From Thermoanaerobaculia bacterium (GTDB lineage Bacteria > Acidobacteriota > Thermoanaerobaculia > Multivoradales > J023), in NCBI GenBank assembly GCA_028066595.1, contig JALCBJ010000006.1:91785-155784 (forward strand): 64,000 nt of DNA, in the 5' to 3' direction. The notes below the pieces were generated by a model that saw only the letters and a list, made by a program, of their open reading frames with translations, was not told the DNA's origin and searched no databases. The position numbers and the translations under genes are program-made. Of this stretch, positions 1 to 64,000 are shown one piece after another. Numbering within the stretch: position 1 is the stretch's first letter; every line of letters begins with the position of its first letter.

Positions 1-42
1 AGGAGCGGCTCTCGAGGAGCGGCTCTCGAGGAGCGGCTCTCG
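1..42. repeat. Three tandem copies of a 14-bp unit
   Basis: The unit aggagcggctctcg occurs three times in perfect tandem at the window edge, so more copies may lie outside. Positions 43-272 hold no gene I can support; a 70-codon frame at 64-276 resembles no family known to me. Confidence 0.9.
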
Positions 43-272
43 CACTCTGCCGCGCAACACACCATGACCTCGCATGTCGAGTTCGAGATGGATTTCCTAG
101 GAGTTCGACCTTTCCGTCATCTGCTCCGAAGGCCCTGTGGCTTGCTCGACGGTGCCGGAGGGGTGTTGAGCAGATTCGACCATGACGCCGCAGACCATGA
201 CGCCGTGATCGCCGCGATGGCGTTCACCGACCACGCGGTCTTCGAGGTGCGGCTCGCATCAGGCGATTCAGC

Positions 273-1192
273 GTGACGGAGCCGTGGGATACCGATCGCG
301 ATCTCGACGCGGGGGCCGTGATTCGGACCCTGAGATGTCACTTCCAGCGGCTCACGCCTGATTCGGTGGAGTATCTCGGGTCGGGGTGGGACTACGACGC
401 CTATCTCGTGGCGGAAACCGTGGTGCGCTTCCCACGCCAGCGCGAGGTAGCGGAGCGGTTGGACCGTGAGGACGCGATCCTCCGCTTCGTGAGCTCGGCT
501 CTCGGCTCCGATGTCGCCGTGCCTCGCATCACGCTCTGGGGAGAGCCCGGACCGGACTTTCCCTACAGGTTCTTCGGGCATCGACTCCTTCCCGGGATGA
601 GTGCTGACGACCCTCGGGCGGCGCAGTCTGAAGAACTCGCCGCCGATCTCGGCCGGGCGCTGACGGCGGTTCACTCCATTCCGCGGCCTGCGGCGCGAGA
701 CGCGGGGTTCGATCGGGAGGAGGAAACGTGCCGGGAGCGGTACGAGGAGACGCTCGGCCTACTTACCGAGGTGGTGAGATCGAGCCGTTGCCGGCTCGGC
801 CGCGCGCCTGGATCGAGGCGGGCCCGGCACTCCCTCCTGAGCACGAGGGTCCGGATCGATTCATCCACAACGACCTCTGTCCGGACCACATCATCGTCGA
901 GCGGAGCTCTGGCAGGCTCCGCGGGGTGATCGACTGGAGTGACGCCGCGCTCGGCGATCCGGTGCTGGATTTCGTCGTGGCCACGATGTGGAGAGGATGG
1001 AGCTTCGTCGACGAGGTGCTGCACCACTACGACCTGCCGTTCGACGCGTCGTGCTCGGCAAGGCTCGACGCCCTCGCCAAGATCCTCTCCGTGAAGTGGC
1101 TGATCGACGCGTGGAATCGAGACGAAGACGTCGAGAAGCACGCCGCCTGGGTACGGAACGCCTTCGACGGTGGGCCGACCCGTATAGCGTAA
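273..1192 (+). pseudogene. Aminoglycoside phosphotransferase (APH)-family kinase, frameshifted
   Basis: An APH-fold small-molecule kinase is split over two frames. The first frame (GTG at 273) carries the N-lobe, including YLGSGWDYDAYLV and VVRFPRQREVAERL, and reads correctly to about 770. The C-lobe continues in another frame to 1192 with the Brenner-type catalytic motif HNDLCPDH and the metal-binding GVIDWSDAALGDP. The two parts sum to about 306 residues, normal for the family, so only one small indel near 765-785 (around ggtggtgag) is needed. This is either a real pseudogene or a sequencing/assembly error. Substrate is unknown. The GTG overlaps the stop of an unsupported upstream frame by 4 bases. 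Confidence 0.75.
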
Positions 1193-1332
1193 CGGGTCCG
1201 AGACCCGGTCATTCAGCCCGAGACGGCGGTTCCTCCGACGTGTGCGTCGCCGAACGAACTCTGTTTCTCGCGATCTCGGTCTCGTAGCGGCCGCCTGGGG
1301 CCGGCCCGCAGAAATCGAGGCACCCGTCGCGA

Positions 1333-1695
1333 TCAGGCGTCCGCTTTCGCCTCGGCGGACGAGAACTCAGCGACCGCCGTTTCCTGGTCCGAGTAGATGG
1401 TGAAGAGTGGGAGCAGCTGGCCCATCTCGAGGATGTGGTGCACCTGTCCCTCGACGTTCAGGAGCCTGATCTCGCTGCCGAAACGCTGCGCCAGCTTGCG
1501 GCTCGCCATCAGCTCTCCGATCCCCGCGGAGTCGATCCGTTTGATCCTCGACAAGTCGAGAAGAACTTTGGTCCAACCCTCGGCCACGACACGATTCATG
1601 GCGTCGCGCAACACCACGTCACCGGTACCGGCGATGAGGCGTCCGTCGAGAGCCAAGATCCGTACGTCTCCTTCCGTATGCGCTTCGATCTTCAT
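1333..1695 (-). CDS. STAS-domain protein (anti-sigma factor antagonist-like)
   Basis: This 120-residue protein is a single STAS domain. It starts MKIEAHTEGD and carries LIAGTGDVVLRDAM and the signature RIDSAGIGEL, whose Ser56 sits where SpoIIAA-type antagonists are phosphorylated. Members usually bind an anti-sigma/switch kinase and release its sigma factor. An in-frame upstream start at 1779 would add 28 Pro/Arg-rich residues unlike the family, so I prefer the ATG at 1695. It lies 118 bases downstream of the LuxE-like gene on the same strand. No RsbW-like kinase is in the window, so the partner is elsewhere. Confidence 0.85.
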   Translation of the reverse strand: MKIEAHTEGDVRILALDGRLIAGTGDVVLRDAMNRVVAEGWTKVLLDLSRIKRIDSAGIGELMASRKLAQRFGSEIRLLNVEGQVHHILEMGQLLPLFTIYSDQETAVAEFSSAEAKADA

Positions 1696-1813
1696 GGGCG
1701 AATGGGCCTCGATTCGGGTGAGGGGATGGGCGGGGAGCCGCGGGGCGGGGCCGAATGCTAACAGATCGTCCCACCCCATTCCGACGAGCAGATCTGCTCG
1801 TGGATGAGGCCAT

Positions 1814-2881
1814 TCAACCTGTCAGCTCCTCGACCGTGAGTGAGCAGCCGCGCAGGTCGGCTCCCGCCGCGCGACCCACGAGACGGAAATGCGCGCCGTC
1901 ATGGCCCAGGTCTTCTCCGCTCGTACCCACGTCCTGGCTCACGACATGGAGCGCCGAGCCCACGTTGGCGAGGTCGACGACCGCCACTAGCCCTTCTTCG
2001 CCGCGTGGGACTTCGTGCAAGGAGACTGGGTCGAGCAGGCGAACTCGCATCCAATGAGGTACCCGAAAGACATCCGGGTCGCCGCCGTGGAGCACATCGC
2101 TATAGACATGCCCGGTCAGCTCGGTCATACCGTACTCACGCACGACACGATCCGCAGGTAGACCCAGCCATCGTTCCACACCGAGCAGCAGCTCGGGCCG
2201 AGACAGCTCCTTGCGCCTACCCTTGAAGCCTCCGGTCTCCATCATCGTCGAACCGGCCGCCAGTCGCACGCCCCCGAGACCTTCCAGTGCCTCCAGAAGC
2301 TGGGCCAGAGCGAACGCGGTGGTCAGGATGGTCACTGGCTGGCGGTCGGCGTCGCGGAGGAAAGCCAGCGCCGCAGCGATGTCGACACCTCGGTCGCAGA
2401 ATGCACTGAGGCTCCCCTCGGCACCCCAAGAACGCAGGACGTGATCACAATGAAAGCCCAGAGAAGAGTCGGGTGCCTGGTCGCGCGACGGCACCAGCGA
2501 CAGGATGGGCCGGCGGTCGTCCTCAGGCAAGCAGGCTCCGGAGAAGGACGCGTCGATGACAGCCCGATAGAGGTGAGGAAACGGGTGGTGATGAACACTA
2601 CGGGAGCCGGGTCCGCCGGTGGTTCCACTGGAGCGGAACAGCTCGCGTGCAGGCTCGACATGCAGCGCCAAGCTGCGGAAGGCTGCGGTCGGCACGGGAG
2701 GGATCGCGCGCCAATCGCCCATCGTCTGGGGATCGACGCCGCGCGCGCCGCACAGCCGCCGAAAAGGCTCGACCCGAGCGTATTGCAGGGCAAAGGCACG
2801 GTGTGCAAGGACCTCGAAGCTGCCTTCGGCATCGCGCACGAAGCGTTCGATGTCGGCAACCAGCTGCCGCGCGTCAGACAA
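1814..2881 (-). CDS. LuxE-family acyl-protein synthetase
   Basis: A 355-residue member of the LuxE/acyl-protein synthetase branch of the adenylate-forming superfamily, which activates a fatty acid as acyl-AMP and passes it to a protein cysteine. The phosphate-loop-like motif LFRSSGTTGGPGSRS is clear, as are REYGMTELTGHVYSD and a C-terminal region ending in LRGCSLTVEELTG. Length matches LuxE (about 370). The start is TTG (SDARQLVADIERF); no better in-frame ATG lies nearby. There is no luxC, luxD or luciferase gene in the window, so bioluminescence is not implied. Related stand-alone proteins occur in lipid or polysaccharide loci; the substrate here is unknown. Confidence 0.75.
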   Translation of the reverse strand: MSDARQLVADIERFVRDAEGSFEVLAHRAFALQYARVEPFRRLCGARGVDPQTMGDWRAIPPVPTAAFRSLALHVEPARELFRSSGTTGGPGSRSVHHHPFPHLYRAVIDASFSGACLPEDDRRPILSLVPSRDQAPDSSLGFHCDHVLRSWGAEGSLSAFCDRGVDIAAALAFLRDADRQPVTILTTAFALAQLLEALEGLGGVRLAAGSTMMETGGFKGRRKELSRPELLLGVERWLGLPADRVVREYGMTELTGHVYSDVLHGGDPDVFRVPHWMRVRLLDPVSLHEVPRGEEGLVAVVDLANVGSALHVVSQDVGTSGEDLGHDGAHFRLVGRAAGADLRGCSLTVEELTG

Positions 2882-3015
2882 TCAGTCGCGCCCCGTCTTC
2901 GCCGAGGCCGCCTCAACCCGAGGGTCGGCAGCTCGAACAGTGCACCACCGATGCAGAGCGCCGGACGGGGAAACGATGATCGACTTCTTCGGTCTGAGCC
3001 CGGGCATGTCCGAAG

Positions 3016-3405
3016 CTACGAGACGCTTTCGGCTGGGGTACCGCCCTCTGGCGCACGCATATCTTGCACTGTCTCCGAGTCGAGCCTCGGCTCGGCCACG
3101 ACCACCGCCGTGCCGAAGACCAGGACTTCCGAGGAGCCCGGGGTCGGGCTCGAGGTCGTGAACCGCATGCCGACGATGGCGTTGGCGCCCAGCTCACGCG
3201 CCTCTTCGATCATCCGATCGAGCGCTTGCTCGCGAGCCTCGGAAAGCATCTTGGTGTATTCGTGAATCTCGCCACCCACGGCATTTCGCAAGTGAGCGAT
3301 CAGGTCCTGCCCGATATGCCTTCCGCGAACAGAGGTTCCACGCACCAGCCCCAGTGTGCGTAGTATCGGCCGGTCGGGCAAGTTGCTCGTGGTGGCGATG
3401 ATCAT
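3016..3405 (-). CDS. YbjQ/UPF0145 family protein
   Basis: 129 residues matching the YbjQ (UPF0145) family of small proteins thought to form ring oligomers. It opens MIIATTSNLPDRPILRTLG and contains the conserved block EAREQALDRMIEEARELGAN followed by AIVGMRF. Function is not established for the family; a heavy-metal-binding role has been suggested. The C-terminal 30 residues (after VLVFGTAVVV) look disordered. Its start overlaps the end of the anti-sigma gene by 4 bases (3402-3405), so it is probably co-transcribed with the sigma/anti-sigma pair. The 134 bases downstream, before the LuxE-like gene, hold no obvious feature. Confidence 0.85.
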   Translation of the reverse strand: MIIATTSNLPDRPILRTLGLVRGTSVRGRHIGQDLIAHLRNAVGGEIHEYTKMLSEAREQALDRMIEEARELGANAIVGMRFTTSSPTPGSSEVLVFGTAVVVAEPRLDSETVQDMRAPEGGTPAESVS

Positions 3406-3854
3406 CGGAAGACTCCTCTATATCGCTTTTCGTCGGGGTCGCGCAAGCGATCGATGAACACCGAAACCAACAGGAGCACGAAGGCTCCAGGTAGTCCCAA
3501 GACGAGGAGGATCTGTAGCGGGTCGCCAGTGGCCTGGAATAGGGACCACAGCGCCATCACTACCATCACGGTCAGCCAAGACAACAGCACGAGCCAGCCG
3601 ACGCGGCGGCTGAAGCGGCTGGTGGGCGTCTTCGGTAACTCGGGCCAAACGTCGTCTCCGGGTGCTTCGAAGCGCGTGGCGAGTGTTGCCTGCCGCAGCG
3701 CTCTGAGCTCCTGATAGAGGCGGCGAGCGTCGCCGTTCTCCTCGATCAGAAGACGCACTCGCTGAGCCTGACGATGGCCCAGGGTACCGTCGAGATAGCC
3801 GGAAATGAGATCTTCGTCGAATGGTTGCGTCGTCTTGTCAGAGGGAGCCGTCAT
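3402..3854 (-). CDS. Membrane-anchored anti-sigma factor-like protein
   Basis: 150 residues. The N-terminal half (DEDLISGYLDGTL, then RQAQRVRLLIEENGDARRLY) resembles the helical anti-sigma domain that clamps ECF sigma factors, but lacks the HXXXCXXC zinc motif. Two hydrophobic segments follow at about 86-107 and 112-135, split by a short loop, with a short charged tail. It lies 12 bases downstream of the ECF sigma gene and overlaps the YbjQ gene. I infer that it tethers that sigma factor at the inner membrane; the inducing signal is not visible. Confidence 0.75.
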   Translation of the reverse strand: MTAPSDKTTQPFDEDLISGYLDGTLGHRQAQRVRLLIEENGDARRLYQELRALRQATLATRFEAPGDDVWPELPKTPTSRFSRRVGWLVLLSWLTVMVVMALWSLFQATGDPLQILLVLGLPGAFVLLLVSVFIDRLRDPDEKRYRGVFR

Positions 3855-3866
3855 GGCCGTCCCCTC

Positions 3867-4535
3867 CTAGCAGAGCAGGCCCTGGAGGTCTTCCCCCAGC
3901 ACCTGGCGTAGTCGTTTGCGGGCGCCGTGTAGCCTGGACATGACGGTGCCGATGGGGATTTCCAGGGTCTCGGCGATCTCGGAGTAGGCGAGATCTTGAT
4001 AGTCCCGCAGCACGAGGATTTCGCGCTGGTTGTGGGTGAGCTCGCCCAACGCCGCGAAGATGGTACGGCGAAGCTGGGCATCGCGCGCATCACCCTCCGG
4101 ATCCATGCTCTCGTCGATCAGCTGCAGATCGGGACGCTCCTCGTCGTCGGCGGCAGCATCGATGGAGTCGTGCTTGCGTACCTTGCGACGACGGAAGAGG
4201 TCGAGAACCCGATTGCGAACAATTCGGAAGAGCCATGGCCGCACGGGACGGCGAGGATCAAAACGGTCGAGATGGGTGAAGAACCGCAGCATGGCATCCT
4301 GGGCTACGTCCAGGGCGTCGTCTGGGTCTCCGAGCAGCTGTAGGGCAAAGAAGTAGGCAGGTTGGCGGTGACGGCGAGCCAGCTCCTCACAGGCCGAGTG
4401 ATCGCCTCGGCGGGCACGAACGACCAGATCACGATCGGTCGAATGGCTGCCGAAATCGCAGTCTTTCGCGGGGGGCTGGACGGATTGCGCGGGCGCGTCG
4501 GCCTCGGCACCGCCAAGGGTACGGGGGAGTGTCAT
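3867..4535 (-). CDS. ECF-type RNA polymerase sigma factor
   Basis: About 222 residues. Region 2 is clear (GDPDDALDVAQDAMLRFF, then RPWLFRIVRNRVLDLFRRRK), as is region 4 (HNQREILVLRDYQDLAYSEI, then EIPIGTVMSRLHGARKRLR). The roughly 40-residue Pro/Ala-rich N-terminus is not part of the fold. I chose the ATG at 4535, preceded by ggaagcgacg, over the GTG at 4553. The anti-sigma gene follows directly, the standard arrangement. The divergent glycosyltransferase/PEGA pair starts 158 bases away, so the shared upstream region probably carries a promoter for this sigma factor; I cannot assign the box. Confidence 0.92.
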   Translation of the reverse strand: MTLPRTLGGAEADAPAQSVQPPAKDCDFGSHSTDRDLVVRARRGDHSACEELARRHRQPAYFFALQLLGDPDDALDVAQDAMLRFFTHLDRFDPRRPVRPWLFRIVRNRVLDLFRRRKVRKHDSIDAAADDEERPDLQLIDESMDPEGDARDAQLRRTIFAALGELTHNQREILVLRDYQDLAYSEIAETLEIPIGTVMSRLHGARKRLRQVLGEDLQGLLC

Positions 4536-4693
4536 CGTCGCTTCCACACCCACTTCTACGCACGGTAAGGTGGGTTATTCGTCGATCCCATCACAATCTT
4601 CGCGGGCGCCCAAACCCACGACCATCGCATCTCACGCGATTCTCGACCACCCTTCGCCGATCCACTCACCAGAAGACCTTCTGAATCCAACCT

Positions 4694-5734
4694 GTGAGCC
4701 AGCCCGATACCATCACCTACAGTGTCGTCATCCCGACCTGCGATCGCCTCGACGTGCTCCCGGAAGTGCTTGCAGCTCTCGCTGCCCAGGGTCCCGCCAG
4801 GAACCATGGGGTGCCGCCCTTCGAAGTGGTGGTGGTGGACGACGGCTCCACCGACGGCACTTGGCCCTGGTTGGAGGCGCACCGTGGTGAGTTCGACATC
4901 CCGATCAGGATCTACCGCCAAGAGAACGCCGGCCCGGCGAAGGCCAGAAACTGGGGAGTGACGCATGCCCTCGGTGATCGACTGGCCTTTCTGGGTGACG
5001 ACACTGTCCCCGACACCGGATGGCTCGCCTCACATCACCATGCGTACGAGCGGCGACGCCAGCAGCTGGATGCCGGTCAATCCCTGGCGGTGATCGGCTA
5101 CACCTGCTGGCACGAACGTATGCGCCAGAACCCGTTTCTGCGCTACATCAACGAATACGGACTGCAGTTCGGCTACGCCCTCATCGACGACCCTGAGAAT
5201 GTGCCTTTCAACTTCCTCTACACGTCGAATCTCACATTGCCCCGTCAGGCGCTTCTCGACGAGCCCTTCGACTTGGGATTCCCTTATCCCGCCTGGGAAG
5301 ATATCGAGCTTTCCTATCGCTTGACCCGCGCCGGGCTGCGTATCGTGTACGAGCCAAACGCAGTGGCGCGGCACGATCACCCGACCGACCTGGGACGCTT
5401 CACGACACGCCAGGAGAAGGCAGGCTATTCAGCCGTCGTCTTCCACCGTCTGCACCCGGAGCTGGGACCGTTTCTCGGTCTCGGCCCCGAGGGCCCACCG
5501 GCCTCGCCGCCACGGTGGCGCCAGCTGGTGAGAGAATGGCTGGCGCGCTCCTTGCGTTTCAGTCCCGTGGAGTTTCCGGGCATGTCCCAACTCTGGGACG
5601 AGCTCTTTCGATGGCATTACATCCAGGGTCTCCATCGTGGCTGGCGGGACCGGCTGTCGCAGGAAGCGATGCCGTTCACTGCGGGCCCCACGGTAGAAGA
5701 CGCGACACAAGAAGATAGAGGAGACCAACCATGA
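4694..5734 (+). CDS. Family 2 glycosyltransferase
   Basis: 346 residues with a GT-A fold. The N-terminus has the nucleotide-sugar core YSVVIPTCDRLDVLPEVLAA and VVVDDGSTDGTW. A DXD-like metal site lies in LAFLGDDTVPD and the acceptor-side motif in FPYPAWEDIELSYRL. The C-terminal 90 residues (after RHDHPTDLGRF) are less conserved. There is no signal peptide or membrane span, so it is a cytoplasmic enzyme; donor and acceptor are unknown. The start is GTG at 4694 (SQPDTITYS). It overlaps the PEGA gene by ATGA at 5731, so the two are translationally coupled, and both diverge from the ECF sigma operon. Confidence 0.88.
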   Translation: MSQPDTITYSVVIPTCDRLDVLPEVLAALAAQGPARNHGVPPFEVVVVDDGSTDGTWPWLEAHRGEFDIPIRIYRQENAGPAKARNWGVTHALGDRLAFLGDDTVPDTGWLASHHHAYERRRQQLDAGQSLAVIGYTCWHERMRQNPFLRYINEYGLQFGYALIDDPENVPFNFLYTSNLTLPRQALLDEPFDLGFPYPAWEDIELSYRLTRAGLRIVYEPNAVARHDHPTDLGRFTTRQEKAGYSAVVFHRLHPELGPFLGLGPEGPPASPPRWRQLVREWLARSLRFSPVEFPGMSQLWDELFRWHYIQGLHRGWRDRLSQEAMPFTAGPTVEDATQEDRGDQP

Positions 5735-7185
5735 ACCACCCTCAAACGACCGCCTACGGGCACGAGGGCTGGAAGGCGAGTGACGTCGCCGGATCAGCTG
5801 CTCGAGCCCGGCACGCCAACAGACGCCGGCCGCGGCGCGTCGGCAATCTGCTGCTCGGTACGTTGATGATCGGGATCCCGGCCCTCAGCGCCCTGCCCGC
5901 CGACGCCCGAGAGAAGGGACAGCAGGTGCAACAGCGCCAGTCGGAGCGGTCCGGCTCTCGAGCCTCCTCGCCCCCGGCGCGAAAGTCGAGTCCTCCACCG
6001 ACGAAGTCATCATCCCCGGCCCGGAAATCGAGTCCTCCGCCCAGGAGGTCGTCGCCCCCAGCACGGAAATCGAGCCCAGCTCCGAGACGCTCTTCCGATG
6101 CGCCAACGCGTTCGGCCAACCGGCCACGCCGAGAGTCGCCGGCCCGTGAGTCGGGTAGCCGCAGCTCCCGTACCGCCGAGCGCCATGTGTATCGGGACTC
6201 TCACCCCGGCGCCACGAGCAGCCGGGGGACGCGTCCCTCCGGTGGGACCTCGAACCGCGACGCCTGGCGGGTCGGCACCTGGCCGACGCCGGTGCGTGAG
6301 CCCGACTCCGGGGATCGCTACCGCAACAGGCGAACGTACGAAGATGATCGGCGATGGAACGGCACCTATGACGAGCACCGCCGCAAAGAGCGGCGCAAAG
6401 AAAATCGTTACCACCATCGCAGAGATCGTCACCGCTACTACTACGGAAGCTACCGCCATCACTACTATTGCGGCCACTATTGGGGCGGTTACTACGGTTG
6501 GTGCAGTTATCGTTGGTACTGGCCCTGGTGGCCCACCGTCTACGTCGAGTCCAATCGCTACAACGACGACGTTTGGGGTGCCCTCGACCTCGACGTGAGG
6601 CCGGAAAAAGCCGAGATCTATCTCGATGGGCAGTACATCGGTATCGCCGACGAGTACGACGGCTTCCCGAGCTACCTCTGGCTCGAGAAAGGTACGTACG
6701 ACCTCGCGATCTACGCCGAAGGTTACGAAACGCTGTTTCGCCAGGTCAGCATCTATCCCGGGATCGTCATCGACATCGAGGACAGGATGCGGACCGGCCC
6801 GTCGACTCATCCAGACGACTACGGCCCGACCTCCACCGAGCGACGCGATGCGCGCATCGCACGAAATCGCGAGAAAGAAGAGGCGGCACGCGCCCAGGAG
6901 GCCACCGCCGGCGAAGCGTGGTCGAGCAGCAGCCCGACGGTCGCTGCAGACGCCGACGTCGGACGCCTGTACGTCTCGGTACTGCCGGCCGACGCCGCCA
7001 TCTATCTCGACGGCCACTTCCTCGGCACTGCTGCCGAGATCGGTCAGCTGAGCGCCGGGATCGTGGTGGAACCGGGCGATCACGTGATCGAGCTCGTGCG
7101 CCCTGGCTACGAGACGCACCGCAAAGAGATCGTGGTGCCACCGGGCGAGAGGACCACCGTCGAGCTCGAGCTCGATCGGAACTGA
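5731..7185 (+). CDS. Secreted PEGA-domain protein with Ser/Pro/Arg and Tyr/His-rich regions
   Basis: 484 residues. After a charged start, a hydrophobic stretch (about 43-58, ending ALSALPADA) looks like a signal peptide. Residues ~70-140 are a low-complexity tract built from repeats such as ARKSSPPPRRSSPP. Residues ~218-275 are extremely rich in Tyr, His, Arg and Trp (e.g. RHYYYGSYRHHYYCGHYWGG). Two PEGA-like beta-sandwiches follow: one around IYLDGQYIGIADEYDG and a C-terminal one around IYLDGHFLGTAAEIGQ, ending in PPGERTTVELELDRN. PEGA domains are found in surface and cell-wall-associated proteins. Coupling to a glycosyltransferase suggests an envelope role; a precise function cannot be assigned. 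A strong hairpin follows the gene. Confidence 0.75.
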   Translation: MNHPQTTAYGHEGWKASDVAGSAARARHANRRRPRRVGNLLLGTLMIGIPALSALPADAREKGQQVQQRQSERSGSRASSPPARKSSPPPTKSSSPARKSSPPPRRSSPPARKSSPAPRRSSDAPTRSANRPRRESPARESGSRSSRTAERHVYRDSHPGATSSRGTRPSGGTSNRDAWRVGTWPTPVREPDSGDRYRNRRTYEDDRRWNGTYDEHRRKERRKENRYHHRRDRHRYYYGSYRHHYYCGHYWGGYYGWCSYRWYWPWWPTVYVESNRYNDDVWGALDLDVRPEKAEIYLDGQYIGIADEYDGFPSYLWLEKGTYDLAIYAEGYETLFRQVSIYPGIVIDIEDRMRTGPSTHPDDYGPTSTERRDARIARNREKEEAARAQEATAGEAWSSSSPTVAADADVGRLYVSVLPADAAIYLDGHFLGTAAEIGQLSAGIVVEPGDHVIELVRPGYETHRKEIVVPPGERTTVELELDRN

Positions 7186-7196
7186 TCGAACGCCAA

Positions 7197-7234
7197 CCGA
7201 ACAGGCCGTCCGCACGTGCGGGCGGCCTGTTCGG
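7197..7234 (+). terminator. Strong hairpin terminator after the PEGA gene
   Basis: The sequence ccgaacaggcc...ggcctgttcgg forms a near-perfect stem with an acgt loop, 12 bases after the PEGA stop and 24 before the stop of the convergent HD gene. No long T-run follows on the plus strand, so termination may be bidirectional and only partly intrinsic. Confidence 0.8.
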
Positions 7235-7257
7235 TTGTCCCTCATACCGAGGGTCAG

Positions 7258-7812
7258 CTACTCCGCGTCTCGGCGATGACGCAGCTCTTCTACGAGGCGG
7301 CGAACGGGTTCGAACCCGCCGTCGTCCAGATCGTCGAGGCCGTTGCCTGTCAGCTCGCCCAGCGCCGAGTAACCCCACTGCTCGTAGACCCAAGCTTTGA
7401 GGCGCAGCTGGACCTTGTCGCACACCGACACGAAGCGCGCTTCCCTACTGTCCTGGTCCTGGTACTCGGCCAGGAGGTGACCAGCATCCGGAAGCGGCGC
7501 CAACAGGTCCGCCAACGCCGCCCTCTCGGCCTCGGCCTTGGCACCGGCCGGTAGATAGTGGGCGGCGGTGCGAGGCAGGTCTCCGAACCGCACCTCGGCG
7601 AGGTCATGAATCAGCGCCAGCTCGAGGGCCTTGGAGAGATCGAGTTCGGGCATCTCCCGTCCCAAGGCCCACACCAGAAACGTCAAGTGGAAAACATGCT
7701 CCGCGACGCTTTCGGGCTCGGCGACGCCGCGTAGCGAATAGCCGACGCGCGGCAGCTTGTCGAGCGCCTGAAGCTCCACCAGCAGGTCGAGAACGTGCCT
7801 GTGCTTCGCCAT
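7258..7812 (-). CDS. HD-domain hydrolase, YfbR/HDDC2-like 5'-deoxynucleotidase
   Basis: 184 residues. The HD signature is complete: SVAEHVFHL (His39), LALIHDLAEVRFGDLP (His69-Asp70) and a later VCDKVQL aspartate. Order and length fit the YfbR/HDDC2 group, cytosolic metal-dependent phosphohydrolases that dephosphorylate deoxynucleoside 5'-monophosphates. It starts at an ATG, ends 24 bases from a terminator hairpin and stands alone on its strand. Assignment to the family is firm; substrate is inferred. Confidence 0.85.
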   Translation of the reverse strand: MAKHRHVLDLLVELQALDKLPRVGYSLRGVAEPESVAEHVFHLTFLVWALGREMPELDLSKALELALIHDLAEVRFGDLPRTAAHYLPAGAKAEAERAALADLLAPLPDAGHLLAEYQDQDSREARFVSVCDKVQLRLKAWVYEQWGYSALGELTGNGLDDLDDGGFEPVRRLVEELRHRRDAE

Positions 7813-7842
7813 GGCCGCGCCAGACTACCGTAGACGCACGAC

Positions 7843-7876
7843 GGGCCGGTGTGTCAACAGACCCACACACCGGCCC
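7843..7876 (-). terminator. Hairpin terminator downstream of the CsgG-like gene
   Basis: gggccggtgtgt and acacaccggccc pair around a 10-base loop. It lies 67 bases past the stop of the reverse-strand CsgG-like gene and just upstream of the HD gene, separating the two units. Confidence 0.7.
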
Positions 7877-7943
7877 TTCTAGGAACCCAGCACGAGGCGC
7901 GCGTCAGAGCCCGTGCTACACGATGTCAGATTGCAGCCCGAGC

Positions 7944-8543
7944 TCAGATATCGGCTGCCTTGAGACTCGCGGCCAGCTTCTGCACGATCGGTTTCATCAC
8001 CTTGTCGAACATCCGCTGGTCGTCGACACCGCCGCCGATGCCGCGCACTCGCACCTTCGAGTTGCTCTCTTCGGCGCGCCCCTCGTCGGCCCAGACGATC
8101 TCACCCGTCTCGGAGTCGATCAAACGGGCATTGGCTGCTCCGGTGAACTTGCTCTTGCGGACCGAGACGCCGAATCCGCCACCACCGCGATCTTCCTTGC
8201 CGTACTCGGTCACCGAACCGACCAAGAAGTAGTCGACGCCGATCAGCTTGCCGACACGCACCGCAGTGGACGGGTCGATGCGCCCGCCGGTGGACAGATT
8301 CTGCTCGCTCAGCAGGGTATTCAGACGCTCGCGGTCGATGACGCGGTACTTGCCGCTCTTCACCAGTTCCGTTACGAAGACGTCCTGAATGGCCGCGGCA
8401 CCGCCGCGCCACCAGTACTGGTTGTCAGCCTTGTTCTCGAACTCCATCACCGCGATGCGCGGCTTGTCGTTGGCAAAGGCCGCTGGCGCGAAGGCGACGG
8501 CGAGCAAGGTGAGGACGATGAACGTGGAAACAGCTCTGCGCAT
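7944..8543 (-). CDS. CsgG/LpoB-like periplasmic protein
   Basis: 199 residues with a Sec signal peptide (MRRAVSTFIVLTLLAVAF, cleaved after AFA). The mature part begins NDKPRIAVMEFENKADNQYW and contains VIDRERLNTLLSEQNL, VGKLIGVDYFLVGSVTEYG and RLIDSETGEIVWADEG, the pattern of the CsgG superfamily. These proteins form or aid outer-membrane export structures, or act as LpoB-like periplasmic factors. There is no lipobox cysteine and no csg genes nearby, so curli export is not supported. The ATG at 8543 has ggagg seven bases upstream. An in-frame extension to 8888 is not credible. Confidence 0.8.
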   Translation of the reverse strand: MRRAVSTFIVLTLLAVAFAPAAFANDKPRIAVMEFENKADNQYWWRGGAAAIQDVFVTELVKSGKYRVIDRERLNTLLSEQNLSTGGRIDPSTAVRVGKLIGVDYFLVGSVTEYGKEDRGGGGFGVSVRKSKFTGAANARLIDSETGEIVWADEGRAEESNSKVRVRGIGGGVDDQRMFDKVMKPIVQKLAASLKAADI

Positions 8544-8640
8544 GAAGGGCCTCCAGTGGCTTTGAGAGTCGTGCATGTAGAAGAATACTACGGAAACCCG
8601 AGTCGAAACCCGCCATCCGGACCGGACATCGAGGAAGGGT

Positions 8641-9921
8641 TCAGGAAGAGCCGCGCAGCAGGACCCTGCGGCCGATGTCGTGGCGCATGATCTTGGACGG
8701 CCAGCTGATCTCCTGAGCGGCGCCGTACGCCCGGAGCAACGCGTCTCGAAGGCTCGGACCGGTCGCACCGACGCCGAGCACGCGTCCACCGGCCGCCACC
8801 AGCCGTCCGCCCTTGAGGGCCGTGCTGCCATGAAAGATCTCGACGCCCTCGTGGGCAGAAGCTCCGTCCAGGCCCTCGATGACCTCACCCCGGCGCGGCT
8901 TCTCGGGATACCCCTGGCTCGCCAAGACCAATAGCGCCGACGCCTCCTTGCGGAATTTCAGTCGCAACGTGTCGAAGCGCCCCGTGGCCGCCTGGTGCAA
9001 GATGGGTAGGAGATCCGTGTCCAGGCGCAGCATCAAGGCCTGACATTCCGGGTCGCCGAGCCGAACGTTGTATTCGAGCACCTTGGGTCCGTCGTCGGTG
9101 AGCATCAGACCCACATACAGCACTCCGATGAAGCTGCGATTCTCTTGATCGAGCCCAGCCAACGTCGGCCGGACGATGTCATCGAGGATCTTCGCGCCGA
9201 CCCCAGAGGCCATGACACCGGCAGGACTGTGGGAGCCCATACCGCCGGTGTTCGGGCCCATGTCGTCATCGAGCAATCGTTTGTAGTCCTTGGCCGTCGC
9301 CAACGGAAGCGGCAATTGACCGTCGGAAAGACAGGTGAAGGACACTTCTTCGCCCTCCAAGCACTGCTCCACGACCACGCGGTTTCCGGCGCCGCCGAAG
9401 CGACGATCGTCGAAGAACGTGGCGACGGCTTGCTCCAGCTCCTGCTGGTCCTTCGGGATGAGGACACCCTTTCCCGCCGCCAGGCCGTCAGCTTTGAGGA
9501 CGACCGGGAATCCGAACCTCGCCGCCTGCTGTCTCGCATCATCCGCGTCGTGGGCGATGGCGAAGTCGGCCGTCGGAATCCCATGTCGCTTCATGAATTC
9601 CTTGGCAAAGACCTTGGATCCTTCGAGCTCCGCTGCCTGCTGTTTCGGCCCGAAGATCGCCAGGCCACGGCTGGCGAACTCGTCGGCGATGCCGAGGGTG
9701 AGCGGCAGCTCCGGTCCGACCACGGTCAGATCGATTTTCAGATCCGTGGCGAAGTCGGCCAGCTGGTAGATCTCGTCCGCTGGGATGGGAGCCAGATCGG
9801 CAATCTCGGCGATCCCTGGGTTCCCTGGCGCACAGTAGAGCTCTTCTACCAGTGGGCTCTGGCGGAGCTTCCAACAAAGAGCATGCTCTCTGCCCCCCGA
9901 TCCGATGACCAAGACCTTCAT
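8641..9921 (-). CDS. purD: Phosphoribosylamine-glycine ligase (GARS)
   Basis: 426 residues; ATP-grasp enzyme of purine synthesis that joins glycine to 5-phosphoribosylamine. It opens with MKVLVIGSGGREHAL and contains IDLTVVGPELPLTLGIAD, GSKVFAKEFMKRHGIPTADF, LKADGLAAGKGVLI, a GPNTGGMGSHSPA loop and EYNVRLGDPECQ, all diagnostic. The chosen ATG has ggag six bases upstream; a GTG seven codons earlier would overlap the pta gene. pta lies directly upstream on the same strand (17-base gap), so the two are probably co-transcribed. Length is normal. Confidence 0.97.
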   Translation of the reverse strand: MKVLVIGSGGREHALCWKLRQSPLVEELYCAPGNPGIAEIADLAPIPADEIYQLADFATDLKIDLTVVGPELPLTLGIADEFASRGLAIFGPKQQAAELEGSKVFAKEFMKRHGIPTADFAIAHDADDARQQAARFGFPVVLKADGLAAGKGVLIPKDQQELEQAVATFFDDRRFGGAGNRVVVEQCLEGEEVSFTCLSDGQLPLPLATAKDYKRLLDDDMGPNTGGMGSHSPAGVMASGVGAKILDDIVRPTLAGLDQENRSFIGVLYVGLMLTDDGPKVLEYNVRLGDPECQALMLRLDTDLLPILHQAATGRFDTLRLKFRKEASALLVLASQGYPEKPRRGEVIEGLDGASAHEGVEIFHGSTALKGGRLVAAGGRVLGVGATGPSLRDALLRAYGAAQEISWPSKIMRHDIGRRVLLRGSS

Positions 9922-9938
9922 GTTCTTCTCCGCGGATT

Positions 9939-10979
9939 TCACTGTCTTGCGGCGTCGAGTGCTGCGATTGCCATGGCATCGAGCACATCGTCGATGGAGC
10001 AGCCACGGGAGAGATCGTGGATGGGACGCCGGAGCCCCTGGAGTAGCGGTCCGATGGCGCGGGCTCCCGCCAGCCGCTCGGTGAGCTTGTACGCGATATT
10101 ACCCGAATTGAGATCCGGAAAGACCAAAACGTTGGCCTTGCCAGCCACTTTGCTACCAGGTGCCTTGCGTCGTGCCACTGCATCGACGATCGCCGCGTCC
10201 CCCTGCAGCTCGCCATCGAACGCAAAGTCAGGATCTCTGCGCTGCAGCTCCTCCAGAGCTTCGCGGACCACGTCGAGGGCGGCATGATCCGCCGATCCCT
10301 TCGTGGAAAACGACAAGAGAGCTACCTTGGGCTCCTCCCGCAGCAATCTGCGGCAGGCTTCCGCCGCCTGCACGGCGATGTCCGCCAACTGCGACGCGTC
10401 AGGCTCGGGTACGACGCCGCAGTCGGCAAAGACGAGCGTCCTGCCGTCGGGTAACGCCATCAGGAAGCACGACGTCACTACACCGAATCGCGGATCGACT
10501 CCGACGACACGCAGTGCCGCCCGGAGAGTCTCGGCTGTCGTTGCCACAGCGCCCATCACCGCGCCGTCGACCCCGCCGTCTCCGCGGCCACGCCGTGCCA
10601 GCAGGCATGAGTAAGGCATGGGACGTCGTAGCAGCTCCAACAGTGACTCGAGCGCTGCGGGCTGCCGTCGGCCCCGCGCCACCTGCTCTCGTTGCAACTC
10701 TCTCGCCATGGTCTCGAGACCGGGATCGAGCAGCGGATCGGCGATCGGCAAGCCCACCGGTAGAACGACCCCGGCTTCTTCTGCAGCGGCGCGCACCTCG
10801 TCCGCAATGCCGATCAGCACGGGCCGTGCCAGATCTTCGTCCAGGGCTCGGACCGCAGCTTTCAGGATGCGAGGATCTGTCGCCTCCGGCAGGGCGATCG
10901 CAGCCGGCCGTCGCCGGGCGCGCTCGCGCAACTGGCGCAGGATGACAGGCAGCTTCCGGGCTTCATTCGCCGTCATCAT
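9939..10979 (-). CDS. pta: Phosphate acetyltransferase (Pta/PTA_PTB family)
   Basis: About 346 residues, the short single-domain form. It interconverts acetyl-CoA plus phosphate and acetyl phosphate plus CoA. Diagnostic segments are AIALPEATDPRILKAA, RFGVVTSCFLMALPDG, VALLSFSTKGSADHAALD, DGELQGDAAIVDAVARRKAP, ANVLVFPDLNSGNIAYK and LLQGLRRPIHDLSRGCS. The start is one of two adjacent ATG codons (10979 or 10976); 23 further upstream codons are open but are not family sequence. No ackA is in the window. It diverges from the methyltransferase gene with 55 bases between starts. A phosphate butyryltransferase role cannot be excluded. Confidence 0.92.
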   Translation of the reverse strand: MMTANEARKLPVILRQLRERARRRPAAIALPEATDPRILKAAVRALDEDLARPVLIGIADEVRAAAEEAGVVLPVGLPIADPLLDPGLETMARELQREQVARGRRQPAALESLLELLRRPMPYSCLLARRGRGDGGVDGAVMGAVATTAETLRAALRVVGVDPRFGVVTSCFLMALPDGRTLVFADCGVVPEPDASQLADIAVQAAEACRRLLREEPKVALLSFSTKGSADHAALDVVREALEELQRRDPDFAFDGELQGDAAIVDAVARRKAPGSKVAGKANVLVFPDLNSGNIAYKLTERLAGARAIGPLLQGLRRPIHDLSRGCSIDDVLDAMAIAALDAARQ

Positions 10980-11034
10980 CGGTACTTGGATGGTACCCGA
11001 AGACTGATAGCCTGCTCGCCCGAAGAGGACGATC

Positions 11035-11757
11035 ATGCCTTGGTACAAAGAGTGGTTCGGCGAAGAATACCTGGAGCTCTACTCGCACCGAGACGAGGGG
11101 GAGGCACAGCGTCATGTCGACTTCGTCACCCAGGCTCTCGGCGAGCGAGCCGATGGCTTGGTACTCGATCTGGCATGCGGTGCGGGACGCCATTCCCGGG
11201 CCCTCCGCAAGCGCGGCTTCGTCACCTACGGCGTGGACCTTTCCATGACCCTGCTCGCCCGCTCCGAGCCGTTTCCTCGGGCTGCCGGTGACATGCGCTG
11301 CCTGCCGTTTCGTGCAGCGTCCTTCACCTGGGTGCTGAACTTCTTCACGTCATTCGGCTACTTTGAACGAGAGCGCGAGAACTTCCAGGTGTTGGAGGAA
11401 ATCACCCGTGTGCTGCGCCCCAGAGGGCGCTTCCTGATCGACTTCCTGAACCGAGAACGCGTCTTGGAAGACCTGAAGCCCAGAGAGGTCTCGGAGCGAG
11501 GTGGCCGACGGGTCACCATAGAACGCTGGTACGACCAGAAAAACCGCAGAATCAACAAGCGTATGCGTCTCGAAGCGACCGGCAGCCGGCCGGCGACGTA
11601 TCTGGAAAGCGTCCGCGCCTACGATCGCGACGAGGTCACCATCGGTGCCAGATGGGCGGGTCTCGAGGTCGACGCGCTGTACGGAAACTTCGACGGAGAA
11701 CCCTACCGACGTGACAGCGAACGACTCATCCTCGTCGGCCACAAGCCCAAGCATTGA
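11035..11757 (+). CDS. SAM-dependent methyltransferase (class I)
   Basis: 240 residues with a Rossmann methyltransferase core. Motif I is LVLDLACGAGRHSRALRKRG, followed by an acidic ribose-binding residue in TYGVDLSMTLL, then GDMRCLPF, VLNFFTSFGYF and VLRPRGRFLIDFLNRE. The C-terminal part (RWYDQKNRRINKRM) is an accessory beta region often seen in small-molecule methyltransferases. It is the first gene of a forward run leading into bshC. Substrate unknown; a link to bacillithiol is only positional. Confidence 0.85.
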   Translation: MPWYKEWFGEEYLELYSHRDEGEAQRHVDFVTQALGERADGLVLDLACGAGRHSRALRKRGFVTYGVDLSMTLLARSEPFPRAAGDMRCLPFRAASFTWVLNFFTSFGYFERERENFQVLEEITRVLRPRGRFLIDFLNRERVLEDLKPREVSERGGRRVTIERWYDQKNRRINKRMRLEATGSRPATYLESVRAYDRDEVTIGARWAGLEVDALYGNFDGEPYRRDSERLILVGHKPKH

Positions 11758-13438
11758 CGATCCTCCTTCCGACGGGCATGGCGCCGACTCCGAGAGGAGC
11801 GGCAACGCTTACGAGTACGTAGAGCTCCTGGGCGATCGATGCCCCAAGGCGGCACGCTTGCCTCCCCTGCCCACCGCCTACTTGCTGGGACAAGACCGAG
11901 ATCTACTCGCGCCTCTGCGCTTCCTCGACCCGGACGGCGCCGTCGAAGCGTTGGCCGAGAGCGCTACTCCCATGACCGATCGCACGGCTCTCGCCGAGGC
12001 CCTGCGAGTCGCCAACGACGCCTACGGACACCCCCGCGCCGAAGAGCTGGCGAGGAAGCTGGCCGATCCCCGAACCCGCGTGGTGGTAACGGGTCAGCAG
12101 CCCGGTCTTTGGGGTGGCCCGCTGATGACGCTGTCGAAAGCAGTGGCCGCGGTGCGCTGGGCACAGGCTCTGGAGAACGCCGGAGTGCCTGCGGTCGCCG
12201 TCTTCTGGGTTGCGACGGAAGATCACGATTTCGCAGAGAGCTCCCGCGTCAGCTTCATCGCTCCCACCGGTCCGGAGACCCTCGACCTCGGGGAGGATCC
12301 CGACCCACTGCTGCCGGTCGGCATGCGCACGTTCGGCCCGCCGCTGGTATCGGCCATGGAACGCGCCGAGGAACTCCTGGGCAGCGGCGCGGCGGAGGGG
12401 ATCCAGACGGCGCGAGCGTTCTACCGCCCCAACGCGCGCTTCGGCGAGGCTTTCAGCCGGCTGATGGTAAAGATTTTCGCTGACCGGGCTCCTCTGTTCC
12501 TCGACGCCATGCTCCCGGAGCTGAAACAGGCGCAGGCGCCCTACCTAGAGCGACTCGTCGAAGCGCGCGCAGAGCTCGACGCAGCCTACGCGGACCGAGA
12601 CGCCAGGATTCAGGATCGCGGCCATCCTCTCCAGGTCACGCCCCAACCCGGCCTGTCGCCGCTCTTCCTGTTGCATTCGACGCAGGACGAGATCGGCGAC
12701 CACGTGCAGCGTCGCCGTATTGAATGGCGCGCCGACGAACATTTCGGTTTACGGGGCTCGGAAGGCACCTGGTCTGTGACCGAGCTGCTGTCGACGATCC
12801 GCGACAACCCCTCCACGGTGAGCCCCGGCGTTCTGGCGCGCCCGGCTCTTCAAGACGCGGTCCTCGGCTCCACACTGCTTGTGCTCGGACCGGGTGAGCT
12901 GTCGTACCTGGCTCAAGCGGCGCCGGGCTATGAGGCCCTAGGCATCGAACCCCCATGGGTCACCTTGCGGCCACAGAGCATGATTCTCGACACCCGGTCC
13001 TCGAGCTGGCTGCAGGAGCTCGGCCTACCTCTGACCGAGTTGCTCGACTCGACGCCCGAGGAGATCGTCGCGCGGCGTTTCTCGGAAGATCCGGTGGGGC
13101 CCGTACGGGAAGAAATCGATCGGGCATTGGCTACCCTGCGCGAGCAAGTACTGATGATCGACCAGACGCTCGAGAAGCCATGGAAGAAGACCCAAGATCA
13201 GGTCCACAGGGGCCTGGAGATCTTCGGTGGCAAGGTACGGAACGCTGTTGCCAACCGCCACGGTGTCTGGCTACGCCGAGCCGAGAAGCTGCATCAGATG
13301 CTTCGGCCCGCGGGGTCGTTGCAAGAACGCAAGATCAGCACTCTCTTCTTCTACGCTCGCTACGGCGACGCACTGGCCCGAAGTTTCCTGGAAGATCTCG
13401 ATCTCGACCCCAGAAAACTGTCGGTGATTCACCCATGA
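11711..13438 (+). CDS. bshC: Bacillithiol biosynthesis cysteine-adding enzyme BshC
   Basis: About 575 residues. BshC adds cysteine to glucosaminyl-malate in the last step of bacillithiol synthesis. The family signature is clear: VVVTGQQPGLWGGPLMTLSK followed by AVAVFWVATEDHDFAESS, then LSPLFLLHSTQDEIGDH and a C-terminal coiled coil with KVRNAVANRHGVWLRRAEKL. The N-terminus is uncertain: GTG at 11711 (47-base overlap with the methyltransferase) is preferred over ATG at 11645 (113-base overlap); the first 50 or so residues are Ser/Asp-rich and not conserved. The stop overlaps the bshB1 start (ATGA). BshA is not in the window. Confidence 0.9.
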   Translation: MTANDSSSSATSPSIDDPPSDGHGADSERSGNAYEYVELLGDRCPKAARLPPLPTAYLLGQDRDLLAPLRFLDPDGAVEALAESATPMTDRTALAEALRVANDAYGHPRAEELARKLADPRTRVVVTGQQPGLWGGPLMTLSKAVAAVRWAQALENAGVPAVAVFWVATEDHDFAESSRVSFIAPTGPETLDLGEDPDPLLPVGMRTFGPPLVSAMERAEELLGSGAAEGIQTARAFYRPNARFGEAFSRLMVKIFADRAPLFLDAMLPELKQAQAPYLERLVEARAELDAAYADRDARIQDRGHPLQVTPQPGLSPLFLLHSTQDEIGDHVQRRRIEWRADEHFGLRGSEGTWSVTELLSTIRDNPSTVSPGVLARPALQDAVLGSTLLVLGPGELSYLAQAAPGYEALGIEPPWVTLRPQSMILDTRSSSWLQELGLPLTELLDSTPEEIVARRFSEDPVGPVREEIDRALATLREQVLMIDQTLEKPWKKTQDQVHRGLEIFGGKVRNAVANRHGVWLRRAEKLHQMLRPAGSLQERKISTLFFYARYGDALARSFLEDLDLDPRKLSVIHP

Positions 13439-14175
13439 CGACCAAGCTCGACGTCCTCGCCATAGGCGCGCACCCTGACGACGTGGAGCTCGGCTGCGGC
13501 GGAACCGTGGCCCTGCTGGCCGAACAGGGACGCAAGGTCGGCATCCTCCACCTGACGCGAGGCGAAGCCGGGACACGCGGAACTCCAGGGCAACGAGAAG
13601 ATGAGGCACGGGCGGCCGCCGAGGCGCTCGGGGCGGTCCGCGTAGATTTCCTCGCCTGCGGCGACGGTGCCTTGCGCCACGGCCTGGAAGAAGAGGATCA
13701 GATCATCGCTCTTCTACGGGACCTGCGTCCCGATATCCTCCTCGGGCCGACGCCCGACGACCGCCATCCCGACCACGGCCGCGGCCATCGCCTGGTGGCA
13801 GATGCAGCCTTCTACGCGGGCCTGGCCAAAAGGGCTCCGGAAACCGGTAGAGCACACCGCCCCGGAGTGATCTTCTCCTACATGCAGCACGACCCCTTCG
13901 AACCCAGCTTCGTGGTCGACGTCTCGTCGGTGTGGGACAAGAAGCTGGCGTCGCTGGCCTGCTATCCCAGCCAGCTCCATACCGGCCGGCGGCAAACCGG
14001 CGACACCGCGGGAACACCGACCAAAGTTTCCAGTCCGGAGTTCCGTGCCGCCATGGAGGGCCGTGCCCGGCATTTCGGCTTGACCATCGGAGCCGAATTC
14101 GGAGAACCGTTCTGGACGAAGCTGCCTCTCTCGATCAAGGACCCCATGAGTCTGCTACCCGGTGGCATCCGATAG
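13435..14175 (+). CDS. bshB1: Bacillithiol biosynthesis deacetylase BshB1
   Basis: 246-residue PIG-L/LmbE-type zinc deacetylase that removes acetyl from GlcNAc-malate. The zinc motif is LAIGAHPDDVELGCGG; GEAGTRGTPGQREDEARAAA and the catalytic PTPDDRHPDHGRGHRL follow, and HTGRRQTGD with PEFRAAMEGRARHFG near the C-terminus is typical of the BshB1 subgroup. It is coupled to bshC by a 4-base overlap and overlaps the YidD-like gene by 14 bases. The bshC neighbour makes this assignment strong compared with other PIG-L deacetylases. Confidence 0.93.
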   Translation: MTTKLDVLAIGAHPDDVELGCGGTVALLAEQGRKVGILHLTRGEAGTRGTPGQREDEARAAAEALGAVRVDFLACGDGALRHGLEEEDQIIALLRDLRPDILLGPTPDDRHPDHGRGHRLVADAAFYAGLAKRAPETGRAHRPGVIFSYMQHDPFEPSFVVDVSSVWDKKLASLACYPSQLHTGRRQTGDTAGTPTKVSSPEFRAAMEGRARHFGLTIGAEFGEPFWTKLPLSIKDPMSLLPGGIR

Positions 14176-14545
14176 ACCAAAGCGCCGACGATCCTGGCGT
14201 CGCTGGCTCGTGGTAGCCGGTGTCGTCTTCGTTCTGCTCGCCATAGACTGGACGCGCCCTCCCGACAAACAGTGGACCGCCAAGGCACTGCTCGCAGGGA
14301 TCGACCTCTACCAGACCCATCTCTCCCCAGGACTGCAGTCAGCCGGTGTCCGATGCCGATTCAGTCCCAGTTGCTCCCACTACGGTCGAGGAGCAATCCG
14401 GTCCAAGGGCGCACTCGGAGGCGGATTGCGAACCGCCTGGAGAATCGCTCGGTGCGGGCCCTGGACGCCTACAGGAACGGTCGATCCGCCCCCGGACGAA
14501 CCGCCGGACACCACGCGAGAGCCGGCACCGAAAATGCTACATTGA
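14162..14545 (+). CDS. yidD: YidD-like membrane protein insertion efficiency factor
   Basis: 127 residues. After a basic, hydrophobic N-terminus (RRWLVVAGVVFVLLAIDW) comes the YidD core: IDLYQTHLSPGL, VRCRFSPSCSHYGRGAI with the conserved cysteines, then LRTAWRIARCGPWTPTGTVD. YidD lies at the inner membrane beside YidC. The added N-terminal transmembrane helix and Pro-rich tail make this longer than classical YidD (about 85). The start is GTG inside the 3' end of bshB1. yidC, rnpA and rpmH, its usual neighbours, are absent. Confidence 0.85.
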   Translation: MASDRPKRRRSWRRWLVVAGVVFVLLAIDWTRPPDKQWTAKALLAGIDLYQTHLSPGLQSAGVRCRFSPSCSHYGRGAIRSKGALGGGLRTAWRIARCGPWTPTGTVDPPPDEPPDTTREPAPKMLH

Positions 14546-14551
14546 TCACCT

Positions 14552-15862
14552 ATGTCAACGTCGGACGGTAGCCAGGACACCCCGAGAGACGCTCCCCCGG
14601 AGAGCCACGCGGAAGACAACGACGAGCGTGTCAAAGACGCGAACCCGGCGCGAGGTGCGCGTTTTCTGATGATTTCGGCGGCGCTGGTGCTCGTCGTCGC
14701 CGGCCTACGGGAAATCCGTCCCATCGCATTGCCGTTCCTGGTCGCGATCTTCCTGAGCGTCTTGTCCGCCCCGCTACTGTCCTGGCAACTGCGCCACAGG
14801 GTGCCCAAGGCTCTCGCCATCGTGGTCACTGTGCTCGCCAACATCGCACTGTTGGCCGGCATGATCTTGCTGGTCGCGACCTCCGTAGGGCAGCTCTCCG
14901 ACGCTCTCCCCGACTACCGGCAGCGTCTCGAGGTACGTGCGGCCGACGGACTCGACTGGCTCGAAGAGCGGGGCATCGACACGTCCCAGCTGGCATGGCT
15001 GCAGGACCGTGGCATCGACGGAGTTTCGGGAGCGGACGGTTCCCACGATGCTGGGGACGACGCTCTACCGCCAGAGGAGGATGAGTTCGGCGGCTTCATA
15101 GGTCTCGATGCGCTGTTCGAAGTCTTCACCAACATGTTGCGTGGCATCGCGTCGGTCCTCACGATGTCACTCCTGGTCGTCCTGATGATGATCTTCCTCC
15201 TGGCCGAGGCTGGAAAGCTCCCGGCGAAGCTCGAAGGAGCCCTGGGCTGGAGCCGCGAAGATCTCGACCGAATGGCCAAGGCGCAGCGCGAGGTACAACA
15301 GTACCTGGTCTACAAAACACTGATCAGCGCCTTCACCGGCGTGTTGGTGGCCGGCTGGGTTTCGATTCTCGGCGTCAGCTTCCCTCTGCTCTGGGGTCTC
15401 ATCGCCTTCCTGCTCAACTACATCCCGAACCTCGGCTCGATCATCGCAGCGTTGCCGCCGATGCTCTTGAGCATCATCGACCAGGGCCCGGGCACAGCGT
15501 TGCTGGTCGGGCTAGGTTATTTGGTGGTCAATCTCACGCTCGGAAGTTTTCTCGAACCACATCTGATGGGACGTAGGTTGGGGATCTCGACCCTCGTCGT
15601 CTTCCTCTCCCTCGTCTTCTGGGGCTGGATGTGGGGCCCACTCGGCATGTTGCTCTCCGTCCCGCTGACGATGATTCTGCGCATCGCACTGGAGAACACC
15701 GAGGACTTTCGTTGGCTTGCCCAGATGATCGCTGCGCGGGCGCCCACGGCAAGGTCGGCGGCACCCGCGGTCGCCATCACGACACCCAGCGGTTCCGAGG
15801 CACCCTCACACTTCCCTTCCGCTGCCCCCGACGGAGCCCCCCATGCACGACTCGATACCTGA
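14552..15862 (+). CDS. AI-2E family permease (PerM/YhhT/TqsA type)
   Basis: 436-residue polytopic inner-membrane protein. Hydrophobic segments cover about 30-50, 53-70, 87-110, 200-225 and five or more later helices. Family landmarks are ALPFLVAIFLSVLSAPLLSW near the N-terminus, LVYKTLISAFTGVLVAGW, LLWGLIAFLLNYIPNLGSII and a C-terminal LGSFLEPHLMGRRLGISTL. Members include TqsA (AI-2 export) and ion/H+ antiporters, so substrate is open. An acidic loop (about 168-182) is unusually long. It starts 6 bases after the YidD gene and its 3' end overlaps the histidine kinase gene by 20 bases. Confidence 0.9.
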   Translation: MSTSDGSQDTPRDAPPESHAEDNDERVKDANPARGARFLMISAALVLVVAGLREIRPIALPFLVAIFLSVLSAPLLSWQLRHRVPKALAIVVTVLANIALLAGMILLVATSVGQLSDALPDYRQRLEVRAADGLDWLEERGIDTSQLAWLQDRGIDGVSGADGSHDAGDDALPPEEDEFGGFIGLDALFEVFTNMLRGIASVLTMSLLVVLMMIFLLAEAGKLPAKLEGALGWSREDLDRMAKAQREVQQYLVYKTLISAFTGVLVAGWVSILGVSFPLLWGLIAFLLNYIPNLGSIIAALPPMLLSIIDQGPGTALLVGLGYLVVNLTLGSFLEPHLMGRRLGISTLVVFLSLVFWGWMWGPLGMLLSVPLTMILRIALENTEDFRWLAQMIAARAPTARSAAPAVAITTPSGSEAPSHFPSAAPDGAPHARLDT

Positions 15863-17738
15863 GAACGCGCGGTATCGCGCGATGGTCGAACACTCGTCGG
15901 ACATTCTCTCCGTCGTACGCGGCGACGGCACCTTCGACTACGTGAGCCCGACCATCCAGCGCATTCTGGGCCACGAGCCCGCCGATCTCGTCGGCCGATG
16001 CATCTATGACTACGTGCACGAGGACGACAGAGACCGACTGGAGGAGATCCTCGGGCGGCCTGGAGAACATCCTCTGGAGGCACGGTTCCAAACCACGTCG
16101 GACGATTGGGTGGTACTCGAAGCCGTCGCCAGCCGGCCGGCCGAAGACTCGGGCGTGACGGGCCTGGTGCTCAACGCCCGCGACGTCACCGAGAAACACC
16201 GAGCCCAAGAGCGGCTCCAGGAATCGGAAGAACGCTACCGAACCCTCTTCGAGCACTCCCGAGACGCCATCTTGATCGGCGCCCTGGGCGGCGAGCTCTG
16301 GGACGTCAATCCCGCCGCGGTGAAGCTCTTTCGCTATGGATCCAAAGCGGAGTTGATGACCGCCAATATCGAAAGCGACCTCTACTGGAATCCCGAGGAT
16401 CGGCGCCGTGTCGTGGAACGATTCAAGCGTCAAGGATACGTCGACGACGTCGAGCTGGAGCTGCGGACCAAGGACGGCAAACGCCTGCGAGTAAAAGAAA
16501 GCGCTACGGCGATCCATGGTGAGGACGGCGCGATCATCGGTTTCCGCGGAATCCTTCGGGACGTCACCGAGCAGCGGCGACTCCAGGAACAGCTGCGGGA
16601 GGCTCAGAAAATGGACGCGGTCGGCCGCCTCGCGGGAGGGGTCGCCCACGACTTCAACAACCTGCTGACCGCGATCAACGGATATAGCGAGCTGACTCTC
16701 GCGCGGATGGACGACGGCGATCCGATGCGCCAGCCGATCGAAGAGATCCGCAAGGCCGGCAAGCGCGCAACCGACCTCACCCGCCGGCTGCGCATCCTGT
16801 CGCGGCACCAGGTCGTCTCGCCACGCAAGCTGTCGCTGAACCAGTGCGTCAACGACATGCAGAAGCTCCTGGAGCGAGTGATCGGCGAGGACATACAGCT
16901 GCGTACGATGCTGGATGCCGAGCTGCCGGAGATCTACGCCGACCAGGGGCAGTTGGAACAGATCATCCTCAATCTGGTGGTCAACGCCCGCGACGCCATG
17001 CCCGACGGCGGCGTGCTCGAGTTCGAAACAGATACCACTCTCCTGTCACCCGAGGACGGTACCCCGGGGCTGGCGCCCGGAGAGTACGTGCTCCTATATG
17101 TCCGCGACACCGGACTAGGCATGGAACGGAAGGTCCGCGAACACGCGTTCGAGCCTTTCTTCACGACCAAGGGGCGCGGTCACAACACCGGACTCGGTCT
17201 TTCGATCGTCTACGGCATCGTGAAACAGAGCGGCGGCCATATCGAGGTGGAATCGGCCGAGGGTGAAGGCTCTACGTTTCGGCTCTACTTTCCTGTCCAG
17301 GGCACCCAGGCTTCGGCCCTCCCCGAGTCCACGACGGTTCCCGGCCAACCGTTGCCCGCTGGCGACGAGACGATCCTCTTGGTGGAGGACGAAACCTCGG
17401 TTCGTACCCTCGTACGACAGATCCTCGAGCTCCAGGGCTACACCGTGTGGGCGGCGCGCAACGCCAATGCCGCAGAGGCGCTGTGTGAAGACCACGGGCG
17501 AAGGAACCAGCGGCCCGACCTGCTGCTCACCGACGTCGTCATGCCGGGCCGCTCGGGCTTGGCTTTGGCCGAAGATCTGCGGCAGCGATTCAGTGGGCTC
17601 AAGGTCCTCTTCATCTCCGGATATACCGACAGCCACTCGGGCGTCGAGCTGCTGACACAGCAGAGAGCACACTTCCTGCCCAAGCCCTTCTCGCCGGATG
17701 CGCTCGCCCGCAAAGTACGCGACGTCTTGGACGAGTAG
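15843..17738 (+). CDS. Hybrid PAS-PAS sensor histidine kinase with C-terminal receiver
   Basis: 631 residues, cytoplasmic, no membrane span. Two PAS domains occupy about 8-125 (FDYVSPTIQRILGHEPADLV) and 128-248 (RYRTLFEHSRDAILIGALGG). The HisKA box is LAGGVAHDFNNLLTAINGYS with phospho-acceptor His269. The ATPase domain has LNLVVNARDAMPDGG, VRDTGLGMERKVREHAFEPF and GLGLSIVYGIVKQSGGHIEV. The receiver (about 508-631) has ILLVEDETSVR, phospho-acceptor Asp564 in LLLTDVVMPGRSG, FISGYTD and LPKPFSPDAL. No DNA-binding output is fused or adjacent. Overlap with the permease gene suggests co-expression and perhaps sensing linked to that transporter. Confidence 0.95.
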   Translation: MHDSIPENARYRAMVEHSSDILSVVRGDGTFDYVSPTIQRILGHEPADLVGRCIYDYVHEDDRDRLEEILGRPGEHPLEARFQTTSDDWVVLEAVASRPAEDSGVTGLVLNARDVTEKHRAQERLQESEERYRTLFEHSRDAILIGALGGELWDVNPAAVKLFRYGSKAELMTANIESDLYWNPEDRRRVVERFKRQGYVDDVELELRTKDGKRLRVKESATAIHGEDGAIIGFRGILRDVTEQRRLQEQLREAQKMDAVGRLAGGVAHDFNNLLTAINGYSELTLARMDDGDPMRQPIEEIRKAGKRATDLTRRLRILSRHQVVSPRKLSLNQCVNDMQKLLERVIGEDIQLRTMLDAELPEIYADQGQLEQIILNLVVNARDAMPDGGVLEFETDTTLLSPEDGTPGLAPGEYVLLYVRDTGLGMERKVREHAFEPFFTTKGRGHNTGLGLSIVYGIVKQSGGHIEVESAEGEGSTFRLYFPVQGTQASALPESTTVPGQPLPAGDETILLVEDETSVRTLVRQILELQGYTVWAARNANAAEALCEDHGRRNQRPDLLLTDVVMPGRSGLALAEDLRQRFSGLKVLFISGYTDSHSGVELLTQQRAHFLPKPFSPDALARKVRDVLDE

Positions 17739-17795
17739 TCGGCAGCCCCGGAGTAAGGATCCTGGCTGGGGGCTCGAAGGGAGCTGCTCCCGCTA

Positions 17796-19115
17796 CTACA
17801 GCCGGCCCTCTTCCCGGCTCTGCTGGCCCTCTGTGTGTCCGTCTCCCGCAGGAATCCGCCGGAACAGGCGTAGGACCACGAGCCCTGCCGAGAAAAAGCA
17901 CACCATGCCCAGAAAGAAGGGAGCACCCGGCAGCTCGAACGGCGCTGCATCGGACGTGAAGAAGCTGAACAGACCGGAAACGAAAAGCAACGGCGCGACG
18001 ATGCTCGACAGACTCATGAGAGACGTCAACGCGCCTTGCACCTTGCCTTGGTCCGACGGTGTCACGCTACCCGAGACGAGGGCCTGGATCGAGGGCCCGG
18101 CGACGCCGGCAATGGAGCCCAGGACGATCGTGATGAGGACGATCGACCCGCTCGTCGCCAAACCGTAGCCGGCATAGGCAAGCGAACCCCAGAAGAGCCC
18201 GAACAGCACACTTCGCCGCTCGCCGAGGCGGCCGACCACGGGCTTGACCAGGAAACCCTGGACAATCACCGCCATGATCCCTACCAACGCCAGAGCCAGC
18301 CCATTGGTGCGCTCATCCCACCCAAAGCGATAGCCCGTGTAGAGCACCCAGGTGCTCTCGAGACCACGCTGCGCGAGCGACATCAGCACGAAGGCCGCGG
18401 CAAGTCCGCCCACCAGTGGATAGCTCCGCAAGATCTGCAGACTCCCCACCGGATTGGCCTTGCGCCATGAAAACGACGAGCGGTGCTCACGAGGCAGCGA
18501 CTCGGGCAGCACGAAGAAACCGTACAGCCAGTTCACCAAGGACAGTCCGGCGGCGACGAAGAACGGCAGACGCAAATGAACGCTGCCCAGCATGCCGCCG
18601 AGGGCCGGACCGAAGACGAAACCGACGCCGAACGCGACCCCCACCAGACCGAAGTTGCGCGCTCTGTTCTCGGGTGTCGAGATATCGGCGATGTAGGCGT
18701 TGCCGGTGGTGATCGACGCTCCCATGATGCCCGAAAAAACCCGTGCCGCGAAGAGCCACCATAGAGACGGTGCCAAGCCCATCACGACGTAGTCGACACC
18801 CAGGCCGAAAAGCGAGATCAGGAGCACCGGGCGACGGCCAAAGCGGTCGGACAGCGCGCCCAAGATCGGCGCGAACAAGAATTGCATCAGGGCGTAGACC
18901 GCCGCGAGCACGCCATACCAGCGCCCGGCAGCGGTCACCTCGCCACCGACGAAGCCCTTCACCAGCTCCGGGAGCACCGGTACCACGAGACCGATGCCCA
19001 ACACGTCGATGAGCAGCGTCGCGAAAATGAATACCATTGCCGGCGCGCGCCCGGCGCGCGCGGCGTCTCTTGGCGGTATCTCGGACGGCGTGTCGCCTGG
19101 AGGAGGTGAACTCAT
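17796..19115 (-). CDS. MFS transporter, TetA-like drug:H+ antiporter family
   Basis: 439 residues, about 12 membrane helices. The N-half carries LIDVLGIGLVVPVLPELVKG and the loop 2-3 motif GALSDRFGRRPVLLISLFGL typical of TetA-type exporters; ENRARNFGLVGVAFGVGFVF follows. The C-half has WDERTNGLALALVGIMAVIV and GSVTPSDQGKVQGALTSLMS. Inner-membrane efflux is the likely role; drug specificity cannot be read. It is convergent with the histidine kinase gene (57-base gap) and divergent from the VOC gene (108 bases). No TetR regulator is adjacent. Confidence 0.9.
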   Translation of the reverse strand: MSSPPPGDTPSEIPPRDAARAGRAPAMVFIFATLLIDVLGIGLVVPVLPELVKGFVGGEVTAAGRWYGVLAAVYALMQFLFAPILGALSDRFGRRPVLLISLFGLGVDYVVMGLAPSLWWLFAARVFSGIMGASITTGNAYIADISTPENRARNFGLVGVAFGVGFVFGPALGGMLGSVHLRLPFFVAAGLSLVNWLYGFFVLPESLPREHRSSFSWRKANPVGSLQILRSYPLVGGLAAAFVLMSLAQRGLESTWVLYTGYRFGWDERTNGLALALVGIMAVIVQGFLVKPVVGRLGERRSVLFGLFWGSLAYAGYGLATSGSIVLITIVLGSIAGVAGPSIQALVSGSVTPSDQGKVQGALTSLMSLSSIVAPLLFVSGLFSFFTSDAAPFELPGAPFFLGMVCFFSAGLVVLRLFRRIPAGDGHTEGQQSREEGRL

Positions 19116-19223
19116 GTCGGAGTGGGTGGCGTCTGAGAACGGGAAGCTCGGACGAGGTCCGGGCGCGGCACGCTAGCACAGCCCGCCGTCCGGTCAGACG
19201 AGGTCGATACACTGGCGGCTACC

Positions 19224-19583
19224 GTGACCGGCCTCAAGACCAAGATCTCCACGCCGCGGGTCGAAGAGTCCGTCGAGTTCTATTCCCGTTGGTTCGGCAT
19301 GGACGTGCTGGAATCCTGGGACGAACCAGAAGATCGCGGTGTCATCCTCGGCTTCTCGACTCCCGAGGCGGAAGCCTTCCTGGAGATCTACCACTGCGAG
19401 AGGCTCGGAAGCTACGACGCGATCAGTCTGCAGTTCCGCGTCGACAGTGCCGAGGCGTTCATCCGTTCGATTCGCGGACAGGTCGAGTTCCGGGGTCCTA
19501 CGCCGCGCCCCTGGGGCAGCCTCTACGTCTACCTCACCGATCCGTCGGGCATCCAGATCGTGGTCTACGAGGGAGGTCTGTGA
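19224..19583 (+). CDS. VOC (glyoxalase/bleomycin-resistance fold) protein
   Basis: 119 residues, one VOC unit of two beta-alpha-beta-beta-beta modules. It begins LKTKISTPRVEESVEFYSRW and ends LYVYLTDPSGIQIVVYEG, the typical second-module strand. Candidate metal ligands include the acidic residue in the terminal strand. It could be a lyase, a dioxygenase-like enzyme or a binding protein. The start is GTG at 19224. The next gene follows 47 bases later on the same strand. Confidence 0.8.
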   Translation: MTGLKTKISTPRVEESVEFYSRWFGMDVLESWDEPEDRGVILGFSTPEAEAFLEIYHCERLGSYDAISLQFRVDSAEAFIRSIRGQVEFRGPTPRPWGSLYVYLTDPSGIQIVVYEGGL

Positions 19584-19630
19584 GTCGCTATACTGAAGGT
19601 CTACACCAGGAACATCGAACGGAGAAGATC

Positions 19631-20386
19631 ATGCAGCGCATGTTTGCCCTGATAGCCGTACTCTCTTTGGTTGCCGTACCCGCCGATGCCGAGCTCTCGA
19701 AACCGGATCGCAAGGCCGTCAAGAAAATGCTCGACGGAACCCTCTACATGCGCATCGACGCACCGTACGCCAGCGGTCGCCACGCGTGGGGGACCTACAA
19801 GAGGCCGCTCGTAGAGGTTTCTCCCGAAGGTTCCGAGACCAATGCCGACTACGAGGTAAATGCCAGCTGGTGGCACGCCGATAGCACCTATTGGGGCATT
19901 CGCGTCAACGATTCGGTGGAGCTCGACGAGGTGGACTTCGACGATGGCGAGGTGGAAATCGAGCTGGAAGGCGTGGGCACGGCCGAGGACGAGGCCACCG
20001 TCGTCAAGTTCGTCGAAATCCACTCGCTGGACGACTTCCAAGCTGCATTCGATCAGACGTTTGCGACGGTACCGCTGCAAGATCTACACGACGACTGGCC
20101 GGCGGATATCAAACAAGCCATCGCCGACCGCACCCTCGTCGACGGTATGACCAAGCGCCAGGCCTACTACGTCGTAGGGACGCCGCAGCAATTCCAGAAG
20201 TCCGAAGAGAACGGTGTCGAGATCGAGACCTGGACAGTCCGTACCTTCAGAGGTACGAAGATGGGCTTTTGGAGAATCAAGTCCGACGCTCCGGCCGGAG
20301 ATTCACAGGTCATCCGATTCGAAGACGGCGTCCTGATCAATGCATCGCAGGCAGGCTCGAGCTCGGATTTCAGTCTCGACGACTGA
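19631..20386 (+). CDS. Secreted protein of unknown function
   Basis: 251 residues with a Sec signal peptide (MQRMFALIAVLSLVAVPADA). The mature protein is acidic, begins ELSKPDRKAVKKMLDGTLYM, and has an apparent beta-rich centre followed by TLVDGMTKRQAYYVVGTPQQ, which resembles the helix-turn of SmpA/BamE-like folds, though I would not assign that. No cysteine pairs or catalytic motif are visible. The ATG has ggagaagatc immediately upstream, a good ribosome site. Longer in-frame readings back to 19037 run through the VOC gene and are not real. Confidence 0.8.
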   Translation: MQRMFALIAVLSLVAVPADAELSKPDRKAVKKMLDGTLYMRIDAPYASGRHAWGTYKRPLVEVSPEGSETNADYEVNASWWHADSTYWGIRVNDSVELDEVDFDDGEVEIELEGVGTAEDEATVVKFVEIHSLDDFQAAFDQTFATVPLQDLHDDWPADIKQAIADRTLVDGMTKRQAYYVVGTPQQFQKSEENGVEIETWTVRTFRGTKMGFWRIKSDAPAGDSQVIRFEDGVLINASQAGSSSDFSLDD

Positions 20387-20418
20387 GCTCTCCGGGCGCC
20401 GAGATTGCGTAAGCCGCC

Positions 20419-22137
20419 TCAGAACGGCTTGAAGCCCACCGAACCAAAACGTTCCATGCCGTAGAGGTGTGCGATCGGGTACGCGTAGGCCATCACAATG
20501 AGCACGACGGCGACGACCGTCCAGAGGCCGAAGCGGTCCCAAAGGCCGGCCCTTTCGGGCTGGCCTTCGACCGGGATGGCGAAGTCGAAGGACGGCGGCT
20601 CGATCTTCTTTCCCACCATCAGCGTGCCGAGGATGACGAGGAGAAAGAAGAGGGAGGAGACGAACAAGACGATGCCTCCATGGGCGGAGAGTACGGTCAG
20701 TCCCTGCCACTGATCGGCCACGGGAGAGCCTTGGAACTGGCCGGAGAAGACGCGGCGAGGCATGCCCATGATCCCTGTCACGTGGTTGACCACGGCAAAG
20801 AGGATCATGCCGAGGAACCAGAGGTACGGCTGCAGAGTCGCCAGCGGCTTGAACGCCAGCTCACGACCGATCAAGCGCGGCAGGATCCAATAGGAAACAC
20901 CCATGAAGGTGAGGGCCGTGGCGGTGCCGACCGTAAGGTGGAAGTGACCCATGATCCAGGCGGTGTTGTGCACCATGGTGTTCATCGCGAACGCAGCGTT
21001 GATGGCACCACCGAAGCCGCCGACACCGAACGTGACCATGGCCAGTGCGACGGAGGCGAACAGCGGGTCCTTCCACGGCAACTTGCGTAGCCAGCCAAAA
21101 AGCCCCCTGCCACCACGCAGGCGGCCGGCCAGCTCGATGGACGCGGTGATGGTGAAGGCGGTCACCAGGCTGGGAAACATCACCGCGTAGGTGGTGACGG
21201 TGTGGAGCAGCTTCCACTTGGCGTCGATACCCGGGTCGGAAAACTGGTGATGGAACCCGACCGGCGTCGAGAACAAGATGAACAGGACGAAGACGACGCG
21301 GGTCAAATGATCGCTGAACAGGCGCCCACCGATGTGGCGCGGCATGATCGTGTACCAAACTACGTAGGCAGGGACGAGCCAGAAATAGGTCAGCGGGTGG
21401 CCGAACCACCAGAACCAGGTGCGCGCCACCACAGGATCGACGGTGTCGATGAGCCCCAGGGACCAGGGAATCAGCATTCCGACCACTTCCACCGCCAGGC
21501 CCGACGTGGCGAGGATCCAGATGATCACGGAGGTCACCATGCCGTGGGCAGGCAGAGGCGTCGGAACGCCGGGATTCTCCTTCTTCCAGACGATGAAAGT
21601 CCTCAGGAGAACGGCGCAGAAGCCCCAGGAGCCGACGATCAGCAACGTAGCGCCGACGTAGAAGCTCCAATGTGCTTGGAGCGGAGGGTAGAAGGTATAG
21701 AGCACCGTCGACGAGCCGGAGAGGATCGCCAAGGCGGTCATGCTGGAGCCGAAGACCGCCGTCCAATGGGAAGCCCAGGCTAGCCCCTCCCATTCCAACT
21801 TTCCGAAACCGAGCCGGGCCAAGAGATAGCCCAATCCCATGATGAAGAAAGTCGTGAAGACCAGCGCCAGCAAGACGCCATGTGCCGTCACAGAAAGGTA
21901 GTACATCTTCTCGGACCGGAACGGAAGGTCGATGTCGGCCCGCGACAGCGATTGCATGACCGCCATTGCCGCACCGAGACCGAAGGCACCGATGGCGATA
22001 CCGAAGTTGTGAAACTCCAGCCGGAATCGATCGAATCGGTCGCGACGAGCGATGTCCAGCGGTGACGGATTCACCAGTGCGCCGACGGTCTCGGCGTCCA
22101 GGTGCTCGTGTTCCAGACCGGTGACTGCGTGACTCAT
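20419..22137 (-). CDS. cbaA: ba3-type (B-family) heme-copper oxidase subunit I
   Basis: 572-residue catalytic subunit with about 13 helices; reduces O2 to water and pumps protons across the inner membrane. The CuB site has the cross-linked His-Tyr pair in WWFGHPLTYFWLVPAY, the two CuB histidines in FSTPVGFHHQFSDPG, and the heme ligands in NTAWIMGHFHLTVGTATALT. GVLLALVFTTFFIMG holds part of the low-spin heme site. The motif set and the GHPLTYFWLVPAY pattern match Thermus-type B oxidases, not cbb3 CcoN or A-type. It is the last gene of the nine-gene operon, coupled to subunit II by ATGA (22134-22137). Symbol is by homology. Confidence 0.93.
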   Translation of the reverse strand: MSHAVTGLEHEHLDAETVGALVNPSPLDIARRDRFDRFRLEFHNFGIAIGAFGLGAAMAVMQSLSRADIDLPFRSEKMYYLSVTAHGVLLALVFTTFFIMGLGYLLARLGFGKLEWEGLAWASHWTAVFGSSMTALAILSGSSTVLYTFYPPLQAHWSFYVGATLLIVGSWGFCAVLLRTFIVWKKENPGVPTPLPAHGMVTSVIIWILATSGLAVEVVGMLIPWSLGLIDTVDPVVARTWFWWFGHPLTYFWLVPAYVVWYTIMPRHIGGRLFSDHLTRVVFVLFILFSTPVGFHHQFSDPGIDAKWKLLHTVTTYAVMFPSLVTAFTITASIELAGRLRGGRGLFGWLRKLPWKDPLFASVALAMVTFGVGGFGGAINAAFAMNTMVHNTAWIMGHFHLTVGTATALTFMGVSYWILPRLIGRELAFKPLATLQPYLWFLGMILFAVVNHVTGIMGMPRRVFSGQFQGSPVADQWQGLTVLSAHGGIVLFVSSLFFLLVILGTLMVGKKIEPPSFDFAIPVEGQPERAGLWDRFGLWTVVAVVLIVMAYAYPIAHLYGMERFGSVGFKPF

Positions 22138-22649
22138 GGCGTTTCGGCCTCAGTCGTCGAGGAGGGTGCTGCAGCGCCGGCCGGTTCCACGATCAAGGTT
22201 CCCTGCATGAGGTGGTGGGACAGTCCACAGTATTCGTTGCACACGATCAGCTTCTCGCCGGGCTCGTGGAAGGTGATCATGAACTCGGTGACGTACCCAG
22301 GCACCACGGTGGCATTGGCATTGGTACCGACGATCTGAAATCCGTGCAGCACATCGGGGCTGGTCATGCGAAAGGTCACAGGACGCCCCTGCGGCACGCG
22401 GATCGTCCGGGGGTAGAAGACGTACAGCTCGGAGCGAACCACCACGGTGACGGAGCCGTCATCGTGGATCGTCACGCCCGGATTCGCGAACTCCGAATCG
22501 GTGAAGACCGTCGCGGGATCGATGGTCTCCATGTGGCTCGGCGGCTGAACCGCCTGGGTGACCGAGGCAATGACGATGGCGGTGAGGAAACCGACGATCA
22601 TCACCGTGGCACCCCACATCCAGAATCGTTCATAGATGTCGACTTTCAT
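22134..22649 (-). CDS. cbaB: ba3-type oxidase subunit II (CuA)
   Basis: 171 residues from the ATG at 22649 (MKVDIYERFWMWG). One N-terminal helix (about 8-32) anchors a periplasmic cupredoxin domain. The CuA site is complete: the first His in SPDVLHGFQIVGTN, then CNEYCGLSHHLMQG giving two Cys, His and Met. IRVPQGRPVTFRMTSPDVLH closely parallels Thermus ba3 subunit II. It accepts electrons from a soluble cytochrome c or cupredoxin. ggag lies nine bases before the ATG; an upstream extension to 22721 overlaps the small-subunit gene and is not needed. Confidence 0.93.
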   Translation of the reverse strand: MKVDIYERFWMWGATVMIVGFLTAIVIASVTQAVQPPSHMETIDPATVFTDSEFANPGVTIHDDGSVTVVVRSELYVFYPRTIRVPQGRPVTFRMTSPDVLHGFQIVGTNANATVVPGYVTEFMITFHEPGEKLIVCNEYCGLSHHLMQGTLIVEPAGAAAPSSTTEAETP

Positions 22650-22662
22650 GCTCGGCGGCTCC

Positions 22663-22863
22663 TCAATGCGGTGCGCCTCGAGGAAGGAACTCGAGGAAAT
22701 AGAGTGCGAGCCACCCGACAACGAACAGCAAGCCGTAGATCGCCACGATCGCCAACGTGCCCGTGGGGTGACCCAGGTCGTCGAGCGGCGATTCGTCGTC
22801 GGCCAGCGCCGGCCGATCGGGCTCGCCGGGCGCTCCGGGTCGCAGGATCACTTCATCTTTCAT
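22663..22863 (-). CDS. Small single-helix oxidase subunit (ba3 subunit IIa-like)
   Basis: 66 residues from the ATG at 22863 (MKDEVILRPG), with gaggt shortly upstream. A charged, Pro/Asp-rich first half precedes one transmembrane helix, GTLAIVAIYGLLFVVGWLAL. Position directly before subunit II and topology fit the IIa/auxiliary subunit that completes the helix bundle in ba3 oxidases; sequence homology at this size is not decisive. It lies 7 bases after the porin gene and 13 before subunit II. Confidence 0.75.
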   Translation of the reverse strand: MKDEVILRPGAPGEPDRPALADDESPLDDLGHPTGTLAIVAIYGLLFVVGWLALYFLEFLPRGAPH

Positions 22864-22870
22864 GGTGACC

Positions 22871-24091
22871 TCAATTCCCGAACGAGTAGGTTGTGAAGAA
22901 CATGAGCTTGTCGATGTCGACACCGAATCTGTCAGCGTCGTAGCTCGCGAGCTTCAGCGCGAAGACCTGTCCCCACTCCGATTTCCAAGCCAGCTGACCG
23001 TTGATCTCGGTGCCGTAGTCCAGACTGCGGAACTCAGCTTGGTGATCGAGCCACGCGACGAGGCCCGACCAAGGTCCCTTCTTGCAGGTGACCTTCAGAG
23101 TCGTGGTTTCAAGGCCCAACGACGGCGTGGAAAGGAAGAGATCGGTCCAGCCGTTGAACTTGTGCAGGGTGGCATGAGGGGTCTGGAATCTTCCCTCCGG
23201 CCCGCCTTCGAGGCTCTCCCAATCGGCCGAGACGGCCAGTTTGGCACCGCCGGTCTCCCAGCCGACAGTCGCATTCCCATGCAGGTAGCCGGCGTCGACC
23301 TCGCGCGGATTGTCGGCCGCATCTTCCTGCTGGGCTGCGTCCAGCTCCCAACTCCAGCGCCCGGCCCGGCCACGCCACTCGACTCCGGTGGTCAGCGTGG
23401 AAAGACTCGCGGCCTCGTCGAAGTCCAGCAGGTAGCCGTAAGCGGTGATCTTGCCGCCGAGCCTGTCCGAGCCCCACTGGATCGGAACGGTCAAGAAGTG
23501 GTGCGAAGCGTCGACCCGATCGCCGAAAATCCGGTGCACGTCCGTGACGAACGCGTAGTCGACGTCGAGGCGTGGAGTGGCACTCCACTGAATCCGTACG
23601 GCGTCGAAACTCTGGTGATTCTGGCGCCAGGCCACGGCGCCGACGAAGCGCTGATCGCCGAGGTTGATCTCCTGGCGACCCAAGGTGGCTGTGACGCGGT
23701 CGTCCGACCAGCGCACATAGGCCTGGTTGATCTGCGTCAGCGTCGGGTCCGCGACCACCGGACGATCCGTGACGCCGTTGCCGTGGCCATCGCGACCCAC
23801 GTTGTTGTATCCATCGTCGTCGGGAATACCGGCTATGTTCTCGGCTTGCAGGAAGACCGACCAGCCCCGCCAGCGCGGAGTCCGGTACGAGAGAGCCGTG
23901 CGCAAGGTCGAGGCGTGGGCGTCGTCGCCAAACGACGCGTGGTCGACGTTCTCGAACCGATATCGCAAGTCGATCTTGATCTCGTGCGCTGGCGGCTCCG
24001 ATCCTTCGTCGGCTCCGAAGGACACCGAGAACGACGAGACGAGAACAAGACCCATCAGAACGATGCGGGCCGAGATAGGAGAGCAAGTCAT
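22871..24091 (-). CDS. Alginate-export-type outer-membrane porin
   Basis: 406 residues from the ATG at 24091. A signal peptide (ISARIVLMGLVLVSSFSVSF, cleaved near FGA) precedes a beta-barrel: alternating strands such as DLRYRFENVDHASFG, ATLGRQEINLGDQRFVGAVA, WRQNHQSFDAVRIQW and a final strand ending LMFFTTYSFGN with a near-terminal aromatic. The RQEINLGDQRFVG segment is typical of the Alginate_exp barrel family. It sits between the nap-like and oxidase genes, with an ATGA overlap to the napB-like gene, so I infer that it passes a small anion such as nitrate or nitrite; true alginate export is unlikely here. Confidence 0.8.
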   Translation of the reverse strand: MTCSPISARIVLMGLVLVSSFSVSFGADEGSEPPAHEIKIDLRYRFENVDHASFGDDAHASTLRTALSYRTPRWRGWSVFLQAENIAGIPDDDGYNNVGRDGHGNGVTDRPVVADPTLTQINQAYVRWSDDRVTATLGRQEINLGDQRFVGAVAWRQNHQSFDAVRIQWSATPRLDVDYAFVTDVHRIFGDRVDASHHFLTVPIQWGSDRLGGKITAYGYLLDFDEAASLSTLTTGVEWRGRAGRWSWELDAAQQEDAADNPREVDAGYLHGNATVGWETGGAKLAVSADWESLEGGPEGRFQTPHATLHKFNGWTDLFLSTPSLGLETTTLKVTCKKGPWSGLVAWLDHQAEFRSLDYGTEINGQLAWKSEWGQVFALKLASYDADRFGVDIDKLMFFTTYSFGN

Positions 24092-25035
24092 GGCAAAGAG
24101 TTCCTCAGCTGAGATATCTCGAGTCGAGTGGTGGTCGTCTGCTCCACGTGGCACTGACGACACCGCGCTCGTTCCGCATGGTCGGTGCGGATTTCCTCGC
24201 GGGCGGCAGGCCCGGAGTGGCAGGCGTGGCAGTTCTCACGCATGAAGACCCGGTGGGGGATCACCGGCGGTGCCAACGGGTTCAGCCGCTTGCCACGACG
24301 CAAATCTTGGCGCAGCCCGGCGAAAGAGTTAGCTCGCCAGGGCTCGTCGATCGCTTGAAACACGTGGCACTGCTCACAACGCGCCACCGTGCCCGCGACG
24401 GTGAAGCTCCGAGCCTCGACCGCGGCGATGGCGCCCATGCCCGCGGTCTCACCGTGCGGCGAGGGCGGTGAGAATCCGACGCCGGGGACCGAGATGCCCC
24501 GCTCGCCGTGACAGGAGATGCACGCCGGCCCAAAGCGTTCGTGGGGGATGACGGGCGGCGCACCGTCGAACAGCCGTCGCTCCGCTCGGACGGAAGCCGA
24601 CGATTTCTCGGCCGACGCCAGGCCCGGTGCGGAATTGCTTCGATCGGCGGTATCGGGCGTCGTGCAGGAGAAGAAGAATAGGGTGGCGAGGAAGAGCGCC
24701 GTTGTTTGAAATCCTCCTCTAGCTCTCCGCTTTGGTAAAGGGAGAGAACCAAGGCACTGCGTTCTTTGAAATCCCCCTCTCGAATGAGGGAGAGAGCCAA
24801 GGCGATCCCCCGCGACTCCCCCTTTCGGTTGAGGGGGAGAACCAAGGCGCTGCTTATCGTTGACTCCCCCTCCGGCTCTCCCTTTCGGAAGAGGCGGAGA
24901 GCCAAGACCGTCTCCGGCAACCGTCGGCCTCGCGACGGGAGGCGTTCCCCTGTGACGAGCCGCCCGACGACACGCACACCGAGTGCCCCCCTTTTCCCAA
25001 AGGGTGGTCAGGGTGGATTTCCGCGACCATCGCAT
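24088..25035 (-). CDS. NapB-like four-heme cytochrome c lipoprotein with in-frame repeat-coded N-terminus
   Basis: 315 residues from the ATG at 25035, 10 bases past the napA stop. Residues ~1-107 are encoded by palindromic repeats and read as LGSPPLPKGRAGGG-like units. A lipoprotein-type signal follows (TALFLATLFFFSC, Cys124). The mature part has two similar halves, each with PPVIPH (159-165 and 256-261) and two CXXCH sites: C172-H176, C220-H224, C269-H273 and C292-H296. NapB is normally two-heme, so this looks like an internally duplicated or enlarged NapB that passes electrons to NapA. No ATG, GTG or TTG lies between the repeats and the signal; an ACG ten bases after gaggagg is a conceivable start. 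It overlaps the porin start by ATGA. Confidence 0.75.
   Translation of the reverse strand: MRWSRKSTLTTLWEKGGTRCACRRAARHRGTPPVARPTVAGDGLGSPPLPKGRAGGGVNDKQRLGSPPQPKGGVAGDRLGSLPHSRGGFQRTQCLGSLPLPKRRARGGFQTTALFLATLFFFSCTTPDTADRSNSAPGLASAEKSSASVRAERRLFDGAPPVIPHERFGPACISCHGERGISVPGVGFSPPSPHGETAGMGAIAAVEARSFTVAGTVARCEQCHVFQAIDEPWRANSFAGLRQDLRRGKRLNPLAPPVIPHRVFMRENCHACHSGPAAREEIRTDHAERARCRQCHVEQTTTTRLEISQLRNSLP
24707..25026 (-). repeat. Cluster of five short palindromic (REP/MITE-like) repeats
   Basis: Related palindromes of about 40-55 bases lie at ~24707-24757, 24767-24805, 24812-24852, 24860-24910 and 24983-25026. Shared features are a C-rich arm (tccccct), a short loop such as ttcggttg, a G-rich arm (agggggaga) and a tail (gccaaggcg or accaaggcg); the last unit has the arms cccccctttt and aaagggtgg. 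All five lie between napA and the signal-peptide codons of the napB-like gene. They are read in one frame without a stop. Confidence 0.85.
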
Positions 25036-25045
25036 CACTTCACCG

Positions 25046-27469
25046 TCACACCCGCTCCAAGCGAACCGCACACTTCTTGTAGTCCGGTTCCTTGGAGATG
25101 TTGTCCATGGCGTCCAACGTAAGCTCGTTGATTCGCTTCGACTCGTCGAAGAACGGCACGAAGACCGTGCCCCGGGGCGGTTTGCCGCGACCATCGACCT
25201 TGGCGGCCAGCTCCAGCTCGCCGCGCCGACTCACGAGCTTGACGCGGTCGCCGTCGTTGATCCCCAATTCGAGCGCGTCGGCACGGTTCAGCTCGACGTA
25301 GGCTTCCGGTACGGCCTGGTGCAGCTGGTCCACCCGACGGGTCATGGAGCCGGTATGCCAGTGCTCCAGAACGCGTCCGGTGGACAGCCAAAGCGGGTAG
25401 TCGACGTCGGGCATCTCGGCCGGCGGATGGTAGGGCCGCAGCCAGACCGCCGCCTTTTCGCCGAAGCCCTTGGCCTTGTAGAAGTGGACGCCCTTCTCCT
25501 TCTTCACGTACGGATCGAAACCTGCGGCATAGCGATAGGGCGTCTCCTTGCCGTCCACCACCGGCCAGAGTTTGCCTCGCGTTTCTTTCAGTTGCGCGTA
25601 GCTCGCCAGATCCTTGCCCACACCCAGGGTGAAGCTGCGGTATTCCTCGAACATCGGCTCGTGCCAGTCGTCGTCGAGAGTCCAGCTCTCGTACCAGGGG
25701 AAGAGATGACCCATGCCCATGCGCTTGGCCACCTCCATGATCTGCCACGCATCTTCCCGCGCCTCGCCCGGCGGTGCCACGAGCCGGTTCCACTGCTGGG
25801 TACGGCGTTCTGTGTTGCCGAAGACACCCTCGCGTTCGACCCAGGCGGCTGCCGGTAGCACGAGGTCGGCCACGGCCGTGGTGGGCGTGGGATAGATATC
25901 GGAGACGACGACGAAACGTCCGTCGCCGGGTTTGCGCTCGAAGCGGTGGAGATTGGGCAACGACACCCAGGGATTGGTGGTCTGAATCCACATCGCCTGC
26001 ACGTCGCCGCGTTCCAGGGCACGGAACATGTCCACCGTGTGGAAGCCCGGCTTCGGATTGATGGTGCCAGGTTCCAGGCCCCAGATCTCCTCGGCCTTCT
26101 TGCGATGCTCCTCCTTCATCACCACCATGTCGGCGGGAAGCCGGTTCGAGAGCGTGCCGACTTCGCGCGCGGTGCCACAGGCCGAGGGCTGACCGGTCAG
26201 AGAGAGCGGGTTGGCGCCCGGGCGTCCGATCTTCCCGGTCAGTAGATGCAGGTTGTTGATGAGGTTGTTCATCCACGTGCCGCGCACGTGCTGGTTGACA
26301 CCCATGCACCACAGCGACACGGTGCCGCGGTCCGAGGCACCATAGATCTCGGCGAGGAGATGGATCTGCCCTTCCGAGACTCCGGTGATCTGAGACACGC
26401 GGGCCGGCGTGTACTCGCGCAGGAAGGTGCGCATGTCGGCGAGAGAACTCTCGCTCGCCTCGTCCTTGAAGCCGTAGCGCGCCGCAGGCTCGCCCGACGC
26501 GTCATAGGCTCCGTAGCCGATACGCTCCAGCGACTCGATGCCGCGCCGAAACGTCAGGTTCTCGTCGATGAACGCCTGGTCGATGCTGCCGCTCTCCACC
26601 AGGAGATGCAGGACTCCGTTCGCCAGCGCCAGGTCGGTACCGGGCTCGAACTCGATATAGACGTCGGCGAAATCGCTGGTCGGCGTACGGCGCGTGGCGA
26701 TGTCGACGATGCGAATGCCCTTGCCTCGGGGATTCTGTCGCTTCGTTTCCAGGATCCGGCTGAAGAGCACGGGATGCATCTCGGCCATGTTGTTGCCCCA
26801 AAGCACGAAGTCGTCGCCGGCCTCGAAGTCCTGGTAGCAGCCCATGGGCTCGTCGCTCTGGAACTGGGTCATGAAGCCCATGACCGCCGACGCCATGCAC
26901 AGCCGCGCGTTGGGGTCGAGGTTGTTGGAGCGCATACCACCCTTCACCCATTTGAGCGCCGCGTAGCCGTCGTGCACTCCCCATTGGCCCGACCCGTAGA
27001 CCGCCACGCCCTCGGGACCCTTCTCTTCCAACGCTTTCTGGAACTCTGCCGCCACCAGGTCCAGTGCCTCGTCCCAGGAGATCTGTTCTTCGCGGCCGTC
27101 CGGGTACCGGCGAACGGGATGGGTGAGCCGATCTTCGCCGTAGAGAAAGGCCGGCAGGTGATAGCCCTTGACGCACAGAAGCCCTTGGTTCACCGGGCTC
27201 TTCTGGTCGCCTCGAACCGCCATCACCTTGCCTTCTCTGACACCCACCTCGACGCCGCACCCCGTGCCACAGTAGCGGCAGGGCGCTTTGCCCCAGGTGA
27301 GGTCCGAATCCCGCAGTGCGTCCTGGTCGCCGCGGATCTGCTCGGCCTTCTCCCGGTCTGCGCAGGAGAAAGCGGCCACCGCAGTTCCTGCGGCCCCAGC
27401 ACCGCCGAGGCCTTTCAGGAAGCGCCGGCGATCGATCCGAATCCCGTCGTCGTTTCGATGGCCTGTCAT
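25046..27469 (-). CDS. napA: Periplasmic nitrate reductase catalytic subunit
   Basis: 807 residues; Mo-bis-MGD enzyme reducing nitrate to nitrite. A Tat signal (IRIDRRRFLKGLGGAGAAG) is followed by a possible lipobox-like AFSC. The [4Fe-4S] site is C64-X2-C67-X3-C71...C99 (APCRYCGTGCGVEVGV, GLLCVKGY). The Mo-ligand cysteine is Cys191 in DPNARLCMASAVMGFM. The NapA-type YQDFEAGDDFVLWGNNMAEM, TIYPTPTT-like VVSDIYPTPTTAVADLVLP and FGNTERRTQQW are present. The ATG at 27469 has ggag seven bases upstream and follows the octaheme gene by 11 bases. No napD chaperone or napF/G/H/C is nearby; electron input probably comes via the adjacent cytochromes. Confidence 0.93.
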   Translation of the reverse strand: MTGHRNDDGIRIDRRRFLKGLGGAGAAGTAVAAFSCADREKAEQIRGDQDALRDSDLTWGKAPCRYCGTGCGVEVGVREGKVMAVRGDQKSPVNQGLLCVKGYHLPAFLYGEDRLTHPVRRYPDGREEQISWDEALDLVAAEFQKALEEKGPEGVAVYGSGQWGVHDGYAALKWVKGGMRSNNLDPNARLCMASAVMGFMTQFQSDEPMGCYQDFEAGDDFVLWGNNMAEMHPVLFSRILETKRQNPRGKGIRIVDIATRRTPTSDFADVYIEFEPGTDLALANGVLHLLVESGSIDQAFIDENLTFRRGIESLERIGYGAYDASGEPAARYGFKDEASESSLADMRTFLREYTPARVSQITGVSEGQIHLLAEIYGASDRGTVSLWCMGVNQHVRGTWMNNLINNLHLLTGKIGRPGANPLSLTGQPSACGTAREVGTLSNRLPADMVVMKEEHRKKAEEIWGLEPGTINPKPGFHTVDMFRALERGDVQAMWIQTTNPWVSLPNLHRFERKPGDGRFVVVSDIYPTPTTAVADLVLPAAAWVEREGVFGNTERRTQQWNRLVAPPGEAREDAWQIMEVAKRMGMGHLFPWYESWTLDDDWHEPMFEEYRSFTLGVGKDLASYAQLKETRGKLWPVVDGKETPYRYAAGFDPYVKKEKGVHFYKAKGFGEKAAVWLRPYHPPAEMPDVDYPLWLSTGRVLEHWHTGSMTRRVDQLHQAVPEAYVELNRADALELGINDGDRVKLVSRRGELELAAKVDGRGKPPRGTVFVPFFDESKRINELTLDAMDNISKEPDYKKCAVRLERV

Positions 27470-27480
27470 CTCAGGACTCC

Positions 27481-29133
27481 TCAGGGGCCGGTGTGCGCAC
27501 CGTCCACGTTCTGGCCGTAGCGTTCTTCCATGTGACGGCGGATCTCTTCCATCTGCGCCGCCGCGCCTTCTTCGAACCAGGCATGCTCCGGACGGGCGAG
27601 GATCTCGCTGATCAGCTCGTCGACCCTGTGTCCTCCGGCTCCGCCGGCCTCGGCCAGCTCCCGCGCTTGCGGGATCAGCTCCATGTAGAAGCGCTCGGCG
27701 ACTTCGTACATGCCGTGCCAGTGGGTGTAGTCGGGCGCCATCATCGACGCACCGTGCCGCGCCCGCCGGCCCTCGTGGTGCCAGAGATAGAACCAAGTCC
27801 ACTCGATCTCTTCGTCGAACTGCGTCTTGGTCAGAAGATTCTCGGCCGCCAGGGCACCCATGATGGCCTTGCCCGGCTTGGCGAACTTTTCGTTGTACAG
27901 GATCACCAGGTCGTCGTACTGCTGGTAGAAGGCGTTGACGTAGGACGGCGTGTGGCAGTGACTACACACCGCCTGCATGCGGGTGCGCTTCGCCTGCCAG
28001 GTATCGGCGATCAGCGCCTGGCGCTCCGCGGGGTCCGTGGAGGTGACCAAGGCACCATGGGCGTCGGTATCGAGCAACGCACTCACGGGCGGACGGTTGG
28101 TCCACGAGATGCGGATCCGCGGATCGTGTGTCACATCGCCACCGTTGCGGCTGTGGCCGGACATGTGGCACGTGGCGCAGGTGGGCGCGGCGGAATAGTC
28201 CTCGCCCAGCACCCAATCCTTCGCCTCCAGATTCATGTCGTCCTTCAGATCGCGATAGGCGACGCCGTGCTTCGACTCCTCGTAGATTTCCTTCTGTGGA
28301 TGATCCGGGCCGAGGTGACACTTGCCGCAGTTCTCCGGTTGACGCGCGCGGCGTGGCGAGAAGTCGTGACGGCTGTGGCAGGCGCTGCACGAGCCGCGAG
28401 AGCCGTCGAGGTTGAGTCGACCGATTCCGGTATTGGGCCAGGTGCCCGACGTGAACAGCGGCTTGCCGTTCGGATCCTTGACGATCCTCGCCACTGCGTC
28501 GAGGTTGGTTGGCTGGCCGTTCTCGTCCGGCTGCAGATCGTCGACCGTGATGCTTCCCCCGTCAGTGGCCTGAAGAGCCACTTTCGAGCCGTGGCATTGC
28601 TGACAGCCCAGGGACGCGCTAGCCATTCCGTTGACTTCGTTGAGCGCCAGGCCAGGGGTTGGCGAATGGGGATTGAACGGCTCTCGCGAACCTTCCACCG
28701 TCTCGGCGAGGAAGTTGTCGAGCGACGCCAGAATGTTGCCACCGGCGGCGTGGTGGCTCTCCTCGAACTCCTGAGCTTCCTCGATGTGGCAGGCCGAGCA
28801 ATCCTTGGGCGTGACGACGGTAGCGATCGTCGCATTGAAGTGCGCGAAGGCGTCTACATCGCCATCGGCGGCCTTGTGGCAGTCGAGGCAGCCGACGCCC
28901 GATACCGCATGTGTCGAGCCCTCCCAATGGGAGACAATCCCTGGCGTGCTCTGGACGTGGCAATCGACGCACTGGCGCGAGGACGCCGGTACCGCCACGT
29001 GGGGCTCGCTGAGACCTGCTTCCTCGGCCCTTCGGACCACTTCCAGTCTCTGTACGAAGAGTAGCGATACCAGGAAGAGAATGGAAAGGACGATAAGAAT
29101 CGTGCGCTTCTGTTCGAGGGTCATGTGCGACAT
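27481..29133 (-). CDS. Membrane-anchored octaheme cytochrome c, hydroxylamine oxidoreductase (HAO)-like
   Basis: 550 residues with one N-terminal membrane anchor (about 11-28). Eight CXXCH sites are present: C55, C82, C112, C177, C249, C269, C319 and C390 (first Cys of each), spaced as in HAO rather than NrfA. The C-terminal helical region contains TWFYLWHHEGRRARHGASMM and APDYTHWHGMYEVAERFY, with Tyr469 and Tyr476 near where HAO has the tyrosine that cross-links the P460 heme. HAO-family enzymes oxidise hydroxylamine or hydrazine, or reduce nitrite; co-transcription with napA favours reduction of nitrite or hydroxylamine here, but direction is inference. It starts 29 bases after cytochrome b. 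Confidence 0.88.
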   Translation of the reverse strand: MSHMTLEQKRTILIVLSILFLVSLLFVQRLEVVRRAEEAGLSEPHVAVPASSRQCVDCHVQSTPGIVSHWEGSTHAVSGVGCLDCHKAADGDVDAFAHFNATIATVVTPKDCSACHIEEAQEFEESHHAAGGNILASLDNFLAETVEGSREPFNPHSPTPGLALNEVNGMASASLGCQQCHGSKVALQATDGGSITVDDLQPDENGQPTNLDAVARIVKDPNGKPLFTSGTWPNTGIGRLNLDGSRGSCSACHSRHDFSPRRARQPENCGKCHLGPDHPQKEIYEESKHGVAYRDLKDDMNLEAKDWVLGEDYSAAPTCATCHMSGHSRNGGDVTHDPRIRISWTNRPPVSALLDTDAHGALVTSTDPAERQALIADTWQAKRTRMQAVCSHCHTPSYVNAFYQQYDDLVILYNEKFAKPGKAIMGALAAENLLTKTQFDEEIEWTWFYLWHHEGRRARHGASMMAPDYTHWHGMYEVAERFYMELIPQARELAEAGGAGGHRVDELISEILARPEHAWFEEGAAAQMEEIRRHMEERYGQNVDGAHTGP

Positions 29134-29162
29134 AGGACTCTCTCGGGACGTGGTTCAGCAGG

Positions 29163-30257
29163 TCAGTGAGCGACCGCGGCTTCCCAGACGGTCAGGGCGA
29201 TGATCAGGAGGACGGCGACGATGCCGATCCACACACTGGCTTCCTTGAAGCGCGTCTTGCGGCGGATCCAGTCGTCGATAAAGGGCCAGACATACATGAT
29301 GAAGACGATGAAACCCGTGGTGACGATGGCTACCGTGCCGGAGAAGAGCTTCAACCAGCGGAAGGCGACATAGAAGAACCACTCCGGTTTGATCACCTCG
29401 GGTGTCACCAGAGGATCTGCCTTGGGTCCCATGGTGGCGGGCAAGATGCAGGCGAGGGCCGTGAGGATCACCATCAGCACGAGGCCGATGGTCAGCTCGC
29501 TCATCACGTGTTCGGGGAAAAAATTGAAGTACTTCTTTTCCGAGTCTTTCTCGTCGGCGAATTCGTACTCAGTGACCCCCTGGAGACGGATGATCATGAT
29601 GTGAATCGCCACCAGGATCGTCAGCACCACGGGCAACACAGCGGCATGAAGGACGAAGAAGCGCGGCAGTGTGTGCTCGTTGTAGCCGTCGCCGCCCAAC
29701 AGCATCGTCTTCATGAAATCGCCGACCACCGGTACGCCACCCGCGATGTTGGCTCCCACCGCGGCGCCCCAGTAGGAAAGCTGCTCGTACACAAGGCAGT
29801 AGCCGGTGAAGCCCAGCATCAAGGTACAGATGAGGAGCGTCATGCCCACCATCCAGTTGATCTCGCGCGGTTTCCGGTATGCGCCGGTGAAGTAGACGCG
29901 CATCTGATGCAGGATCACGGCGGCGATCATGAACGTCGCGCCCCATTTGTGGAGCCCCCGGATCAGCCAGCCGTAGGCTGCCTCGTTCGTGATGTAGCGC
30001 ACCGACTCGTACGCCGTCTCCGGTGCCGGCTGGTAGTAGACCGCCAAGAGGATGCCGGTCACGATCTGGACGATGAAGAGGTAGGCGGGTGTCCCCCCCA
30101 GTGCGAACCACCAACGCTTGAGGTGATTGGGGACCGGCTCGTTCGTCAGCTCCCGCAAGCTGTCGGGTTCGATGGGCAGCCGGTCCTGAAACCAATCGAT
30201 CACGGCGGATTGGCGTTCCGTTCCGTGGCTCGGACTCGAAGATCTCGCCTCGCTCAT
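29163..30257 (-). CDS. Cytochrome b of a bc-type quinol oxidase complex
   Basis: 364 residues from the ATG at 30257. The b-type core has four heme histidines in LHKWGATFMIAAVILHQMRV and FFVLHAAVLPVVLTILVAIH. A Qo-site PEWFF motif (VIKPEWFFYVAFRWLKL) replaces the usual PEWY. LGFTGYCLVYEQLSYWGA and GGVPVVGDFMKTMLLGGDGY complete the family pattern. At 364 residues it spans both the b6-like and subunit IV-like parts with about 8 helices. It overlaps the Rieske stop by one base (TGATG). It oxidises quinol at the inner membrane and feeds the Rieske protein. No cytochrome c1 gene follows; the octaheme protein takes that place. Confidence 0.93.
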   Translation of the reverse strand: MSEARSSSPSHGTERQSAVIDWFQDRLPIEPDSLRELTNEPVPNHLKRWWFALGGTPAYLFIVQIVTGILLAVYYQPAPETAYESVRYITNEAAYGWLIRGLHKWGATFMIAAVILHQMRVYFTGAYRKPREINWMVGMTLLICTLMLGFTGYCLVYEQLSYWGAAVGANIAGGVPVVGDFMKTMLLGGDGYNEHTLPRFFVLHAAVLPVVLTILVAIHIMIIRLQGVTEYEFADEKDSEKKYFNFFPEHVMSELTIGLVLMVILTALACILPATMGPKADPLVTPEVIKPEWFFYVAFRWLKLFSGTVAIVTTGFIVFIMYVWPFIDDWIRRKTRFKEASVWIGIVAVLLIIALTVWEAAVAH

Positions 30258-30862
30258 CAGGCCTCCTGGCGCTCTGAGGAGTCTGACTTCGGCAAGGTGC
30301 AGTAGAGGCAAGGGTCGTGGCCGGGACCGCGGGGCGCCTCGGGAGGTGATTCGAGGACCTCTCCCGGCCCGAGAGCCAACTCGTCCAGCGCGACCTCGAT
30401 GAACAAGAGACCCCGGTCCACCTTGAGGGAGTACTGCGGCAGCGACTGGCCGGATTCCGCGGGTGGCCCGCCGATGGCCTCTCCCTGCGGTGTGAAGACT
30501 CCGTTGTGGCAGGGACAGAAGAACCTGTTGTTCTGCGGTTGCCAGTGGACCTGGCAACCGAGATGCGGACAAGTACTGGACAGTGCGAGGAAAGCGTCGC
30601 CACCTCCCTGTCGGGTGATGTTCACCGTTCGACCCGATGGCGTGCGATACAGAAGGGCTTCACCCTCCGGGATCTCGGCCGCCTGAGTGACGAACATCCA
30701 ACCCGTCTCCGGTGGCCGCGCCGGAAACAGGAACCGGCCCATATAGGCCGCAAGAGTGCCGTAGGCCGCGGTCAGGCCTGCGGCCAGCCCGACCCGGCCT
30801 ATCCAGCCCAGGCTTTCCCGCCGAGTCTCGTCGGCACCTGATTCGATCTCCTGCTGCGCCAT
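30257..30862 (-). CDS. Rieske iron-sulfur protein
   Basis: 201 residues. A membrane anchor (about 22-42, GRVGLAAGLTAAYGTLAAYM) leads to a Rieske domain with both cluster motifs: CPHLGCQVHW and CPCHNGVFTPQG. A C-terminal extension (after KVDRGLLFIEVAL) carries DPCLYCTLPK, an extra Cys pair not found in standard Rieske proteins. First gene of the nine-gene respiratory operon; with cytochrome b it forms a quinol-oxidising complex. A perfect inverted repeat lies 36 bases upstream of its ATG. Confidence 0.93.
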   Translation of the reverse strand: MAQQEIESGADETRRESLGWIGRVGLAAGLTAAYGTLAAYMGRFLFPARPPETGWMFVTQAAEIPEGEALLYRTPSGRTVNITRQGGGDAFLALSSTCPHLGCQVHWQPQNNRFFCPCHNGVFTPQGEAIGGPPAESGQSLPQYSLKVDRGLLFIEVALDELALGPGEVLESPPEAPRGPGHDPCLYCTLPKSDSSERQEA

Positions 30863-30897
30863 GTTCCAGCACCCCCGGACGTCGTGTCCTCGTGTGT

Positions 30898-30915
30898 TGC
30901 GATACCGCTATCGCA
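30898..30915. promoter_or_regulatory. 18-bp perfect inverted repeat upstream of the respiratory operon (candidate operator)
   Basis: tgcgata-ccgc-tatcgca is a perfect 7-4-7 palindrome 36 bases before the Rieske ATG, with a second small palindrome, gcaccacggggtgc, partly overlapping it (30913-30926). It does not match the FNR/NNR consensus ttgat-N4-atcaa. Position suits an operator or the spacer of a promoter. Confidence 0.45.
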
Positions 30916-30959
30916 CCACGGGGTGCGGTCCGGGCGAATACGCTCTAGGGCAGGATGTG

Positions 30960-30979
30960 GCCCACCCGATCGGGTGGGC
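30960..30979. terminator. Perfect 20-bp palindrome, probable terminator of the CRTAC1 operon
   Basis: gcccacccgatcgggtgggc forms a perfect stem; ttt follows it on the plus strand only. It lies between the stop of the CRTAC1 gene (31108) and the operator region of the Rieske operon, both on the minus strand. Confidence 0.5.
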
Positions 30980-31107
30980 TTTGGCCGCAGGACTCCAGGA
31001 GCCCTTCAGAACCTTAGGATCAGTCGACCTTTGCGCTCCGTGGCGAGGGGTTCCCCGACTCGAACCCCTCGGTGAATATCGAAGACGAGGTCAGGACGAA
31101 AAGAGGT

Positions 31108-32940
31108 TCATGGGTGCGTTGCGCCGGCAACACCACGCATCGTCACCGCCAGGCCGTTTCCTCGAATCAGGTCTGTATAGCGACCAGCTCGGATCTTCAG
31201 ATAATCCTCACTCACCCCGTCTGGCCAGACAACACGGACAGCCCCCGCCGACGAGTCGTCCACACCAACCGTCGCGAACAGGATCCTCGGATCGCTGGCC
31301 GATGCGTAGGATCCGTCGGAGCGCACCGTACGCCAACGGTAGGAACCATCAGCGAGTCGCAGCCCGACCCGAGAGCCGTAGAGATCACGAGGCTTGCCAC
31401 CCGGGGCGGCGGCACCCAAGGCTCGGACCCCGATCCATCCCTTGCCGTCGCCAGACCGATTCTTCAGTAGCCGTAGCGGACCCTCGACGTTGACGATCAC
31501 CGCGTCGGGATCGCCGTCGTTGTCTAAGTCACCGACTCCCAGGCCACGGCTCACCTCGGCCCGGCGGAACAAGTCACCCGCCTCGCGCCCGAGGTCGACG
31601 AATCGGATCTTCGAGCTCCCAGGCACCGTTTCGTTGCGGAAGATCTGATTCGGCTGGTGGAGGCGCCAACCGGGCCGGTCCTCACCCTCCGCGAGGATCC
31701 AGTGCTCGACGTCGGCGGCGCTCAACGAGTTGCGATCGAAATTCGTCACGGCGCCGTTCGCCACCAGGAGGTCGAGATCGCCATCGAGGTCGTAGTCGAG
31801 GAAGGCCGTGCCGAATCCGGTCATCATCCAGCTGGGGGCAGCAAGACCGCTCTGACCCGTCGCATCGAGGAAAGCACCACCACCGCGGCTGAGGTACAGG
31901 GTATGGGTTTCGCGCAGCAGGTGGGTAATCAGGAGATCGTCGAGACCGTCGCCGTTCACGTCACCGGAAGCGACTCCCATGCTGGCTTCGGGTTGCCCCC
32001 CGACGTTGAAGGCGAGTCCGGCGAACAGGGCGTCGTCTTCGAGGCGAATCTTGGCTGAGCGTCCGTTCTGCACCGGCTCGGTGCGATTGAGCCACAGTTG
32101 GTTGGCCATACCGTCGTTGGCAACGAAGAGGTCGATGCGACCGTCGCCATCGAAATCACCACTACCCACCCCCAAACCCGCCGCCGCCACGGTCAGTCCG
32201 GCAGATCGCGTGACGTCCAAGAACGTACCGTCACCTTGGTTTCTCAGCAGTCGATCTGACGCCGGACGGTAGGCCAGCGGACCGCAGTAGTCCAACTCTC
32301 CAGTAGCAGCACGGCAGGTCTTCGGGTTCTCGATGCTGGCTTCGACGTAGTTGCCGACGTAGAGGTCGAGTCGACCGTCGCCGTCGAGATCCACGAACGT
32401 CGCTGCGACGCTCCAGCCCGCGTCGCCCACGCCGCTCCCGGCTGCCGCGGTGACGTCTCGGAAAGTACCGTCCCCTTCGTTGCGCCAAAGCTGGTTGGGT
32501 CCGAAATTGGTGACGTAGAGGTCGAGGTCGCCGTCGTCGTCGTAGTCCCCGGTCGCGACTCCCATGCCGTAGCCCCGGGAACGGATTCCGGCGACCTCCG
32601 TGACATCGACGAAGCGCAACGAACCATCCGAGCTCGGCCCGATCAATTCGTTGCGAAAGAGCCGGTCCTGCCGCACTGGGCCGGGCGGTCGATCTCGTTT
32701 CAACGAGTGGCCTTGCGTCGCATAGAGATCGAGGTCGCCGTCTCCGTCGTAGTCGAACAGCGCCACACCACCTCCTGTGATCTCCACCAGATGCATCGAT
32801 CCGTCCATTCCGTTCCGGTAGACATGGTCGATACCGACCTGCTGCGCCACGTCGGCGAACGGTGGCTCGGCGTGCGCGGGCCCGCTCTGGGATGCGAGGC
32901 CGATCACTGACAAGCTCAGTAATGCGAACAGCGTCCTCAG
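31108..32940 (-). CDS. Secreted CRTAC1-type FG-GAP/VCBS repeat protein with ASPIC/UnbV C-terminus
   Basis: About 610 residues. Seven or so calcium-loop FG-GAP/VCBS repeats form a beta-propeller, e.g. FDYDGDGDLDLYATQ, TGDYDDDGDLDLYVTNFGPN, VDLDGDGRLDLYVGNY, GDFDGDGRIDLFVAND and LDYDLDGDLDLLVANGAV. The ASPIC/UnbV domain is at the C-terminus (SRVGLRLADGSYRWRTVRSD, then RVVWPDGVSEDYL). The start is probably CTG at 32940: ggagg lies six bases upstream, CTGA overlaps the TPR stop, and only from there is a full signal peptide (RTLFALLSLSVIGLAS) encoded. TTG at 32913 is the conventional alternative but cuts the signal. Role unknown; members are extracellular. Confidence 0.85.
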   Translation of the reverse strand: MRTLFALLSLSVIGLASQSGPAHAEPPFADVAQQVGIDHVYRNGMDGSMHLVEITGGGVALFDYDGDGDLDLYATQGHSLKRDRPPGPVRQDRLFRNELIGPSSDGSLRFVDVTEVAGIRSRGYGMGVATGDYDDDGDLDLYVTNFGPNQLWRNEGDGTFRDVTAAAGSGVGDAGWSVAATFVDLDGDGRLDLYVGNYVEASIENPKTCRAATGELDYCGPLAYRPASDRLLRNQGDGTFLDVTRSAGLTVAAAGLGVGSGDFDGDGRIDLFVANDGMANQLWLNRTEPVQNGRSAKIRLEDDALFAGLAFNVGGQPEASMGVASGDVNGDGLDDLLITHLLRETHTLYLSRGGGAFLDATGQSGLAAPSWMMTGFGTAFLDYDLDGDLDLLVANGAVTNFDRNSLSAADVEHWILAEGEDRPGWRLHQPNQIFRNETVPGSSKIRFVDLGREAGDLFRRAEVSRGLGVGDLDNDGDPDAVIVNVEGPLRLLKNRSGDGKGWIGVRALGAAAPGGKPRDLYGSRVGLRLADGSYRWRTVRSDGSYASASDPRILFATVGVDDSSAGAVRVVWPDGVSEDYLKIRAGRYTDLIRGNGLAVTMRGVAGATHP

Positions 32941-34640
32941 CTCGGGCCTCCTTTGTCTTTGCGAACCAGGCGATCGCGGTAGAAACGCAGCGTCTGCTCC
33001 ATGCCGGCCAGCTCATCATCGGGAGCTCCACCCGATCGCGCCTCGTCAAGCGCCCGCTCCTGGAGCGCTACTGCGTCGGCCAGCCGCCCGGAACCGAAGA
33101 GTGCCCGCGCCAGGACTTGCGCATGGGCCACCGACGGATCTTCACGTAGGAGCGCCGATGCAAGCTGCAGGGCGCGCTGCGGGTCACGTCGCGCAGGATC
33201 CGGATCGCCTAGGAGCACTTGGATCAAAGTTGCCACGAGCCGTGGATCGTCGCTCGAGGCAACGCCCTCTTCCAACGACTCGCGAACCGCCGCTGTATCG
33301 CCCGATCGCGCCAAAGCGTCGACGTGGGCCAATCGAACCCTCACATTGCCCGGGTCGAGGGTCAACGCCCGCGCCAGCTCACCGGCCGCTTCGGCGTGTC
33401 GGCCAAGCCGCGACAGTGCCCGCGCCTTGAGTGCCCGCGCCTCCACATCTTCCGGCGACAATGTCAGGCTCTGGTCGTAGTGCTGCAGCGCTTCTTCGTG
33501 ACGCCCGGTCATGGCCAGTGCGCGGCCCAGACCCAACTTTGCCTGCGGGTCACCGGGCGCCAGCCCGACAGCTCGGCGGTACGGTTCGACCGCGGCGGCT
33601 GGACGACCTGCGAGAGTCAAGAACTCACCCAGCTTGGCTTGAAGATCAGCGCGCCCCGGTCGAGCGCGTACGGCGTCGCCGACGGCTTCCAGGGCACCTT
33701 CGATATCACCCTGTACGAAGAGGATTTCTGCCAGGCCTCGTAGCGCGTCGGCGGTCTTGGGATCGCGACGTTCTTCATCGGCCTTCACTGCAAGGCGATA
33801 GAGACGTGCCGCCTCGTCGTAGTCCTCATCCAGCCGAGCCTTGACCGCGTCCGCCAGGTAGGCGCCGAGGTCGATCCTCTGCAGCTCGGCGATCCAGGTA
33901 TCGGGAAGAGGTACCGTCACCTCACCGCTTTCGCGTAAAGCGGCGCGTGCTTCGTCCATCCGACCCAATTCCCGGTAAGCCAACCCCAAGATTCGTCCGA
34001 CGGCACTGGCTTCGGGGGCCGCACGGCGTACCGCCTCGAGATGCGCTGCAGCATCGCTGAAGCGGCCCTGATCGAATGCGATACGGCCGAGGCCGAAGCG
34101 GGCGAACGCCTCCTCACCCGCACTGAGCGGCTTGGCGAGCAGCTGCTGAAAACTTTCCTCGGCTTCTTCGAGCCGGCCCGCCCGGCGGACGATCTCCGCG
34201 AGCCGCAGGTGCACCGTCGCCTTGTCGGGACGCAGCTCCGAGGTGACTCGCAGTGCCTGCTCGGCGCGTTCCAAATCGCCCATGTCCGTCCAGATCAGAC
34301 CCGAGAAATAGGGCCAGCGCGGTTCCGTCGGGTCGAGATGGCGGGCGTTGGTGAAGGCTGCTGCGGCGGGCGCTCTCAATTCGCTCAAGAGGTACAGGGA
34401 GCCGAGGTGGCCGTAGGCTGCACCTCGCTCGCTGTCGGTAGCAGCAACGGGAAGGCGGTCGAGCGCGTCCCGGGCATTGGAGATCCGCTGCCGGAACCCG
34501 GCCTCTGCTCCTTCCAGCGACGGTTCGGGTATCGGCACGAGCTCCTGTGCGTCCGAAGGCCCAATGATCGCCGAGGCCAGCACCCATCCCAGGAGGCGCC
34601 TACGAAGTCGCGTCCTCCGATGCTGTTTCGTCCTTGCCAT
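32937..34640 (-). CDS. Periplasmic or secreted TPR-repeat protein
   Basis: 567 residues from the ATG at 34640. The N-terminus (RTRLRRRLLGWVLASAIIG, cleaved near DAQ) is a signal peptide. About 12-14 TPR-like helical pairs follow, e.g. AAYGHLGSLYLLSELRAPAA, ATVHLRLAEIVRRAGRLEEA, EALQHYDQSLTLSPEDVEAR and a final pair near AHAQVLARALFGSGRLADA. There are no catalytic motifs. It precedes the CRTAC1 gene with a CTGA overlap, a TPR/CRTAC1 pairing that suggests a joint extracytoplasmic scaffold role. Its 5' end overlaps the fur-like gene by 41 bases. Confidence 0.85.
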   Translation of the reverse strand: MARTKQHRRTRLRRRLLGWVLASAIIGPSDAQELVPIPEPSLEGAEAGFRQRISNARDALDRLPVAATDSERGAAYGHLGSLYLLSELRAPAAAAFTNARHLDPTEPRWPYFSGLIWTDMGDLERAEQALRVTSELRPDKATVHLRLAEIVRRAGRLEEAEESFQQLLAKPLSAGEEAFARFGLGRIAFDQGRFSDAAAHLEAVRRAAPEASAVGRILGLAYRELGRMDEARAALRESGEVTVPLPDTWIAELQRIDLGAYLADAVKARLDEDYDEAARLYRLAVKADEERRDPKTADALRGLAEILFVQGDIEGALEAVGDAVRARPGRADLQAKLGEFLTLAGRPAAAVEPYRRAVGLAPGDPQAKLGLGRALAMTGRHEEALQHYDQSLTLSPEDVEARALKARALSRLGRHAEAAGELARALTLDPGNVRVRLAHVDALARSGDTAAVRESLEEGVASSDDPRLVATLIQVLLGDPDPARRDPQRALQLASALLREDPSVAHAQVLARALFGSGRLADAVALQERALDEARSGGAPDDELAGMEQTLRFYRDRLVRKDKGGPS

Positions 34641-35124
34641 GTCCGGCGCAATCCTCGCACATGCTGTGGATCTGCAAGGTGTGGCGATCCGGGTCGAATC
34701 CGTGGGCTCGGCAAATCTCGCGCTGCATGGCTTCGATGCCCGGGCTGACGAACTCCACGACCTTGCCGCACTCGCCGCACACCAGGTGGTCGTGGCGCAG
34801 TCCAGCGTGGACGTGCTCGTAGAGAAAACGCTGCCCGCCCATCCGCCGCTTCTCGACGAACCCGTAGCGCGCCATGAGGTCGAGGTTGCGGTACAGGGTC
34901 GCGCGCGAGATCTTCCGCCCGGAAGCTTGCATCGACCGCAGGAGCGCATCGGCGTCGATGTGGCTGTGGTGGGAGTAGATCTCCCGAAACAACGCCAAGC
35001 GTTCCGAGGTCACGCGATGACCGCGCTGCCGCAAGACGGCGAGGAATCGATCCAGCTCGGGAAAGGACACCGCCACCGCTCCTGCCGGCCGGTTGGGCGT
35101 GTCAGCGGCCTCGGAGAAGGCCAC
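34600..35124 (-). CDS. Fur-family transcriptional regulator
   Basis: 174 residues. The winged helix has RQRGHRVTSERLALFREIYS and KISRATLYRNLDLMARYGFV. The metal-binding dimer domain has the Fur HHDHLVC-type motif (RHDHLVCGECGKVVEF, residues 110-125) and two CXXC pairs, C116/C119 and C156/C159, for structural zinc. It could be Fur, PerR or Zur; the residues visible do not settle it. The 20-residue N-terminal extension is not conserved and starts inside the DUF937 gene; GTG at 35079 or 35073 is a possible shorter start. It is upstream of the TPR gene. Confidence 0.92.
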   Translation of the reverse strand: MAFSEAADTPNRPAGAVAVSFPELDRFLAVLRQRGHRVTSERLALFREIYSHHSHIDADALLRSMQASGRKISRATLYRNLDLMARYGFVEKRRMGGQRFLYEHVHAGLRHDHLVCGECGKVVEFVSPGIEAMQREICRAHGFDPDRHTLQIHSMCEDCAGHGKDETASEDATS

Positions 35125-35713
35125 CGAGGAGCTTGGAGCCCAGATTCACCAGATCGTCACCGACGTTGCCGTCGCCGTCTTGATCGAGGATCTGGCTCAC
35201 CAGATCGCCGCGCCCGGGATGAGCCTCCTCGATGCGGCGTCGCTCTGAGCCGAGAATCGCCGACAGGCCGTCGCCGTCCAAGCTCTGACTGCGCTTCTGC
35301 CGACCCAAGAAGCCCATGACGATGGGCGCCAGGAGCGCCAGGAGCTGCCCAACTTGCCCGCCGTTCATCCCGGTGGAACGCCCGATCGCCTGTTGCGCGG
35401 AATTCTGCTGGCCGCCACCCAACACATGACCGAGGATGGCCTGGCCCATGTTCATGGCCTGCCCGCTCTGGCCGAGGAAGCCGCCCAGGTCATCGAGAAT
35501 GGAGCCGTCGTGGTCGCGGTCGAGAGCGCCGGCCAGTGCACCGGCACCACCGGACGATTGACTGTTGCGCGCGAGTGCACCCATGAGCACCGGCAACGCG
35601 GCACTGATGGCGGTTCCCGCGGTCTGCTGATCGACGCCGAGCTGGCCACCGATTTGACGCACGGTCTGATCGTCGATCTGCTGGCTGAGCATGGCGAGAA
35701 GGGAGTCGGACAT
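35102..35713 (-). CDS. DUF937 (YidB-like) protein
   Basis: 203 residues from the ATG at 35713, with cggagg just upstream. The N-terminal DUF937 pattern is clear: MSDSLLAMLSQQIDDQTVRQ, ISAALPVLMGALARNSQS and SILDDLGGFLGQ. The C-terminus (QILDQDGDGNVGDDLVNLGS) has a calcium-loop-like DXDXDG and LGGLLRGR. It is Gly/Gln-rich in the middle. Function unknown. It is the first gene of a reverse-strand run DUF937-fur-TPR-CRTAC1 and diverges from the ankyrin gene. Confidence 0.85.
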   Translation of the reverse strand: MSDSLLAMLSQQIDDQTVRQIGGQLGVDQQTAGTAISAALPVLMGALARNSQSSGGAGALAGALDRDHDGSILDDLGGFLGQSGQAMNMGQAILGHVLGGGQQNSAQQAIGRSTGMNGGQVGQLLALLAPIVMGFLGRQKRSQSLDGDGLSAILGSERRRIEEAHPGRGDLVSQILDQDGDGNVGDDLVNLGSKLLGGLLRGR

Positions 35714-35738
35714 GGAACCTCCGGTGAAATCAGTGCCT

Positions 35739-37046
35739 ATGGGGGAAGAGCTGGTTGTCGATGAAATGATATCGCGGATGTCCGAAGAGACCGCGCCCAA
35801 AGAACCGGAGATCATCGTGGCGGCACGACGGGGTGATCTGGGCCGCGTGCGCCAGCTGGTGGAAGACGGCGCCGATCTGAACGCGCCGACCGCAACGGGC
35901 GAGACAGCCTTGACGGCCGCCTTGACGGCTGGCCACGACGCCGTCGTTCGCCTACTGCGCTCCGTCGGAGCTCGCGGGGCCGGTCCGGCATTGGCCAGGG
36001 CGGCTGAACGAGACGATCTGGACGAGGTCGCGCGCCTGCTAGCAACTGGGGAACCCGTCGACGCCGCGGCTGTGGACCGTTCCGGCCGACGGTTCATACC
36101 GCTGCACCGCGCGGCTTTTCGGGGCCACTCGAGGATCGTACGCGCTCTGCTCGACGCCGGAGCCAGCCACTCGGCGCGCGTGGGAGGTGGTCCCCCGCCG
36201 TGGGATCGGAGCGCGCTGCACCTGGCCGCTGCCGCGGGTCATCTCGAGGTGATCGAACTCCTGCTCGACGCGGGTGCCGACGCTACGGCACTCGATCTCG
36301 ATGCCTATGGGAACCGTCGAACTGCCGCCGAACTGGCCCGATCCGCGGGGCACGAGACGCTGGCCTCGACACTCGAGCGGGTCGCCGGGCCCGGGCCGCC
36401 GGCGCCGGAGCCCGACGGACCCGCATCATCGCTCGAAGGCACCATAGGCCGCTACGCCAGTCGGCGCGGCCTGTACCTGGACGAAGGTGTCCAGACGCCG
36501 GCGCTGGTTCTGCTCCACGCCGAGGTGGACGAGGTGGCCAAGGCGCTCCAACACCTCGAAGGCGCCCGCACCTGGTGGCGCGACGTCTACGGCGAGACGG
36601 CCGAGCTCACCCGCCGATCGTTCGCCGTGCTGCGTCTGGCGGGGCACCGGTGGACGCTCGTTTCCTCCCTGGTGGCGGCAGGCCCACACGTGGAAGAGCA
36701 CGATGCCGTCCGTCTCGGCCTGGCCCTCGACACGCCGGCCTTGCGCACCGCCGCATCGTCCGACGGTGAGACCGGCGCGTCGTACGCCTACTTCCACGGC
36801 GAGGCCTGCCTGGAACGCATGGTCTGGAGGCAAGGTCACGAGCTCGACTACGAATCCCATCTCCAAGACCTCACGGCCGACAACATCGCTGACCCGAGGA
36901 CACGCGCCGACGTCTTCCTCGCCGAGCTAGACGCCTGGGCGCCGCATCACCTCGGCCCCCTGGGTCGCCCGGGCGAGGACTTGCGTCTCGACTTGGGGCT
37001 CGAGCCCGACGACGTCGAAAGGCTGGATTTCGTCGCGGTCTGGTGA
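35739..37046 (+). CDS. Ankyrin-repeat protein with a novel C-terminal domain
   Basis: About 435 residues. Ankyrin repeats span the first half, e.g. IIVAARRGDLGRVRQLVEDG, FIPLHRAAFRGHSRIVRALL and SALHLAAAAGHLEVIELLLD. The C-terminal ~200 residues (from IGRYASRRGLYLDEGVQTPA to the end) form a globular domain I do not recognise, rich in Trp and charged residues (EGARTWWRDVYGE). No signal peptide, so it is probably cytoplasmic. Start is uncertain: ATG at 35712, 35739, 35766 or 35778 are all in frame; the first lies within the divergent gene's start codon. Confidence 0.75.
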   Translation: MGEELVVDEMISRMSEETAPKEPEIIVAARRGDLGRVRQLVEDGADLNAPTATGETALTAALTAGHDAVVRLLRSVGARGAGPALARAAERDDLDEVARLLATGEPVDAAAVDRSGRRFIPLHRAAFRGHSRIVRALLDAGASHSARVGGGPPPWDRSALHLAAAAGHLEVIELLLDAGADATALDLDAYGNRRTAAELARSAGHETLASTLERVAGPGPPAPEPDGPASSLEGTIGRYASRRGLYLDEGVQTPALVLLHAEVDEVAKALQHLEGARTWWRDVYGETAELTRRSFAVLRLAGHRWTLVSSLVAAGPHVEEHDAVRLGLALDTPALRTAASSDGETGASYAYFHGEACLERMVWRQGHELDYESHLQDLTADNIADPRTRADVFLAELDAWAPHHLGPLGRPGEDLRLDLGLEPDDVERLDFVAVW

Positions 37047-37072
37047 AGACTCGACAACCTCGCCGCCTACAT

Positions 37073-37195
37073 GAACGCGTGAAGGGTGTGTTAGATCGCC
37101 ACAGCGCAGGAACGAACCGCGGAGGCGTACTCCGAAGTACGCCGCACAAGGCGAGTGACGAGCACCTGGCGAGATGGCGTGCGATCCGCGCGTTC
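37073..37195. repeat. Imperfect 123-bp palindrome between convergent genes
   Basis: Outer arms gaacgcg/cgcgttc enclose an imperfect inverted repeat centred on gcgtact-ccga-agtacgc (37125-37142). It fills the gap between the ankyrin and YfcC-type stops. It may act as a bidirectional terminator or be a dispersed palindromic element; there is no T-run. Confidence 0.6.
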
Positions 37196-37196
37196 G

Positions 37197-38585
37197 TCAG
37201 GCGGAGACGCCGGTCCAGCCGATGAAAACAGCCGTAGCCAGTACCAGCGAGCCCAGGATCCACGCCTTGATCATGAACGGAATGATGAAGCGCAGCCACT
37301 TCTCGTAGGGGATCTTGGCCATGGTCAAGATCCCGATGAGGACTGCATTAGTCGGCACGAGGATATTGGTCAACCCGTCACCCAGCTGATACGCCAGCAC
37401 CGCTACCTGGCGATGGATGCCTACGAGATCGGCCAACGGCGCCATCAGCGGCATGGTGACGAATGCCTGGCCACTACCCGACGGAATGAACAGGTTGCAA
37501 AGGCTCTGGAAGAAGAACATTCCCACCGCGGCCATGGCAGGTCCCGCCGTTTGCAGAGGCATCGAAACACCGTGGACGATGGTGTCGATGACCTGGCCCT
37601 CTTCGAGGATCACCTGGATCGATCGCGCGAAACCGATGAGAAGGGCCGTCGTGGTGAGGTCGGCAGCGCCGTGGCAGAACTTCTTGGCCACATCGTCGGG
37701 ATGCATCCGCGAAACCAGCGCCAATAGCACGGTCAGGCCGAGGAAGATGGCGCCCATTTCCTCGAGGTACCAGCCGTGGGCTTGGATGCCCCAGACGAAG
37801 AAGACGATGGCGAAGACCACGAGCAACAGATTGAGGACGTCACCGCGGCCGAGCTCGGCATCTTCTCGCACCTTCCAAGCTGGGTCCGGCTCGATGCCGG
37901 CCACCAAGCTGGCGCTCGGATCGGCCTTCACCTTGCGGGCGTAGCTCCACACATGCTGGATACCCAGAGCTACGAAAAGCACGAAGGCGAAGGAGCGAAA
38001 TTCCCAGCCTGAGGACGGCGGAACCTCCGCGATGCCCTGGGCCACGATGACGGTAAACGGGTTGACCAGGGCCGCGCCGTAGCCGACGCCATAGCCGACA
38101 CACAGGATGCCGATGGCGGTGACGGCGTCGAATCCCAGACCGATACACAGTGCCAGCAGCAGCGGTACGAAGGGTATGTACTCCTCTGCCATGCCGATGC
38201 TCGCCGAGCCCGCCGCAAAGACGAAGATCCCGCCCGCGATGAGCAAAAACGGACGCGTCCCGAGGAACTTCAGCAGGAAAGCCAACAGCGCGTCGATGGC
38301 GCCCGTGGCTCGCAAGACCTCGAAGCATCCGCCGATGATGAACAGAAAGAAGATGATGTCGGCGGCGCCCATGAAGCCCTTGGGAATGGCCTGGAATACA
38401 AACCAGGAGTCGAGACGATCACCGCCTTCGACGGTCTGGAAGCTGCCTGGCACGACGCGCTCACGACCGTGATCCGCCGCCTCACGCTCGAACTGGCCCT
38501 GGGGAAGGATCCAGGTCAATAGCAGGGCCACCACGCAGATTGCGAGAAGCAAGATCAGGGTATGGGGGACGCGGAAGCGGGCCAT
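37197..38585 (-). CDS. YfcC-family (DcuC/ArcD superfamily) membrane transporter
   Basis: 462 residues, about 11-12 helices. It begins [20 protein letters not shown] and contains the YfcC pattern [54 protein letters not shown] and, near the end, [20 protein letters not shown] with [20 protein letters not shown]. Relatives transport C4-dicarboxylates, basic amino acids or short-chain acids; substrate cannot be read. It is a single-gene unit, with the ATG at 38585. Confidence 0.9.
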
Positions 38586-38728
38586 GGCAAAGCTCCAGAG
38601 TTGTGCGTAGTGCGGATCCGCGCGATTGTCTCACGCGGGATCGAAATCAAAGGCCCGCCGACGTATCATCGCGGACGAGCCGTCCCTCCGGCGGCCGACG
38701 ACAGCCGTCGTCCTTTCCTGTATCCGCA

Positions 38729-39454
38729 ATGAGCCCAGCCGAAACCTCAGCCGATCCACCCGTCTGTCTACGCTACGGCGACCGTGTCGCAGCGACGATC
38801 CCTGCCTACCAGGCAGGACCTTGGGTAGGCGAGGTGGTGCGCGACACGCTCCAGCAGCTACCCACGGTGCTGGTGGTCGACGACGGATCGGACGACGACA
38901 CCAGCCAGTACGCGCGAGAGGCCGGCGCACGTGTCCTACGGGTGCCGAAGAACGAAGGTAAAGGCCACGCCCTGCGCCTGGCTTTCGACGACCTGTTCGG
39001 CCTGGACTTCGAAGCGGTCATCACCTTGGACGCCGACGGTCAGCACCGCGCCGATCAAATACCGCGGCTGCTCGAGACCTGGGAGCGAACCGGTGCCGAT
39101 CTGGTATTGGGGACCCGCGATCATCTCTATGCAGACATGAGCGCTGTGCGACGCTTTTCCAACACTCTCTCTTCGCGTCTGATCTCGTCCGTCGCCGGGC
39201 GTTCGATGCTAGACATTCAGACCGGATTCCGTCTCTATACCCGCAGGCTAATCGACGCCGTAGGGTTTCCCGAGGCACGCTTTCAGGCCGAATCGGCGGT
39301 GGTGGTACGCACCCTCCGCCGCGGCTTCGAGCTGGCGACCGTTCCCATCGAGCTGGCCCGGGTCGACGGCCGCTCCACCAGCCACTACCGACCGCTGGTG
39401 GATTCCCTGCGGATCGCCAGAGCCGTCGCCCGAGCCCGATTCGAGCGAGCCTAG
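38729..39454 (+). CDS. Family 2 glycosyltransferase (dolichyl-phosphate-mannose synthase-like)
   Basis: 241 residues, soluble, no C-terminal helices. The GT-A core has ATIPAYQAGPWVGEVVRDTL, LVVDDGSDDDTSQYAREAG, KNEGKGHALRLAFDDL and the DXD motif in VITLDADGQHRADQIP, followed by LVLGTRDHLYADMSAVRRFS and DIQTGFRLYTRRLID. This resembles polyprenyl-phosphate or glycolipid glycosyltransferases. I chose the ATG at 38729 (SPAETSADPP); upstream in-frame codons are not conserved. It opens a forward locus with an RND exporter and two lipid acyltransferases, so the acceptor is probably a lipid. Confidence 0.88.
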   Translation: MSPAETSADPPVCLRYGDRVAATIPAYQAGPWVGEVVRDTLQQLPTVLVVDDGSDDDTSQYAREAGARVLRVPKNEGKGHALRLAFDDLFGLDFEAVITLDADGQHRADQIPRLLETWERTGADLVLGTRDHLYADMSAVRRFSNTLSSRLISSVAGRSMLDIQTGFRLYTRRLIDAVGFPEARFQAESAVVVRTLRRGFELATVPIELARVDGRSTSHYRPLVDSLRIARAVARARFERA

Positions 39455-39651
39455 TGCACCCCTCAGGAAGCTAGCGGCTCCCTTGTCGACACAGTTCGTG
39501 GCCCCAAACCCGACGATCGGTTCGGGAACTGCTGCGTGGAAGGCGGCGCTGCGATCCTGCACGCGCTACAGTGGCTCCGTGCTCGGACGCCGAAGCCGCA
39601 ACCACTTGTTCGATTCGCCGATCGGCTTCAGGAGAAGACGGGCAGGACTAA

Positions 39652-39821
39652 CAGCCCGTGGTGCAAGTCGTGTGCGGCCGCGCGCCAGGGGTTCCGGCGG
39701 CTTGGGCCCGGCTCCGGCGTTGCGCCTCCTCGACGATGGCTCGCATCGCCTACGACGGCGCGCCTTGGATTCGGGCCCAAGGCGCTCGGAACGAGGCTCG
39801 CAAGACTTGCACCACGGGCTG
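39652..39821. repeat. Long imperfect inverted repeat (170 bp) with 18-bp perfect arms
   Basis: cagcccgtggtgcaagtc (39652-39669) pairs perfectly with gacttgcaccacgggctg (39804-39821). Inside, ttgggcccg pairs with cgggcccaa and the centre has a small gatg/catc hairpin. It occupies half of the 375-base gap between the glycosyltransferase and exporter genes; the rest (39455-39651) shows no gene. Possible MITE-like element, attenuator or structured leader of the exporter. Confidence 0.7.
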
Positions 39822-39829
39822 CCAAGTTC

Positions 39830-42364
39830 ATGAGTCCTGCTACCTGGATTGCCAAGAATCCAGCAAGGGTCCTGATCGCCGGACTGTCGTTGACACTCCT
39901 GGCGCTATGGCCTGCCTCGAGACTACACCTGGAGACCGACCTGGCCGCGCTCCTGCCCTCGGGCGACCCCGCAGCCCAGGACTACCGCCTGTTTCTCGAC
40001 ACCTTCGGAGGCTTCGAGAAGGTCTTCCTCCTGCTTCGCCCCCTCGACAGCAGTGCGGTCGACGAAGGCGACCTTCTCGCGGCCGCCGAACAGCTCGCGG
40101 ACGTCCTGGCAGCGTCGGCGGAGGTTGCCGAGGCACGCTCCGGACTGCAACCCGAGGACGAGAAGTTCTTCCTCCGCTATGTCGTCCGGCGGGCTCCGCT
40201 GCTCCTGCCCGAGGACTTGTTGGACGAGCTGTCGAAACGCCTGCGCGATGACGAGGTCCGCGCTCAAGCCGCCAGCCTCCGTGCCCAGATCCACTCCCCG
40301 ACGGGCGCCGCCAAGATCAGCCTCCTCCGCCACGATCCGCTCGAGCTGTCTCTGGACCTACCGTTCCTAGCAGCCGCCGGCCTCGATCTACCCGTCGATC
40401 CCGTGAGCGGTGGATTTCTGGCCGAAGCGACCGATACGGAACCCGCTGTGTCGATGGTCATGCTGACGCCGGCCTCCTCGGAGGTCGACCCGGCGAGCGG
40501 ACGCCGGCTGGTCTCCGAGCTGGATCGCGCCTGGGCTCGAGTCCGCGGAGATCGCCCTACCAACGCCCACATCGAGGTCCTCGCGGTCGGCGGTCCGCTT
40601 TACGCCGTCCAGGACGAGACCATCATTCGCCGAGATCTCGAGGCGACCGTCGCCGGCTCGGCTCTCGGTTGCGCTCTCCTCCTCTTGCTCGCCTTCCGCG
40701 GACCGCGAATTCCCTTCGCCACCCTCACCGGCCTAGCCATGGCTCTCCTGTGGGCGGCCGGAGCCCTCGGCCTTTTCGTGGGCAGCCTTACGGCGCCCGG
40801 GCTCGGCTTCGCCGCCGTGCTCGTGGGCCTGGGCATCGACTACGGAATCCATGGCGGCGTCCGCTTCCGTCAAGCCATTCTCCAAGGGTTCAGCCGCGCC
40901 GACGCTCTGGCGGCGACCTATCGCCAGGCCGGACCCGCCATCGTCACATCCGCCACCACCACCGCGCTCGCCTTTGCCGTCCTGGGCCTCGCCCACTTCC
41001 GCCCGCTGAAGGAGCTGGGAACCGTCGTCGCCTTCGGTATCGTCGCCATCCTTGTCGGTTCGGCCACGGTGGGAGCCGCGCTCATCACTTTCCGCCTGAC
41101 GACAAGATCGTCGCCCGCCGCATCCGCGGAGCCGGAACACGTCCGGGGAAAGGAGAGAAAGGGATCGAGCGAGGCAGCGGGCCTCGTTTGGCGTGGCCTG
41201 GATGCCTTCGTTTCGTTCATCGTCGACGCCGCCCTGCGGCATCGAGCCCTGGTCCTCCTTCTGGCGGCTGCGTTGACCGCGGTCACTGCCTGGGGAGCGA
41301 CGAAGCTCGAGCTCGATACCGACATGGGATCCCTTCGGCCGACGGACCATCCGGCGCTCGAGGCCGAGAGGGTCCTCAGCGGCCGCTTCGCCGTCGGCCT
41401 CGACACCACCACGCTGGTCATCCGAGGTGACGACCTCTCCCAAACCCTCGAGCGTGCCGACGCTGCGGCCCGGGTCATCAACGAGGCCGTGCCGGGCGCC
41501 GAGGTCGTCTCTCCCACGGAATGGCTCACTGCACCCGGCAGCTCTCGGCAACGATTGGAGAGGCTCGCAGAGCTACCCTTCAGCCGAGCTGCTGACGCGC
41601 TCGAAGACGCACTGCGGCAGCAGAACCTGGCACCCACCGCTTTCTCGGACGGCATCGAGGCATTGCGCGCGTTCGGGCGAGGAGAAGACCCGGGAGCACC
41701 TGGCCCGGATGCCTTCCCCAGCGGTCTGGCCGAGCTACTCCGGTTTCGCGAGGATGGTGCATGGGCGGCGCTACGGCTCCGCCTGCCCGACGGAACCTGG
41801 CCCGATGGGCCGCCGGCCGAGGTATTGCGACGCTTAGAGGAAGCTTCACCAGGCGTTGGAACGGCCTCGGTCATCCGCCTCGGCGCGTCCCTCAAGGTCG
41901 TCGCCGGCCGCGACCTCGAAGTGCTCTTCACCGCCGCTCTCGCCGTCGTGGCTGTCGTCGTCCTCGTCTCCTTCCGCGGTCATCCTCTGCGCTCCCTTGT
42001 CGCCATGACTCCGGTCCTCCTGGGCTCCCTGTGGACCTTGGGGCTGTGGGGTGCGCTCGGGTATCGCATCGATCTCCTGGGTCTCGCCGTCATACCGATC
42101 CTGCTGGGCATCGGCATCGACGACGGACTCCATGCGGTTCACGGCTCCGAGCGAGAAGGGCTCGTAGCATCGATCCGTCATGCCGGCCTTGCCATGACCC
42201 TCACCACCCTCACCACCTCCATCGGCTTTGCCAGCCTGTTGCTCTCGAGCCTGCCGGGACTGCGCACGGGAGGATTCTTGGTGGCAGGCGGAGTGGCCGC
42301 GTGCCTGGTGGCGACCCTCGTGGTCTTGCCCGCGCTCGCTACCTATGGCAAAAAGGGCGGATGA
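39830..42364 (+). CDS. RND-superfamily (MMPL/HpnN-like) lipid exporter
   Basis: 844 residues, two tandem halves each with one helix, a large periplasmic loop and five helices. The first half starts TWIAKNPARVLIAGLSLTLL, has LETDLAALLPSGDPAAQDYR and the helix-4 motif GLGIDYGIHGGVRFR; the second has LELDTDMGSLRPTDHPALEA and GIGIDDGLHAVHGSER. These acidic GXXXD helices drive proton-coupled export. Members move hydrophobic lipids (hopanoids, mycolates, polyketide lipids). The ATG at 39830 begins right after the inverted repeat; an in-frame extension to 39536 is Arg-rich and not conserved. It is coupled to the acyltransferase by ATGA. Confidence 0.9.
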   Translation: MSPATWIAKNPARVLIAGLSLTLLALWPASRLHLETDLAALLPSGDPAAQDYRLFLDTFGGFEKVFLLLRPLDSSAVDEGDLLAAAEQLADVLAASAEVAEARSGLQPEDEKFFLRYVVRRAPLLLPEDLLDELSKRLRDDEVRAQAASLRAQIHSPTGAAKISLLRHDPLELSLDLPFLAAAGLDLPVDPVSGGFLAEATDTEPAVSMVMLTPASSEVDPASGRRLVSELDRAWARVRGDRPTNAHIEVLAVGGPLYAVQDETIIRRDLEATVAGSALGCALLLLLAFRGPRIPFATLTGLAMALLWAAGALGLFVGSLTAPGLGFAAVLVGLGIDYGIHGGVRFRQAILQGFSRADALAATYRQAGPAIVTSATTTALAFAVLGLAHFRPLKELGTVVAFGIVAILVGSATVGAALITFRLTTRSSPAASAEPEHVRGKERKGSSEAAGLVWRGLDAFVSFIVDAALRHRALVLLLAAALTAVTAWGATKLELDTDMGSLRPTDHPALEAERVLSGRFAVGLDTTTLVIRGDDLSQTLERADAAARVINEAVPGAEVVSPTEWLTAPGSSRQRLERLAELPFSRAADALEDALRQQNLAPTAFSDGIEALRAFGRGEDPGAPGPDAFPSGLAELLRFREDGAWAALRLRLPDGTWPDGPPAEVLRRLEEASPGVGTASVIRLGASLKVVAGRDLEVLFTAALAVVAVVVLVSFRGHPLRSLVAMTPVLLGSLWTLGLWGALGYRIDLLGLAVIPILLGIGIDDGLHAVHGSEREGLVASIRHAGLAMTLTTLTTSIGFASLLLSSLPGLRTGGFLVAGGVAACLVATLVVLPALATYGKKGG

Positions 42365-43374
42365 GCTCCTTTTCTGGAACGGCGACCGGCGATACCTCCA
42401 CCGCCGACAAAGATCGCCCAGCGACCCACGATCGCGAAGGTCCGCCGGAAGAGCCCGCACGCAGGAGCATCTTTGCCCGGCTGTTCTCGACGTTCCACGT
42501 ATACGGAGTCTTCTGGTACAAGCTCCACCTCTTCGGCGTCCGCAACGTGCCGCCGGTGCTATACCGCGTGCTGGTGCCACTCTTCGCGTTCTTCTTCTTC
42601 TGCACTCTGATCAAGATCCGGGGGGCGATCGCGCGAAACCTCGAGGCCGTGCTCGGTCCGTGCACCTGGTGGGAAACCCAAAAACGTATCTGGCGCAATC
42701 TACTGGTCTATTCGTGGTGTCTCACCGAACGCTACGAGGGTCTCGCCACCCATCGCGCCGTGACTCCCGCGCACGAAAACTTGCCCTACTGGGAGGAGCT
42801 GCGGAATTCCGGTACCGGCTTCGTTCTGGTCACTGCGCACCTCGGACACTGGGAGGTCGGCTCCGCGTTCCCTTCCGACTTCCAAGATCGCCACGTGCAC
42901 GTGGTCCGCGAGGAAGAGATCGACCAGCGGGCGCAGCACTTCTTCGAGGAGCTGGTCGACGCCAAGAGCGGTGGCGCCTACTCTGTCCACTTCGCACACC
43001 GCGATCCCAACCTGGGCACACGCCTCCTCTTGGCGGTGCGCCGCGGCGAGGTCGTCGCACTCCAGGGTGATCGTCCCGCCCGCGGCGGACGGACCGAGGA
43101 GCTCGAGCTCTTCGGTCGGCCCTTTCGTATGCCCGTTGGACCGGTGGCCATCGCCCGTACCGCCGGGGTTCCGATCCTGCCCGTCTTCGTGTATCGCGAC
43201 GGACGTCTCAAGGCACGGACCATCTTCCGAGAGCCCATCCGGGTTCCCAAGACCGAGGATCGCCGGGCCGATATTCGTAGCGGGTTGGAGTCCATCGTTC
43301 GGCAGATCGAATGGGGCATCCGGCACCGCCCGTACCAGTGGTTCTGCTTTCGTGACTTCTGGGAACCCCGTTGA
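42361..43374 (+). CDS. LpxL/HtrB-like lysophospholipid acyltransferase
   Basis: 337 residues. The N-terminal 40 residues are polar (ATHDREGPPEEPARRS); a membrane helix follows (RVLVPLFAFFFFCTLIKIRG). The acyltransferase motif HX4E is TAHLGHWEVGSAFP, with the second block RRGEVVALQGDRPARGGR, then GPVAIARTAGVPILPVFVYR. This fits the LpxL/LpxM family, which adds secondary acyl chains to lipid A or related lipids at the inner membrane. It overlaps both the exporter (ATGA) and the PlsC-like gene (TTGA), so the three are co-translated. Acceptor unknown. Confidence 0.88.
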   Translation: MSSFSGTATGDTSTADKDRPATHDREGPPEEPARRSIFARLFSTFHVYGVFWYKLHLFGVRNVPPVLYRVLVPLFAFFFFCTLIKIRGAIARNLEAVLGPCTWWETQKRIWRNLLVYSWCLTERYEGLATHRAVTPAHENLPYWEELRNSGTGFVLVTAHLGHWEVGSAFPSDFQDRHVHVVREEEIDQRAQHFFEELVDAKSGGAYSVHFAHRDPNLGTRLLLAVRRGEVVALQGDRPARGGRTEELELFGRPFRMPVGPVAIARTAGVPILPVFVYRDGRLKARTIFREPIRVPKTEDRRADIRSGLESIVRQIEWGIRHRPYQWFCFRDFWEPR

Positions 43375-44117
43375 CCCGCATCCTCTCGAACCTGCTCTGG
43401 TTCCCGATAAACCTCGTCCAGGGCCTGCTCGCCTGCCTTTGGACCAGCGCCTGCATCACCCTGGCACTCCTCGTTCGGGTCGCTACCGGGTCCACGGAGC
43501 GTTCCCTGGGAATGGCCCGCTGGCTGTGGGCTCCCGGCATGTTGCTCCTCGGCGGCTTGCGCTGCGAAGCGCGGGGACTTGACGATGTCGACTGGACCAA
43601 ACCGTACTTCATCGCTTCGAACCACCAAAGCTATCTCGACATCATCCTGCTCTTTCGGGTGCTACCCGTCAATCTGCACTTCGTCGTCAAGCAGGAGCTG
43701 TCGAAGATTCCGTTCTTGGCCTGGTACATCCGCTCCATGGGCATGATCTTCGTCGACCGTGGAAGCGGCAAAAAGGCGGCGGCCAGCGTGAAGCGGACTG
43801 CCCGGTTGGTGGCAGGGGGAAAGCACGTCCTGATCTTCCCCGAAGGTACCCGCAGCAAGGACGGTTCCGTCGGGCGGCTCAAGTCCGGGGTCCTCGGGAT
43901 CGCGGCCGCCGGTAGCATTCCCGTCGTACCCGTGGCGGTCGACGGACCCGGCAAGCTCATGCCGCCAAACACGATGCGCTACCGGCCAGGGACGCTGAAG
44001 GTGAACGTCGGACAACCCATTCCGACCGACGGCTACGCTTCCGACGAACGCCGCCGTCTGTCCCACGACGTACGCGCAGAGATCGTCCGACTGCTCGACG
44101 AGCTGCGGAGCGAATAG
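43371..44117 (+). CDS. PlsC-like 1-acyl-glycerol-3-phosphate acyltransferase
   Basis: 248 residues, one N-terminal hydrophobic region. The four acyltransferase blocks are present: IASNHQSYLDIILLFR (HX4D), GMIFVDRGSGKKAAASV, IFPEGTRSKDGSVGRLKSG and IPVVPVAVDGPGKLMPPN. The start is TTG at 43371, overlapping the upstream stop as TTGA; no ATG is nearby. It may be the housekeeping LPA acyltransferase, but its coupling to an LpxL-like enzyme and an RND exporter suggests a dedicated lipid. A hairpin terminator follows. Confidence 0.92.
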   Translation: MTRILSNLLWFPINLVQGLLACLWTSACITLALLVRVATGSTERSLGMARWLWAPGMLLLGGLRCEARGLDDVDWTKPYFIASNHQSYLDIILLFRVLPVNLHFVVKQELSKIPFLAWYIRSMGMIFVDRGSGKKAAASVKRTARLVAGGKHVLIFPEGTRSKDGSVGRLKSGVLGIAAAGSIPVVPVAVDGPGKLMPPNTMRYRPGTLKVNVGQPIPTDGYASDERRRLSHDVRAEIVRLLDELRSE

Positions 44118-44126
44118 GCGCAAGAA

Positions 44127-44170
44127 GCCCGGCGGGGAACCGACCTGGCCCAGACCGGATCCCCGCCGGC
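44127..44170 (+). terminator. Hairpin terminator after the lipid locus
   Basis: gcccggcgggga and tccccgccggc pair around a roughly 20-base loop, 10 bases after the PlsC stop. No T-run is visible. The remaining 190 bases up to the methyltransferase stop show no gene. Confidence 0.6.
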
Positions 44171-44360
44171 ATTGGAGTCGCTCGGCCTTGTGACTCGGCG
44201 GAGCCGCATTCGGTTCCCATAAGGCTCGGTTGCAGCACGAGCCCGCCAACCGGGGAGCCTCTTATCAGCTGGTCGACGTGAGCGGCACCGTCGTAGATCG
44301 AGCGGAGTACGATCGAGGCGGTCTGGGGCCCGGAAGGCTGGTCCATGGTGTTTTGATCGT

Positions 44361-45179
44361 TCAGGCTGCGCGGCGCAAAACCCAAAGAGCACAGATCAGA
44401 TCCCGTCCTAGGATCTCGGTCTCCTCTTCCTGGTTCGCGACGTATTCGTCGATCCTCGGCGCCAGCTGCGGTTGGTCCCGCTTGACCAGCTCCGCCCGGC
44501 GACGAATCAATTCCGTGTTGCGTTCGTTCACCGCACGGATTTCCTCGACGGAATAGATCAACTCGTCGACCCATTCGTCACCGAACGCAGCGAGACTCCG
44601 GCGGGTCGTCGCAAGATCGCCATAACCTGGCCAGTCCGGCAGACTCGGAACTCCATCTGCCAGGTACCCATCCTCCAACACGATCAAACCACCTCGCCGG
44701 ACGAGCGTGCGAAGGCCTTCCATCGTCGACTGATAGTCGCCGGCTACCGGACCGACATTGAGCAGCAAGACGGCGTCGTAGTCACGGTCCTGGCCCAGAA
44801 AGTCAAGGAGATCGCCCGGCTGGAAATCACATAGCGTGCCGAGCCCGGCTTCCGCGGCTGCCTCGCGCGCCGAAGCGAGAAACGGCTCGAAACCATCGAT
44901 GCCGTCGACTCGCAGGCCCATCTCCGCCGCCAGCGCCAACGCTACGGCTCCCTTGCCGCAACCCAGGTCGAGGACCCGTGAGCCCCTAGCGAGTCCCGCG
45001 CGTCGCAAACACTCGACGATCTCGGCGGAAGACGTACCTAGTTCCTGGAGGTCCGCCAACAGATCGGGAAGCAGCGGAAGTAGCGCCGGTTCCGTATCCA
45101 GCGCCTCCGCGATCTGATACTCCAATCTGTCCGCCTTCGGGTCGCTCATGTCGGAGCTGCCCCTCGGAGACTCCGTCAT
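44361..45179 (-). CDS. SAM-dependent methyltransferase
   Basis: 272 residues from the ATG at 45179, which overlaps the GH172 stop (ATGA). Motif I is RVLDLGCGKGAVALALAAEM, with IDGFEPFLASAREAAAE, FQPGDLLDF, YDAVLLLNVGPVAGDYQ and LRTLVRRGGLIVLEDGYLA. The C-terminal 80 residues (ELIRRRAELVKRDQPQLAPR) are helical. Resembles small-molecule class I methyltransferases. A second in-frame ATG at 45149 is possible. Coupling to a secreted glycosidase-type gene is unusual and gives no substrate. Confidence 0.85.
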   Translation of the reverse strand: MTESPRGSSDMSDPKADRLEYQIAEALDTEPALLPLLPDLLADLQELGTSSAEIVECLRRAGLARGSRVLDLGCGKGAVALALAAEMGLRVDGIDGFEPFLASAREAAAEAGLGTLCDFQPGDLLDFLGQDRDYDAVLLLNVGPVAGDYQSTMEGLRTLVRRGGLIVLEDGYLADGVPSLPDWPGYGDLATTRRSLAAFGDEWVDELIYSVEEIRAVNERNTELIRRRAELVKRDQPQLAPRIDEYVANQEEETEILGRDLICALWVLRRAA

Positions 45180-47236
45180 GGTGTCCAGGCCGACCATCCC
45201 GACAGGTCGCCGGTCTCGAAACCGTTTGCGAACAGCGAAGGATCGACATCGGCCCAGAGTTCGTAGCGGAACTCTGAGAATATCGGCGACGGTGAGGAAA
45301 TGTCGGGGTTGGGCAAAGCGACCACAGCAAAATCCAGCCGGCCGGATCTCGCTACGGCGGAAGCAGGAAGGTCGAGATCTTGTTCCCGCCAGCGGCGGTA
45401 CGGGTTCTCTGCCACGACAGGGAACGATGCCACCTGCACATCGTCCGCCAAGAGATCCGCGCGCTGGCCACCGATTCCGGCATCGAGCCGTCGGCGTATA
45501 CGTACACGTGTCGTGCCCTCGGGCGCGGTGAGGTGGAACCTCGAAGTTCCTGCGGGCCGATAGACGCCGGTGCCCTGCATCGCCTCTGGTGGCTCTCCCT
45601 CGAACTGGGAATCCAGCGCCTGGAGCGTCCAGTCACCGACGACGGACCAGCCATGGCGGCTCCTCGAAGCCGCGTCACCTAGGTCCAACACGTCCCACAA
45701 CCACAGACCCGGCTCGGGACGAGTGTAGTGATACGTCACGGTCCGGACCCGGAGTCGCAAGTTGCTGGTCGGCCCGCCCTCCAAACCCGCCCGTATGCCG
45801 GCCTCGAACGGTACACCATCCGTCAAGAGCCACCGATAGGCTGCGGTGATGTCCTCACCTGCGGGCTGGAGGTGGTACGGCGATCCGTGCAAAGGGGACG
45901 AGAACGAGCCCTGGTCGAAGTAGAAGCCGCCGTTGAACAGATCCTCGGTTCCGGTGCCGTGAGGATCGGGGTGACGAGAGCCGTCGAGATACACCCGTTC
46001 ATCCCCTTCGAGGTACTGCCGCGAAGGCGTATTCACCGAGCCCATATCGGCAAACAAACCGACCCACCGACCGCGGCCGTCGAGATGCAGAAGCGGAATG
46101 TCGAGCCCGGCCGTCGTTTCGTCGTCGACGCCGAGAGAGGCTCCGAAATGGCCGCTCTCCGAGGAAGGCTGATGTCGACGATGCCGGAGCTGCCATGCGA
46201 CAGGCACGCTTTCCGCCGTCGTGGCCTCGTAGCGCGTGAGCCGTACCTCGGCGGACCCGAAGAAAGGCATGGGGAAGTAAGAGTACAGTGTTCCTTCGCC
46301 ATCGACCCCTGCGAGCAGCGAACGGGTCGAGCCGAGACCACCTCGCCCGACCGCAAAGAAGTCCGACAACGGCATGCTCGTCGTGATGCGGCCATCGAAG
46401 GTCAAGGTCAGCTCGATCTCGGGCCATACCGCCGGATCGGTATCGACACGCAGCGCAGTGAAGCTGCCCGGACCGGTCGTTGCAGACAAGACAGCGGACT
46501 GTCCGGGCTCCAGCGTCAGGTCGCCCGAAGACGTCTGGGAAGCGCCCGTCGGCTGCAGTGCCCAAGGGTCGGAGCCGACGGCGGACAAGAGAGCGGCCAG
46601 CTGCGAGAGATCTTCCTTCCCGGTAAACGTGCTCACTGACCCAGGACCGGTCAGACGGTGGTACGTGAACTGGTACCACAAGCGTTGGTCGTCGGCACCG
46701 ACGAGGGTGATCTTGCATCCCTCCCGATATGGAATCGGCACGTAGCTGATGTTGCCACCGCTCGACGAGTGGCGATCACCTACCAACGGCGGCATGAACG
46801 GCTGGGTCGAGCCATCGAAGAACGCCGGTAGCGGCAGGCTGACCGTGGGCTCTTCCGCACCGTCCAGATAGACCCGCATCGTAACGTCGTCGGGCAACGG
46901 CTGGCTGACGCCGTCACCGGTGGTCATCCAGATCCGCACGATCGCGCCAGCACCCGGCTCGTCGAAGATCACGCCCTCGCCGTCCTCGATCCGCAGGTAG
47001 CGCCAATCACCCTCCGAGTGGCGGTCGAACCGACAGCCCGAGAGACAGTGGCTGTCGCGAAGCAAGACCCGGTTCGCAGTCGGCAGCTCGGCCAGCCTAT
47101 GCAGATCGGTCCAGGTCTGCCACGGCGGGTCTTCTGCGCGGACGCCTACCGAGGCGCCCACAGCCAGGACGAACAGAACCGCGGACAGCATCGCCGCGGA
47201 AAACCGATTTCCTCGACGATTCGGCGGACAGCCCAT
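45176..47236 (-). CDS. Secreted GH172 (DUF2961) family protein
   Basis: 686 residues with a signal peptide (FSAAMLSAVLFVLAVGASVG, cleaved near VRA). The GH172/DUF2961 pattern is strong: GAIVRIWMTTGDG, SSSGGNISYVPIPYREGCKI and HPDPHGTGTEDLFNGGFYFD, whose acidic residues match the proposed catalytic glutamates of characterised fructo- and arabinofuranosidases. A C-terminal jelly-roll-like region precedes a terminal tail, DPSLFANGFETGDLSGWSAW, a tail motif I have seen on many exported proteins. It probably acts on furanosides outside the cell. It overlaps the downstream methyltransferase gene by ATGA. Confidence 0.85.
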   Translation of the reverse strand: MGCPPNRRGNRFSAAMLSAVLFVLAVGASVGVRAEDPPWQTWTDLHRLAELPTANRVLLRDSHCLSGCRFDRHSEGDWRYLRIEDGEGVIFDEPGAGAIVRIWMTTGDGVSQPLPDDVTMRVYLDGAEEPTVSLPLPAFFDGSTQPFMPPLVGDRHSSSGGNISYVPIPYREGCKITLVGADDQRLWYQFTYHRLTGPGSVSTFTGKEDLSQLAALLSAVGSDPWALQPTGASQTSSGDLTLEPGQSAVLSATTGPGSFTALRVDTDPAVWPEIELTLTFDGRITTSMPLSDFFAVGRGGLGSTRSLLAGVDGEGTLYSYFPMPFFGSAEVRLTRYEATTAESVPVAWQLRHRRHQPSSESGHFGASLGVDDETTAGLDIPLLHLDGRGRWVGLFADMGSVNTPSRQYLEGDERVYLDGSRHPDPHGTGTEDLFNGGFYFDQGSFSSPLHGSPYHLQPAGEDITAAYRWLLTDGVPFEAGIRAGLEGGPTSNLRLRVRTVTYHYTRPEPGLWLWDVLDLGDAASRSRHGWSVVGDWTLQALDSQFEGEPPEAMQGTGVYRPAGTSRFHLTAPEGTTRVRIRRRLDAGIGGQRADLLADDVQVASFPVVAENPYRRWREQDLDLPASAVARSGRLDFAVVALPNPDISSPSPIFSEFRYELWADVDPSLFANGFETGDLSGWSAWTP

Positions 47237-47541
47237 GGCCTTATCGATCGGCCCGCATCGCCACTAACTCGACGGAGACGTTCCGGTACTCATTCATGAA
47301 CTCCAACTCCTCCCGACGGAGCCTCACCAGCCTCGCGACCCAGTGACCGCCGCTCGTGCGATCGGGCTTTCGCATGCTAGTCGCCCCCTTCCTCGGTTTC
47401 CCCTTGCCGCTCGTCGCCTCCGGACGCCAGTCTATGTCGCTGTCAGAGCGATCTGCAACGGGCGGTGGCCGCCGAATCCGGATCAGACCCCTCAGATCCA
47501 GCATCGTTGCGAACGATCCGATCCGCTACACTGCGCCCCTC
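47237..47541. other. 305-base divergent intergenic region
   Basis: Holds the upstream regions of the GH172 and symporter genes. A 44-codon minus-strand frame (47241-47375, ending FMNEYRNVSVELVAMRADR) just before the GH172 gene might be a leader peptide, but has no recognisable homology. No clear promoter boxes. Confidence 0.4.
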
Positions 47542-48870
47542 ATGAAAAAGATCGCATTGCATTGGCAGATCCTTCTGGCGATGGCTCTCGGAGTCTTGGT
47601 CGGATACCTGTTCGCGACCGCCGGCCTGTCGGATTCCGGTGTACTGGATTTCATCGGCCTCGCGGGCGACATCTTCATGCGACTGCTCATGATGATCGCA
47701 GTTCCGCTGGTCTTGTTTTCATTGGTCGCCGGAGTTGCCAGTCTCTCGGACTCCAGCCGACTGGCTCGCATGGGTAGCAAGACCATCGGCTTGTATTTGG
47801 CCACGACCGCGGTAGCGATCGTGATCGGTCTGGCGGTGGTCAACCTGATTCGTCCAGGTAGCTCCCTGAGCGAGAGTACCCGGATCAATCTACGGGAGGC
47901 GATCGTCAGCGGCGACCAGCTCGAGAGCGCAGAGCAGCGCATCTCGCGGGCCGAAAGCGTAGACGCACTGCAACAGATTCTGAACATGGTCCCAGAAAAT
48001 CCATTTGCTGCGCTTACCAACGCCAGCATGCTCCAGGTGGTTTTCTTCTCGCTATTCTTGGGCATCGCGCTGACACGTTTGCCGCAAGAGAAGCGAGCGC
48101 CGGTGATCGATATGTTTCAGCAACTATCGGACGCGATCATCGAGATGGTTCAGATGATCATGAAGGTCGCGCCCTATGGCGTGTTTGCACTGATCACCAG
48201 CCTCGTCGCGACCCTCGGGCGAGATACTGGAGTGTTGAGCGATCTCGGGTGGGCGCTAGGAGCATATATTTTCGCGATATTGGTAGGCCTGACCGTTCAC
48301 GCCCTTTTGGTTTACTTACCCTTGCTGCATTTTGTCGCCAAGGTCCCCATTCGAAAGTTCGCCCGGGCGATCGTTCCCGCGCAACTTCTCGCATTCAGCT
48401 CGAGCTCGTCTGCGGCAACATTGCCTGTGACCATCGAATGCCTGGAAAAGGGTATGGATGTGGACGAGGAAGCGACGAGCTTCGTGCTACCCCTTGGCTC
48501 GACGATCAATATGGATGGAACCGGTCTCTACCAAGGAATTGCCGCGGTGTTCATCGCGACCATGTACAACATCCCATTAGATCTCGGCGCGCAACTACAG
48601 ATCGTTCTCATGGCACTCCTGGCGTCTGTCGGCACTGCCGCGGTACCCGGTGTGGGAATCGTGATGCTGGTCATCGTACTGAAGCAAATCGACCTTCCTC
48701 CGGAAGGCATCGCGCTCATCTTGGCGGTGGATCGTCCCTTGGACATGTGCCGAACGATGCTCAACGTCACGGGAGATGCCGCGGTTTGCACCACGGTCGC
48801 ATCCACGGAAGGAATGATCACCCCGGGGCGGAGCCCCGCGGCGCCCGCGAAGAGCGGCGACTCCCTCTAA
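47542..48870 (+). CDS. Dicarboxylate/amino acid:cation symporter (DAACS, GltP/DctA type)
   Basis: 442 residues, eight helices and two hairpins. Family motifs are complete: FMRLLMMIAVPLVLFSLVAG, the serine-rich AFSSSSSAATLPVTIECL, SFVLPLGSTINMDGTGLYQG and the C-terminal LILAVDRPLDMCRTMLNVTG with DAAVCTTVAS. It takes up glutamate, aspartate or C4-dicarboxylates with H+ or Na+. Residues ~95-150 form a longer than usual loop between helices. The ATG at 47542 follows a short leader; an extension to 47356 is not conserved. Its 3' end overlaps the HtrA stop by 4 bases (convergent). Confidence 0.95.
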   Translation: MKKIALHWQILLAMALGVLVGYLFATAGLSDSGVLDFIGLAGDIFMRLLMMIAVPLVLFSLVAGVASLSDSSRLARMGSKTIGLYLATTAVAIVIGLAVVNLIRPGSSLSESTRINLREAIVSGDQLESAEQRISRAESVDALQQILNMVPENPFAALTNASMLQVVFFSLFLGIALTRLPQEKRAPVIDMFQQLSDAIIEMVQMIMKVAPYGVFALITSLVATLGRDTGVLSDLGWALGAYIFAILVGLTVHALLVYLPLLHFVAKVPIRKFARAIVPAQLLAFSSSSSAATLPVTIECLEKGMDVDEEATSFVLPLGSTINMDGTGLYQGIAAVFIATMYNIPLDLGAQLQIVLMALLASVGTAAVPGVGIVMLVIVLKQIDLPPEGIALILAVDRPLDMCRTMLNVTGDAAVCTTVASTEGMITPGRSPAAPAKSGDSL

Positions 48871-50105
48871 CGCTCATCTTGAATCGCGACGAGTTCTACC
48901 TGGACCGTGCGCCGTTTGCCGGCCTTGAGTAGCGTCAATTCCACGGTGGAGCCGATCCCGGCTTCGTCGAACGCGATCATCAGATCCACGGTAGAACGCA
49001 CAGGATCCCCGTTTACCCCGACGATGATGTCGCCGAGACGATCTCCTCGACGGGTCCGGCGGACTCCCTCGAGCCCCGCGATGTGGGCTGGGCTGCCGGG
49101 CTCGACACTGACGACGATCACACCTGCGATGCGCATGCGACGCGAGGCTTGATCGGGTGCCAAATGAACACCGATTCCAGGTTGAAGCGGTTCGCCATGG
49201 CGAATGAGCTGAGGGACCAGCTGGCGAACCGTATCGACCGGAACTGCGAATCCGATGCCGGCCGAGGCCCCGCTGGGGCTGTAGATCGCGGTGTTGACGC
49301 CGATCAGGCGACCGGTGGAATCGAGCAGAGGACCGCCGGAGTTGCCCGGGTTGATCGCGGCATCGGTCTGGATCACGTCGCGGATGGGTAGGCCTCCCGG
49401 CGAGCTGAGCTCGCGTCCGAGGGCGCTCACGACGCCGAGCGTCAGCGTCTGGTCCAGGCCGAACGGATTGCCGATGGCCAACACCTTCTGACCCACCATG
49501 AGGTTCTGAGACGAACCGAGCCTTACCGGGCGCAGGAGCTCCCGCGGAGCGTCGATGGCGAGCACGGCGAGGTCTTTCTGCGGCGCCACGCCGACGACGA
49601 CCGCATCGAAATCCTCCTGATCCAGAGTGACCACGAAGCGCGAGGCCTGCCGGATGACGTGATAGTTGGTGACGACGTGTCCCTGGTCGTCCCAAACAAA
49701 TCCGCTGCCGGTACCCGATGGGATCTCGTACACATTCAGCGACCAGAAATCACGCCGAAAAGCCTTGGTGGAGATGTTGACCACCGAAGGGCTGACGTCT
49801 CGGAAGACCGTGATGTCACGCCGCTCACCTTCGGTGAGAGCCTCCATCGCCTCAGACTCGCTCGCCGGACCCGGAGCAGGTTCAGGTGCAAGAGATCGCA
49901 CCGGACTCGGGCCCCGATCCTCTTCCGCGACCGGTTGCGCCTCGGCGGAGCCGAGCCACCAGCCGAACACGACGCCCGAAACCAGACCGGCGATCAGGCC
50001 GAGGGCGAGTGCCAAAAGAGCAGCGCGAGCTGCTTTCCTCGCCCGCCTGGGAGGCCCGACGCGACCCCGAAACGGATCGGACTCGTAGGAACTCGTGGGA
50101 TACAT
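48867..50105 (-). CDS. HtrA/DegP-family serine protease
   Basis: 412 residues. A membrane anchor (about 29-50, LLALALGLIAGLVSGVVFGW) is followed by a Pro/Glu-rich linker. The trypsin-like domain has His149 (VVTNYHVI), Asp178 (APQKDLAVLAID) and Ser257 (INPGNSGGPLL). One PDZ domain occupies about 300-405 (GVIVVSVEPGSPAHIAGLEG). One PDZ plus an N-terminal anchor fits the DegS/HtrA-like group, acting in the periplasm on misfolded envelope proteins or in signalling. It lies 42 bases downstream of the kinase gene on the same strand. Confidence 0.95.
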   Translation of the reverse strand: MYPTSSYESDPFRGRVGPPRRARKAARAALLALALGLIAGLVSGVVFGWWLGSAEAQPVAEEDRGPSPVRSLAPEPAPGPASESEAMEALTEGERRDITVFRDVSPSVVNISTKAFRRDFWSLNVYEIPSGTGSGFVWDDQGHVVTNYHVIRQASRFVVTLDQEDFDAVVVGVAPQKDLAVLAIDAPRELLRPVRLGSSQNLMVGQKVLAIGNPFGLDQTLTLGVVSALGRELSSPGGLPIRDVIQTDAAINPGNSGGPLLDSTGRLIGVNTAIYSPSGASAGIGFAVPVDTVRQLVPQLIRHGEPLQPGIGVHLAPDQASRRMRIAGVIVVSVEPGSPAHIAGLEGVRRTRRGDRLGDIIVGVNGDPVRSTVDLMIAFDEAGIGSTVELTLLKAGKRRTVQVELVAIQDER

Positions 50106-50147
50106 GTCAGCGGCTTCCTGTGGTAGTCAGTACCGCGGCCCCTCGGG

Positions 50148-53100
50148 TCACACCGGCAGCTGTTCCAATGCCTCCAGCAGCGTCTCGGCCGAGGAGAAAC
50201 GTTTCTGCGGCTTCTTCTGTAGCAGACAGTCGAGTATGTCGACCCAGGCCTGTGGAAGATCGGTACGCAGATGCCGAATGTCTGGCGCCGGCTCGTTGAG
50301 TTGCTTGAAGATCACCGCGGTCGGCGACTCGGCGTAGAACGGATCACGGCCGGTCAGCATGGCGTAAGCGATGACACCCAAGGCGTAGAGATCGCAGGCC
50401 CCGGTGAGCGGCAGGCCTTGGATTTGCTCCGGCGACATGTAGAGCGGCGAGCCGATGACCTCTCCGGTACGGGTCAGTTGATGCGACGAGCCGTCGTTCA
50501 CCCGCGCGATTCCGAAGTCCAGAACTTTCACCTGGTCGTTGACCAAGATCACGTTGCCCGGTTTCAGATCCCGGTGGACGATCTGTAGCCGGTGAGCTTC
50601 GCCGAGGGCCTCGGTGACCTCCGAGAGGATGCGGCGCGTGCGGTCCAGAGGCATGGGTGCCTCCTCGGAGATCACGGAATCGAGCCCGGGGCCGTCGAGG
50701 AGCTCCATGATGACGAAGATGCCGCCGGGGAATCGGCCGAGGTCGAAGACACGCACCACGTTCTTGTGGCTGATACGCCGACTGATCTGCACCTCCCGCA
50801 GCAGACGCTCCTCGTCTTCGCTGCGCCCCAAGGCAGGCGTGATGACCGTCTTGATGGCCACTTCGTCGTCGAGCACGGTGTCGCGTGCGCTGTAGACGCG
50901 ACTCATGCCGCCGCGTCCCAGCTCCCCCATCACCTCGTATCGATCCGCCAACATCTGCCCCTCGAGCAAACCAGCGGCCGAGAGCGAAATGGTCAGCTCC
51001 TGCACGGAAGGTCTCTGGAGCGGTTCGGGTAGCAGTGACCGCGCCAGAAAGCCGAGACTTGCCGGCGGAATGGCCTCCCGGGTCACCTCGGGCCATTTCA
51101 CGTCATCGGCGTCGAGCTCGTCGCCCGCCTTCCAGCCGGCGGGCAACTTGCCACCCAACAGACGGAACGCCAGTCGGCCGACAGAGAAGGCATCGCTGGC
51201 CGGACCGACGACACCATCTTCCAGCGCTTCCGGCGACAGATACTGCGCGCCTTCGCCGTCATCGTGGCCACGCAGAAACTCGCGTAGACCCAGGCCGGTG
51301 AGCTTGCAGCGCATGTCGCCGCCTTCTCCCACCAGAATCGTGTCGGGCGACAACCACTGATGCGTGACACCGAGCTTGTGGGCGTTGATCAGCGCTTCGG
51401 TCAGCTGCAAGAGGAAGCGCAAGGCGTCGAGGGGCGGGATCACGTGGCCTTCGGCCAGGACGGAGGACAACGGTCTGCCTGGAAAGTCCTCATAGAGAAG
51501 CACGACCTTGTCGCTCACCACGATCGTCTGCTCCAGCCGCAGCACCGCTTGATGCCGCACACCCTCTACGGCGCGCATGGCGACGCGAAAGCCGTCGACC
51601 CGGTCGCCCACCAACGCCAGCGGGAAGGAAGCCATGAGCTTGGCATCGCCGGTTTCCCTGTCGGCTCCGCGCATGAACACCGCCCCGGACCACCAAGGAT
51701 GATCGAGCCGGGCAAGACCGGTGAGGGGCATCTCGAAGCTGCCACTGTCGGTGATCTGGCTGAGCCTTCCGGCGTCGAGGGTCGGGAACGTACCGGACTG
51801 GCTGGATCCGTAGCTTCCCGTCTGCCGGCTGTCGCTTGGAGAGGCCCCGGCTCGGGGCCGACGCTCACCCTTTTGCTCCGCGATGCGCTGACGGACCTCC
51901 ATCAAACGCTTGCCGGCGTCACGGTAGTCGTAGGCCTCGCCCAACACGAGCTGATAGGAATGCTCTGCCTTTGCCAGATCCCCGCTGGCCTCGTGGACCC
52001 GACCCTCGGCATAGAGGATCTCCATTCGGCTCAGCTCTCCACCCGATGCCTTGACGATGCGTAGTCGGTCTCTGGCGGCATCCACCAGACGAGGCCTGGC
52101 TTCGACCAGCGCAGGAACCAGCAAAAGCGAAGCTCGGGCGTGGTCCGGATCGTCTTCGCCGATCGACTGCAACACCTGCCTCGCCTCGCCCATCCTTCCC
52201 GCCAGGATCAATTGCTCTCCGGCCTCGAGGGTGCGGCCGATCTGCTGAAAGGCCGCTGCCGCATCGAGGTGGGATTCCCCACGTACGAAGGAATCCGCCG
52301 CCTTCTGGTCTTCCCCCGCCATGGCGTAGTTGCGCCCGGCGTCGACGAATCGGCCTGCGCGGTAGAAGAGATCCGCCGACTGGTCGTATTGTTCGGCCGC
52401 CTCCCAGAGCGTTGCCGCACGGGCCAGTGCACCCGCGTCTTCGAACGCGCGCGCTGCGTCCTCGTGACGCCCCAAGCGCTCCAGGGCCTCGCCGGCCTCG
52501 AAGTCTCTGCCGGCGGAAGCGTAGATCCGGGCGATCAGATCCCCATCGAACTTCGAGTCGGTCTTGTGCATCAACTCGAGGGCCGAATCGCCGCGTCCGG
52601 CGAGGAGATAGGCTTCGGCGGCTTCCTCCAGATCGCCGTCCTGCTCGTGGATGGCGGCGGCCCGTTCCGGCAGATTTGCTTCCTTCAGAATCTCCGCCGC
52701 CTGGCCGCGCCGGTCGAGACGCACCAACAACTCGACGCGCTGGAGATCGAGCTGTCGAAGCCGGTTCTCGTGCCGGACCAGGGGCAATGTCTCGTCGAAC
52801 TGCTCCTCGGCGAGTCGACGTCGTTCCAAGGCCAGAGCACGAAGTGCGCTGTCGTAGTGATGATCCTCGGCGTAGCACTTGGCCGCACGGTCGTACATCT
52901 CGGCTTTGACGAAGTAATCGCCAGCCTTGGACTTGAGACCACCTCGCAAGCTCGCCTCGGCGGCTCGGCGATAGTTCCCGGCCCGGTCGAAGTGCCGCAC
53001 GGCATCCTTCGAGCGCCCCTCGCGTTCCAGAAGGTCGCCGGCGGCGAGAAACAAACGCGCCTTCTCGTATGTCTCGACCGCCTCGTCTACCAGATTCAGC

Positions 53101-53222
53101 TTCTCGAACAGCCGTGCCGCCTGCTCGTAGCGCTCACCTTTGGCATAGAACTCGGCAGCCTTGCGCAGATTTCCCTTCTGGAACTGCTGGTCTCCGAGCC
53201 GGACGTAGTCGCGAAAAATCAT
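50148..53222 (-). CDS. TPR-pseudokinase-Ser/Thr kinase protein
   Basis: 1024 residues, no clear membrane span. Residues 1-450 are TPR-like helical repeats (KGNLRKAAEFYAKGERYEQA, RGDSALELMHKTDSKFDG). A Ser/Gly linker (460-500) leads to a degenerate kinase-like domain (~500-750) with HQWLSPDT (621-628) in place of HRDLKPXN and LTGLG in place of DFG. A full Hanks-type kinase follows (~760-1024): GRGGMSRV (769-776), Lys791 in VAIKT, HRDLKPGN (Asp885), LDFGIARV and YMSPEQIQG. No C-terminal PASTA or sensor. It is the active partner beside the divergent membrane pseudokinase. The start at 53222 lacks a strong ribosome site. Confidence 0.88.
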   Translation of the reverse strand: MIFRDYVRLGDQQFQKGNLRKAAEFYAKGERYEQAARLFEKLNLVDEAVETYEKARLFLAAGDLLEREGRSKDAVRHFDRAGNYRRAAEASLRGGLKSKAGDYFVKAEMYDRAAKCYAEDHHYDSALRALALERRRLAEEQFDETLPLVRHENRLRQLDLQRVELLVRLDRRGQAAEILKEANLPERAAAIHEQDGDLEEAAEAYLLAGRGDSALELMHKTDSKFDGDLIARIYASAGRDFEAGEALERLGRHEDAARAFEDAGALARAATLWEAAEQYDQSADLFYRAGRFVDAGRNYAMAGEDQKAADSFVRGESHLDAAAAFQQIGRTLEAGEQLILAGRMGEARQVLQSIGEDDPDHARASLLLVPALVEARPRLVDAARDRLRIVKASGGELSRMEILYAEGRVHEASGDLAKAEHSYQLVLGEAYDYRDAGKRLMEVRQRIAEQKGERRPRAGASPSDSRQTGSYGSSQSGTFPTLDAGRLSQITDSGSFEMPLTGLARLDHPWWSGAVFMRGADRETGDAKLMASFPLALVGDRVDGFRVAMRAVEGVRHQAVLRLEQTIVVSDKVVLLYEDFPGRPLSSVLAEGHVIPPLDALRFLLQLTEALINAHKLGVTHQWLSPDTILVGEGGDMRCKLTGLGLREFLRGHDDGEGAQYLSPEALEDGVVGPASDAFSVGRLAFRLLGGKLPAGWKAGDELDADDVKWPEVTREAIPPASLGFLARSLLPEPLQRPSVQELTISLSAAGLLEGQMLADRYEVMGELGRGGMSRVYSARDTVLDDEVAIKTVITPALGRSEDEERLLREVQISRRISHKNVVRVFDLGRFPGGIFVIMELLDGPGLDSVISEEAPMPLDRTRRILSEVTEALGEAHRLQIVHRDLKPGNVILVNDQVKVLDFGIARVNDGSSHQLTRTGEVIGSPLYMSPEQIQGLPLTGACDLYALGVIAYAMLTGRDPFYAESPTAVIFKQLNEPAPDIRHLRTDLPQAWVDILDCLLQKKPQKRFSSAETLLEALEQLPV

Positions 53223-53546
53223 CGGGTCTGGGTCAAATCGAAATAGGCCGAGTCCACGCTCGCGCGCCGCATCCTGAACGCCTGGACAGCTGGATCTTGC
53301 GACGGAGATGGCCTCCTCCCCGGGTCGTGGCTCGCCGTCCTCCCGGAGAACGAGCTCCGCCTCGGGCGACGAAGGCGCCGCGCGTCTCGCAGATCGAGAT
53401 CCGAGCGCGGCACCGGGAAGGTGTCCGATTGTACTCCAGCATATCGTCTGACCGAGCTCCTCACGAGGTCCTAAAGACCCCGAGGCGAAGACCTTTGTCT
53501 GCGGTACCTTGCGGAAGGTCTCTGATAAAGTTCCGCCTTCTTCATT
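53223..53546. promoter_or_regulatory. 324-base divergent control region of the two kinase-family genes
   Basis: Region between the starts of the divergent kinase and sensor genes. agacctt (53489-53495) and aaggtct (53515-53521) form an inverted repeat about 25 bases before the sensor ATG. No firm -35/-10 pair. In-frame minus-strand codons continue through it, but the sequence is not conserved kinase or TPR. Confidence 0.35.
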
Positions 53547-56183
53547 ATGTCCGCCCATCCTCCGAAATCTGCGAACCGTCCCGCCAACGCCGGCCCCGCG
53601 ACGTCGGGAAAGCCCGCTCTGGGCTTGGCAATCCAGCTCGCCATCGTCTTGCTGGTGGCCGTTGCCGCGGTCGTCGCAGCGGTGTTCGTCGTCTCGAGCG
53701 CGCAAGGCGATCAAGCCGCGCGGCGAGAGGTCACCGAGGATCTGGGCGCCACCCAGGCTGTACAGACCGCGTTCCAGCAGCAACGGTACCAGCGACTCAA
53801 TCTGATCTCCCGGCTGTTCGCCACCGACCAAGTGCTCAACACCTATCTGGCCGAGGCCGCCGAAGACCGGGAAGAGTCGGCGATCCAGGCATCGATCGAG
53901 GAGTACCAGAACCTCCTCACCTTCGACCTGGGTGTGGTGCTCGATCAGAGCGGTCAGGTGCTGGCGCGGACCGATGGCACACAAGGTGTAGGAGGTAGTC
54001 TCGCCGACACACCTCTCGTCGCCGTCGCCCTGCAAGATCAGAAGGCTGCCGGTGTCTGGCGCGACCAGGAGCAGCTCTACCACGCAGTCGCCGTACCGCT
54101 ACTGCGCGACTATGAGCTGGTGGGCTACACGCTGGTGGCCTATGCGATCAACAACGCACTGGCGGCCCAAGTGAAGCGTTCCGGCGGAGCGGACGCAGTG
54201 TTCTTCTCCGCCGGGGCCACCGGACCGGAATCGATCGCATCGACCCTCGCCACGGCGGAGGCGGGCGAGCTCGTGACCGCGCTACGGCGCGATGGCGGCG
54301 ATGCGCTCGACCGTACGCTGAACCGAGGCGAGACGGTGACCGACGTCGGTCTGGACTTGGGGGACCGCCCCTGGATGGCGTCGTTGTCGCCACTACGCGA
54401 CGCGGCGGGTGACCCGGTGGGAGCGGTGGCGACCCTGACGCCCCTGGGCGCGGCACGCGCTGGCTACCTGCGGGTGCTGACAGCTGCCGGGCTGACGGCT
54501 TTGGCCGCGCTGGTTCTGGGCATTGCCGCCACCGTCTGGCTCGCTTCGCGCTCCACGAGACCGCTCGCTCTGGTGGCCCACGCAACGGAAGAGGCCGCGG
54601 CAGGGCGCTGGGACATCGGCATGCCCGACGTACCCGGCGACGCCGGTCGCATCAGCTCGGGCGTCGCCTCTCTGCTCGGGCGTATGAGGGAGAAGCGCGC
54701 TCTCGAGACCGTGGTGGGTCGGGCCGCTCGGATTCAGCCGGAGTCCACGACTGAAAGCGAACCACAGCCGCCGGCCGCGACGGAGGGCACGGTCCTCGCC
54801 GTCGAGCTGCGTCGCTACGCAGACCCCAAGCTCGGCTACGACCCCGACGCGAATCTCCAGCGCCTGCAACGCGACATCGGGCGCATCGCCGCGAGTGCCA
54901 CCGGGCAGAAAGGGCGGGTCGTGGCCAGCGCCGGACATCGCGTTCTCTGCGTCTTCGAGGGCGATCTTCACGCCATGCGTGCGCTCACCGCTGCCACCGA
55001 GATTTCCCTCACCCTGGCCGAACGCGAGAGCGCCTTCGACGAAGCGCAACCACCAGCACTGGCGCTCAACGTCGGCAACCTGGTCACCGGAGCCTTCGCT
55101 GTCGAAGACGTCACGGCTCGGATCGTCGCCGGTCTGCCGGTGCAGTTGCTCGACGTGCTACTGCGCGAGGCACACCCCGGCCCCATCTACTTCTCGAAAC
55201 CCGCATGGAACGTCCTCGGACAGGCTTTCCACGACGCCGGTGTCGAGGTAAAGGCCCAGAAACCCGTTCTCTCCACACAGCCGATCTATCTCGTGACACC
55301 CGAGGAGTCGGCCAAGCTCACCGGCGCTCGGAAGATGTCGGAGAGCGTGAGTCAGGTGACCGGTGAGGTCCGAACGCTGGCGGACGTCCGCCCCGGCACC
55401 ATGCTCGGGTCTCGCTTCGCGATCAAAGCCGAGTTGGGCCTAGGGCCCACCGGCGCGGTGTTTAAGGCCACGGACGGGGAAATGGCGGATGTGGTCGTGC
55501 TGAAACTCCTGCGGCCGGAAGTGATCCGCGATGGCACGCGGTTCGAGCGACTGAAACAGCTCGTGTCGCGGGCCCGTGGCATGCGTCACCCCAACGTCCT
55601 CTCCATCTACGATTTCGGCGAAGCCGAGCGCATGCCGTTCGTCACCAGTGAGTTCGTGCGGGGCCTGACCCTGGCTCAGGTTCTGGAGAACGCCGGCAGG
55701 CTCCCACCCCTGGCGGTGTTGCGCGTGGCGCGACAGATGGCCTGGGGACTGGCGGCCGCCCACGGCCACCAAGTGATGCATGGTGCGCTCAAGCCGGAGA
55801 ACGTGATGATCGAGGGAGACGGCACCGTGCGGGTGATGGACTTCGGTCTGTCGCGCGCAGCCGGCCTTCTCACATCACCTCAGGCCACCCTGCACTATCT
55901 GGCCCCGGAGCAACTGGCGGAGCAGGATCACGACTCGCGGGCCGATTTCTGGAGCTTCGGCGCGATCGTTTTCCACGCCCTCACAGGCAAACCGCCCCTC
56001 GAGGGAGAGAGCCTGGAAGCCCTGCGACTGTCTTCGTCCTCCTCGCCCGACGTGGCGTCCGCCGTATCCGACGCACCTCCCGCTCTCGTCGAAGTGGTGG
56101 CACGGTGTCTGAAGATCAACCCGGACGACCGCTATCCCCAGGTGGATCAGCTGCTGCGTACTCTGGAACAGGTCCGCGTCTAG
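53547..56183 (+). CDS. Membrane sensor with degenerate cyclase-like domain and C-terminal pseudokinase
   Basis: 878 residues. One helix (~27-49) and a second (~312-334) flank a periplasmic Cache-like sensor (LTFDLGVVLDQSGQVLARTD). A HAMP-like linker (~335-390) follows. Residues ~414-590 resemble a class III nucleotide cyclase, but the first metal site reads VLAVELRRYAD and the second SAGHRVLCVFEG, where Asp is expected. Residues ~612-878 are a kinase fold with GLGPTGAVF, Lys653 and DFG (765-767), but HGALKPEN (745-752) replaces HRDLKPEN, so the catalytic Asp is Ala747. Both output domains look inactive, suggesting a scaffold or allosteric regulator of the divergent kinase. Confidence 0.82.
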   Translation: MSAHPPKSANRPANAGPATSGKPALGLAIQLAIVLLVAVAAVVAAVFVVSSAQGDQAARREVTEDLGATQAVQTAFQQQRYQRLNLISRLFATDQVLNTYLAEAAEDREESAIQASIEEYQNLLTFDLGVVLDQSGQVLARTDGTQGVGGSLADTPLVAVALQDQKAAGVWRDQEQLYHAVAVPLLRDYELVGYTLVAYAINNALAAQVKRSGGADAVFFSAGATGPESIASTLATAEAGELVTALRRDGGDALDRTLNRGETVTDVGLDLGDRPWMASLSPLRDAAGDPVGAVATLTPLGAARAGYLRVLTAAGLTALAALVLGIAATVWLASRSTRPLALVAHATEEAAAGRWDIGMPDVPGDAGRISSGVASLLGRMREKRALETVVGRAARIQPESTTESEPQPPAATEGTVLAVELRRYADPKLGYDPDANLQRLQRDIGRIAASATGQKGRVVASAGHRVLCVFEGDLHAMRALTAATEISLTLAERESAFDEAQPPALALNVGNLVTGAFAVEDVTARIVAGLPVQLLDVLLREAHPGPIYFSKPAWNVLGQAFHDAGVEVKAQKPVLSTQPIYLVTPEESAKLTGARKMSESVSQVTGEVRTLADVRPGTMLGSRFAIKAELGLGPTGAVFKATDGEMADVVVLKLLRPEVIRDGTRFERLKQLVSRARGMRHPNVLSIYDFGEAERMPFVTSEFVRGLTLAQVLENAGRLPPLAVLRVARQMAWGLAAAHGHQVMHGALKPENVMIEGDGTVRVMDFGLSRAAGLLTSPQATLHYLAPEQLAEQDHDSRADFWSFGAIVFHALTGKPPLEGESLEALRLSSSSSPDVASAVSDAPPALVEVVARCLKINPDDRYPQVDQLLRTLEQVRV

Positions 56184-56237
56184 CGGATTTCTTCCGGCCT
56201 CGCCGCAAGAAATCCCGCCGTCGCGGGTTCCAGTCTC

Positions 56238-56867
56238 ATGGATGTCGCGATTCTCCAGACCTCCGTCGCCGCATGGGGCCGGCGCGAGATGACGGCCAGC
56301 TCCGATCCGGATCTAGAAACCCTACGCCGCGTGGTGGAAGGCGACACCCTCGCCTTCGAAACCCTCGTCCGTCGCCATCAGGGCCGCATACTCAGGCTCA
56401 GCGAGCGAATGCTGGGAAACAAGGAAGCTGCGCAGGAGGCGACCCAGGACGTCTTCTTCAAAGCCTGGCGCAAGGCGTCGAGCTTCCGTCCTCGGGCCAA
56501 GGTGTCCACCTGGCTTTACCGCATTGCCGTCAACCACTGCCTGAACCTGCTACGGCGACGCAAGCTCGTTCAGTTCTTCTCCTTTGGCGACATGGCTCGA
56601 AACCAAGGCGAGGAGGCCCAAGAGCTCGATCCGCAGGACGCGTCGCCCGACGCCGAGCGTAGACTCAGTGACCTACGAAGGTGGCGGCGGCTGCGCGAGG
56701 CCATCGAAGAACTGCCGGCCGCACAGCGCGCAGTCCTTGTCCTGGTGCGCTTCGAGGGCCTGAGCTATCTCGACACGGCCACGGCGCTCGGTATCAGCCG
56801 CAACGCGGTGGAAAGTCGTCTCTTTCGTGCCATGCGGCGCTTGGAAAAGACACCCGGCGTATTCTGA
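56238..56867 (+). CDS. ECF-type RNA polymerase sigma factor
   Basis: 209 residues. Region 2: EAAQEATQDVFFKAWRKASS and VSTWLYRIAVNHCLNLLRRR. Region 4: LPAAQRAVLVLVRFEGLSYL and GISRNAVESRLFRAMRRLEK. ATG at 56238 or 56289 could be the start; the latter (TASSDPDLETLRR) matches the usual ECF N-terminus better. It begins a forward run with a membrane anti-sigma-like protein and a periplasmic metal-sensor-like protein, an arrangement like CnrH-type systems. It probably controls its own run and possibly the exopolysaccharide genes that follow. Confidence 0.92.
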   Translation: MDVAILQTSVAAWGRREMTASSDPDLETLRRVVEGDTLAFETLVRRHQGRILRLSERMLGNKEAAQEATQDVFFKAWRKASSFRPRAKVSTWLYRIAVNHCLNLLRRRKLVQFFSFGDMARNQGEEAQELDPQDASPDAERRLSDLRRWRRLREAIEELPAAQRAVLVLVRFEGLSYLDTATALGISRNAVESRLFRAMRRLEKTPGVF

Positions 56868-56904
56868 CTCCTGAGCTGATTCCGTCGATGACAGACTTTG
56901 GTAG

Positions 56905-57405
56905 ATGACGAAACCCGATCCCGAGACCGCGAAGCGAGCGATTCGGCGCCTTCACGGCGAGCCGGTGGACGACCGGCGCGGAAACTCTACGACGACCGAG
57001 AGCGGAGCCGATACGGAACGTGTGGAGCGGCTCTGGCGAGCCCTCGAGCCGCCGCAGACCTCGGCACCACCGCCCGACTTCGCCACGCGCACCGCTGAAC
57101 GGCTTCGCCAACGGCAGGCTACCGGGTCCTGGTCGGTGGCGCCTGCCTGGGCACGCAGCACCGCGGGCGCCGCGCTGGCTGCCGGGCTGTTGCTCGGCGT
57201 CGGTGTAGGCAGATGGCAGCCATCGACTCCAGATCGCACCACTTCGGAGCTCGCGGTCTCGCAGAGTGAGCCAGCCGACGTCTGGCCCACGGACTCCGAC
57301 GGCTGGAACGAGGACGAGTGGAGCGAGGTCTGGAACCTCGCCTACGAATCGTCCTTCGGCCCTGCGTCCGAGATCCGAGCCCCGGGCCGGGGCGAGGGCT
57401 CGTGA
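56905..57405 (+). CDS. Single-span membrane protein, probable anti-sigma factor
   Basis: 166 residues. The N-terminal ~90 residues are polar and helical (VERLWRALEPPQTSAPPPDF), then one transmembrane segment (STAGAALAAGLLLGVGVGRW) and an acidic, Trp-rich tail (DGWNEDEWSEVWNLAYESSF). Size, topology and position 37 bases after an ECF sigma gene fit an anti-sigma factor; it has no zinc motif. The periplasmic tail could be touched by the downstream sensor. Identity rests on context more than on sequence. Confidence 0.6.
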   Translation: MTKPDPETAKRAIRRLHGEPVDDRRGNSTTTESGADTERVERLWRALEPPQTSAPPPDFATRTAERLRQRQATGSWSVAPAWARSTAGAALAAGLLLGVGVGRWQPSTPDRTTSELAVSQSEPADVWPTDSDGWNEDEWSEVWNLAYESSFGPASEIRAPGRGEGS

Positions 57406-57415
57406 GGACGCACCC

Positions 57416-58042
57416 GTGAAGCGATGGGCTTTGTGGCTGGCCCTCTTCTTGTCTCTCGGCTTCAACCTCGGCCTGGTGGTCGGCCACCTGACTCCAGGAG
57501 GAGTTCCCGACTCGCCTGTGTCGGATGATCCCATCGGGCACCCGGGGGACACCGAGGTGGAACGTCCATCGCAAGGTGAACCACGCGGCGACGATCCCCT
57601 CGTCCAGGATCAACCGCTTCACGTACCACCCAGGCTCCAACGAATCGTCGTACGCGTGGCCGACGAGCTGGGCCTGGAGGGAACGGAACGTCAACGATTC
57701 TTCGACCTCCAGAGAGAATTCTTCCGCCGCACGAAGCAAGCTCGCCGTCTACAGCGAAGCCACGAGTTCGAGCTTCGTCGTCTACTGATCGCCGACGACG
57801 CGGGTCGAGCGGAGGTTGAGGAGGCTCTCGCCCGTGTGATCGGGGCCCAATCCCAGCTCGAGCAGGCATTTCTCGATCACTATTTCGACGCGCGGCAGCT
57901 TCTCGATCTGCAGCAGATGCGGCGATACCGGCACTTTCTCGGCCAACTGCGCAGAGCGTCGCAGGAGATGGCGCGACGCGAGCTTTCCGAGCCTCGCGAT
58001 CCGGGCCGCATGGGCCGTATGGGTCGTCGGCCGATTCGATGA
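57416..58042 (+). CDS. Membrane-anchored CnrR/ZraP/CpxP-like periplasmic sensor
   Basis: 208 residues from GTG at 57416, 10 bases after the anti-sigma stop. One N-terminal anchor (WALWLALFLSLGFNLGLVVG), a Pro/Asp-rich linker, then a helical hairpin with RQRFFDLQREFFRRTKQARR and VIGAQSQLEQAFLDHYFDA, the heavy-metal-resistance/ZraP-like pattern. Such proteins sense metals or envelope stress and modulate an anti-sigma partner. The C-terminus is Arg/Met-rich (MGRMGRRPIR). It overlaps the glycosyltransferase gene by ATGA (58039-58042). Confidence 0.72.
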   Translation: MKRWALWLALFLSLGFNLGLVVGHLTPGGVPDSPVSDDPIGHPGDTEVERPSQGEPRGDDPLVQDQPLHVPPRLQRIVVRVADELGLEGTERQRFFDLQREFFRRTKQARRLQRSHEFELRRLLIADDAGRAEVEEALARVIGAQSQLEQAFLDHYFDARQLLDLQQMRRYRHFLGQLRRASQEMARRELSEPRDPGRMGRMGRRPIR

Positions 58043-59175
58043 GTGACGAGACCGGATCCCGCCTGCGCATCGCGCTGCTGGGCAGCCGCGGAATACCTGC
58101 CCGCTACGGCGGCTACGAAACCATGATGGAGGAGCTGGCGGCACGGCTTGCGGCGGCCGGTCACGAAGTGTCCGTCTACTGCCGCAGTCACTACACACGT
58201 CGCGACGAACGAGCCCATCGTGGTGCTCGGCTGGTGGTCTTGCCCACGCTCCCGACCAAGCATCTGGACACGCCCGTCCACACCTTGCTGTCGGCTCTGC
58301 ACGTGCTCTGGCAGCGGCTACGTCGACGCGGTTACGACGCGGCTCTCGTGGTGAACGGGGCCAACGCCCTCTTCGTGCCCCTGCTACGCCTCGGTGTGCC
58401 CACCGCGTTACACGTCGACGGTATCGAGCGTCGGCGCGCGAAGTGGGGACCATTCGGCCGCTGTGTCTATGCTGTGTCGGAGCGTCTCGCCTGCCGTCTT
58501 CCCGACGCCCTGGTCACCGACGCTGACGTCATCCAGCGCCACTACATGGAGCGGTATGGTGCCGAGTCCTGGATGATCACCTACGGAGTCGAGCCGACGC
58601 CACCCCGAACGGAAGGGGTGCTGGCGTCTCTGGGGCTCGTACCGGGGGAGTACTTCCTCTACGTCAGTCGCTTCGAGCCCGAGAACAATCCCCACAGGGT
58701 GGCGCAAGCCTACGCCGACGTAGCGGGAGAGACGCCGCTCGTGATGGTAGGCGACGCTCCCTACGCCAAGGAGTTCATCCGCAGCTTCCGTGACCGAGCC
58801 GACAAACGGATCGTCTTCCCCGGCGCCATCTATGGTGACGGCTACCGGGAGCTTCAGCATGAAGCACTGGCTTACATCCACGCGACCGACGTCGGTGGCA
58901 CCCACCCGGCCCTGGTCGAGGCCATGGGCTATGGAAACTGTGTGGTGGTCAACGACACGCCAGAAAATCGTGAAGTGGCGGGGCCGTCGGCATATTATTT
59001 CCGCGCCGACGAGCCTTCCTCCCTGACGTCGGCTCTCGAGTGCGTGCTGGCCGACCGCACCGACACCCGCCAACGGGGCGAAGCGTCCGCGGCTCGTGCG
59101 AAGTCCCGGTATTCGTGGGACGCCGTGACGCGGCGCTACGTAGACCTTTTTCGGAACCTGACTGCGCCTGCTTGA
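58039..59175 (+). CDS. Family 4 glycosyltransferase with DUF1972-type N-terminus
   Basis: 378 residues, GT-B fold. The N-terminus has the DUF1972 signature: RIALLGSRGIPARYGGYETM, then EELAARLAAAGHEVSVYCRS. The nucleotide-sugar domain has YFLYVSRFEPENNPHRVAQA, the donor-binding GGTHPALVEAMGYGNCVVVN and ENREVAGPSAYYFRAD. Related enzymes transfer rhamnose or other deoxyhexoses to a polyprenyl-linked sugar in capsule or exopolysaccharide synthesis. It precedes the initiating phosphoglycosyltransferase by 209 bases, supporting that role. Donor unknown. Confidence 0.9.
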   Translation: MSDETGSRLRIALLGSRGIPARYGGYETMMEELAARLAAAGHEVSVYCRSHYTRRDERAHRGARLVVLPTLPTKHLDTPVHTLLSALHVLWQRLRRRGYDAALVVNGANALFVPLLRLGVPTALHVDGIERRRAKWGPFGRCVYAVSERLACRLPDALVTDADVIQRHYMERYGAESWMITYGVEPTPPRTEGVLASLGLVPGEYFLYVSRFEPENNPHRVAQAYADVAGETPLVMVGDAPYAKEFIRSFRDRADKRIVFPGAIYGDGYRELQHEALAYIHATDVGGTHPALVEAMGYGNCVVVNDTPENREVAGPSAYYFRADEPSSLTSALECVLADRTDTRQRGEASAARAKSRYSWDAVTRRYVDLFRNLTAPA

Positions 59176-59384
59176 CCAGCTCGAGATTCGACCTGATCGA
59201 GCCTCCTCCAAAGAGACGCTTGCGAACGCAAGGATCTCATGCTACAAACACATGAAATGGTCGAAGGTCGACACGGCTCGGCCGTGTCAGTGTCTGTCCC
59301 CCATCGAGGCTTCGACTATAATTCCTTACACGTCAAGCATTTAGCACCTGACTGTGCTGCGGATACGGCTTTGCTGAAGCGCCC

Positions 59385-60839
59385 ATGCTGAAGGAACAAT
59401 CCAGACTGGTGAACACATTTGTGTTCCTTGTCGACCTCTTCCTCGTCGCCTGCGCCTTCGTTCTCGCCCATGGATTCCGTGCCAAGGTATTGCCGGCGCT
59501 GTTCCCGCAATGGGTCGAGAAGAGCCTGTATCCCCTGGCCGACTACCTGCCGTTGTTACCGCTGGTGGCGGCCATCTGGGGTGTGCTCCTCCTCGCGTCG
59601 GGTAGTTACGGTTCCCACCGCACCGTTCCGCTGGTGGAAGAAGCCAAGGAGATCCTGCGTGTCTGTGGGCTCGGTCTGGCGATTCTGGCCCTCGCCATCT
59701 ACGCGTTCCGGCTCGATCGTCTGCTGCTCGACGCAGACGAGTTCAGCCGCTTGTGGATCGTCTCCGTCGGTTCCTTTTCCTGTCTCTTGTTGCTGGCTGA
59801 GAAGCTGGCCCTACGTACCCTGTCGCGATTCGTGCGCTCCAAGGGGTTCAACTACCGCACGGTGCTCATCGTCGGAACCAGCCCCGGCGCCATCGCTCTC
59901 GCCGACTCGATTCGCGAGCACCGCTACTGGGGTTTCAAGATCCTCGGCTTCGTCGCCCATCCCTCGTCCAAGGGAGATCAGGTGCCGAGCAGCTATCGCC
60001 TCCTGGGCAGCCTCGACGACATCTTCCATATCGTCGAGAACGAGGTGGTCGACGATGTCCTGTTCTGCGTCAGTCGCCGCGAGCTGGACCGCATGGAAGA
60101 TCTCTTCCTGGCGCTCCACGAGCAAGGCATCCGTACCCGGTTCGCCTTGAACCTCTTTCCCCACGTCAAGGCTCGCACTCGCTTCGAGGAGCTCGACGGC
60201 GTGCCGCTCCTCACGTTTTCGACTGCGCCGGAGAGCCCGGCGCCCATGTTGGCCAAGCGCGTCACCGACATTGCCGTAGCGCTCCTGGTGATGACGGTGG
60301 CTCTTCCCGTGCTCCTGGGAATCGCCTTGATGATCAAGGCCACCGGCGGCGGCGCGGTGCTCTATCGCCAGACCCGTTGTGGATTGAACGGACGCAAGTT
60401 CACGCTCTACAAGTTCCGCACTATGGTGGAGGATGCCGAGCAGAAACAGAAGGATCTACTGCATCTGAACGAGATGGACGGACCGGTCTTCAAGTTGAAA
60501 GACGACCCGCGCGTTACCTGGCTCGGTCGGTTTCTGCGCCGCTTCAGCCTCGACGAGCTACCTCAGCTTTGGAACGTCTTGCGCGGCGACATGAGTCTCG
60601 TAGGACCGCGACCGCCGATCCCCGACGAGGTCGCCCGCTACCAGCGCTGGCAGCGCCGCCGCTTGTCGATGAAGCCGGGTCTCACCTGCCTGTGGCAGGT
60701 TTCCGGACGAAACCAGATCGACTTCGATCGCTGGATGGAACTCGACCTCCAATATATCGACACCTGGTCGCCGTGGCTCGACCTGAAGATCCTCGCGAAG
60801 ACCGTCCCTGCGGTAATCAGCGGACGCGGCGCGAGTTAA
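59385..60839 (+). CDS. Undecaprenyl-phosphate hexose-1-phosphate transferase (initiating PGT, WbaP/WcaJ type)
   Basis: 484 residues. Four N-terminal helices, a Rossmann-like central region (RTVLIVGTSPGAIALADSIR), a fifth hairpin segment (TDIAVALLVMTVALPVLLGI), then the catalytic C-terminus: YRQTRCGLNGRKFTLYKFRT, FSLDELPQLWNVLRGDMSLV, GPRPPIPDEVARYQRW and LSMKPGLTCLWQVSGRN. The DE pair in SLDELPQ and the PRP motif are the catalytic/structural hallmarks. It loads the first sugar phosphate onto undecaprenyl phosphate at the inner membrane. A tataat lies at 59317-59322, 62 bases upstream, a possible -10 box without a convincing -35. Confidence 0.93.
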   Translation: MLKEQSRLVNTFVFLVDLFLVACAFVLAHGFRAKVLPALFPQWVEKSLYPLADYLPLLPLVAAIWGVLLLASGSYGSHRTVPLVEEAKEILRVCGLGLAILALAIYAFRLDRLLLDADEFSRLWIVSVGSFSCLLLLAEKLALRTLSRFVRSKGFNYRTVLIVGTSPGAIALADSIREHRYWGFKILGFVAHPSSKGDQVPSSYRLLGSLDDIFHIVENEVVDDVLFCVSRRELDRMEDLFLALHEQGIRTRFALNLFPHVKARTRFEELDGVPLLTFSTAPESPAPMLAKRVTDIAVALLVMTVALPVLLGIALMIKATGGGAVLYRQTRCGLNGRKFTLYKFRTMVEDAEQKQKDLLHLNEMDGPVFKLKDDPRVTWLGRFLRRFSLDELPQLWNVLRGDMSLVGPRPPIPDEVARYQRWQRRRLSMKPGLTCLWQVSGRNQIDFDRWMELDLQYIDTWSPWLDLKILAKTVPAVISGRGAS

Positions 60840-60860
60840 GTCAACCGCATCAGCAATGCC

Positions 60861-61202
60861 GTTTCGAGAGTCCCGCCGGAACGAGCACGACCGAGACTGT
60901 CTGAGCTAAGGATCCGCCCAATCCTCCGCTTGCTACAGCAACGAAGACGTCGCGCGATCGCTACAGCGCTCAGGCGAGTTTCGAGGGGCGCGCGCAGACC
61001 GGCGTGACGGATCGTCCCCAACCTCGTTTTCGAGAGTCACGCCGGATCGAGCACGACCGAGACTGTCTGAGCTGAGGAACCGCCAATCCTTCGCTGGCCA
61101 CAGCAAACGAAGGCGTCGCGCGATCGCTACAGCGCTCAGGCGAGTTTCGAGGGACGCGCGCAGACCGGCGTGACGAATCGTCCCCAAACCCGTTCTCGAG
61201 AG

Positions 61203-61211
<9 letters not shown>
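60861..61211. repeat. Tandem ~166-bp repeat (two copies plus partial third) ending in the liuD 3' end
   Basis: Copies begin at 60861, 61026 and 61192 with gtt(t)tcgagagtcncgccgg. Internal landmarks shared by the full copies are acgaccgagactgtctgag, cgcgatcgctacagcgctca and gcgcagaccggcgtgac. The third, partial copy runs into the last codons and stop of the liuD gene. caaccgcatcag, from the liuD tail (~61222), also occurs before copy 1 (~60843). No coding capacity is credible. Confidence 0.85.
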
Positions 61212-63205
<1,994 letters not shown>

Positions 63206-63209
<4 letters not shown>

Positions 63210-64000
63210 GCCTCGTCTTCCCGGGAGTCTTTGATCCGAGCCCACGGCGATGGCCTGCGATCGGCAAAGGCCGCCATGGCCTCCCTTGCCTCGGTGCCGC
63301 GCGCCGCCACTGCAAAGCGGCGGGCACCCTCGTCTAAAACCTCGGACCGATCGCGTCGGTCGATGCCGGACATCAGCGCCTTGACCGATGCCACCGCCTT
63401 CGGAGCCCCGAGCAGAATCTCACGTAAACAGGAATTCAGCGCTGTCTCCAGAGCTTCGGGCCCAGGATGGCATTCGTCGACGAGGCCCTGTCGCAGAGCC
63501 TCGACACCGCGGATCAAACGTGCCGTGACAGCCAGCGTGCGCGCCTTTGCCGGCCCCGCCCGCCGGGCCACGTACGGTGCGATCTGCGCGGGTATCAGCC
63601 CGAGACGTACCTCGGGCATGCCAAATATCGCATCGTCGGTGGACAGCACCAGATCGGCGACGCAGGCGAGGCCGAGACCTCCTCCCATCGCCGCACCTTC
63701 GACCGCTGCCACCACCACACATGGCAGAGCATCGAGACGCTCCAACAGCCGTCCGAACTCACGGCTCAGCTCGAATAGAGGATCTTCTGATCTGTCCCCT
63801 GGCGACCGATCTCCCTCCAGCGCCTTCTTCATTTCGACCACATCGCCACCGGCGCAGAAGGTGCCGCCGGCTCCGCGCAATACGACGACACGCACGCGCG
63901 ACACCTCATCCATGCCCTCAGAGCTACCGTCCTCGACGGTCTGGCAAAGACCGTGCAACTCGCGCACCATCGCATCGTCGAGGGCATTGCGTACCTCGGG
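63206..64000 (-). CDS. liuC: Enoyl-CoA hydratase/isomerase family protein, probable methylglutaconyl-CoA hydratase (5' end outside window)
   Basis: At least 264 residues; crotonase fold. The visible start of the fold (PEVRNALDDAMVRELHGL) is continuous to the window edge, so the true N-terminus (about 10-20 residues) is missing. Oxyanion-hole segments are GAGGTFCAGGDVVEMKKAL and GAAMGGGLGLACVADLVLST, followed by AIFGMPEVRLGLIPAQIAPY with Glu at the catalytic position. A C-terminal ARGTEAREAMAAFADRRPSP is typical. Order hydratase then carboxylase alpha matches liuC-liuD of leucine degradation. Confidence 0.85.

Follow-up and report, generated by a model that had tools for sequence, protein, structure and literature searches.

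The conserved unit of the nine-gene operon described here is its first three genes, which encode a Rieske protein, a b6-type cytochrome b and an octaheme cytochrome c of the HAO/IhOCC type. Exchangeable modules are attached to this trio, NapA in some loci and a ba3-type oxidase in others, and both are present in the window, which is the whole stretch of 64,000 nucleotides that was analysed. We consider it probable, with some room for doubt, that the Rieske protein and cytochrome b of the trio form a complex that oxidises quinol, and that the octaheme, anchored in the membrane, fills the position held elsewhere by cytochrome c1 (or f) and feeds either NapB/NapA or the ba3 oxidase. This reading starts from gene content, linkage, haem-ligand motifs and an N-terminal anchor, all of which are present in the sequence, and leads from there to a complex that the proteins would form and reactions that they would catalyse.

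The operon is found in a 7.5-Mb assembly of 228 contigs. Recalculated gene coordinates (Table 1) confirmed the run of nine reverse-strand genes, with gaps of -4 to 29 bases, at the positions given in an earlier note on this DNA. In operon order the gaps are -1, 29, 11, 10, -4, 7, 13 and -4, two of the junctions being four-base overlaps. The same note had reported no internal terminator, and the intergenic gaps indeed contain no terminator-like site. Its gene names agree with Pfam and NCBIfam matches, which are marginal for the NapB-like protein and CoxIIa. The nine genes may be transcribed together. Near-matches to FNR-type boxes number 13 in the 64 kb, compared with 7.9 expected, and none is upstream of the operon; a sigma-70 promoter scan gave zero matches, with about one expected by chance.

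Table 1. Genes of the operon in operon order, and the repeat within one of them (positions in the window)
Feature	Positions	Strand	Evidence
Rieske [2Fe-2S] protein, 201 aa	30257..30862	-	PF00355, 43 bits
b6-type cytochrome b, 364 aa, fused b6 and subunit IV part	29163..30257	-	PF00033 and PF00032
Octaheme cytochrome c, HAO/IhOCC type, 550 aa	27481..29133	-	PF13447, PDB 4qo5
NapA, periplasmic nitrate reductase catalytic subunit, Tat signal	25046..27469	-	NF010055, PDB NapA 2nya
NapB-like tetraheme cytochrome, predicted lipoprotein-like signal	24088..25035	-	PF03892 (marginal), hhalign of halves
Dispersed genomic repeat, four units, in 5' part of napB-like gene	24700..24921		
Outer-membrane porin, Alginate_exp family	22871..24091	-	PF13372, 45 bits
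Oxidase small subunit, CoxIIa-like, 66 aa, one TM helix	22663..22863	-	PF08113 (marginal)
Oxidase subunit II (CoxII) with CuA motif CNEYCGLSHHLM	22134..22649	-	PF00116
Haem-copper oxidase subunit I (CoxI), ba3 (B) type	20419..22137	-	PF00115

A genome-collection scan with the octaheme as query gave 80 loci, which were kept at 69-78% identity in the best segment. The cytochrome b gene is directly upstream of the octaheme in all 72 loci with enough sequence, and the Rieske gene is linked to it in 71 of the 72 that could be assessed, the exception (L049) having a partial cytochrome b match. Such linkage, in several phyla, is above chance. The 80 loci are titled Acidobacteriota, Planctomycetota, Gemmatimonadota, Deltaproteobacteria, Krumholzibacteriota, Chlamydiae and Omnitrophota, and those closest to the window's locus Thermoanaerobaculia/Acidobacteriota. 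Two trio loci are titled Kuenenia, yet the tree places them among other planctomycetes; given these two misplaced titles, and given that the loci are mostly metagenome bins, the title of any single locus is unreliable. The operon has no gene for a monohaem cytochrome c1 or cytochrome f, and the octaheme occupies that place. The absence of c1 had been remarked on before, and across the loci the trio is indeed a conserved module without it.

The Rieske protein has the cluster motif CPHLGC...CPCHNGVF, complete in its two Cys and two His ligands. It has G and F where the usual GSxY motif has the Ser and Tyr that raise the potential (PMC12954380), and a low potential, suited to menaquinol, would therefore be expected. 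Rieske orthologues read CPCHNGxF or CPCHSGxF. In cytochrome b the haem ligands H103/H117 and H204/H219 are conserved in 70 of 70, the spacing of 15 between H204 and H219 is b6-like, and the best PDB match is cytochrome b6 (7r0w). PEWF is found in 69 of 79, including the window sequence, and PEWY in 4 of 79. The chain ends in His in 102 of the 107 loci read, some of which are duplicates of one genome. Given seven helices, this C-terminal end would be on the periplasmic side, beside the octaheme, and our guess is that the His acts in docking or as a haem ligand. There is no second large bc-type cytochrome b in the genome, the other PF00033 match being a 221-aa frame.

The octaheme contains eight CxxCH motifs and scores 82 bits with PF13447 (cut-off 21.9). 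Its best match among PDB profiles is 4qo5 (IhOCC), with E=6e-52, followed by 6h5l (Kustc0458), and the predicted fold from an AlphaFold2 model matches the same two structures. The model has a mediocre mean pLDDT of 69, and below 50 in the catalytic region, so it was used for the fold match alone and not for haem geometry. The C-terminal part of the octaheme, in which a counterpart of the HAO tyrosine that is cross-linked to the catalytic haem (P460) was sought, aligns to IhOCC only. The core is nearly unchanged across 31 aligned linked proteins, and the catalytic-region residues, including the HAO-family GPDH and WHHEGRRARHGASMMAPDY, are invariant, which argues for a catalytic site and not only a relay.

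All 31 of these proteins also have an uncleaved hydrophobic anchor at the N terminus (residues ~12-30), after which Q-W-x-E-x-x-R stands in place of a cleavage site. A trio-linked octaheme of 45% identity (G198) keeps the anchor. Three orphan octahemes without cytochrome b (G176, G042 and G062) have a signal-peptide-like N terminus; since the three form one clade, and thus represent one evolutionary event, the correlation of anchor with linkage is suggestive only. The anchor in linked members, and the invariant partnership with Rieske/cytochrome b, make electron exit from the complex the simplest reading of the octaheme's role.

NapA passes the NF010055 equivalog cut-off (938.8 against 904) and falls just under that of TIGR01706 (914.2 against 930.55), and its match to PDB NapA 2nya has E in the 1e-235 range. 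The Tat signal is visible in the sequence, with a Pfam TAT_signal score below its cut-off. The NapB-like protein has four CxxCH haem motifs, not two, and the pattern PPxIPH...CxxCH...CxQCH occurs twice. Its scores are 25.3 for PF03892 (cut-off 25.1) and E=0.001 for PDB NapB, and its two halves align in hhalign with 98.2% probability, compared with 9-57% for octaheme control fragments. A duplicated, four-haem NapB is also found in orthologues from several phyla. In the window gene, the first ~110 codons hold four repeat units (0.17 expected) of a sequence with 36 matches in the genome and 0 in the reversed control. The insert keeps the reading frame and separates a plausible start codon from the hydrophobic signal stretch, and it makes the start codon uncertain. 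The napB gene of L064/L130 has a similar-looking stretch at this point.

The canonical Nap partners NapD, NapC or NapGH are absent from the operon, and NapD was not found in the genome; a divergent locus (L141) has a 69-aa gene at the NapD place. Nap, which has neither NapC nor NapG/H next to NapA and lacks NapD genome-wide, needs another donor. The earlier statement that napC is missing holds for the operon but not for the genome, which has NapC/NrfH-family genes elsewhere. NapA follows the trio in 30 of 75 loci, with NapB next in 23 of 24 of those, and clustering by sequence, not annotation, found no other recurrent reductase downstream of the remaining 45 trios. A phylum sample of 297 genomes contains 16 with the octaheme (13 trios and 3 orphans) and 281 without. 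NapA is present in 8 of the 16, in all 8 adjacent to the octaheme, versus 8 of the 281 (Fisher p=1e-7, ignoring kinship). On the octaheme tree, a quick tree with many open forks, NapA adjacency changes at least 20 times.

Subunit I of the oxidase is clearly of ba3 type by sequence, matching Thermus ba3 (1ehk) with E=1.8e-131 and A-type oxidases with only ~1e-14. The CuA motif of CoxII marks a cytochrome c oxidase and not a quinol oxidase. CoxIIa scores 19.4 bits with PF08113, just under the cut-off of 20.7, and is found in the same place in relatives (L032, L129 and L135). A ba3-type CoxI (at least 58% identity) is present in 7 of the 297 phylum genomes, and within a few kb of the trio in 5; such an oxidase occurs in 5 of the 16 octaheme-bearing genomes versus 2 of the 281 others (p=5e-6, ignoring kinship). 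Counting L032 with the 5 phylum genomes, the oxidase is linked to the trio in six loci, in several arrangements. The order is octaheme-IIa-II-I in G238, and IIa-II-I-Rieske-cytb-octaheme-napA-napB, on one strand, in G191 and G107. In G152 (the same bin as L080, by matching coordinates) the oxidase is divergent from the trio, and in L032 the order is Rieske-cytb-octaheme-napA-napB-IIa-II-I. G238 has two trios, one followed by napA (L128) and one by the oxidase, with octahemes in different clades of the tree; the CoxI linked to the second is frameshifted, through either decay or assembly error. On the same quick tree, with its many open forks, oxidase adjacency changes at least 5 times.

The attachment of both NapAB and a ba3-type oxidase to the trio, as originally proposed, is therefore seen repeatedly across loci. 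For the nine-gene order, set against the refuting condition of the earlier note (an order found nowhere else and broken in close relatives), the outcome is mixed: L032 has the same order minus the porin, and the modules recur in other arrangements, but the exact order was found only in the window genome. G246 (L130), from the same family, has Rieske-cytb-octaheme-napA-napB-porin and no oxidase. Among the 80 loci, 10 carry a porin in the vicinity of the trio. Because adjacency to the trio is labile, NapA and the oxidase may each have other donors too.

Elsewhere in the genome, NrfA and an NrfH-type gene are side by side, and this host could therefore carry out nitrite ammonification without the octaheme. 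NrfA is present in 2 of the 16 octaheme-bearing genomes versus 76 of the 281 others, which is rarer but not significantly so (p=0.25, ignoring kinship), and the idea that the octaheme substitutes for NrfA was dropped. A cluster at C192 looks, from its gene order and haem motifs, like alternative complex III with a caa3 oxidase behind it. This cluster, the NrfA and NrfH-type genes and the frameshift in the trio-linked CoxI of G238 all count against our preferred explanation.

The mechanism that we propose is as follows. Menaquinol would be oxidised through a Q-cycle at Rieske/cytochrome b, as the motifs suggest. One electron would pass to a Rieske centre, probably of low potential, and from there into the octaheme chain, an exit to which both linkage and anchor point. 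The octaheme would then use its own catalytic haem to reduce nitrite or hydroxylamine, as its family and conservation indicate. Alternatively, it may pass electrons to the double NapB and on to NapA for nitrate, a route consistent with the linkage, with the missing NapC/GH and with a precedent in C. jejuni (PMC6195509). A further alternative, suggested by recurrent linkage, is transfer to CuA of the ba3-type oxidase when oxygen is low. With both terminal modules and the porin on one complex, the result would be a branched, proton-motive periplasmic chain to nitrate, nitrite and oxygen, with no need of NapC. The earlier suggestion of the octaheme as an electron hub would survive as this exit role; with 45 of the 75 trios having no adjacent NapA, it is likelier to be also an enzyme than a hub only.

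A narrower reading, which we regard as doubtful but deserving of consideration, is that the octaheme is the terminal reductase for nitrite (or hydroxylamine/NO), served by Rieske/cytochrome b, and that NapAB and the ba3 oxidase are neighbours that share its regulation but draw their electrons from elsewhere. The trios that lack both NapA and any other recurrent reductase fit this, as does the invariant catalytic region, which the orphan octahemes share; NrfA, moreover, is missing from 6 of the 8 NapA-carrying genomes. Against it, Nap would still be left without its usual donors, and the oxidase is linked to the trio again and again, whatever its position. The reverse direction, in which the octaheme oxidises hydroxylamine as HAO does and the electrons go to nitrate or oxygen, is very unlikely: membership of the HAO superfamily and an oxidase in the same operon would suit it, but among solved structures the octaheme is nearest to IhOCC and to Kustc0458, which is reducing, and not to HAO, and the linkage is to Nap and not to ammonia oxidation genes. 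For the same reasons a role as HAO in nitrification is not favoured. We find it about as improbable that modules transferred separately have come together here by chance or only for a time, the nine genes having no function in common, since the near-universal trio linkage, the recurrence of the same extra modules and the four-base overlaps outweigh the uniqueness of the exact order and the mobility of porin and oxidase, including the absence of the latter from G246.

Taking the preferred complex further, we tentatively suggest, as a possibility only, that the trio represents a distinct and widespread class of respiratory complex. In this class the exit subunit of a bc-type complex would itself be a nitrite-reducing octaheme, coupled by its anchor helix and perhaps by the C-terminal His of cytochrome b, with nitrate reductase or ba3 oxidase as exchangeable partners. 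It would be a proton-motive quinol:nitrite oxidoreductase outside the anammox bacteria.

The closest relatives in the literature come from two organisms. In the anammox bacterium Kuenenia stuttgartiensis the complex R/b-3 (Kuste4569-4574) has an HAO-like subunit proposed to reduce nitrite (PMC12954380, PMC8862662), and it shares with the window a cluster of Rieske, b6-type cytochrome b and HAO-like octaheme, with no c1 or f. However, R/b-3 has separate b6 and 5-helix subunit-IV-like proteins, where the window has a single fused cytochrome b and three genes. It also has an extra multihaem cytochrome and an NAD(P) oxidoreductase, neither of which is in the operon or among the recurrent neighbours of the trio. 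Its Rieske protein is high-potential (+303 mV), with the Ser and Tyr that the window protein lacks, and only the window operon has NapAB and a ba3 oxidase attached. In Caldithrix abyssi (Cabys_2556-2564), Rieske/cytochrome b lies within the nap cluster with eHao adjacent, and the same electron routes were proposed (PMC5317091). Here too Rieske/cytochrome b stands by an eHao-type octaheme and NapA, with no NapC and no NapB of the usual type. The Caldithrix cluster differs, by its published description, in having napGH and napM and no oxidase, whereas the window has no NapG/H, and has a duplicated NapB, a ba3 oxidase and a porin. These two examples (PMC5317091, PMC12954380) are overlooked in the premise of the earlier note that HAO-like proteins are normally in separate loci.

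IhOCC of Ignicoccus hospitalis (4qo5) and Kustc0458 (6h5l), the nearest solved structures by both sequence and fold, differ from the window's octaheme family, which is anchored in the membrane at its N terminus and goes with Rieske/cytochrome b genes. The QcrC of Campylobacter jejuni is a dihaem-type cytochrome c, not an octaheme. The C. jejuni QcrABC, a bc complex oxidising menaquinol, supplies Nap with NapC missing, an experimental precedent for the Nap route proposed here, although its Qcr and Nap genes are in separate loci (PMC6195509). Octahemes of Phycisphaerae detected with a Hao model have been proposed as nitrite reductases, Rieske genes being unmentioned in the accessible part of that paper (PMC11266412). 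In open-access full text we found no account of how widespread the trio is or of its ba3 link, of a duplicated NapB, of an anchor tied to Rieske/cytochrome b or of the near-invariant C-terminal His of cytochrome b.

Periplasmic nitrate and nitrite reduction is usually considered to be fed by quinol dehydrogenases that do not pump protons (PMC6195509). If the octaheme is part of a Rieske/cytochrome b complex, many uncultured members of the Acidobacteriota, Planctomycetota and Gemmatimonadota would gain proton-motive force from reducing nitrite, and 'hao' annotations in such genomes would indicate quinol-linked nitrite reduction and not nitrification or anammox. The anammox R/b-HAO complex would then be set within a broader family.

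Of the 107 loci read, 102 encode, beside the Rieske and octaheme genes (together with it, the trio), a cytochrome b that ends in a histidine, as part of the motif WEAxxxH. One genome, G238, has two trios: the CoxI gene beside one is interrupted by a frameshift, and napA comes next after the other. The divergent trio locus of G198 contains a 69-aa gene whose position and size are as expected of NapD. Upstream of the nine-gene operon lie two genes, one with FG-GAP/VCBS-like repeats and the other TPR-rich as read by eye, which are not kept beside the trio in other loci.

The napB-like coding sequence contains imperfect repeat units of about 45-60 nt each (core CCTTGGYTCTCYCCCT), which are in frame, with a plausible start codon on one side and a signal stretch on the other. 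Genome-wide, the repeat has 36 matches at ≤1 mismatch.

Elsewhere in the window's own genome, the PF02335 match of NrfA is split into two pieces within a single open frame of 595 aa, and a similar partial match occurs in genome G059, which suggests a divergent NrfA carrying an insert. An NrfH-type gene adjoins it. On another contig, a decaheme cytochrome (10 CxxCH) is encoded beside an outer-membrane-like protein of 573 aa and a tetraheme protein of the NapC/NirT family. Together they resemble a conduit of the porin-cytochrome type, which would serve extracellular electron transfer.

Locations of the features discussed (G, genome; C, contig; L, locus; G000, the window's own genome)
Feature	Location	Remark
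C-terminal end of cytochrome b	window 29163-29180, and relatives	terminal His
CoxI gene, trio-linked	G238:C27 (L129:8814-10411)	frameshifted
69-aa gene	L141:5582-5791 (G198)	octaheme on one side, napA on other
Two genes upstream of operon	window 31108-34949	- strand, same as operon
Dispersed-repeat units, four	window 24700-24921	within - strand napB-like gene
NrfA gene	G000:C153:5143-6567 (L124:5074-6702)	PF02335 match
Decaheme cytochrome cluster	G000:C21 (L125:2612-6512)
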